Assembly: GCA_030829675.1 (NCBI GenBank)
Contig: JAURAE010000003.1
Span: 1 to 37,001, forward strand
Length of the DNA: 37,001 bases
Direction: 5' to 3'
Source: Schleiferiaceae bacterium
GTDB taxonomy: Bacteria; Bacteroidota; Bacteroidia; Flavobacteriales; Schleiferiaceae
The position numbers were made by a program, and so were the translations under genes. Below are positions 1 to 37,001 of this stretch, in pieces. Numbering within the stretch: position 1 is the first letter of the stretch; the number at the start of each line of letters is the position of its first letter. Under the pieces are notes generated by a model. It was not told where the DNA came from. It searched no databases and saw only the letters and a list, made by a program, of their open reading frames with translations.

Positions 1-147
1 TCAAAACCAAGAAAAGGTTTAATAAAAGTAAAAGTTGGCAATAGTTGCATTGCAAGGCCTTACCGGGCAATAATTCACTCAACCTGATCTGGTTCATCTA
101 TTCGATTTACATTCGACCTTTTCTCCAGAACGTCTACAAGGAAAAGA

Positions 148-180
148 AAGCCTGGAAACACAGTTTCCGGGCTTTTTTTT
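148..180 (+). terminator. Rho-independent terminator of an upstream gene outside or at the window edge
   Basis: AAGCCtGGAAAC-aca-GTTTCCgGGCTTTTTTTT: stem-loop followed by 8 T. Confidence 0.7.
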
Positions 181-222
181 ATGCCCGCACTTGTGCTCGC
201 ACAAAAGTGCAGGGCATAAAAA
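176..222. repeat. Long imperfect palindrome (TTTTTATGCCCGCACTTGTGC...GCACAAAAGTGCAGGGCATAAAAA)
   Basis: Read by eye: TTTTT/AAAAA, ATGCCC/GGGCAT, GCACTT/AAGTGC, GTG/CAC arms with small bulges; about 20 bp of stem. Confidence 0.7.
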
Positions 223-278
223 AGACAACGAGCGCTGTGCGCTTGAAGGCTTTCTTTTCATTGTTCAGCACCCACTAC

Positions 279-315
279 AGGTCCGCCAATCCTTGCGTAG
301 CAAGGTTGGCAATCC
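279..315. repeat. 37-bp hairpin-forming repeat, copy 1
   Basis: AGGTCCGCCAATCCTTGCGTAGCAAGGTTGGCAATCC; 36/37 identical to 1392-1428; internal inverted repeat GCCAA(T)CCTTGC/GCAAGGTTGGC. Confidence 0.75.
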
Positions 316-510
316 GGTCTCCGCTGCCAAGAAACCCATTGAAGGAAACTTCATAGGGTCTCTTAGTTTACCCTGTTGAACATCGTACAGTGTTACTGTT
401 CCAGGGCTTATGCAATTTGGGGTTGAATTTCTTTGGACCACTTAACCACACATTAACCTTTTTTCTAGACTGTCCGGGTAACGACGATAGTCTTTGCTTA
501 CAAAAGGCAT

Positions 511-540
511 AAAAAAACCAACACAATCGCTGGTTTTCAG
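511..540 (-). terminator. Probable terminator for the minus-strand gene 600-1214
   Basis: On the minus strand AAAACCAGCG-ATTG-TGTTGGTTTT followed by TTT; AT-rich stem with G-U pairs. Confidence 0.45.
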
Positions 541-599
541 TCCTCAATAGGGTTCCTTGGCCGCAAGCCCAAAAACCCTTTAGTTTAACGGTAAATGCG

Positions 600-1214
600 C
601 TAAAATTTCAACTTAACAAACAAATCGAAGGTATTTGAACTCATTTCAGTATCAATTGTGCTTTGGCTTTGAGACAATTCCAAAAAATTATATTGAATAT
701 TATGTACGATGCCTATTGCTGTGTTTGAATAAATATCATAGCTAATTCCTAATCTGGCTTGTGCACCCATAGACCAATTGTCAAATTGGAATTCTTCGGT
801 AGATCCAATGTATCTGTAGGTGTCCTCAATGATATGATTGACAAAAACACCTCCACTCGCAATGAGCGCTGTCTTGTCGAACAAATATTTATTTGAGTTT
901 AGAAGGAAAGGGACTCTTACGATTCCACGAGTTTGGTTAAAGTTTCCCTTGTCGTTGAAACCATTACCATTAAGTCCCATCACAGCGATGCCCGATCCAA
1001 AGCCCAGATTTTCATTTATTTGGTATATCCCCAATATTTCGGTACTCGTTGTGTTCAGCCTCGTATTAAATCCTCCATTATTAATAACGCTAGAGCCATT
1101 TCCGTAGGAAAATTGTAGGTTAAACTTAGAAAGTTGATTCGTTTGAGCGTTTGCGGACCACGAAACAGCCAGGACAAAAACTGAGATCGCTAAGGCAGAT
1201 AGTTTTTTTTTCAT
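600..1214 (-). CDS. Outer membrane beta-barrel family protein (porin-like), secreted
   Basis: ORF of 204 aa; N-terminal signal peptide MKKKLSALAISVFVLAVSWSANAQ; alternating aromatic/hydrophobic strands and terminal LFVKLKF typical of an OM barrel. Confidence 0.7.
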   Translation of the reverse strand: MKKKLSALAISVFVLAVSWSANAQTNQLSKFNLQFSYGNGSSVINNGGFNTRLNTTSTEILGIYQINENLGFGSGIAVMGLNGNGFNDKGNFNQTRGIVRVPFLLNSNKYLFDKTALIASGGVFVNHIIEDTYRYIGSTEEFQFDNWSMGAQARLGISYDIYSNTAIGIVHNIQYNFLELSQSQSTIDTEMSSNTFDLFVKLKF

Positions 1215-1391
1215 TTTAGAATATCTATTATGTGGGATGAAACGGGAGAGTTCACATTATATTGTTGATGTGCAGAAAATGATGTGCAAAAAGTTACGCA
1301 ACGCCACACGGCTGTTTGGGTTGCTTAGCGGGGCAGGAATTGCACAGCTTTGTCCCACTCGTGGAACCAGAACTCCTTTCAATCAAGATTT

Positions 1392-1428
1392 AGGTCCGCC
1401 AATCCTTGCGCAGCAAGGTTGGCAATCC
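1392..1428. repeat. 37-bp hairpin-forming repeat, copy 2
   Basis: AGGTCCGCCAATCCTTGCGCAGCAAGGTTGGCAATCC; one mismatch to copy 1, same orientation. Confidence 0.75.
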
Positions 1429-1507
1429 TGCCTTTAATAACAATCCGCGCTATTCAAGAATTTTGAAGTCGTACCTTTGAAAGTAACTAAGCACTGCCGT
1501 TTCAACA

Positions 1508-2386
1508 TTGACTTCAACGCACACTCATATCGCCGCCCAACAGCTGCACATAGCGGTACTTCAAACGCTGCGGTATTTTGAGTTTTTTGAGCATGCATTG
1601 TACGGCGAAGAGGTCCATAAATATTTGACCATTAAGTCCACCCGGGACCAATTATCTTCTGCCCTCAATCACCTTTGCACAACTGGAGATATTGTATCGA
1701 AAGACGGACTCTACGCCTTGAATAAAGGGCACATTGAGATTCGATTGAGGCACACCAAAAGGAACCAGAAAATGATGAAAGCCGCGAAGAGGGTTGGGGC
1801 GTTCATTCATCGTTTCCCCTACGTTCGCGGGGTCTATTTATCAGGGTCTTTATCCAAACATGGAATTACCAGGAAGGACGATGATCTCGACTTTTTCATC
1901 ATTACTAAAGCGGGCCGCGTATGGGCCGCGAAGTTGTTGCTCATTGCGTTTAAAAAGATTGTGCTACTCAACAGAGAAAAGTATTTCTGTATCAACCTGT
2001 TGATGAGCGAGGAGGAATTGGTCCTGAATAAGAAAAACATCTACATCGCCACTGAGGCCGCTTCTCTAGTGGCGTTGACCAACGAGCCTTTGCTCCATGC
2101 TTTTTTCGCCGCGAACCCATGGGTACAGCATCAGTTCCCTAATCTGGAATTGCAACCTCAAAAGGAGCGCCGTAAGGGATTCAGGCCGTTGGAAGCAACC
2201 TTGGAATTCATAGGCGGGCAGGCGTTGGAACGCAAGGCCCATCGCCTGTTTACGAAACACGTGGAACAGCAACGCAAAGCGAGCGGCTATTACGATACAT
2301 CGGAAGGTGTAAGTGCGTATTTTCCACATAGCGTAGAAGAACAATTACTGGCGCACCTCGCGCAGAAATCGGACAATCATGAATAG
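1508..2386 (+). CDS. Nucleotidyltransferase-fold protein of a polysaccharide locus
   Basis: 292 aa; GSLSKHGITRKDDDLDFFIIT matches the GS...DxD nucleotidyltransferase signature; first gene of an overlapping operon. Confidence 0.7.
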   Translation: MTSTHTHIAAQQLHIAVLQTLRYFEFFEHALYGEEVHKYLTIKSTRDQLSSALNHLCTTGDIVSKDGLYALNKGHIEIRLRHTKRNQKMMKAAKRVGAFIHRFPYVRGVYLSGSLSKHGITRKDDDLDFFIITKAGRVWAAKLLLIAFKKIVLLNREKYFCINLLMSEEELVLNKKNIYIATEAASLVALTNEPLLHAFFAANPWVQHQFPNLELQPQKERRKGFRPLEATLEFIGGQALERKAHRLFTKHVEQQRKASGYYDTSEGVSAYFPHSVEEQLLAHLAQKSDNHE

Positions 2387-3119
2387 AAAAAATCTAGTAT
2401 TCTCCATTGTTGTAGCCTTGGTGGCAGGAGTTATTATGCTATTTAAACCGGCCAAATTCAAAGCGGAAAGCACCTTTTTCGTTCCGTTGACCTTACTTGA
2501 AAAGCAGATCGACCAAAACGGGATGGGCTTCGGCTCGCCAGTTGAGGTAGATGCGCATCTGGAATTAATGGACAGTCGAACCATTGGATTATTGGTCGAG
2601 GAGAAGTTTGGCCCTCAAACTACCTACGAAGTTAGCCGTACGCGCAACGGTGCGGTTTTGTTGGAAACACTGGCCCCTGAGGCCCAACTGGCGGCGGATG
2701 CGGCGAATGCCATTGTGGTGTTGACGGATTCTGTCAAGCAGCAGATGCTTCGTCAGAATGTGGGGCAGAGTTTGGGGTTTGTGGATGAACGCACTAAGGA
2801 ATTGGCCACCGAAAGTGAGGCCCTTCGAAAAGTTCTAGACTCTCTTCGATTCGAGGCACAAACGGATTCTTTAGCATTGGCTGCGCTGCTCTTTCAAAAG
2901 GAGCGTCAATACGGGGCAGCTGTGGTGGAGTGGACACAAGCTCAGCGCAAGCAAGAGGAACTCAAAGGCTACCTTCAGGCTCCAGCTCCAAAATCATATA
3001 TCATTTTCGAAGCCGTTGCTCCGACGAGTCCAGCGGGCCTGCCTTGGTGGGCTGCCGGCATACTTGCCGGAATATTGACTCTAGTAGGTCTTTGGGCGGT
3101 TGATGTGATGAAAAAATAA
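2379..3119 (+). CDS. Wzz-like / chain-length determinant-like membrane protein
   Basis: 246 aa; N- and C-terminal TM segments flanking a coiled-coil-like domain; overlaps the preceding stop by 8 nt; next to a Wzy-like gene. Confidence 0.6.
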   Translation: MNRKNLVFSIVVALVAGVIMLFKPAKFKAESTFFVPLTLLEKQIDQNGMGFGSPVEVDAHLELMDSRTIGLLVEEKFGPQTTYEVSRTRNGAVLLETLAPEAQLAADAANAIVVLTDSVKQQMLRQNVGQSLGFVDERTKELATESEALRKVLDSLRFEAQTDSLALAALLFQKERQYGAAVVEWTQAQRKQEELKGYLQAPAPKSYIIFEAVAPTSPAGLPWWAAGILAGILTLVGLWAVDVMKK

Positions 3120-3126
3120 CGCTTCG

Positions 3127-4491
3127 ATGCACCTTGCGCCTCGGTTTCTCAAAGCTCTTTTGCCGGTGTTGGCGTTCCTTGCTGCGCTGTGGTGGACCGA
3201 GCATTGGGCCTTGGTATTTCTTGGGCTTTCAGCCCTTACGGTCGCGGTAATTATTTACGAAAAGAATTGGCAAATCCCTGCCTTTCGAGCGCTCGCGGCG
3301 GTACTGCCCTGGAGTGTAAAGGTGGATTTAGATGCGGTGAGTATGATGTTGCCTGGCGAATGGGGCATAGGTGTGCTTGCCATGGTGGTGGTGCTGTTTA
3401 TGGCGAAGGAACAATCTTGGCCGAAGGGTTGGAAGAATTGGCTCCCCATAGTCTGGATCCTATCTTTTGTCCTGCCCGTAGTACTGAGTTCAATGCTCAA
3501 AGTGAGCGTAAAATTTGCCTTGATCAACGCCATATACGTCGTGGTTTTCTACTACGGCACCTTGAATTTTGGCAGGGAAGAAGCCCATCGTTGGATTAGA
3601 AATTACTTCATTTCTTTCGTGGGCGTAGCGCTGTGGGGTTGGGCCCAATTCTACCAGTACGACTTCAACCCCATCACTATCGTGGGGATCTTCAAACCGT
3701 TCTACTATTCGAGCACCTTTGTGGGTGCCGTGGCGGCCATCTTCGCAGGATATTTCATTGGTCTTGTGCCCCAATCACGCAAGAATCTAATCTTTTCCCT
3801 GGTCGCAGTGGCCATAGTGGTGCTCTCTGAATCTCGAGCTGCCTTGCTGTCTCTGGTGGTGATGCTCTTTGCCCTCGGTCTACTGCGCCTGCCCAAACCT
3901 GCCCGCATCATTGCGCCGGCTTTGATCATAGCTCTCGGTTTTCTTGCCATCGGCCCAGAAAAGATTCGTGAGGCCTTTACTTACAACACTGTCGAAAGCC
4001 ACGACCCCAATGCCAATGTGTTCGAAGAAACGCTTTCGGTAACGAATGTGCAGACGGACGTTAGTAATATGGAACGATTAAACCGTTGGGTGTCGGCCCT
4101 TAAAATGTTCCAGGAACGACCTCATATGGGCTTTGGACCGGGGACCTACCAGTTCCAGTACATCCCTTTTCAAGAGGCAGGACTGAAGAATAGATTGAGT
4201 GTGCGCAATCCAGATGATGTGCCGCAAGGCTCGGGAGGATCTGCACACAGTGAATTATTGCTGCAGCTTAGCGAGAACGGTTGGCCTTCGGTCTTGGTCT
4301 TTGTGTTGATGCTGGGGCTTTGGATGAGGCGCGGTTTGTGGGCCTCCGCGAAGATGCATTGGGTGCCTTATGTTTTGGGCTTGACCACCTACGTATTTCA
4401 TATGAACGTCAATAATTTCCTGAATCAACCCGGATTTGCCTTCCTCTTTTGGACCTTTGGGGCGATGATAATGATCAAAAGCCATGAGTGA
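3127..4491 (+). CDS. O-antigen ligase/polymerase (Wzy/WaaL-like) integral membrane protein
   Basis: 454 aa, many TM segments; SVTNVQTDVSNMERLNRW...MGFGPGTY motif shared with the Wzy-like protein at 29954-31390. Confidence 0.8.
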   Translation: MHLAPRFLKALLPVLAFLAALWWTEHWALVFLGLSALTVAVIIYEKNWQIPAFRALAAVLPWSVKVDLDAVSMMLPGEWGIGVLAMVVVLFMAKEQSWPKGWKNWLPIVWILSFVLPVVLSSMLKVSVKFALINAIYVVVFYYGTLNFGREEAHRWIRNYFISFVGVALWGWAQFYQYDFNPITIVGIFKPFYYSSTFVGAVAAIFAGYFIGLVPQSRKNLIFSLVAVAIVVLSESRAALLSLVVMLFALGLLRLPKPARIIAPALIIALGFLAIGPEKIREAFTYNTVESHDPNANVFEETLSVTNVQTDVSNMERLNRWVSALKMFQERPHMGFGPGTYQFQYIPFQEAGLKNRLSVRNPDDVPQGSGGSAHSELLLQLSENGWPSVLVFVLMLGLWMRRGLWASAKMHWVPYVLGLTTYVFHMNVNNFLNQPGFAFLFWTFGAMIMIKSHE

Positions 4492-5278
4492 GCAGTATTA
4501 CGAAGAGGTGGGGGCCTATTACGATAAGGATGCCGTGGACTTCGAGCGTCGCTATTGGCAAAATGATGCATTGCAGCGCATACGCCAGAGCTTCCGCGAA
4601 CACGTGCGTCAGCACGAATTTTCATGCATGCTCGAGGTGGGCTTTGGTCCTGGATTCGACCTCACGCATTTCGCACAAACCCACCCTCAGGCCGAAGTGT
4701 ACGGGGTGGATATTAGCGCTGAGATGGTGCGTATAGCCCAGGGGAAGATCGACGAAGGGAAGTTTACCAATGCCCGTGTCGCACAAGGCAGTGTGGAAGA
4801 TATTGAAAGCAGATTTCCCGAAGTCCGCTACGACATGATCTATGTATTCTTCGGCGCCCTGAATACCGTGGACGACCTAGGTTTGGCGATGAAGGAACTT
4901 GAAAAATTATTGATGCCCGGTGGTCGGATGGTGCTCACCTTCGTCAACAAATGGTATGTGGGAGGCATGGCAATCGAACTATTGAAGGGCAAACCAAAAT
5001 GGGCCTTTGCCCGACTTAAGAAAGTTTGGGGCGGGTATTCCCCAACCCAATTCCTTGCTTCCAAATGCTACACCACGGGTGAAGTCAAACGTTCCACAAC
5101 ACTGTCGTGCGTCGACCAGCGTGGGTACAGCATCTTGTTCCCGGCTTGGTATTACCACAAGATTCACAAACTACTCCCGCGAAAGGTCCGTATGCTGCTC
5201 TGGCGCTGGGACCAAAGCCTGTCCCGCACCACCGTGGGTACCTTAGGCGAATACATGCTTTACGAGTTTCGCAAATAA
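4484..5278 (+). CDS. Class I SAM-dependent methyltransferase
   Basis: 264 aa; MLEVGFGPGFDLTHFAQ (motif I), VYGVDISAEMVRIAQ; overlaps the preceding ORF by 8 nt. Confidence 0.9.
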   Translation: MSEQYYEEVGAYYDKDAVDFERRYWQNDALQRIRQSFREHVRQHEFSCMLEVGFGPGFDLTHFAQTHPQAEVYGVDISAEMVRIAQGKIDEGKFTNARVAQGSVEDIESRFPEVRYDMIYVFFGALNTVDDLGLAMKELEKLLMPGGRMVLTFVNKWYVGGMAIELLKGKPKWAFARLKKVWGGYSPTQFLASKCYTTGEVKRSTTLSCVDQRGYSILFPAWYYHKIHKLLPRKVRMLLWRWDQSLSRTTVGTLGEYMLYEFRK

Positions 5279-6201
5279 TTGGCCACCACATCTTCGACCA
5301 TGGTGCGCCAATCAGGGAATTTTAAAGAATAACGGGCCTTCCAATACCCATGTTTGGTGCCCAGTGGAATAGACGAAGTCAAGGCTTCCGCAATGGTTTT
5401 TCCATAATGATTGACCAATTCCTTCTCGGTCATCACACGCACCTCACCGCCCAAGGTCGAGGCGACGGCTTCGGCAAAATCTCCTTGCCGCACTGCTTCA
5501 CCACCGTATAGGTTGTAGCGTTCCCCGGGCTCCCCATGTAGGGCAATATGAAGGAGTTGGCCGGCGACATCCCTAATGTGTACCAAATTCATCATGGCAT
5601 CTCCCGAGCCTATTTGCGCCACTGCCCCCGTGGCTTTGAAGGGCCTCAAGTAGAAGGCTTCAAACCAAGACTCTGGCCCAAAAATCCAAGCCGGATAGGC
5701 TATTCTGATATCCATTTTCAAAGAGCCTTCTTTCCAAGGCCGTTCTGCCCGCTCGTACGCTCGAGCGTAGGCGATGGGGCGTTCTTCTGTACCTTCCAAT
5801 ACCGCCGAAGTGTGATTGCCATACATCAACGTACCGCTGCAGTACACCAGTTTGACCGGGTGTGGGAGTGCCTCCAAAAGCTCCTTTAATCGTCGATTCG
5901 CCCCTTCTCCTTTGCGCGCTGCCCTGAATCTTTTTCTATCGGTGCTTCCTGCCATTCGGGCACAATGGAAAACAACCGAAGGCGGATACTTATCCAACCA
6001 TTTTTGGCCAATTTCCCCAAGCGGCATCATCAGAAAATGTGTGCGCTCCATGATCTCTTCATGAATACTTTGGTACCCCACGGCCACAATTTGTGTAGAT
6101 GGATCGTCTTTGAAGCGCTCCAAAAGCTCAAACACGACATGTTTGCCGACATAGCCGGTGGCGCCGAGGACCCAGAGGTATTTGGGGGAGATTAGTTGCA
6201 T
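5260..6201 (-). CDS. NAD-dependent epimerase/dehydratase (extended SDR)
   Basis: WVLGATGYVGKHVVFELLERF Rossmann motif; YARAYERAERPW in the position of YxxxK-like region; Met at 6201 preferred over the ORF start at 6246. Confidence 0.8.
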   Translation of the reverse strand: MQLISPKYLWVLGATGYVGKHVVFELLERFKDDPSTQIVAVGYQSIHEEIMERTHFLMMPLGEIGQKWLDKYPPSVVFHCARMAGSTDRKRFRAARKGEGANRRLKELLEALPHPVKLVYCSGTLMYGNHTSAVLEGTEERPIAYARAYERAERPWKEGSLKMDIRIAYPAWIFGPESWFEAFYLRPFKATGAVAQIGSGDAMMNLVHIRDVAGQLLHIALHGEPGERYNLYGGEAVRQGDFAEAVASTLGGEVRVMTEKELVNHYGKTIAEALTSSIPLGTKHGYWKARYSLKFPDWRTMVEDVVANYLRNS

Positions 6202-6322
6202 AGGGCTAAAGTAGGGAATACCCCGGAGTGGTAGTGGCCTTAGCAACCGACTAGTTTTTTTTAAGTTTTTCTTATCTTTTCGGTAGCCAATTAAGCCTCA
6301 TCTTCACCAAAAATTAAACCGC

Positions 6323-6604
6323 ATGACCACACGTCTAAAGTCACTACTCATCGGCTCAGGTGCATTGTTGCTTGTGCCATTTATTGGGAGCCAATTTTCT
6401 CTAGAAGTACATTGGTCGGGATTCGATTACATCGTCGCCGCCATCTTACTGGGTGGAACGAGCTTCGTGCTTGACTTTGTGCTTACCAAGGCCAAAAACA
6501 AGCAAAGCCGCTGGGCGTGGGGCATTATAGTGGTGCTTGCCTTAGCCTTGGTTTGGGCGGAGTTGGCCGTTGGTGTGTTCGGCAGTCCCTTGGCGGGGAG
6601 TTAA
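6323..6604 (+). CDS. Small integral membrane protein
   Basis: 93 aa with three hydrophobic segments; FDYIVAAILLGGTSFVLDFV / WAELAVGVFGSP pattern of a small conserved membrane protein family. Confidence 0.65.
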   Translation: MTTRLKSLLIGSGALLLVPFIGSQFSLEVHWSGFDYIVAAILLGGTSFVLDFVLTKAKNKQSRWAWGIIVVLALALVWAELAVGVFGSPLAGS

Positions 6605-6605
6605 A

Positions 6606-8219
6606 TTAATGTCCTTCCGGTCCCTTGATTCCTGCGTTTACTTCAATGTCGATGTAGTTTTCTTGAGGAGTAATGGGACATGAGTACCCGTCGGTATAGG
6701 CGCAATATGGATTGTAGGCATAGTTGAAATCCAAGACCATGGTGCTTCCCTTGGGCTTGGTGATGTCCATGAATCGCCCCGTACCGTAGGTGCTAATCCC
6801 CGTAGTTTTATCCATGAAAGGAAGGAATAGGTGGTCCTGATATTCTTCCATAGCCATCAACCTTTTGCTTTGGTAGAGGTACAATTCCAAAGTTTGTCCG
6901 CGCACCTCGAAAGTGGCCTTGGCGTAGCGGCGGTATTGTCTACTCACGCCTGAGCTAGTGGCCATGTTGAACCACGGTTCATTTTCGAGCACTTCAATGT
7001 TCGCCTCAACGGCCATCTCCGGATTGTAGCTGAAGAATTCATGTCCTTGGAAAGCGGCGCGTTCTTCTGGAGTTAGAGGACTGGTCGTGGAATCGGTATA
7101 AAAATCGTCCAATTCTTGTTGGTACTTCAATACCTCTATACGCTGTGGTGTGGCCAATGGAACTAATTCTCCTACCACTTCATTCGGAACTTCAAAGCTC
7201 AAGCTGTAGTGGTCTATTTTTAGACCGTCTGTTGTTGCGCGCACAACGCCAACGCCGCGGCATTTGCCCATGTGCGGTGAATCTAGTCGTTCATTGAACC
7301 ATAGTGTGTTTCCCTTTCTGTACCAATGGCGTTCGAAGGCTTCGAAGGTCCAAGCGCTTTCTCTTCGGAAGTAAGGAGCGGCCCATTCTCGAAACACTCC
7401 GGCGGTCCAATATTCACCGCCGTCGGTGCCTTGGAAGATGCTTTCATCATTATAAAAGGCTCCGAAATAAGCAGCAGAATCAGCAGTAGCGGCAGCTAGG
7501 TGCCATTGGTCAATAAATACATTAAGTGTTTTTTCTTCGGGGTGAGCGTTGCGAATTATTTCCGAAATATGATAGCCTAGTCGTCCATTCCCTTTGGAGT
7601 TTAGGTGAAGCATGTCAGAAATAAAAAGTTTGGAATCGACCTCTCCGTTTTTATCGGTGAGCCAAGGCCAGCAATCCATGAAGTGATAGTTGTACGCTTC
7701 TGCTCCTTCATTAAGTAGTCTGTTCACTGCCTTGTATCTCGCTAGATGCTCCCATCGTGATGGCGAAGGTTTTGGTGAAAGAAAAAACACGGGAAGGTCT
7801 GGGTGCGTATTCTGGATCCAATTCATCAGTTTCCAAGTGTCAGAATGAATAGTAAATACTTCTCTTTGGCTGCCGTCTTCCTCTATATGAACTATATCAT
7901 TATCCCCTTCATAAATAACGAGGATATCTGGTTTCGTGTCTGAAATGAGTTGCTCCTTATATCTATAGAGATCATCGAAACACGAGCCTCCGATGCCGGC
8001 GTTGACCACCTCATATTCAGGGAAACTTTCAGCCATGTTGTCCCAGAGTCGAAAGGTGGAACTTCCGGCGAAAACAATCCTTGTTTTTTCGTGAGGCAGC
8101 TTCTCGGATGCCTTTACAATCCGACGTACGTCGCGATCGTAGTTTTGGCCGCACTGTCCAAAAGCGATATTCGAAACTAGAAAGAGAAGGGTGGCGAAAT
8201 GGAGGTGGCTACGACGCAT
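6606..8219 (-). CDS. Secreted multidomain protein: SGNH/GDSL hydrolase + SnoaL/NTF2-like + DUF1684
   Basis: Signal peptide to FGQ; SGNH blocks VFAGSSTFRLW, NAGIGGS, YEGDNDI, SDMLHLN; central NTF2-like FIDQWHLAAATADSAAYFGAFYNDESIFQGTDGGEYWTAGVF; C-terminal DUF1684 pattern FFSYNPEM...FDMDI/TYGTGRFMDI...DFNYAYNPYCAYTDGYSCPITPQENYIDIEVNAG. Confidence 0.85.
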   Translation of the reverse strand: MRRSHLHFATLLFLVSNIAFGQCGQNYDRDVRRIVKASEKLPHEKTRIVFAGSSTFRLWDNMAESFPEYEVVNAGIGGSCFDDLYRYKEQLISDTKPDILVIYEGDNDIVHIEEDGSQREVFTIHSDTWKLMNWIQNTHPDLPVFFLSPKPSPSRWEHLARYKAVNRLLNEGAEAYNYHFMDCWPWLTDKNGEVDSKLFISDMLHLNSKGNGRLGYHISEIIRNAHPEEKTLNVFIDQWHLAAATADSAAYFGAFYNDESIFQGTDGGEYWTAGVFREWAAPYFRRESAWTFEAFERHWYRKGNTLWFNERLDSPHMGKCRGVGVVRATTDGLKIDHYSLSFEVPNEVVGELVPLATPQRIEVLKYQQELDDFYTDSTTSPLTPEERAAFQGHEFFSYNPEMAVEANIEVLENEPWFNMATSSGVSRQYRRYAKATFEVRGQTLELYLYQSKRLMAMEEYQDHLFLPFMDKTTGISTYGTGRFMDITKPKGSTMVLDFNYAYNPYCAYTDGYSCPITPQENYIDIEVNAGIKGPEGH

Positions 8220-8532
8220 GAGAAGTCAGTTTTATAGCCTTGAATGTACTCTATTTTTTTTGATCTAAAAAGAGGCATAATAACCCTTTAACCCCCGAAA
8301 ACGCTATAATGTCCTGCAATTGTCCGGCTGGACTCCGGCAAACGTTTGTTAATATTGTCATGCCGCAATAAAACGAGCTATTAAAGCCCAATGAAATTGC
8401 GGGATACAACTGAAAACCAAAGGATTATAATGGCCTCGGTTTTCTTGGTCTCTTGGCCCCGACAATTGGGAAATCCTCCTCAAAAAGGGTCCCTGAACAA
8501 AACAAATGTATAACTGACACAACTTTGAAATA

Positions 8533-8560
8533 CGTAGGTCCCTAACCCTACGGTTTTTTT
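8533..8560 (+). promoter_or_regulatory. Terminator-like hairpin plus T-tract just upstream of the phosphorylase start codon (attenuator candidate)
   Basis: CGTAGG-TCCCTAAC-CCTACG followed by GTTTTTTT; ATG at 8565. Confidence 0.45.
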
Positions 8561-8564
8561 ACAG

Positions 8565-11500
8565 ATGACTGAACACGATCATATTTATCTGGGATCCATC
8601 CCTGCACAGCAAAATCAACCGGCCGTAGAAGGTGAGGCGGTAAGCATTAACGGTGAATCGTTCTACAAGATTGCCAACTACGACCAGATGCGTCCATTCT
8701 TCATGAGCGTCGTAAGCTCGTCGAATCATTGGATGTTTATCTCTAGCACGGGCGGATTGACAGCCGGTAGAAAGAACAGTAACTATTCGTTGTTTCCCTA
8801 TTACACGGACGATAAAATCAGTGAGTCTTTTGAGACGACGGGGAGCAAATCCATCTTCATTGTTACCAAAGATGGAAAACGCTGTTTGTGGGAGCCGTTT
8901 TCAAATAGATTGAAGGGCATATACCGAATCTCGCGCAACCTGTACAAGAACTCTTACGGCAATAAGCTCATATTCGAAGAAATCAATCACGATTTAGGCG
9001 TGGGCTACTCGTATGAGTGGAATTCTAGTGATCAGTTCGGCTTTGTAAGAAAATCAGTGCTGAAGAACTTGAACGATAATGAGGTTTCCGTTTCCTTGTT
9101 GGACGGTATTCAGAATATTCTTCCCTACGGCGTTGAAGATGCATTGCAAAATGCGTCGAGCAATTTGGTGGATGCCTACAAAAAATGTGAGCTGGAAACA
9201 GATACAGGATTGGGTATTTTCTCATTGAGCGCCATTATCGTAGACCGTGCAGAGCCTTCCGAGGCGTTGAAGGCAAATACGGTTTGGTCGTACGGGTTGC
9301 CGCAAACCAAGGTGCTCCTTTCTTCTCGTCAGTTGGATGTATTCAGAAATGGACAGCCAGTGGTGCAAGAGGTAGATGTGAAAGCTGAGAAAGGTGCTTT
9401 CTTGGTGCACTCAGAATTGGCCATTGCTGCGAATAGCGAAGCTGCTTGGGCATTGGTGGCTGATGTCCACCAAGGACCTTCAGACGTAGCGGCGACGAAG
9501 GCGCGTTTGCAAGAACGTAATGCATTCTTCGCGGCTGTTCGTGAAGATGTGGAGGCGGGGACGAAGCACTTGATAGAATTAGTTGCGGCATCTGATGGCC
9601 TCCAACTCACAGCAGATAGCATACTCAACAATCGTCACTTCGCGAACACGATGTTCAACATCATGCGCGGGGGGATTTTTGATTTGAATTATACCGTTGA
9701 GAAGCAAGACTTCGTGCCATATATGATGAAGGCCAACGGGGCTGTAGCGAAGAAATTTGAGAAGGAACTTAATGCCCTTCCCGAGGTTTTTGATGTATTC
9801 GAAATTCGTGCCTTGGCTGCGAATGCGGGCGATGCTGATTTTGTTCGATTGTGTACTGAATACCTGCCGTTGAAATTTAGCCGTCGTCACGGCGATCCAT
9901 CGCGTCCATGGAATAAGTTCTCGATCAACACACGCAACGAAGAAGACGGTTCCAAGATTTTGGATTACCAAGGAAACTGGAGAGATATTTTCCAGAATTG
10001 GGAAGCGCTTGCGCATTCTTATCCAGAGTTCATGGAGGGAATGATTCACAAGTTCTTGAACGCATCGACTTTTGACGGATACAACCCTTACCGAGTGACA
10101 AAGGATGGCTTTGATTGGGAAATTATTGAGCCGGATAATCCTTGGTCGTACATCGGGTACTGGGGCGATCACCAAATCATTTACTTGCTGAAATTCTTGG
10201 AGTTTAGCGAAAAGTACTACCCAGAGAAATTGGCTTCTTACTTTGGTCAGGCGAGCTTCGTATATGCTAATGTGCCGTACAAAATCAAGAAGTATGAAGA
10301 CCTCTTGGCTAACCCAAAGGATACCATTGAATTTGATTTGACGGGGCATGAAGCCATTGAGGAAATGCGTGCGAAGATGGGTGTGGACGGTGCGTTGTTG
10401 CAAAACCAGCAGCAGGAGATCCACCACGTAAACTTCATTGAGAAGATCCTAGCTACAGTGTTGGCAAAGCTTTCGAACTTCATTCCAGAAGCGGGGATTT
10501 GGTTGAATACACAACGTCCGGAATGGAACGATGCAAACAATGCACTGGTAGGAAATGGAGTGTCGATGGTGACCTTGTATTACCTGCGTAGATTCTTGGC
10601 ATTCTTCGAGCAATTGGTCGAAGGGAACGAAGATAAGGTGAGCGTTTCAAAGGAATTGGCCACCTTCTATACTGAGGTTAAAACTGCCCTCGAATCTTCT
10701 CGTCAATTGTTGAGCGGATCTATCTCGAATCAAGATCGCAAAGGCGTCTTGGATGCCTTGGGTAGGGCGGCGGAAAAATATAGAACGAGTATTTATGGTG
10801 TAGGGTTTAGTGGCGAATTTGTGGAACTTTCCATCGCCGACGTGAAGTCCTTCTCTCAAACGGCACGTGAGCATTTGGAGCATTCTATCCGTGCAAACAA
10901 GCGTGCCGATGGGTTGTACCATGCCTATAACTTGATGACAGTAGAAGAAGATGGCATTGCAGTGTCTTACCTCTCGGAAATGTTAGAAGGACAAGTGGCT
11001 GTTTTGAGCGCAGGGTATTTGAATACAGCTGAGAGTTTGGCGGTATTGGATGCGTTGAAGGCCAGTGCATTGTTCCGTGAAGATCAGTATAGCTACATTC
11101 TCTACCCGAATAAGGAGCTGCCTCGTTTTGTGGCAAAAAATGTCATTTCTACACCGCGTGCGGAGCAGAGTGATTTGCTTAAAGAATTGGTCGCAGCGGG
11201 CAACCGTCAGGTCGTGACCAAAGATTGCAATGGACGCTATCACTTTAGTGGAACCTTCAACAATGTTGATAGCTTGAAAGCCGCGTTGAAGGAGTTGCCA
11301 GAGCAGTACCAGGCATTGGCACAGCGTGAAACGGAGTTGTTGAGCACCATTTTCGAAGAGGTGTTTAATCATAAATCATTCACCGGCCGTTCAGGGACTT
11401 TCTTTGGTTACGAAGGACTAGGCTCGATCTATTGGCACATGGTGTCGAAGCTTTTGTTGGCGGCTTATGAGAACACACAGCGCGCCTTGGATGAGGATGC

Positions 11501-12017
11501 CGAAGGTGCGTTGGTCGGTCGATTGTTCGACCACTACTTTGAGATCCTTGCCGGTATTGGAGCCCATAAATCACCGAAGCTTTATGGTGCCTTCCCAACA
11601 GATCCGTATTCGCACACCCCAGGAGGGAAAGGTGCGCAGCAGCCTGGGATGACCGGACAGGTGAAAGAAGATATTTTGAGCAGGTTTGGAGAGCTGGGCG
11701 TTCGCGTTTCAGGCGGAGCATTGCACTTCACGCCTCAGATTTTGAAAACATCGGAGTTCCTTTCAGAAGGACAAGTGTTCCACTACCGCGATGTGGCAGG
11801 TACGGAGCAGGAATTAGCATTGGAGGCGGGGTCATTGGCCTTTACCGTTTGCCAAGTCCCTGTGGTGTACAAGCGTGCTTCGCAAAGCAGCATCAAAGTC
11901 ATTCGCCAGGATAGCGTGCAGGATTTCGACGGGCAAGCCTTGGATGTGGCGACCTCGACGGAGATTTTCCAGCGCCGTCAATCGGTATTACGCATTGAGG
12001 TGGAGGTTGTGAAATAA
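8565..12017 (+). CDS. Very large GH149/GH94-like beta-1,3-oligoglucan phosphorylase, cytoplasmic
   Basis: 1150 aa; no signal peptide; (alpha/alpha)6-phosphorylase-type motifs LDYQGNWRDIFQNWEALA and SYIGYWGDHQIIYLLKFLE; length and GH16/GH17/GH30 neighbours fit GH149. Confidence 0.75.
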   Translation: MTEHDHIYLGSIPAQQNQPAVEGEAVSINGESFYKIANYDQMRPFFMSVVSSSNHWMFISSTGGLTAGRKNSNYSLFPYYTDDKISESFETTGSKSIFIVTKDGKRCLWEPFSNRLKGIYRISRNLYKNSYGNKLIFEEINHDLGVGYSYEWNSSDQFGFVRKSVLKNLNDNEVSVSLLDGIQNILPYGVEDALQNASSNLVDAYKKCELETDTGLGIFSLSAIIVDRAEPSEALKANTVWSYGLPQTKVLLSSRQLDVFRNGQPVVQEVDVKAEKGAFLVHSELAIAANSEAAWALVADVHQGPSDVAATKARLQERNAFFAAVREDVEAGTKHLIELVAASDGLQLTADSILNNRHFANTMFNIMRGGIFDLNYTVEKQDFVPYMMKANGAVAKKFEKELNALPEVFDVFEIRALAANAGDADFVRLCTEYLPLKFSRRHGDPSRPWNKFSINTRNEEDGSKILDYQGNWRDIFQNWEALAHSYPEFMEGMIHKFLNASTFDGYNPYRVTKDGFDWEIIEPDNPWSYIGYWGDHQIIYLLKFLEFSEKYYPEKLASYFGQASFVYANVPYKIKKYEDLLANPKDTIEFDLTGHEAIEEMRAKMGVDGALLQNQQQEIHHVNFIEKILATVLAKLSNFIPEAGIWLNTQRPEWNDANNALVGNGVSMVTLYYLRRFLAFFEQLVEGNEDKVSVSKELATFYTEVKTALESSRQLLSGSISNQDRKGVLDALGRAAEKYRTSIYGVGFSGEFVELSIADVKSFSQTAREHLEHSIRANKRADGLYHAYNLMTVEEDGIAVSYLSEMLEGQVAVLSAGYLNTAESLAVLDALKASALFREDQYSYILYPNKELPRFVAKNVISTPRAEQSDLLKELVAAGNRQVVTKDCNGRYHFSGTFNNVDSLKAALKELPEQYQALAQRETELLSTIFEEVFNHKSFTGRSGTFFGYEGLGSIYWHMVSKLLLAAYENTQRALDEDAEGALVGRLFDHYFEILAGIGAHKSPKLYGAFPTDPYSHTPGGKGAQQPGMTGQVKEDILSRFGELGVRVSGGALHFTPQILKTSEFLSEGQVFHYRDVAGTEQELALEAGSLAFTVCQVPVVYKRASQSSIKVIRQDSVQDFDGQALDVATSTEIFQRRQSVLRIEVEVVK

Positions 12018-12034
12018 TTGGACACTTCGAAAAA

Positions 12035-13297
12035 ATGAAAAAGAGTACATGGAACATAGTCGGAATTGTTTGCGCCTTCGTCGCACTCTTCGGCTGTGCT
12101 CATGAACCGACAAATACGACGCCAATGAAAACCGCGGCAGAAATTTTAGGGAACCCGGAGTATCAGGCCATCTCCTATGGTGGCTACCGTGCGAAATCAC
12201 GTGAGGTACAGCCGACGATCCAGCAGTTGAAGAACGACATGAAGATCATGCATGCCATGGGCATTCGCGTCTTGCGGACTTACAACCTACAATTGGACCA
12301 TGCCCCAAATGTTCTTCGAGCCATTCGGGAGCTGAAGCAGGAAGATCCGACCTTCGAAATGTATGTCATGTTAGGGGCCTGGATTGATTGTCAGGATGCG
12401 TGGACGGACCACCCGAATCATGAGTTTGAGGATCCGACCAACAATGAAAGTGAGATAAGCAAGGCGGTACATTATGCCAACGAATACCCTGATATTGTCA
12501 AGGTCATTGCTGTCGGCAATGAGGCTATGGTGCACTGGGCTTGGAGCTACTTTGTTAAGCCCGGGGTCATCCTGAAATATGTGAATTACCTACAGGAGTT
12601 AAAAACCATGGGCAAACTGAGCCCGGATATTTGGATCACAAGCTCGGATAATTTCGCTTCATGGGGCGGTGGTAGTCCAGATTACCACAATGAGGATCTC
12701 GAAGCGTTGGCCAACGCGGTGGATTATGTTTCAATGCACACCTATCCATTTCACGATACCCATTACAATATTGCGTTCTGGGAGGTTCATGAAAGTACGG
12801 TGGCAGATGCTAGTGATGATGAGCGAGTGGAATTGGCCATGAATCGCGCTGTATTCTATGCGAAGAACCAGTACAACAGTGTGAAGGCCTATCTCGATAG
12901 TGTAGGGGTGGAGAAACCTGTGCACATCGGGGAGACCGGTTGGGCCAGTGTGAGTCGTGGGTTATATGGTCCTAATGGTTCGTTTGCTGCGGATGAAGTG
13001 AAGCAGGCGCTCTACTACAAGAAGATGCGCGCGTGGACAGATTCTGCGGGTATTGCATGCTTCTATTTTGAGGCCTTTGATGAGCCATGGAAGGATCCCA
13101 ATCACGAAGAAGGAAGTGAAAACAACTTTGGCCTGATTACCCTGAATGGGCAGGCGAAGTACGCAATATGGTCTTTAGTGGACCAAGGTATTTTTGAAGG
13201 ACTAATGCGCAACGGCAATACCATCACCAAGTCATTCGGTGGGGATAGTGTGGCGGTAAAAGCAACTGTGTTAGTGCCTAAAACGATGAACGAATAA
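12035..13297 (+). CDS. GH17-family beta-1,3-glucanase-type lipoprotein
   Basis: Lipobox LFGC; IRVLRTYNLQ, VIAVGNEAM (acid/base region), VHIGETGWAS (nucleophile region), FYFEAFDEPWK. Confidence 0.8.
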   Translation: MKKSTWNIVGIVCAFVALFGCAHEPTNTTPMKTAAEILGNPEYQAISYGGYRAKSREVQPTIQQLKNDMKIMHAMGIRVLRTYNLQLDHAPNVLRAIRELKQEDPTFEMYVMLGAWIDCQDAWTDHPNHEFEDPTNNESEISKAVHYANEYPDIVKVIAVGNEAMVHWAWSYFVKPGVILKYVNYLQELKTMGKLSPDIWITSSDNFASWGGGSPDYHNEDLEALANAVDYVSMHTYPFHDTHYNIAFWEVHESTVADASDDERVELAMNRAVFYAKNQYNSVKAYLDSVGVEKPVHIGETGWASVSRGLYGPNGSFAADEVKQALYYKKMRAWTDSAGIACFYFEAFDEPWKDPNHEEGSENNFGLITLNGQAKYAIWSLVDQGIFEGLMRNGNTITKSFGGDSVAVKATVLVPKTMNE

Positions 13298-13299
13298 AG

Positions 13300-14292
13300 A
13301 TGAAGGGAATGTATTTACGTTTTGGTTTGTGTTTGCTTGCGGCTATTGTATTTACTGCTTGTACTACTGAGGTCGTAGAAGAAACTTCGGCTGAGGTGAG
13401 TGCTCCGATGTACATGAAAGGAGTGTGCTACCACCCAGTTGCCAAGGGTGATACCATCCGTAGTTTCGACCGCATTGATGAAGATCTTGCTTTGATGGTG
13501 GATGCCGGGATGAACACTATTCGCACCTATGCCCCTATTGAAGAGGTAGAGGTGTTGGATAAGATTGCTGAGAAAGGCATGAAAGTCGTCGTGGGTTTCG
13601 GTTACAATCAAAACGGATTTTATGACTTGCTCTCAGGTTCTTACCTCGAGTATGTCGAGCGTTTCAAAGACCATGAAGCGATTTTGATGTGGGAATTGGG
13701 TAATGAGTATAACTACCACCCTGAATGGTTCGAGGGTGATATCATGAATTGGTACATCGCTTTGAAGGAGGCGGTGAGTGCTATCCATGCCTTGGACTCT
13801 GTACATCCCGTTGCGACGGCTCATGGCGAGTTACCGGATTCTTTGGCCTTTCACATGGGCGCGGAAGTGGATATGTGGGGCTTGAATGTGTACCGTTGGG
13901 ACCAACCGGCCACGATTATCGACGAATGGAACGCGGTAAGCAATAAGCCGTTCTATTTCTCAGAGGTTGGAGCAGATAGCTACATGCGCATTGCCGATGC
14001 AGGATTTGCACAAGGGCCAAACGAGGACGCCCAAGCGGTGGCCTTGGATACGATCATCGATCAAATTTTGGCAAGACAATCTGAAAACCAAGGTTTGCTA
14101 TTGTTCTCGTTCACTGACGGATGGTGGAAAGCGGGCAATCCGGATAAACAAGATATTGGTGGTTGGGCGCCAAAAAGCAGTGGTGTGCCGTACGATGGCG
14201 CTCCGAATGAGGAATATTGGGGAATTGTAGATATCGACCGTCAACCTAAAAAAGGTTGGGAAGTAGTAATCGAACATTTCACCAAAAACTAA
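13300..14292 (+). CDS. Clan GH-A (GH2/GH5-like TIM barrel) glycoside hydrolase lipoprotein
   Basis: Lipobox FTAC; GMNTIRTYAP, LMWELGNEYNYH, PFYFSEVGADSY carry candidate catalytic Glu residues. Confidence 0.7.
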   Translation: MKGMYLRFGLCLLAAIVFTACTTEVVEETSAEVSAPMYMKGVCYHPVAKGDTIRSFDRIDEDLALMVDAGMNTIRTYAPIEEVEVLDKIAEKGMKVVVGFGYNQNGFYDLLSGSYLEYVERFKDHEAILMWELGNEYNYHPEWFEGDIMNWYIALKEAVSAIHALDSVHPVATAHGELPDSLAFHMGAEVDMWGLNVYRWDQPATIIDEWNAVSNKPFYFSEVGADSYMRIADAGFAQGPNEDAQAVALDTIIDQILARQSENQGLLLFSFTDGWWKAGNPDKQDIGGWAPKSSGVPYDGAPNEEYWGIVDIDRQPKKGWEVVIEHFTKN

Positions 14293-14298
14293 AAACCG

Positions 14299-15807
14299 AT
14301 GAACCTAGCTACAAAAACATCACTTTTCGGTCTAGCGCTGGCTTTATTGAGCTGCGGTGATGGTAGCGAACCAAATACTACCATGCAAGTATTCGAAACG
14401 TCTAGAGGGGGAAATGCGTTAACTGAGGTACAAGACTTTGAATCCACAGAAAATCCCATTCTCATTCGTGTGAATGTGGAAGAAGCAAAGCAAACAATCA
14501 CTGGTTTTGGCGGCGCTTTTACTGAGGCTTCGGCTTACTTATTGAATCAATTGGGCGAAGAAAATCGCAATAAAATACTGCAAGCCTATTTTTCGGATGA
14601 TGGGGCCAAGTATTCTTTGATGCGTACCCACATGAATTCATGTGACTTTTCCCTCTCAAATTACAGTTACACTCCGGTGGAAGGTGATGTCGATTTGGAG
14701 CACTTTACTATTGAGGAGGATCTTGATGATTTGATTCCTATGATCAAAGGCGCACAATCAATCTCAACGGAAGGTTTTAAGTTATTTGCATCTCCTTGGA
14801 CGGCAGCTCCATGGATGAAAGACAACAATCATTGGGTAGGCGGCAAGTTGCTTCCTCAATACTATCCAACATGGGCCAAATTCTTCTCAAAATATGTCGA
14901 TGCATATGAAACCGAGGGCATTCCTATTTGGGGTTTTACCGTTGAAAATGAGCCTCATGGAAACGGGAATAATTGGGAGAGCATGCACTACAGTCCGCAG
15001 GAAATGGTGGACTTTGTCAAGAATCACCTAGGGCCAACTCTTGAAGCGGATGGGAAAGGTGATAAAGTTATTTTAGGCTACGATCAGAACCGCGAAGGCA
15101 TTGAAGAGTGGGCAGACGAAATGTATGCCAATGAGGAAAATGCCAAGTATTTTGATGGGATGGCGGTGCACTGGTACGAGAGTACGGTGAGCTATTTCCC
15201 GGAGATGTTGGAATATGCCCATGCTAAGGCCCCTGAGAAATACCTGATCGAAACCGAAGGTTGTATTGATGCGGAGGTGCCCGTGTGGCAAGACGACGAG
15301 TGGTATTGGAGGAAAGAAGCTACGGACTGGGGGTATACTTGGCGTGAAGAGGATAAGAAATACTTGCACCCTAAATACGCTCCTGCGCACCGCTATGCCA
15401 GGGATATTATTGGTTGTTTGAACCACTGGGTAGACGGTTGGGTGGATTGGAATATGGTCCTAGATCGACAAGGTGGGCCCAATTGGTTTAAGAATTGGTG
15501 TATCGCCCCGGTAATTGTAGATCCCGAAACTGATGAGGTGTATTTTACTCCTTTATATTACATAATGGCGCACTTCTCCAAGTTCATGAGGCCAGGAGCA
15601 GTAGTGCTGTCCTCTGAGGTTGCCGGAGGTGAAATCATGGCTGCTGCCGTCAGAAATCCAGATGGAACTTACGCCATTACGGTATTTAACGAATACGAAG
15701 AAAAGAAAGGTTATACGCTTGATATTGATGGTCAATCGTATAATCTACATATACCACCCCAAGCCTTGCAAACGATCTTGATAGATCCAAAACAAAACAA
15801 CTTATGA
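14299..15807 (+). CDS. GH30-family glycoside hydrolase lipoprotein (probable beta-1,6-glucosidase/glucanase)
   Basis: Lipobox LLSC; ITGFGGAFTEASAYLLNQL, GFTVENEPHG, YLIETEGC, C-terminal beta domain. Confidence 0.9.
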   Translation: MNLATKTSLFGLALALLSCGDGSEPNTTMQVFETSRGGNALTEVQDFESTENPILIRVNVEEAKQTITGFGGAFTEASAYLLNQLGEENRNKILQAYFSDDGAKYSLMRTHMNSCDFSLSNYSYTPVEGDVDLEHFTIEEDLDDLIPMIKGAQSISTEGFKLFASPWTAAPWMKDNNHWVGGKLLPQYYPTWAKFFSKYVDAYETEGIPIWGFTVENEPHGNGNNWESMHYSPQEMVDFVKNHLGPTLEADGKGDKVILGYDQNREGIEEWADEMYANEENAKYFDGMAVHWYESTVSYFPEMLEYAHAKAPEKYLIETEGCIDAEVPVWQDDEWYWRKEATDWGYTWREEDKKYLHPKYAPAHRYARDIIGCLNHWVDGWVDWNMVLDRQGGPNWFKNWCIAPVIVDPETDEVYFTPLYYIMAHFSKFMRPGAVVLSSEVAGGEIMAAAVRNPDGTYAITVFNEYEEKKGYTLDIDGQSYNLHIPPQALQTILIDPKQNNL

Positions 15808-17219
15808 GCAACGTCACGAATAAAGTCCCAATAGGACAAAAAATTGCTTTCGGGGTAGGCATGTTGGCCAACCAAATGTTTCCTGCAGCCATGGGAATTT
15901 TTATGGTCGTGTTGGTGCAAGATCTTGGGTTCCCAGGTTGGATGTGGGGTGTAATATTCTTTGCTCCTCGAGCATTCGATGCAATATTGGATCCTATAAT
16001 GGGCTATATCTCAGATAATACGCGATCAAGATGGGGACGAAGGAGACAGTATGTGTTCATCGGCGCCATAATTATGGGCGTTTCTTTTGCTTGTCTTTGG
16101 CAGTTATACCGTGAAAATAGTGTGGCCTACAACTTTACTTATGTAATGCTTTGGTCATTTGTGTTTTACCTAGGGCTGACCATTTTTGGGGTTCCATATG
16201 TTAGTATGGGCTATGAAATGAGCGACGATTACCACGAGCGAACCAATGTGATGGCCGTCTCTCAATGGATAGGACAGTGGGCCTGGGTTATTGCGCCTTG
16301 GTTTTGGGTGATCATGTACGATCCAGATTGGTTCCCAACCGCCGATGAGGCTACACGTACCTTAGCAGTTTGGGTCGCTGTCGTATTCACGCTTTGTGCA
16401 ATGGCTCCTGCTTTTTTCATTAAGAGCGAAAGCACAAAAGACAGAGTTGATTATGAGCCGCTAAACCTCAGTGGAATTTTCGGCAGCTTGAAGAATATCG
16501 CCCTTGGATTTAAAGAGGCCTTTTCCTCAGTTCCGTTTAGAAGATTGTGTATTTCAACGTTCCTTATTTTCAATGGATTTAATACCATCGCGAGCTTCAC
16601 CTTTTTTGTCATCAAAAGCCACTTGTTCAATGATGATGCTTCGGCCGTCGGGGTATGGCCTACCTTGTTTGGAAGTGTGGGTGCGTTGATTACCACATTC
16701 TTGGTCATTCCCATTGTAGCATGGATGTCAAAGGCACTAGGTAAAAAACGTGCGTTCATATTGAGCCAAGGTATTTCTATTATCGGTTATGTATTGCTTT
16801 GGTTCTTGATGATCCCAGGCAAGCCCTATATGTTCTTGTTCGCCTTGCCGTTTCACTCTTTCGGAATCGGAGGATTATTTACCATCATGATGTCGATGAC
16901 TTCAGACGTGCTTGATATTGATGAATTGAATACTGGTAAACGACGTGAAGGGGTCTTTGGAGCGATTTACTGGTGGATGGTAAAGCTTGGCTTTGCCTTT
17001 GCCGGTGCATTAAGCGGATTGATTTTAACTGCGGTGAACTATCAAAGTGGTGGTGGAGCGCAGCCAGAAGGTGCGGTAGACGGTCTTAGAATGTTCTTCT
17101 CAGGACTACCAATACTTTGTACACTTATTGCCATTGCCGTAATGTGGAATTACAAAGTGGATGAAAATTATGCGAAAGAGGTCCGAGCAAAATTGGACCA
17201 ACGAAAATCTCAACAATAA
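15804..17219 (+). CDS. GPH/MelB-like MFS sugar transporter
   Basis: 471 aa, 12 TM-like segments; FDAILDPIMGYISDNTRSRWGRRRQYVFIGA signature; ATGA overlap with the GH30 stop. Confidence 0.9.
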   Translation: MSNVTNKVPIGQKIAFGVGMLANQMFPAAMGIFMVVLVQDLGFPGWMWGVIFFAPRAFDAILDPIMGYISDNTRSRWGRRRQYVFIGAIIMGVSFACLWQLYRENSVAYNFTYVMLWSFVFYLGLTIFGVPYVSMGYEMSDDYHERTNVMAVSQWIGQWAWVIAPWFWVIMYDPDWFPTADEATRTLAVWVAVVFTLCAMAPAFFIKSESTKDRVDYEPLNLSGIFGSLKNIALGFKEAFSSVPFRRLCISTFLIFNGFNTIASFTFFVIKSHLFNDDASAVGVWPTLFGSVGALITTFLVIPIVAWMSKALGKKRAFILSQGISIIGYVLLWFLMIPGKPYMFLFALPFHSFGIGGLFTIMMSMTSDVLDIDELNTGKRREGVFGAIYWWMVKLGFAFAGALSGLILTAVNYQSGGGAQPEGAVDGLRMFFSGLPILCTLIAIAVMWNYKVDENYAKEVRAKLDQRKSQQ

Positions 17220-17233
17220 ACCGAAATAAACCT

Positions 17234-18118
17234 ATGTCTTTTAGAAGAGAGAAGTTTTTGTCACTGGCGGGACCAGTAGTCAATAATCTTAGTCTTGAAG
17301 AACTTAAATCTCAGAGCCGTCAAATGTTGCAGAACGGCATTCACGGTATTTGCTTTAGCGCCTATGATGAGGGGCAAAAGCCAGGGGACCAATTATCTGA
17401 GGCCCAGGTCCGCCGAAAATTGGCGATTCTTAAACCTCACATCTCTTGGGTACGTACGTTCTCTTGTACCGAAGGAAACGAAATTATCGCACGTGTGGCT
17501 CATGAAATGGGCATCAAGACCCTTGTTGGTGCTTGGTTGGGCGACGACCTCGAAAAGAATGAAGGCGAAATCGAAGGCTTGATTTCATTGTGTAAAGAAG
17601 GCGTGGTAGATGTAGCCGCTGTTGGAAATGAGGTATTGTATCGCGAAGACTTAACGGTGGATGTCCTTATAGACTATATCAAGCGCGTCAAAGAAGAAGT
17701 GACCGAGGTGCCTGTGGGATATGTTGATGCATATTATGAGTTCACAGACCATCCAGAAGTGGCAGATGTATGTGATATCATTTTGGCCAATTGCTATCCA
17801 TATTGGGAGGGTTGTTCGCTGGAGTATTCTCTCATGTATATGAAACAGATGTACTTTGAAGCACAGGCGGCTGGTAAAGGAAAGCCGGTACTGATCACTG
17901 AGACTGGATGGCCTAGCAGTGGTCAGAGCATTGGTGGTGCCCACGCTTCGTTTGAAAACAGCTTGAAATACTTCATCAACGCTCAGCGCTGGTCAAAGTC
18001 GGAAGATATCCCGATGTTCTATTTCTCCTCTTTCGACGAGAGTTGGAAGATTGAAAAAGAGGGCGATGTCGGTGCCTCTTGGGGCCTTTGGGACAAGGAC
18101 GAAAAGTTGAAGTTCTAA
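17234..18118 (+). CDS. GH17-family protein without signal peptide (predicted cytoplasmic)
   Basis: 294 aa; AAVGNEVLYRED and VLITETGWPSSGQ; N terminus MSFRREKFLSLAGPVVNN lacks a signal sequence. Confidence 0.85.
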   Translation: MSFRREKFLSLAGPVVNNLSLEELKSQSRQMLQNGIHGICFSAYDEGQKPGDQLSEAQVRRKLAILKPHISWVRTFSCTEGNEIIARVAHEMGIKTLVGAWLGDDLEKNEGEIEGLISLCKEGVVDVAAVGNEVLYREDLTVDVLIDYIKRVKEEVTEVPVGYVDAYYEFTDHPEVADVCDIILANCYPYWEGCSLEYSLMYMKQMYFEAQAAGKGKPVLITETGWPSSGQSIGGAHASFENSLKYFINAQRWSKSEDIPMFYFSSFDESWKIEKEGDVGASWGLWDKDEKLKF

Positions 18119-19173
18119 CGCTTCACAACCTTTTCGCGGTAGCCTTTAAATCCAGGTTGTAATATTTCCAATACGTAGAGTCCCGGGGCGTAGGCCTCGG
18201 TATCTATGTACCCACTGCCGTCGTGAAGCTGGGAGTAGATTTGCTTGCCCGTAATGTCGTAAAGGTTGATGGTACTTGGACCGGTGAGGCGCACAAATAA
18301 TTGGTCCTCAAAAGGGTTTCCTATAGACCCAATTCCCCTTTGCGCCTGTTCTTCCATACTCAAATTTGATTGCTGGTACACGCGGACATAGTCCACTTCC
18401 ATTGCGCTGCTGGTAAAGCTCGAGTCTATAGAAGGTTGGATAGCGATGTTCAACAACAAGTATTGCGGATCATAGAACGGCCAAGTGCTGGCAGTGTAGG
18501 TAGAGGGCTCGTACGTGTAATGTACCACGCTGTCCACGCTGAACACCATTTTAGTTTCGCTCCATTCAAGGGCATAGACGTGGTAGCTTGTGCTGGCACC
18601 ACTGACGTATTGTCCCCCGACATTCACAGTTCCACCGAAGCTTGACGGGGTATGCATGGCGCTTGAGACATAGTTTTGATTGTGCCCCCAATGTTCCATG
18701 ATGTCAATCTCACCACAAGCTGGCCAACCAGTGGTGCCGTAGCCTTGTACTTGCCAATACGCACCTATTTCAGTGATGTTTTGCCCGAGCATCCAAATGG
18801 CCGGCCATGTTCCTACGCCTGTTGGAAGTTTAGCTCGAACCTCGACGCGACCATAGGTGAAGGCGAATTTTGAATTTAAGCGAGCTGAGGTATAATCTTT
18901 AGTGACGTTTTGATCTGTAAAGGTCTCACGAAGTGCAGTTAGATGAAGACTTCCACCGCTCACATAGGCATTGGTATCGCGGTCTGTATAATGTTGTATT
19001 TCTCCATTACACCAGCTTTGGCCAGCATTTGGGAGGAGGGTTTGCTGCCACCATTTTGAGGTATCTAGTGAGCCGTCGACGTTGAATTCATCCGCCCATA
19101 CGAGGGTGTCAAAAACTTGGGCTTGTAGTGAAGTCGTGCTGATGAGCAACGCAAAGACAAAAATGGAACGCAT
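18115..19173 (-). CDS. GH16-family endo-beta-1,3-glucanase (laminarinase type), secreted, probable T9SS C-terminal sorting domain
   Basis: EIDIMEHWG GH16 motif; signal peptide MRSIFVFALLISTTSLQAQ (Met at 19173 preferred over 19224); C-terminal NLYDITGKQIYSQ...APGLYVLEI...KVVKR type-A CTD pattern. Confidence 0.88.
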   Translation of the reverse strand: MRSIFVFALLISTTSLQAQVFDTLVWADEFNVDGSLDTSKWWQQTLLPNAGQSWCNGEIQHYTDRDTNAYVSGGSLHLTALRETFTDQNVTKDYTSARLNSKFAFTYGRVEVRAKLPTGVGTWPAIWMLGQNITEIGAYWQVQGYGTTGWPACGEIDIMEHWGHNQNYVSSAMHTPSSFGGTVNVGGQYVSGASTSYHVYALEWSETKMVFSVDSVVHYTYEPSTYTASTWPFYDPQYLLLNIAIQPSIDSSFTSSAMEVDYVRVYQQSNLSMEEQAQRGIGSIGNPFEDQLFVRLTGPSTINLYDITGKQIYSQLHDGSGYIDTEAYAPGLYVLEILQPGFKGYREKVVKR

Positions 19174-19250
19174 AGCTAATGTTTGTATGCCATAAAAATC
19201 GGGACTAGAGGGGACTTGGCCCAATTTCTTTCAAGACAAATGCCTGACAA

Positions 19251-19278
19251 ATAAAAAACCCGGCCGCAAGGGCCGGGT
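19251..19278 (-). terminator. Rho-independent terminator for the lipoprotein gene 19302-20072
   Basis: Minus strand ACCCGGCC-CTTGC-GGCCGGGT followed by TTTTTAT. Confidence 0.85.
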
Positions 19279-19301
19279 CGCTTCTGTATGTGGAGGGCGG
19301 T

Positions 19302-20072
19302 TTAAAGTCTTTTGTAGTTCTGGAAGACCTCCGTTGAATCAGTATTGTTAATGTAACTCTGCTGAAGCATGTCACTACCGATGAGCGTATAGTTGATGCT
19401 CCATTCACCTTCATAACCTTCAATGGAGCCTGCCTGAGCAACTTCAGTCGCCGTGCCATCACCGTTATCAATGAATTGGCCATAACCGAAATCAGCATGG
19501 TCAACGGTATCGCTCCAAGTATGGTACCAAACAAAGTGTCCGCCACCAATCATTTTGATTTCTTGGAAGTCGTTGATTCCTTCAATTTCGTTACGTGAGG
19601 TAAGTACCCAGAGTCCATCGTAAGGAGTAGCTTCGCCTTCAAGGGCCAGCCAATTTTCGTACAAGTCGAAACTAGACGAGTCATTATCGTCCATACCGGC
19701 AATGGTTTGTTCAAAGCCTCCTTCGGTAGCGGTAATTCCTAGCTCAAACGTTTGTGACGAGTCCGTTGCTCCGTTGGCATTGTGATAAGGTTGTTCGTAC
19801 ATCATTCCATTTTCACTCCACGCTGCGCCTGCACCCATTGCAGGAGAGTTGGTAGTGGAATTCCAGGTAGCAAACATGTAGCGTCCATCGGCGTAGATCT
19901 TTATCTGTTGCGGTTCAAATTCTACGACGGTATCAGCGTATGTCCACGTTGCATGGGTCAATGAATATGCCCCATCTTCCAATACGGGTGGGGTAGCTTC
20001 AGCCTCTGGTTCGGGGGCTGTACAACTCCAAGCCATAAAGCCTAGAGCCATGAATAGAACATGTTTTTTCAT
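19302..20072 (-). CDS. Hypothetical lipocalin-like lipoprotein
   Basis: 256 aa; lipobox MAWSC followed by acidic TAPEPEAEA; beta-rich with repeated WVLTSRNEI-type strands. Confidence 0.55.
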   Translation of the reverse strand: MKKHVLFMALGFMAWSCTAPEPEAEATPPVLEDGAYSLTHATWTYADTVVEFEPQQIKIYADGRYMFATWNSTTNSPAMGAGAAWSENGMMYEQPYHNANGATDSSQTFELGITATEGGFEQTIAGMDDNDSSSFDLYENWLALEGEATPYDGLWVLTSRNEIEGINDFQEIKMIGGGHFVWYHTWSDTVDHADFGYGQFIDNGDGTATEVAQAGSIEGYEGEWSINYTLIGSDMLQQSYINNTDSTEVFQNYKRL

Positions 20073-20197
20073 AACTAGTTGGTTTTGTTTGGCAATAAGG
20101 TAGCGAAAATAAATGTATGATTATCAATGATTTACAATAAATCAAAAAGCAGTTTTAATCCTATCGAAATGGGCCACAATTATCGCATCTTTGCCAT

Positions 20198-21079
20198 ATG
20201 GAACATAAAAGCGGCTTCGTCAACATTATCGGGAATCCCAACGTGGGGAAAAGTACTTTGATGAACGCCTTGGTAGGCGAGCGCTTGAGCATCATTACGC
20301 CCAAAGCGCAGACTACTCGTCACCGGATTTTTGGCATACTCAATGAGCCCGAGTATCAAATAGTTTTTTCAGATACTCCTGGTGTGATTCAGCCGGTGTA
20401 TAAGATGCAGGAGCATATGATGAAGTTCGTCTCCGATGCTTTTGACGATGCCGATGTGTTCTTGTATTTGGTGGAACCTGGTGATCGTGCGCTCAAGGAC
20501 GAGGGTTTTTTCCAGAAGTTGCTCAATACCAATGTTCCAGTGCTGTTGATCATCAATAAAATCGATACAACGAATCAGGAGAAGTTGGAAGAGGAAGTGG
20601 CCTATTGGGCCGAGCATTTGCCCAACGCCGAAATCATTCCTATCTCTGCCCTAGAGCAGGCGAATACGACGTATTTATTGGACCGATTAGTTGCGCTCAT
20701 CCCACCTTCACCTCCGTATTTTGATAAGGATGCCCTTACGGACAAAACCGAGCGCTTCTTTGTGAGTGAAATCGTTCGTGAGCAGATCCTCCTCAACTAT
20801 AAGAAAGAGGTTCCATACAGCGTAGAGGTAGACGTGGAGGAATTCAAGGAAGAAGAAGATATCATCCGCATACGTACCGTCATTTATGTGGCCCGTGATA
20901 CGCAAAAGGGAATCATTATTGGACACAAGGGTTCCAAACTCAAGCAAGTGGGCATTGGGGCTCGAAAGCAATTAGAGTCCTTTTTCGCCAAACATGTACA
21001 TTTAGAGACATTCGTCAAAGTCAAAAAGAATTGGCGAGACAGCGACCTACACCTGAAGAGGTTTGGGTATAAAAACTAA
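20198..21079 (+). CDS. era: GTPase Era
   Basis: G1 GNPNVGKST, DTPG, NKID; C-terminal KH domain with VARDTQKGIIIGHKGSKLKQVG. Confidence 0.98.
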   Translation: MEHKSGFVNIIGNPNVGKSTLMNALVGERLSIITPKAQTTRHRIFGILNEPEYQIVFSDTPGVIQPVYKMQEHMMKFVSDAFDDADVFLYLVEPGDRALKDEGFFQKLLNTNVPVLLIINKIDTTNQEKLEEEVAYWAEHLPNAEIIPISALEQANTTYLLDRLVALIPPSPPYFDKDALTDKTERFFVSEIVREQILLNYKKEVPYSVEVDVEEFKEEEDIIRIRTVIYVARDTQKGIIIGHKGSKLKQVGIGARKQLESFFAKHVHLETFVKVKKNWRDSDLHLKRFGYKN

Positions 21080-21082
21080 ACT

Positions 21083-22387
21083 ATGAGTAACATCGTTGCC
21101 ATCGTGGGCCGCCCAAATGTGGGTAAAAGCACGCTTTTTAATCGTTTGATCCAGCGTCGTGATGCCATTGTAGATAGCATTGCGGGGGTGACACGCGACC
21201 GTCATTATGGGAAGAGTGATTGGAATGGAAAGGAGTTTTCAGTCATCGATACTGGTGGATATATCGAAGGTTCGGAAGATGTTTTTGAAGCAGAGATCCG
21301 TCGCCAGGTAGAGTTGGCCCTTGAAGAGGCGACCGTTATAATTTTTGTGCTCGACCTACAAGCAGGGTTGACTGAATTTGATAAGATAATTGCCGGCATG
21401 CTGCGCAAAACCGAAAAGCCTGTGGTATACGCAGTGAACAAGGTGGACAATAGCATGCAGGAATTAGATGCCGCCGAATTCTATGGTTTGGGCATCGAAA
21501 AATACCACACCATCTCTGCTGTAAATGGCGGGGGTACCGGAGATTTACTCGACGAGCTGGTGGAGCATATGGATGAAAATCCTGTGGATGACTATGAGGA
21601 CCTTCCGAAGATGGCTATTGTAGGTCGTCCGAATGCTGGAAAGAGTTCTATTGTCAATGCCTTGTTTGACGAGGAGCGTAACATTGTTACTGAGGTGGCA
21701 GGGACGACCAGGGATACGGTAAACACGCGCTTCAACAAGTTTGGTTTTGATTTTATGTTGCTCGACACGGCGGGACTTCGCAAGAAGGGCAAGACCATGG
21801 AGAACCTAGAATTCTATTCCAATATGCGTTCTATTCGCGCCATCGAGCATGCGGATGTATGTATGATGGTAGTGGATGCCACACGAGGGTTTGAAGCACA
21901 GGATTTGAGTATTGTGTCTTTAGTGGAAAAGAATAAAAAGGGCTTGGTGGTCGTGGTGAATAAGTGGGATTTGGTCGAGAAAGAGACCAATACCATTCGC
22001 GATGCCGAAGCCTACATCAGAAAGAAATTGGAACCTTTTACGGATTTCCCCATCATCTTTACCAGTGCATTGACGAAGCAACGCGTATTGAAAGCTTTTG
22101 AGGAAGGTGTGAAGGTTTACGAGCGTCGCAAGCAGCGCATTTCGACGAGCAAGCTCAACGATACGATGCTGGACATCATCAAGGGATATCCGCCGCCGGC
22201 AGTGAAAGGAAAGTACGTGAAGATTAAGTTCTGTACACAGTTACCTACACGTACGCCGCAGTTCGCCTTCTTTGCAAACATGCCGCAGTACATCAAAGAA
22301 CCCTACAAGCGCTTCCTAGAAAACAAGATGCGCAAGGCGTTCGACTTCCACGGTGCCCCAATCGAAATCTTCTTCCGTAAGAAGTAA
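21083..22387 (+). CDS. der: GTPase Der (EngA)
   Basis: Two tandem G domains: GRPNVGKST and GRPNAGKSS; DTGG/DTAG; NKVD/NKWD; C-terminal KH-like domain. Confidence 0.98.
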   Translation: MSNIVAIVGRPNVGKSTLFNRLIQRRDAIVDSIAGVTRDRHYGKSDWNGKEFSVIDTGGYIEGSEDVFEAEIRRQVELALEEATVIIFVLDLQAGLTEFDKIIAGMLRKTEKPVVYAVNKVDNSMQELDAAEFYGLGIEKYHTISAVNGGGTGDLLDELVEHMDENPVDDYEDLPKMAIVGRPNAGKSSIVNALFDEERNIVTEVAGTTRDTVNTRFNKFGFDFMLLDTAGLRKKGKTMENLEFYSNMRSIRAIEHADVCMMVVDATRGFEAQDLSIVSLVEKNKKGLVVVVNKWDLVEKETNTIRDAEAYIRKKLEPFTDFPIIFTSALTKQRVLKAFEEGVKVYERRKQRISTSKLNDTMLDIIKGYPPPAVKGKYVKIKFCTQLPTRTPQFAFFANMPQYIKEPYKRFLENKMRKAFDFHGAPIEIFFRKK

Positions 22388-24805
22388 TTACAATTGGTAA
22401 CAGATTACCGCGTTGCCCTGCACGAGTACTAGAACCGGTGCTCCGGCTGGGGTCAATCGCCCTGCCTCTGCCTCGGATCCTTCAAATGCAGTGATCGGCG
22501 CAGTGGCCTCCTTCAGCTGAGTCACGTGAACGGTACCTTCTGTATCGTAAATAATGCCCGTACCTCCGGGATAGGCTTCTACTCGGTCAATGCTTTGCGG
22601 GAAAGTAATAGTGTGGGTGGCGGTTTCGCCGCGTACGCTGAGCTTGTCCTCTGACCAATACAATCTGCCATAGCTCATGGCTTCCATGCCTTGAAGGTTG
22701 TTCAGGTCGTGCTCTAAAATGTCCGTAGTGCCGTCGAAGCGCTGTTCTTGAATCTCCCCTTCTTCACCGACACGCATGATGCTCGGTGGATTCCCGCCGG
22801 TAACCACCCAGGGGTGTTTGGCCGCGGTGAGGGCTGAGGTTTTAATGCGCTCCTCTCCACGTCTGTTGAGCACGTGGGCACGCTCGAGGGTAGATATGAT
22901 TACATAATCCTTTCCGCCTCTCTGGTACAACAGTGGACTTTGGGTAATGGTCCCGCTTGCCGCGTCGGTCTTCCAGCCGTCAATGCGCTGTCCCTCCACG
23001 CTGTAATTATACAGTTTCGACCCGGCGGGTACGAGTATTCGGTAGTTGCGGTTTTTGTCGTAATCCAACACGGTAGCTCCCAAAGTGGTTGCTTCGGGTA
23101 AGCTCACAGGGAACCCTTCTACTTCACGTCCCAAGATGTCCAAGCAATGCAAGCGGTCGCGGGTGGCAAATACCATCTGGAATTTGGCATTTTTGAACAT
23201 GTCTATCTGCTGGACATTTCCTTGGATGGGGCCGTCTAGGGAGATGCTCCACAATTCCTCGCCATTTTCGTCGAGTAGGAAACATTGGTTGCTTTCGTCT
23301 TGTACGAGTATGTTGGTCATACCGCTGCGGTGGTTCTTAATCAAGAACGGTCCGCTGATGGCTTGCTGCGGCAGGGCATGGGACCATAGGTAAGCACTCA
23401 CGGCCACTTCCTCGCCGCGTTGTTGTACCGTGGCGTTTCCATAGGCAATACCGTTGTTCACCTCCAAGTGTCCGGCGAGAAAAGCCCGGTCTAAAGCGTC
23501 CGGTAGGGTTTCGAAGAAGGGGCCCTCCTCCAAGCTGTTGAAGTTGAAGGCGGCAGTAAAGTGCTCATTGCGGTCCATGGCATCTCCCAATGCTTCCAGA
23601 GATTCGAGGGCATGCCAGTGTTTATTCATGTCCAATTCGCTGCTGTACACCTCCAATAATTGGGCACTCGTCCCCACTAAAAGCCATTGATCCCAGAGCA
23701 TCCAGGAAGCGCTGCCCATATCTGAATATACCCAACCGAAGGCCGCGCTAAACAAGAAGCGGTGCGATTCTGTAAGTGTTCCGCGTGCATGGCCATGGTA
23801 CACGGAGTTTTGTGCACTCAACGCGGTTAAGGCATCTTGAACGCTCATTTCCTCACCCTCTAGTTTTGCCGCGACTACCACTCCATCACCGTAGCCCACG
23901 CGAACAAAGCTGCCCTCAAAACTATTAGCGAAAGTCATCGGCGATATGCCGGCATCTTCCAAGGTCTTTTGGGCTTGCTTGAGCCTTTGTTTCTTGCCGC
24001 GGTAGGGGTTAAAAGCGCGCAGCCATTCTACCGGATCCCCGGTGTTGATCCCCACGGCGTATTTCGACGAAGCCGCAATAATTGGGCTCAGATCCGTACC
24101 CGTAGGACGCTCGGTGAAGGTGCTCAAATAAGTGTTGGTGGAATCTGCACACAAGGCCACCGCCGTGGCAATGGTCTTGTTCTTCTTCCAATCCAGATCA
24201 ATGGCAGACCACTGTGCGAAGTGCTCTAGCCAGCTCCAATCTTGTTCAAAATAATGTGTGCCCAATCTGGCCACTTCCTTGTGCTGAATAAAAACGTTCG
24301 CATCATCAGATTTGGACGCATTGTCCCACAAGGTTTTAAATCCGCCATCGTCCATCAAGGAATAGCCAGCGGTGCGTTGGTTGATGATATCCTGAAGTAG
24401 GCCTTCACTGGCACTGATGACCCAGCTTGGCCCGTCGTTGTAGGCGTACATCGAATCCAAGGTGAAGACCTCGTAATTCCCTAAGGTGGTGGGAGCGCCG
24501 ACGAAGGGGGTGAGGTCGTGCTCAGTGGTCCATACCCAATCCAAACTGCTGGCGCCCGAGGGGAGGAGCGCTCCCGTCCAACGCCCTGCATTCCACTGCT
24601 CCAAGGTCTTCGCTGGAATGGCGCTGAGGTAGGAAATGGAAAGGGTGTCGCTGGTCTCGCCGAACTGGTGCATATCATTGATGCGCACATACAATGGCGC
24701 GTCCATAGGCAGCAAAGAAGTGGCCTTGGCAGGAGGGGCGGGTTGGCCACATTGTACCAAAAGGGCAGATGCCAAAATAAGGGCGCTTAAGGAGGCGAGA
24801 CGCAT
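22388..24805 (-). CDS. Large hypothetical lipoprotein with C-terminal beta-propeller-like region
   Basis: 805 aa; lipobox LLVQCG; C-terminal repeats such as QCFLLDENGEELWSISLDGPIQG and LHCLDILGREVEGFPVSLPE resemble PQQ/propeller blades. Confidence 0.65.
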   Translation of the reverse strand: MRLASLSALILASALLVQCGQPAPPAKATSLLPMDAPLYVRINDMHQFGETSDTLSISYLSAIPAKTLEQWNAGRWTGALLPSGASSLDWVWTTEHDLTPFVGAPTTLGNYEVFTLDSMYAYNDGPSWVISASEGLLQDIINQRTAGYSLMDDGGFKTLWDNASKSDDANVFIQHKEVARLGTHYFEQDWSWLEHFAQWSAIDLDWKKNKTIATAVALCADSTNTYLSTFTERPTGTDLSPIIAASSKYAVGINTGDPVEWLRAFNPYRGKKQRLKQAQKTLEDAGISPMTFANSFEGSFVRVGYGDGVVVAAKLEGEEMSVQDALTALSAQNSVYHGHARGTLTESHRFLFSAAFGWVYSDMGSASWMLWDQWLLVGTSAQLLEVYSSELDMNKHWHALESLEALGDAMDRNEHFTAAFNFNSLEEGPFFETLPDALDRAFLAGHLEVNNGIAYGNATVQQRGEEVAVSAYLWSHALPQQAISGPFLIKNHRSGMTNILVQDESNQCFLLDENGEELWSISLDGPIQGNVQQIDMFKNAKFQMVFATRDRLHCLDILGREVEGFPVSLPEATTLGATVLDYDKNRNYRILVPAGSKLYNYSVEGQRIDGWKTDAASGTITQSPLLYQRGGKDYVIISTLERAHVLNRRGEERIKTSALTAAKHPWVVTGGNPPSIMRVGEEGEIQEQRFDGTTDILEHDLNNLQGMEAMSYGRLYWSEDKLSVRGETATHTITFPQSIDRVEAYPGGTGIIYDTEGTVHVTQLKEATAPITAFEGSEAEAGRLTPAGAPVLVLVQGNAVICYQL

Positions 24806-24871
24806 AGCTAAATTTTTGATTAAAGCTACATTTTTACCGCGCCAAGAAGTGGATTAGTGAGGGTCAGTTTT

Positions 24872-25474
24872 TCACAAATCGAAGAGGTTCAATTGGCTCG
24901 GAAGCAACTGAAAACTTTTGCGGTGGTGGGGCGATGCGCCATGGGCTCGAATGCCGTCGCGGTGGGCCTTCGTAGGGTAGCCTGCATTGCGCTCCCACTG
25001 GTAATGTGGGTGTTCTGTGGCCAATTCTCTCATCAGCTCATCCCTATACGTTTTTGCCAAGACCGATGCGGCCGCGATATTTTGATAGGTAGCATCCCCC
25101 TTGACCTGGCAGTGATACGGAATATCCCCATATGGTTTGAACCTGTTGCCGTCCACAGCAATGAATTGGGGCACTACATCCAATTTCTCAATGGCCCTGT
25201 GCATGCCTAGGATGCTGGCATTTAAAATATTGATCTCGTCAATCTCTTCCGGCCCGACATGCACCACGGCCCAAGCCACGGCTTCCTTCTCAATCAAGGG
25301 TCGTAAAAGGTTGCGCTGCTTCTCGGTGAGCTGCTTGGAATCGTTCAACAAATCATTCTTAAAATCCGGCGGTAAGATCACCGCTGCTGCCGTCACAGGC
25401 CCGGCCAAACAGCCGCGTCCCGCTTCGTCAGTGCCGGCTTCCACGACCTCTATGGGACTGTGTTGAAGCTTCAT
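24872..25474 (-). CDS. rnhB: Ribonuclease HII
   Basis: [24 protein letters not shown]; Met at 25474 gives an ATGA overlap with the upstream GT stop. Confidence 0.96.
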
Positions 25475-26601
25475 TCGCTTGCTGATTTTAGAACTTTGAG
25501 CCAAAGGGCGGCGCTAGCTGACCAAGTGAATTGGCCCCCGCGAATCAATCCTTTTTCAGACCAATTTTCCCCGCCTTCACCCGTCGTTCCCGACCCGCTG
25601 GCCATCGCCTCGAGCCCATCGGCCCAAGCTTCGACATCGAATGTGGGTAGCAATATCCCAGCATCTCCAACCACCTCCGTTAAGGCGCTGTTGTTTGAGG
25701 CCATCACGGGCGTGCCACATTGCATGGCTTCCACGACGGGTATGCCAAATCCTTCCATCGCACTCGGCATACAGAAAGCTATGGCCCCGCGGTAGAGTTG
25801 TTCAAGCGCATCGTCTTCCAACCTTCCCAACCATTTTACCGTGTCCAAGTGTTTCAGATCGCCCATGGCACTTTCGAAAATTGGATCCTTAAAATGAGCG
25901 TTTCCCGCAATGTTCAAAAGGTAGCCTCGGCGCTCCGGATGTTTCTCCAACCACAGGTCCCAAGCTTTCAAAAGGGTAATTAAATTCTTGCGGGGGGTGA
26001 GGGCGCCTACGGCACAAAAATAATTTTCTTCAAAGCGAGACTCTCCAGGTGACATGGGTCGCTGAGGAGCATTCGGCGTCACCACAATCTTCCCGGCAGC
26101 GACCCCATAAGTCTCCACCAAATCCCTCGCGCTCCACTCACTCACCGTAAAGAGCTGCTCCGCCATCCGGGCGCCGCGTCGGATGTGCGTGCGGTAATAA
26201 CGTCCCACATGGGGCGGAATCCACTCCGGGTGGTGCTCAAAATTCAGGTCGTGGATGGTGAGCCATTGCTTGATTTTGGTGCGGGCAGGCAAGCCGTCCG
26301 GTGACCAATAACGCGCGGCGCCCCAACGATTCAGGGCGACCGGCACACCTATGCTGTTCCAATACCACCACAACCAAGGGTGGCGGGCAGGAGGGAGGAC
26401 GAGCTTGTGGGTGATGTTGGGGGCGTTAAGAAAAGAGAATTGGTCCCTCATTCCCTTCATCGCAGAAGGGCGGTCCCACAACAGCAGAAATTCGTGTTCC
26501 ATTGCGGCGGGTAGGATTTGCTCGAGCATGCGCAAGGTGTATATCCCTGTGCCTTCGAGCTTGTTTGGCAAAAGCCACCGTACGTTCACCGCAATTTTCA
26601 T
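25471..26601 (-). CDS. GT4-family glycosyltransferase
   Basis: [61 protein letters not shown]. Confidence 0.93.
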
Positions 26602-26675
26602 GGCTTAAATGTACAAAAGTGCGCCGCTGTAGCGTTAGATAAGCGGTATATTCGCACCCAACTCGCTACATAACC

Positions 26676-28007
26676 ATGATTCAGCGTATCCTTCAATTCT
26701 TAAAGGATCCCACGGCTGCCACTTTAGCCAAGGGAAGCAGCGTCGTGCTCCTCTTCAAAATCATTGGCGCCCTTGGGGGCTATGTGCTACTGTGGTCCTT
26801 AGGCCAAGCGGGAGGTGAGAAGGCAGTGGGTGTATACGAGGTGGCCTTCACACTGATCCTTATTGCCTCGACGGTGGGGCGCTGGGGATTGGATACGGTG
26901 TTGGTGAAGGAATTGGGCAAAACCGAGCTTGGGGATGCCCCGTCGCGTGGACTCTATGGACACATATTTGCACGCGTGCTGGCCATTACCGCCGCCCTGT
27001 CCATCTTGACCTTCTTTGCAGCCGAAGCGCTGACCGAACTCTTTTTCAATCAAACTCCCGTGGGTGTCTTGCGCACCGCATCGCTGACTGCCCTGCCCTT
27101 TACCCTTATGCTGCTGAATGCGGAGGCCTACCGCGGATTACACAAGCCGGTGCTGTTTAGCATTAATCAGCACGGTACTGTTTACCTCATCCTCGCCGCC
27201 TTGCTTTGGTGGGTGCCGATGGAGAGTGCGGGTTTTGATGCTCAAGGCAGTGCCCAATTCGCTTTGCTCCTCCTCCTCGGCATTAGTAGCGCTTTTGCCT
27301 TGCTCTCGACCGTGCACGTGATTTCGTTGTGCGAGCGCAAGCCGTGGCGCGGCGCAGCGCTCGCAGGAAACCTCATGAAAGTGGCCACCCCAATGCTTAT
27401 TTCATCTGCACTTTTCTTGGTCATGAGCTGGTCCGATACCCTCATGCTCAGTTATTTCCTCGAAGAGGATGAAGTAGGCGTGTACCGCATTGTCTTTAAG
27501 ATTGCCACCCTCATCACCTTTGCCCAATTCGCCCTCAACACCGTCGTCGCCCCAATGATTTCAGGGCTCCACAATGGCGGTTCCAACATGTCACTGCTCG
27601 CGCAACGCATCGCCACATTGAATTTGATTACCGCCGGCCCCATTTTCTTCGGCATTATCGCCCTAGGGCCGTTCCTCATCGGCCTCTTTGGCGTCAATGA
27701 TCCCTGGACCGCCTATCCTTGGTTGGTGATTTTAGCATGTGGCCAATTAGCCAATGCCTTCGCCGGACCCGTGCTCAACATTTTGAACATGACCGGATAC
27801 GAGAAAAGTGCACAAAACACCATGCTCGTCGTGGCCACCCTCAACATTATCCTCAACGCCGTGCTCATTCCTGCCTTTGGGCCGGGAGGGGCAGCCGTCG
27901 CCACTGCCTTAACCATGGTGGGTTGGAATATTTGGGCGGGGGTGCTGGTCTACCGTTTCCATGGAATTATCACCGTGCCATTCTTGGCGAAAAGAAGTCG
28001 ATCATGA
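26676..28007 (+). CDS. Polysaccharide flippase (Wzx/MATE-like)
   Basis: 443 aa, about 12 TM segments; VVLLFKIIGALGGYVLLWSLGQAGGEKAVGVYEVAFT; first of a Wzx-sulfotransferase-Wzz-Wzy series. Confidence 0.85.
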   Translation: MIQRILQFLKDPTAATLAKGSSVVLLFKIIGALGGYVLLWSLGQAGGEKAVGVYEVAFTLILIASTVGRWGLDTVLVKELGKTELGDAPSRGLYGHIFARVLAITAALSILTFFAAEALTELFFNQTPVGVLRTASLTALPFTLMLLNAEAYRGLHKPVLFSINQHGTVYLILAALLWWVPMESAGFDAQGSAQFALLLLLGISSAFALLSTVHVISLCERKPWRGAALAGNLMKVATPMLISSALFLVMSWSDTLMLSYFLEEDEVGVYRIVFKIATLITFAQFALNTVVAPMISGLHNGGSNMSLLAQRIATLNLITAGPIFFGIIALGPFLIGLFGVNDPWTAYPWLVILACGQLANAFAGPVLNILNMTGYEKSAQNTMLVVATLNIILNAVLIPAFGPGGAAVATALTMVGWNIWAGVLVYRFHGIITVPFLAKRSRS

Positions 28008-28939
28008 GTGCTGTAGCGAACGTATTCCTCATTGGCGCCGCAAAAGCCGGAACCACCGCACTGGCGGATATGTTGGCCCAGCACCCGCACATCGCCGGCA
28101 TGCCTATTAAGGAGCCCGGACACTTCTGCACGGACCTGCGCCCCAAAGTATTTTCCAAATCCTACAAGCGATTGATTCAATGGAACGAGGCGGATTATTT
28201 TGCTGAGGCCGAATTAAAGGAACGTCATATTGGTTTTGTTGAAGAGCGCAGTCATTACCACCGATTGTGTCAACAAGCCCAAGCAGCAAAGCCCGAAGCC
28301 ACACATATTCTGGATGCGTCCACGGCGTATTTGTATAGTGCGCCGGCCGTGAAAGAATTGGCCCATTACAATAACAAAGCAAAAATCATTGTCCTATTGC
28401 GCAACCCGATCGACCGTGCTTGGAGTCATTACACGATGGCATTGAAGTACGGTATGGAAAGCGAGGCGCCATTGGCGGCCTTCCAGCGTGAGGCGACGCT
28501 AGAGCGGGCTCAATGGGGTAGGGATGAGTGCTATCTGGAGTTGGGCTATTACGCACAGCAGCTCAAACGTTGGAAGGAGAAATTTGGAGAGAAGCATTTG
28601 CTGGTGGTCTTTCACGAAGATTTGAAAAACACGCCACAGAAGGTCCTCAACCGCATTACAGAGTTCTTGGACTTACCTACTTTTGTGGCAACTAAAGCGA
28701 AGGCGACAAACGAAGGTTCCGTGCCAAAATACCCGAAAATGAATGCCCTAGGCATGCGGGTGGTGGCGCCCATTCGTGAGAAGCTGCCGAAGGAGATGAT
28801 CAGTGCGATGAAAAAAGTGCTGCAGGACAAGGCGCCGGATTTGGACGACGATGTCGCCCGCTGGTTGAAACAACATTATAATGAGGAGATGGCAGAATTG
28901 GCCACTCTACTAAATTTGAATTTAACTCACTGGAAATAA
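28004..28939 (+). CDS. Sulfotransferase (PAPS-dependent type)
   Basis: Start at 28004 (MSAVANVFLIGAAKAGTTALADMLAQHPHI, PAPS 5'-loop); IIVLLRNPIDRAWSHYTMALKYG; ATGA overlap with the flippase stop. The longer ORF from 27719 runs through the flippase. Confidence 0.9.
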   Translation: MSAVANVFLIGAAKAGTTALADMLAQHPHIAGMPIKEPGHFCTDLRPKVFSKSYKRLIQWNEADYFAEAELKERHIGFVEERSHYHRLCQQAQAAKPEATHILDASTAYLYSAPAVKELAHYNNKAKIIVLLRNPIDRAWSHYTMALKYGMESEAPLAAFQREATLERAQWGRDECYLELGYYAQQLKRWKEKFGEKHLLVVFHEDLKNTPQKVLNRITEFLDLPTFVATKAKATNEGSVPKYPKMNALGMRVVAPIREKLPKEMISAMKKVLQDKAPDLDDDVARWLKQHYNEEMAELATLLNLNLTHWK

Positions 28940-28942
28940 GCT

Positions 28943-29950
28943 ATGGAATACAGTAGTGCTAATTTGATTTCGTTTTTCTACACCCATTGGAAGAAGCTGA
29001 TGGTTGTGCCGTTTTTGGCCATGGTGGTTGCGGTCGTGTTCAGCGGTCCCCAATTCGTCAAACCCCTGTTCGAATCTCAGGTCATCCTTTTCCCATCGAC
29101 CACCAACTCGGTGTCAAAGGCCCTCCTGCCCCAATCTAACGGCTATGGTGATGAGGATATCTTCGAATACGGCGATGAACAACAGGCCGAACAATTGCTG
29201 CAAATCCTGAGCTCTGGAGAAATTCGCGACAGTGTGATTCAGAAATTCGACTTGATGAACCACTACGACATTGATCCAGATTCAGATTACCCACGCACAA
29301 AGCTGTTCAAGGAGTACGAGAACAAAATTGAATTTCAACGCACCCAGTTCATGTCTGTGGAGATCAACGTGCTAGATACCGACCCGCAAATAGCTGCTGA
29401 TATTGCGAATTACATTTCGAAGCTGGTCGATAAGGTAAAGCGTCGCGTGGCCCGTGGCCGCGCCGAAATGGGATTGGAAATCGTCAAGAACGAATACCAC
29501 AGCCTGCAAAATGAGGTCCAAACCATGGAGGATAAAATCACTGAATTGCGCTATAAAGGGGTTCATGATTACGAAAGTCAAAGCGCCGTATTTAATGAGC
29601 AGTATGCCATCGCTCTTGCCGAAGGTGCTCCGCAAAGCCGCATAAAGGAATTGGAACGTCGCCTAGATACCCTCGCGAAATACGGAGGTAAATATGTAGC
29701 CATCCGCGATGAGCTCCAATTGCTCAAAGAGGAAGAGGTGAAGTTGAAAACTAAGTTCGACCAAGCGAAAGTGGATGTCAACCAAAACCTTCCTGCCACC
29801 TTCAAGGTTGATGCTGCACGTCCTGCAGAGCGCAAGACGTATCCAAAACGCAGCATTTTAATATTAGCTGTAGGCTTCGCAACCTTCATCTTGATGTCAT
29901 TCTTCTTGATGGTCCAAGGCACCTTAAACGAACTTCGCGGCAAGTCCTAA
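28943..29950 (+). CDS. Wzz-type chain-length determinant / polysaccharide co-polymerase
   Basis: 335 aa; TM at each end, coiled coil between, PAERKTYPKRSILILAVGF proline-rich TM2 region. Confidence 0.8.
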   Translation: MEYSSANLISFFYTHWKKLMVVPFLAMVVAVVFSGPQFVKPLFESQVILFPSTTNSVSKALLPQSNGYGDEDIFEYGDEQQAEQLLQILSSGEIRDSVIQKFDLMNHYDIDPDSDYPRTKLFKEYENKIEFQRTQFMSVEINVLDTDPQIAADIANYISKLVDKVKRRVARGRAEMGLEIVKNEYHSLQNEVQTMEDKITELRYKGVHDYESQSAVFNEQYAIALAEGAPQSRIKELERRLDTLAKYGGKYVAIRDELQLLKEEEVKLKTKFDQAKVDVNQNLPATFKVDAARPAERKTYPKRSILILAVGFATFILMSFFLMVQGTLNELRGKS

Positions 29951-29953
29951 ACC

Positions 29954-31390
29954 GTGTTAGGCATTAGCCAAATATCAAATCGTTGGCTCGCCATCATTGG
30001 TCTGGTAACCTTACCGTTGGTGGGGCTGGCCGTAGCCTATGAATTTTGGTACGCCTTCCTGTTGCCGCCAGCTTTATTGGTGGTATGGATGACCTTGTAC
30101 CGATTAGATTGGGCCATGTGGTTCATCGTCTTTGCGACGCCGGTCTCCATCAACCTCACGGATCTAACCGGAGGAGCTGGTCTTTCTTTGCCCACGGAGC
30201 CCATGCTTGTGCTGGTCACTTTCATCGCATTGATCAAAATGGCCCTCCTCGGGGAGTTTGACCGCAAAATCATACAACACCCCATCTCCATAGCCATCTA
30301 TATCTACCTGGCTTGGATGCTCTTTACAGCCATTACGTCCCAATTACCTTTAGTATCGCTAAAGCAATTGGCCACACGCATATGGTTCATAGTTCCTTAT
30401 TACTTCGTTTTGGCCCACCTATTCTTGAAGAGCGACCGCAACAAACTCACTTTCCTGTGGCTCTTCCTGATCACCCTCACCGTTGCGGCCATCTATACCC
30501 TGGTCATTCACAGCCAATACGGCTTCACTAAAAAGACATCCACGTGGGTGATGTTCCCGCTATTCAAAGAGCACACCTCCTACGGCGCCGTTCTAGCTAT
30601 GATGTACCCTGCGGCCCTTTATCTCACCTTTAGAAAGAGCAGTTGGGGTTTCAATGCCGTTGCAGGCGCGATGCTCGCCATACTAACCTTAGCCACGGTA
30701 TTAAGCTATACCCGCGCCGCCTGGCTATCATTAGTGGGAGCAGGTGCTGTGTATTTGGTGTACCTCTTTCGCTGGTCCAAAACCACAGTATGGTCCCTCG
30801 CAGGTATTGCGGTCTTAATCGCCGCATTGAATTTTTCTTGGATCTCTTCTAAGTTTGAAAGAAATAGGACCGATTCGTCCGACGATCTCAACGAACACGT
30901 GGCCTCAGTGACAAACGTAAGTACCGACGCCTCCAACCTCGAGCGGATCAACAGATGGAATTCCGCCATACGTATGTTCAAGGACCGACCAGTCCTGGGC
31001 CACGGTCCAGGAACTTACATGTTCCTCTACGCGCCTTATCAAAAGCCGTCGGAGAAAACGATAATTTCCACCAATGCCGGAAACCGCGGCAATGCGCACA
31101 GTGAATACCTTAGTCCGTTAGCGGAATCAGGAGTTATGGGCTTATTAACCTTCCTTGGTTTAATCATCACAGTTATTGTTGTAGCAGTCAATTCTTACGC
31201 GCGAGCATCCTCCCCGTTCTTAAAATCCTTGATTCGCGTCGCATTCCTAGGTCTCATTACCTACTTCCTGCACGGCTTCCTCAACAACTTCCTAGATATG
31301 GATAAGGCCAGTGCACCCTTCTGGGGATTCTTCGCGCTGCTTGCTTCAATTTCTATCCATTCTAGGACCGAATCAAGCAACTTGCGTTAA
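29954..31390 (+). CDS. O-antigen ligase/polymerase (Wzy/WaaL-like), GTG start
   Basis: 478 aa multi-TM; SVTNVSTDASNLERINRWNSAIRMFKDRPVLGHGPGTYMF...RGNAHSEYL. Confidence 0.85.
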   Translation: MLGISQISNRWLAIIGLVTLPLVGLAVAYEFWYAFLLPPALLVVWMTLYRLDWAMWFIVFATPVSINLTDLTGGAGLSLPTEPMLVLVTFIALIKMALLGEFDRKIIQHPISIAIYIYLAWMLFTAITSQLPLVSLKQLATRIWFIVPYYFVLAHLFLKSDRNKLTFLWLFLITLTVAAIYTLVIHSQYGFTKKTSTWVMFPLFKEHTSYGAVLAMMYPAALYLTFRKSSWGFNAVAGAMLAILTLATVLSYTRAAWLSLVGAGAVYLVYLFRWSKTTVWSLAGIAVLIAALNFSWISSKFERNRTDSSDDLNEHVASVTNVSTDASNLERINRWNSAIRMFKDRPVLGHGPGTYMFLYAPYQKPSEKTIISTNAGNRGNAHSEYLSPLAESGVMGLLTFLGLIITVIVVAVNSYARASSPFLKSLIRVAFLGLITYFLHGFLNNFLDMDKASAPFWGFFALLASISIHSRTESSNLR

Positions 31391-31414
31391 TTATAATAGT
31401 GTTATGATTTTCGC

Positions 31415-31480
31415 TTATCTCAAGAAAAGTCTCACACGAGACACCTCAATTCTTGAGGAATTCGAAAAAAAATGAGATAA
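31415..31480 (+). promoter_or_regulatory. Predicted three-way-junction structured element upstream of susC
   Basis: Closing stem TTATCTCA (31415-31422)/TGAGATAA (31473-31480); hairpin GTCTC-ACAC-GAGAC (31429-31442); hairpin CCTCAA-TTC-TTGAGG (31444-31458). Confidence 0.4.
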
Positions 31481-31573
31481 AACCTTATTTATTGCGGTTA
31501 ACACTTGCATAATATTAGGAATAGTCTCAATTTTAGCATTGCTTAACATACGTTTAACAGAAAAACAGGTACA

Positions 31574-34500
31574 ATGAAGAACAAATTGTCACTGTGGTCA
31601 GTGTTGGCTTTCATGCTTACTGTAAACTTTGCGATTGCGCAATCAGTTTCAGGGGTAGTTAGCGACGCTGGTTCAGGAGAACCACTACCAGGGGTAGCGG
31701 TATCAGAGAAGGGTTCTAACAATGCAACTCTAACTGACTTTGATGGTAAGTTTACCATCAACGTTGGCGAAGGCGCAACGCTAGTATTCTCTTCTATGGG
31801 TATGGAAACGAAAGAAGTTGCTGCAACTTCTGATTTCCTACAAGTTTCACTTGATGGTACAAGCCAAAACCTTGACGAGGTGGTTGTAACAGCATTGGGT
31901 ATTTCTCGTGAGAAGAAATCCCTAGGTTACGCTACACAAGAAGTTGATGGTGCGGAAGTAACTAAGGTGAAAGATGCAAACTTCGTAAACAGCTTGAGCG
32001 GTAAAGTCGCTGGTGTTGAAATCAAGAGTTCAGGTACTCTTGGTGGATCTGCCAACGTGGTGATCCGTGGTTACAAGTCTTTGACTGGTAACAACCAGGC
32101 TCTTTTCGTTGTTGATGGTGTGCCAATCTCGAACGCAACAGGTAACAGCGGAAACGTTGCTAGCGGTCGTGGTGGTTACGATTACGGTAATGCTGCCATG
32201 GATATCAACCCTGAAGATATTGAGAACATCTCTGTATTGAAGGGTGCGGCTGCAACTGCGATCTACGGATCACGTGCTGCAAATGGTGTAGTTATGATTA
32301 CTACCAAGAGCGGTAAAGCTTCAGGTGGTAAGAAAACTTTGGGTGTTACTGTAAACACTGGTGTAACTGTAGGTTCGGTAAACCCAGATACTTGGGTTCG
32401 TCACCAACAATCTTACGGTCCAGGTTACGGTCCTTTCTACGGTCCTAATTACCACTACTTAGCGAATGGGGATAGTGTATTTATTGATGCACGTGCAACT
32501 CCATACGATGTAGATGGTGATGGTACTTACGAATTGACAGTGCCAATGGGTGAGGATGCTTCTTGGGGTCTTGCTGTTGATCCAAGTCTTCAGATTTACG
32601 ACTGGGAATCTATCCACCCGCTATCAACTCAATACGGTCAGTCAAGAGCTCATACTGCTCCAGGTGCTGGAAATGATGCAATGTCATTCTGGCAACAAAG
32701 CGTTACTCGTAACAACAACGTTTCGATTGACGGTGGTGGTGAAAACTCTTCTTTCCGTCTATCAGCGACTGATTTCACTCAATCAGGTATCGTTCCTGGT
32801 TCTGAAATCAAGCGTAGCAACGTGAGTTTCAGTGGTCGTTTCAACGCTTCAGACAAATTGACTGTAAGCGCTAAAGCAAACTACGTGAAGCAAGATGGTA
32901 AAGGTCGCTACGGTACTGGTTACGATTCACGTAACCCTAACCAAAGCTTCCGTCAGTGGTACAACGTATTGACCAACATGACTTCACAACGCGAAGAATA
33001 CGAGAACTCTGGTGCAAACATCACTTGGAACCCTTACGGTTACGGTGCTGCTGCTCCTTACAAGCCTCACTACTTCGATAACTTCTACTTCTCTGCCCTT
33101 GAAAATTATGCAACTGATACGCGTAACCGTATCATTGGTAACATCATGGCAGAATACCAAATTAACGACTGGTTGAAATTGACAGGCCGTATGTCTGCTG
33201 ATACTTACTCTGAGTTGCGTGAAGAGCGCATCGCAGTTTCATCTGTAGATGTGAGCCGTTACTCTCGCAACAACCGCAACTTCACTGAGCGTAACAATGA
33301 TTTGTTCTTGAACTGGAACAAGTACTTCGGTACGGATGGTGAAATTTCTTTTGCGGGTATGTTGGGTTACAACTCACGTCGTACTTCATTCAGCTCTATT
33401 GGTGCTGCAACTAACGGTGGTTTGGTTGTTCCTGGCGTTTACGCTTTGAGCAACTCTGTAGCTGCTCCAGCTGCTCCAGGTGAGAGTGAATACCAGATCG
33501 GTGTTGATGGTATCTTCGGTCAGGCTTCTTTCGGCTACAAGAATTTCTTGTACGTTGACTTGACTGCTCGTCAAGATCAATCATCTACCCTTCCTGTTGC
33601 AAACAACACTTATCTATACCCATCTGCGACATTGTCGTTGATCTTCTCTGAACTTGTTGATATTGACGGTTTGGACTTCGGTAAGGTTCGCTTGAATTAT
33701 GCTTCTGTAGGTTCTGATGGGCCTGCTCAAGCTTTGGTTGATGCTTACGGTATCGGAACACCATTTAACGGTGTAACTTTGGCGTCTGCTCCATCGACTC
33801 AGCGCAATGCTGGTCTTCTTCCTGAAGTCACAGTAAGTACTGAGGCTGGTTTGGAATTGAAGTTCTTGAAAAACCGTGCTGGTTTGGATTTGAGCTTCTA
33901 CAACTCTTCTACTTACAACCAGATTCTACCTGCTCAAGTATCATCAGCAACAGGTACTTACTACAAGTATGTGAACGCTGGTCAGATTGACAACTCAGGG
34001 GTTGAATTGAGTGCTTACTTTACTCCAGTAAAAACGAGCGACTTCCAGTGGGATGTGAACTTGAACTGGTCACGCAACCGCAACAACGTTGTTGAGTTGT
34101 TTGGTGATTCACAAACATTGCTTCTTGCTTCTGTACAGGGTGGTATCAACATTACTGCTCGTGTAGGTCAGCCTTACGGTACTTTGGAAGGAACTACTTT
34201 CCAGAGAGACGCTGCTAGTGGTGCGCCAATCGTTTACGAATGGTCAAGCTGGAGAGGTGGTCACCGCTACTTACGTGGTGATGTAGGCGCAGTAGGAAAC
34301 ATCCAGGCAGATTGGAGAGGTGGTATTAACAACAGCTTCTCTTACAAGAATATCACGTTCTCTGCTTTGATCGATGCACAAATGGGTGGAAACTTCTTCT
34401 CATTGGATACTTGGTACGGTTACGGAACAGGTGTTTACGACTTCCAAGCAGGAACTAACTCTAACGGTCATACAATCCGTGACTACACTGAAAACGGTGG

Positions 34501-34939
34501 TGGTATGTCTTGGGCTGATGTTCAAGCGTCTAACCCACACGTAGAGACTCCTATTCTATGGGACGGTGCCACTGTTGATGGCGACGGAAACCCTGTAGGT
34601 TCAGGCTCACCAGATGCTAACTTGATGATGTACATGAACGGTTACGGTAACACTCTAGGTTGGGCCTTGGCTCCAAACGAGTTGCACGTATACGATGCAT
34701 CATTCGTGAAATTGCGTGAGGTTGCATTGACTTACCAAGTACCAACTAGCCAGTTGGGAGATCTTCCAGTTGCTGGTGTAGATGTAAGCTTGGTCGGTCG
34801 CAACTTGGCAATCCTGTACAAGAACACTCCTTACTCTGATCCAGAAGCTGGTTTGAGTGCAGGTAACGTACAAGGATACCAAAGTGGTGCATACCCAACT
34901 TTGCGTGAAGTAGGTTTGAACTTGAGAGTTAAATTCTAA
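31574..34939 (+). CDS. susC: SusC/RagA-family TonB-linked outer membrane transporter
   Basis: 1121 aa; signal peptide; carboxypeptidase-D-like N domain VSGVVSDAGSGEPLPGVAV; LDEVVVTALGISREKKSLGYATQEV; plug VLKGAAATAIYGSRAANGVVMITTKSG. Confidence 0.96.
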   Translation: MKNKLSLWSVLAFMLTVNFAIAQSVSGVVSDAGSGEPLPGVAVSEKGSNNATLTDFDGKFTINVGEGATLVFSSMGMETKEVAATSDFLQVSLDGTSQNLDEVVVTALGISREKKSLGYATQEVDGAEVTKVKDANFVNSLSGKVAGVEIKSSGTLGGSANVVIRGYKSLTGNNQALFVVDGVPISNATGNSGNVASGRGGYDYGNAAMDINPEDIENISVLKGAAATAIYGSRAANGVVMITTKSGKASGGKKTLGVTVNTGVTVGSVNPDTWVRHQQSYGPGYGPFYGPNYHYLANGDSVFIDARATPYDVDGDGTYELTVPMGEDASWGLAVDPSLQIYDWESIHPLSTQYGQSRAHTAPGAGNDAMSFWQQSVTRNNNVSIDGGGENSSFRLSATDFTQSGIVPGSEIKRSNVSFSGRFNASDKLTVSAKANYVKQDGKGRYGTGYDSRNPNQSFRQWYNVLTNMTSQREEYENSGANITWNPYGYGAAAPYKPHYFDNFYFSALENYATDTRNRIIGNIMAEYQINDWLKLTGRMSADTYSELREERIAVSSVDVSRYSRNNRNFTERNNDLFLNWNKYFGTDGEISFAGMLGYNSRRTSFSSIGAATNGGLVVPGVYALSNSVAAPAAPGESEYQIGVDGIFGQASFGYKNFLYVDLTARQDQSSTLPVANNTYLYPSATLSLIFSELVDIDGLDFGKVRLNYASVGSDGPAQALVDAYGIGTPFNGVTLASAPSTQRNAGLLPEVTVSTEAGLELKFLKNRAGLDLSFYNSSTYNQILPAQVSSATGTYYKYVNAGQIDNSGVELSAYFTPVKTSDFQWDVNLNWSRNRNNVVELFGDSQTLLLASVQGGINITARVGQPYGTLEGTTFQRDAASGAPIVYEWSSWRGGHRYLRGDVGAVGNIQADWRGGINNSFSYKNITFSALIDAQMGGNFFSLDTWYGYGTGVYDFQAGTNSNGHTIRDYTENGGGMSWADVQASNPHVETPILWDGATVDGDGNPVGSGSPDANLMMYMNGYGNTLGWALAPNELHVYDASFVKLREVALTYQVPTSQLGDLPVAGVDVSLVGRNLAILYKNTPYSDPEAGLSAGNVQGYQSGAYPTLREVGLNLRVKF

Positions 34940-34953
34940 GAAGTAATTGAGAT

Positions 34954-36363
34954 ATGAAAAAGTTATTATTTGCTGCAGCTGCAGCACTCGCAATCACTTC
35001 TTGTACTAGCGATCTAAGCGACTTAAACAAAAACGGCAAAGCTCCTGAGAGCGTACCTTCTGGTGCCTTGTTTGCCAACGCAGTAATGGGTTACTACGAT
35101 TTTGACGCTGTACAAAATGTGAACTTGAACAACTTGCGTCTTTGGTCTCAGCACTGGACGCAGACTACATACGTCGACGAGTCAAACTTCAATTTGAACG
35201 AGCGTGATGTTAACGGTAGCACTTTCTTTAACATGTATGTTACGGTAATCCGTGACTGTGAAGAAGCACGTACTGCTGTAATGAATGGACCAGAAAGTGC
35301 AGCTGCGAAAGCTGCTTCTGTTGCTGCTATTGAAGTAATGGAAGTAATGGCATACCAGTACTTGGTGGATTTGTTTGGTGATGTTCCTTATTCTGAGGCA
35401 TTGAGCGAAACAAACGTTCCTAAGTATGATGCTGGTTCTACGATCTACGCGGACCTTTTGGCTCGTTTGGATGCTGCTACAGCTGACCTAAGTGGTTCAA
35501 ACACTTTCGGTTCATCTGATATCATCTATGGTGGTGATGCTGCTGCTTGGAAGAAAGCTGCTAACTCTTTGATGTTGCGTATGGCTGTTCGTATGATTGG
35601 ATACGACGCTGCTGCTGCAAAATCTTGGGGTGAGAAAGCTATCGCTGGTGGTGTATTTACATCTTCTGCTGATGATATGCGTTTGTTCTACTCTTCAGCG
35701 CCTCCTCATACTCATCCGATGTGGGTAACTTTGGTTCAAAGTGGTCGTACTGACTACGTTGCCTCAGCGACTCTAGGTGATGTATTGAACGGTTTGTCTG
35801 ATCCACGTCGTGCAGGTTTCTTTAAGAACTTGGGCGGTTCAGATTCAGTAACTGGTGCTCCTCATGGATTCCAAGTAAACTATTACGACTACTCACAGCC
35901 AGGAACTGCGTTGGAAGATCCAACTTGGTCTCACGCTGCGATCAGCTACGTAGAAGTTGAGTTTTTGATGGCTCATGCTGCTGTTGCAGGTTGGGCAGGT
36001 GCTAGCGATGCTGCTACACACTACGAGAACGGTATCCGCGCTTCTATCGAAGAGTGGGGTGGTTCATCTGCTGATGCTGATGCTTACATGATGCACCCTA
36101 TGGTTGCATTTAGCTCTACTACTGCTGCAACACAAATCGGTGTTCAGAAGTGGATCGCTATGTACAGCAACGCGTTCGAAGCATATGCTGCCGTACGTAT
36201 GTATGACCTGCCTATGCAAACAGCTGCTTTGGTTGGTACCGTAACCCCTGCACGTTACAGCTACCCATTGGACGAGTATTCTTTGAATACTACAAACGTT
36301 CAAGCGGCTGCTGCTAACTACGGTGGTGACGATACATTCGCTAAAGTATTCTGGGACATGTAA
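34954..36363 (+). CDS. susD: SusD/RagB-family surface glycan/nutrient-binding lipoprotein
   Basis: 469 aa; lipobox AITSC; VMAYQYLVDLFGDVPYSEAL; 14 nt after susC. Confidence 0.93.
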   Translation: MKKLLFAAAAALAITSCTSDLSDLNKNGKAPESVPSGALFANAVMGYYDFDAVQNVNLNNLRLWSQHWTQTTYVDESNFNLNERDVNGSTFFNMYVTVIRDCEEARTAVMNGPESAAAKAASVAAIEVMEVMAYQYLVDLFGDVPYSEALSETNVPKYDAGSTIYADLLARLDAATADLSGSNTFGSSDIIYGGDAAAWKKAANSLMLRMAVRMIGYDAAAAKSWGEKAIAGGVFTSSADDMRLFYSSAPPHTHPMWVTLVQSGRTDYVASATLGDVLNGLSDPRRAGFFKNLGGSDSVTGAPHGFQVNYYDYSQPGTALEDPTWSHAAISYVEVEFLMAHAAVAGWAGASDAATHYENGIRASIEEWGGSSADADAYMMHPMVAFSSTTAATQIGVQKWIAMYSNAFEAYAAVRMYDLPMQTAALVGTVTPARYSYPLDEYSLNTTNVQAAAANYGGDDTFAKVFWDM

Positions 36364-36390
36364 TTCGTACCTGAATTCTATACATAAGGA

Positions 36391-36417
36391 ACCCGCGCCT
36401 CCGGCGCGGGTTTTTTT
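36391..36417 (+). terminator. Strong Rho-independent terminator of the susCD operon
   Basis: ACCCGCGCC-TCC-GGCGCGGGT followed by TTTTTT. Confidence 0.92.
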
Positions 36418-36424
36418 ATTTCTC

Positions 36425-36448
36425 AAATTTTGGAGCCCAAAATTTTTT
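36425..36448 (+). terminator. Second, AT-rich terminator-like hairpin in tandem
   Basis: AAATTTTGG-AGC-CCAAAATTT followed by TTT. Confidence 0.5.
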
Positions 36449-36477
36449 ACCTTCTCGGGGAGATAAACCGATGCGCT

Positions 36478-37001
36478 ATGAAAAGATCAGTTCTACTTCT
36501 ACTAACCATTTGCTTGAGCCCTATGGGCTTCGCGCAAGACTATAAGGCCCAATTCCTTTCTGCATTCGAAAGCGGCAATGATTCTATCCAACGTGTGGTA
36601 TTGGACCAATGGAAATTGGCCGCCCCGGAAGAGGCGGAATACTATGTGGCAGAATTCAATTACCATGTGAATTTGGCCCTCAGTGAAGTTATGGGTATCC
36701 TGCCGGACCCCCCGCAAGGTGATGCTTTCGCCATTACCGATAGTACGGGCGAGGTTGTGGGATATATGGGCAGCTATATTAGTTGGGATTCCGCGCACAC
36801 GGAATTGGCCCTAAATACCATTCGTGAAGGGATTGCTGCGCATCCCAATAGGTTGGATATGCATTTTGGCTACATTCACTTCCTTGGCCAAGCAAAGTAT
36901 TGGGAGGATTTTGCGGCAGGTATTGAGGCCGTGTTGGCGCAAGATGCGACTAATGATCACCTTTGGTTGTGGACCGATAATGAGTCTTTTGATGAGCCCA
37001 A
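36478..37001 (+). CDS. Secreted protein, TPR-like helical repeats, truncated by window end
   Basis: ATG at 36478, signal peptide MKRSVLLLLTICLSPMGFAQ; open to the last base (not in the ORF track because there is no stop). Confidence 0.65.
   Translation, partial: MKRSVLLLLTICLSPMGFAQDYKAQFLSAFESGNDSIQRVVLDQWKLAAPEEAEYYVAEFNYHVNLALSEVMGILPDPPQGDAFAITDSTGEVVGYMGSYISWDSAHTELALNTIREGIAAHPNRLDMHFGYIHFLGQAKYWEDFAAGIEAVLAQDATNDHLWLWTDNESFDEP

Follow-up and report, generated by a model that had tools for sequence, protein, structure and literature searches.

The 37,001-nucleotide stretch of DNA analysed here (the window) very probably carries a 'variant 1' laminarin-utilisation operon of a marine bacterium related to Cryomorphaceae, in which the imported pieces are split by phosphate rather than by water. 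Laminarin is an algal storage sugar, and few carbon pools cycled in the ocean are larger. Gene identities, gene order, signals, conserved residues and neighbourhood were read directly, and from these we infer the substrate, the direction of the phosphorylase, the transport substrate and the localisation of the enzymes. The locus consists of six plus-strand genes and one convergent gene:

8565..12017, plus strand, GH149 phosphorylase gene (NF058639, PDB 6hq6)
12035..13297, plus strand, GH17 lipoprotein gene (PDB 6fcg, lipobox)
13300..14292, plus strand, small clan GH-A lipoprotein gene (PF02836, GH158 9oro)
14299..15807, plus strand, GH30 lipoprotein gene (PF02055, PF17189)
15804..17219, plus strand, GPH/MelB-type MFS gene (PF13347, TIGR00792)
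17234..18118, plus strand, cytoplasmic GH17 gene (PF00332, 4wtp, residue table)
18115..19224, minus strand, convergent GH16 gene (PF00722, TIGR04183)

In the proposed pathway, laminarin would be cut by the GH16 enzyme, secreted through the type IX system (T9SS), and by the lipid-anchored GH17, the beta-1,6 side glucoses would be taken off by GH30, and the small GH-A lipoprotein would act on the same glucan. Short beta-1,3-oligosaccharides would then be imported by the GPH-type MFS protein and phosphorolysed in the cytoplasm by GH149 to glucose 1-phosphate and shorter chains, while the signal-less GH17 may move glucosyl stretches between oligosaccharides. Glucose 1-phosphate would enter glycolysis via phosphoglucomutase, and phosphoglucomutase-family genes are present in the genome. 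A GH3 gene is present elsewhere in the genome, so that hydrolysis may compete with phosphorolysis.

Locus layout and known laminarin systems

A preliminary description of this DNA had reported six tightly packed plus-strand reading frames between 8565 and 18118, encoding three lipoprotein hydrolases, a signal-less phosphorylase-like enzyme, a GPH transporter and a signal-less GH17. All six frames were confirmed, with gaps of -4 to 17 nt (17, 2, 6, -4 and 14 nt in order). The signal check agreed as well, as lipobox signals (LFGC, FTAC and LLSC) were found in the three middle enzymes and no recognisable signal peptide in GH149 or the last GH17. Dozens of loci in other genera repeat the order GH149-GH17-(GH-A)-GH30-MFS-GH17, and the cluster is therefore not a chance arrangement; this order is common to Flavobacteriaceae, Saprospiraceae and Cryomorphaceae-type genomes. 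GH149 scored above the family cut-off in 33 of the 88 genomes of the window's taxonomic family, and 23 of the 25 genomes in its genus have a GH149 match, the window's own genome being 72% complete. A scan for sigma-70-type promoters over the operon gave 14 matches, compared to 15.3 in shuffled sequences, and therefore no promoter is claimed.

The six-gene set is a 'variant 1' laminarin-type locus, a kind already published (PMC5827456, PMC6246565, PMC10108472, PMC13188888), and holds the GH149/GH17/GH30/MFS set in the conserved order (cf. PMC10108472, PMC13188888). Such loci are laminarin-induced in Formosa (PMC6246565), have been reported in Muricauda (PMC13188888) and are among the most expressed in blooms, where a GH149-GH0-GH30_1-GH17 locus is strongly expressed (PMC10108472). 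The window thus adds a small-genome Cryomorphaceae-type bacterium to the carriers. GH149, GH17A, GH30, MFS, GH17B and a nearby GH16 are shared with the variant 1 loci of Formosa sp. Hel1_33_131, Polaribacter, Ca. Prosiliicoccus and Ca. Abditibacter. Unlike these, the window locus has no adjacent susCD, its MFS and GH17 are encoded by separate genes instead of being fused, and its GH-A enzyme is a short lipoprotein within the operon. The locus of Muricauda lutaonensis likewise contains GH17A (MlGH17A), GH30, MFS, GH17B (MlGH17B) and an upstream GH149, but the gene called GH2 lies upstream there, whereas the window has a 330-aa GH-A protein between GH17A and GH30.

No susC/susD pair adjoining the operon was found in the window, as is also the case for a variant 1 locus in an NS4 MAG (PMC10108472). 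The nearest pair (31574-36363) is located 13 kb downstream, past unrelated genes. It was left out of the locus as unproven because it follows polysaccharide-synthesis genes and its SusC displays low similarity (22-38% identity) to the SusC proteins of other GH149 loci.

The cytoplasmic enzymes and the two GH17 proteins

Both proteins that had been called GH17 belong to this family, but they had been given no separate roles. The lipoprotein matched the laminarinase FbGH17A (PDB 6fcg) with 555 bits over residues 18-416, while its Pfam GH17 score (25.9 bits) fell slightly below the cut-off of 28.2; E163 and E300 are its catalytic Glu residues by motif, and it is a predicted endo-beta-1,3-glucanase of the FbGH17A/MlGH17A type. 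The last GH17 (294 AA residues) gave 53 bits with PF00332 and 119 bits with a fungal glucanosyltransferase (4wtp), and contains E133, Y136, Y167-Y168, W191-E192 and E223. All five MlGH17B-type residues (Tyr136, Trp191, Glu192, Glu133 and Glu223) occur at the same numbers, so that the transglycosylase residues of the Muricauda lutaonensis enzyme are preserved. Transfer by RmBgt17A requires the Tyr residue (PMC11005184). As judged from these residues, the signal-less protein is most likely an MlGH17B-type beta-1,3-glucanosyltransglycosylase rather than another hydrolase.

MlGH17B, itself predicted to be cytoplasmic, forms branched products to DP 20-26 via beta-1,6 transfer (PMC11005184), a storage role has been proposed for it (PMC13188888), and the GH149 reaction can run in both directions in vitro (PMC5827456). 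Together with the retention of Y136/W191/E192 in the window protein and the presence of a YWE-type GH17 in 43 of the 54 fully covered GH149 loci, this would fit a function in storage, instead of or besides catabolism, with GH149 using glucose 1-phosphate to lengthen beta-1,3 chains and GH17B adding beta-1,6 kinks and branches to provide a laminarin-like reserve. We consider such a function unlikely, given that these genes lie close beside those of secreted hydrolases and an importer, as is typical of catabolic loci, and that free phosphate in cells favours phosphorolysis.

It appears quite improbable that the last GH17 is an exo-beta-1,3-glucosidase, the activity assigned to the fused FbGH17B (PMC6246565), which would make free glucose, not glucose 1-phosphate, the main cytoplasmic product. 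While the window protein shares 53% identity with the fused domain in a Formosa Hel1_33_131 MAG (L054), it is nearer (61%) to the free GH17 adjacent to that domain, and position 136 is M or L in all 13 transporter-fused domains but Y in all 54 close free proteins. Under the transglycosylase assignment, which we prefer, position 136 provides a sequence rule telling free transglycosylase-type GH17 from transporter-fused GH17.

The 1150-aa protein scored 1765.1 bits against the NCBIfam equivalog NF058639 (cut-off 1150, residues 18-1148) and 1539 bits against Pro_7066 (PDB 6hq6), a phosphorylase of solved structure and biochemically demonstrated activity, over residues 21-1149, and is, by these matches, a GH149 beta-1,3-oligoglucan phosphorylase. 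It had been described as GH149/GH94-like, of which the GH149 part stands; the likeness to GH94 holds only at clan level, and no GH94 family match was present among its Pfam or NCBIfam hits. The best match was to GH149, a phosphorylase family, and the main inference of the preliminary description, phosphorolysis of imported oligosaccharides, therefore holds at the sequence level. There is next to no chance that the protein belongs to GH94 or GH161, or that it is a clan GH-Q relative without phosphorolytic activity, because its weak local similarity to GH161 structures amounts to ~40 bits whereas GH149 gives 1539, and the GH149 cut-off was exceeded by 615 bits, scores that contradict membership of GH94 or GH161.

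Near-full-length homology, the same length class and the absence of a signal peptide are shared with Pro_7066 (6hq6/6hq8) and EgP1, in which the RD motif (R473-D474 in the window protein), the WND loop (W654-N655-D656) and GYEGLGSIYWH with its conserved His are identical. Every GH149 active-site motif checked, RD and WND included, is invariant across 81 sequences. The YE pair of the Pro_7066 surface site seems to read F992-E993 in the window protein, and F occupies this position in 22 of the 81 aligned sequences, the window's included. D535 in YWGDHQ had been put forward as the catalytic Asp; its codon is indeed at 10167-10169 and the residue is invariant, but the published catalytic Asp of Pro_7066, D653, sits in the WND loop (PMC6771811). 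The corresponding D656 (codon 10530-10532) is the predicted catalytic residue, in place of D535.

GH30, transporter and GH16

The GH17 and GH30 lipoproteins, GPH-type MFS and beta-1,3-glucan pathway named beforehand were borne out by Pfam/NCBIfam and structure-relative matches. In the GH30 lipoprotein, PF02055 (263 bits) and PF17189 (TIM barrel and beta-sandwich) were above their cut-offs, and the nearest solved relatives are GH30 glucosylceramidases. It shares ~62% identity with its syntenic counterpart in the Formosa Hel1_33_131 MAG (L054) and reached 236 of 700 bits against the endo-1,6-glucanase equivalog, below the cut-off. It is probably an FbGH30-type beta-1,6-glucosidase that takes off laminarin side glucoses. 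The MFS protein gave 239 bits with PF13347 and 181 bits with TIGR00792 (below the cut-off of 231), suggesting a GPH/MelB-type sugar:cation symporter that probably imports laminari-oligosaccharides. The GH16 protein (PF00722, 75 bits) has a type IX secretion tail (TIGR04183) above cut-off and is a probable surface or extracellular endo-beta-glucanase. GH16 is located close to GH149 in most loci compared, and the convergent gene is likely to be accessory to the pathway of the operon.

The small clan GH-A lipoprotein

The locus also draws attention to a GH-A enzyme outside the assigned families. PF02836 (GH2-type TIM barrel) is the sole Pfam domain of this 330-aa lipoprotein, and the GH2 N-terminal sandwich domains are absent before the barrel. 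E136 and E222, the catalytic Glu residues by motif, are invariant in 20 orthologues. Among solved structures, the GH158 endo-laminarinases (9oro) come closest to it in sequence, at a weak 39.5-47.5 bits and ~20% identity, and its model (pLDDT 84.6) matches GH2 glucuronidases and GH158 in fold. Although GH158/GH157 endo-beta-1,3-glucanases (BuGH158, LaGH157) are among its closest solved relatives by sequence profile, the window protein is shorter, of low similarity and not assignable to GH158. By sequence comparison it fits no CAZy family tested and is GH158/GH2-related.

Among the 54 fully covered loci, the short form occurs in 18 and longer homologues, mostly of ~1050 AA residues with a beta-barrel-like C-terminus, in 33, with both in none. 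Cultured carriers include Formosa algae for the short form, and Seonamhaeicola, Kordia and Flavobacterium for the long one. In fold, the long form matches the BuGH158/LaGH157 group best; its barrel is tentative, as model confidence is low (pLDDT 61.6). Across 218 genomes of the order, the short form was found in 9, all of the window's genus, the ~1050-aa form in about 9 and both in none, a pattern that contributes little because so few of the cases are independent. We tentatively propose that this family, outside the assigned glycoside hydrolase families, comes in interchangeable formats, one per locus, either as a free lipoprotein (the window type; ~434 AA residues in some Polaribacter) or as a ~1050-aa fusion of a glucan hydrolase with an outer-membrane beta-barrel-like domain. 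If true, these formats and the cytoplasmic phosphorylase-transglycosylase pair would form a system of two compartments that includes an uncharacterised enzyme at the surface or in the periplasm. The GH-A enzyme probably corresponds to the 'GH0' or 'GH2' entries of the literature.

The phosphorylase and its operon

All six ORFs that the preliminary description had arranged into one operon were confirmed at their positions on the plus strand, with intergenic gaps of 17, 2, 6, -4 and 14 nt in gene order.

8565-12017 (+), GH149 phosphorylase, 1150 aa
12035-13297 (+), GH17 lipoprotein
13300-14292 (+), small clan GH-A lipoprotein, 330 aa
14299-15807 (+), GH30
15804-17219 (+), MFS transporter
17234-18118 (+), second GH17
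18115-19224 (-), GH16, convergent

The Pfam search returned no match for the 1150-aa protein. The NCBIfam GH149 equivalog matched nearly its whole length at 1765 bits (cut-off 1150 bits), bearing out the phosphorylase family anticipated from sequence. Searched against solved structures, the protein matched the GH149 phosphorylase Pro_7066 (6hq6) at 1539 bits over residues 21-1149, compared with ~40 bits for GH161 enzymes. The earlier choice of D535 (YWGDHQ) as catalytic residue was mistaken, as the Pro_7066 crystal structure places the predicted catalytic residue, D653, in the WND loop and the sugar-phosphate motif at R470-D471 (PMC6771811); the window counterparts are D656 (codon 10530-10532) and R473-D474. 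D535, RD and WND are each invariant across 81 sequences, so D535 probably matters for the enzyme, although the proposed general acid is not D535.

Of the six products, the second, third and fourth carry a lipobox signal, while the first (GH149) and last (GH17) do not. Over its full length the GH17 lipoprotein is related to FbGH17A, a laminarinase of known crystal structure (6fcg, 555 bits). The two-domain GH30 is ~62% identical to its counterpart in a Formosa Hel1_33_131 MAG (L054), and in Formosa the GH30 of the same locus type is a β-1,6-glucosidase (PMC6246565). Family profiles assigned the transporter to GPH-type MFS proteins, and the adjoining convergent GH16 bears a type IX secretion tail.

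Genes for GH149 were already reported in loci with GH16/GH17/GH30 and MFS in the family report (PMC5827456), and the locus type has been studied in Formosa (PMC6246565) and followed in blooms (PMC10108472). Its Muricauda version has been characterised (PMC13188888), and among Cryomorphaceae the genus Ca. Abditibacter is on record with the variant 1 laminarin locus (PMC10108472). The window therefore adds a member to an already described locus type. Of its named relatives, a Cryomorphaceae MAG, L002, is closest (GH149 identity 92%), and 23 of the 25 same-genus genomes listed gave a GH149 match. The host genome (1.42 Mb, 72% complete, the window being contig 117) has one GH3 gene away from the operon and, as supporting context, phosphoglucomutase-family genes.

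The second GH17

Muricauda MlGH17B has no signal peptide and acts as a β-1,3-glucanosyltransglycosylase: it splits off laminaribiose and transfers what remains via a β-1,6 linkage, an activity credited to Tyr136, Trp191 and Glu192; the transporter-fused FbGH17B has Met in place of that Tyr (PMC11005184). The window enzyme shares E133, Y136, W191, E192 and E223 with MlGH17B in identical numbering. Across all loci, Y-W-E was found in 54/54 close free GH17 domains, whereas position 136 is M or L in all 13 transporter-fused domains (e.g. L054:15227-17560). Because the MlGH17B residues are kept and position 136 separates free from fused domains, the second GH17 is most likely a transglycosylase sharing the cytoplasm with the phosphorylase, a pairing that may let the cell make better use of short chains or may serve storage.

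Short and long forms of the GH-A protein

The small GH-A protein is a TIM barrel of GH2 type without the GH2 sandwich domains, in which alignment identified E136 and E222 as invariant catalytic-motif glutamates. By sequence profile it comes closest, though weakly, to GH158 laminarinases among solved proteins; by fold, the best solved matches are GH2 glucuronidases and GH158. Variant 1 loci in bloom studies include a gene listed as 'GH0' (PMC10108472), and the Muricauda paper has a 'GH2' gene upstream in the laminarin locus; we infer that both are this same gene. In one MAG, the small GH-A and GH30 are fused in frame as an 825-aa ORF (L033:13734-16208), hinting from sequence that the two may act together.

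Among 80 related GH149 loci, selected for a GH149 close to that of the window and not independent of each other, 27 have this short form, 37 a homologue of ~1050 aa (~434 aa in four) and none both. The 54 loci with full flanks comprise 18 short, 33 long and 0 with both; chance non-overlap for those totals would be ~1e-11 for independent loci, which these are not. The form switches within Formosa (F. algae, L026, short; Hel1_33_131 MAG, L054, long), Winogradskyella (L012 short; L056 long) and Polaribacter (L081 short; L074 long). When the short- and long-form profiles were aligned, the match (probability 99.9, E 3.7e-34) spanned the whole barrel.

L019:3422-6574, L056:2544-5723 and 31 further loci, long GH-A form, ~1050 aa: GH-A hydrolase domain, then ~650 residues

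The C-terminal half is predicted, with low confidence, to form serial β-hairpins resembling an outer-membrane barrel; fold matches of this weak predicted model include such barrels, e.g. LptD and a BtuB-type transporter.

Flanking features

8533-8560, hairpin, then seven T, immediately 5' of the GH149 start codon
6606-8219 (-), unusual three-part protein of GDSL lipase, SnoaL-like and DUF1684 domains
31574-36363, SusC/SusD pair (SusD-like_2)

A similar hairpin is partly kept in close relatives: L086 shows what looks like a single paired change, and the copy in L085 is broken. More widely conserved than the hairpin is the upstream motif AAATGTAT..CTGAC. The SusC/SusD pair ends a polysaccharide-synthesis stretch of Wzx/Wzy-like, Wzz-like and sulfotransferase genes.
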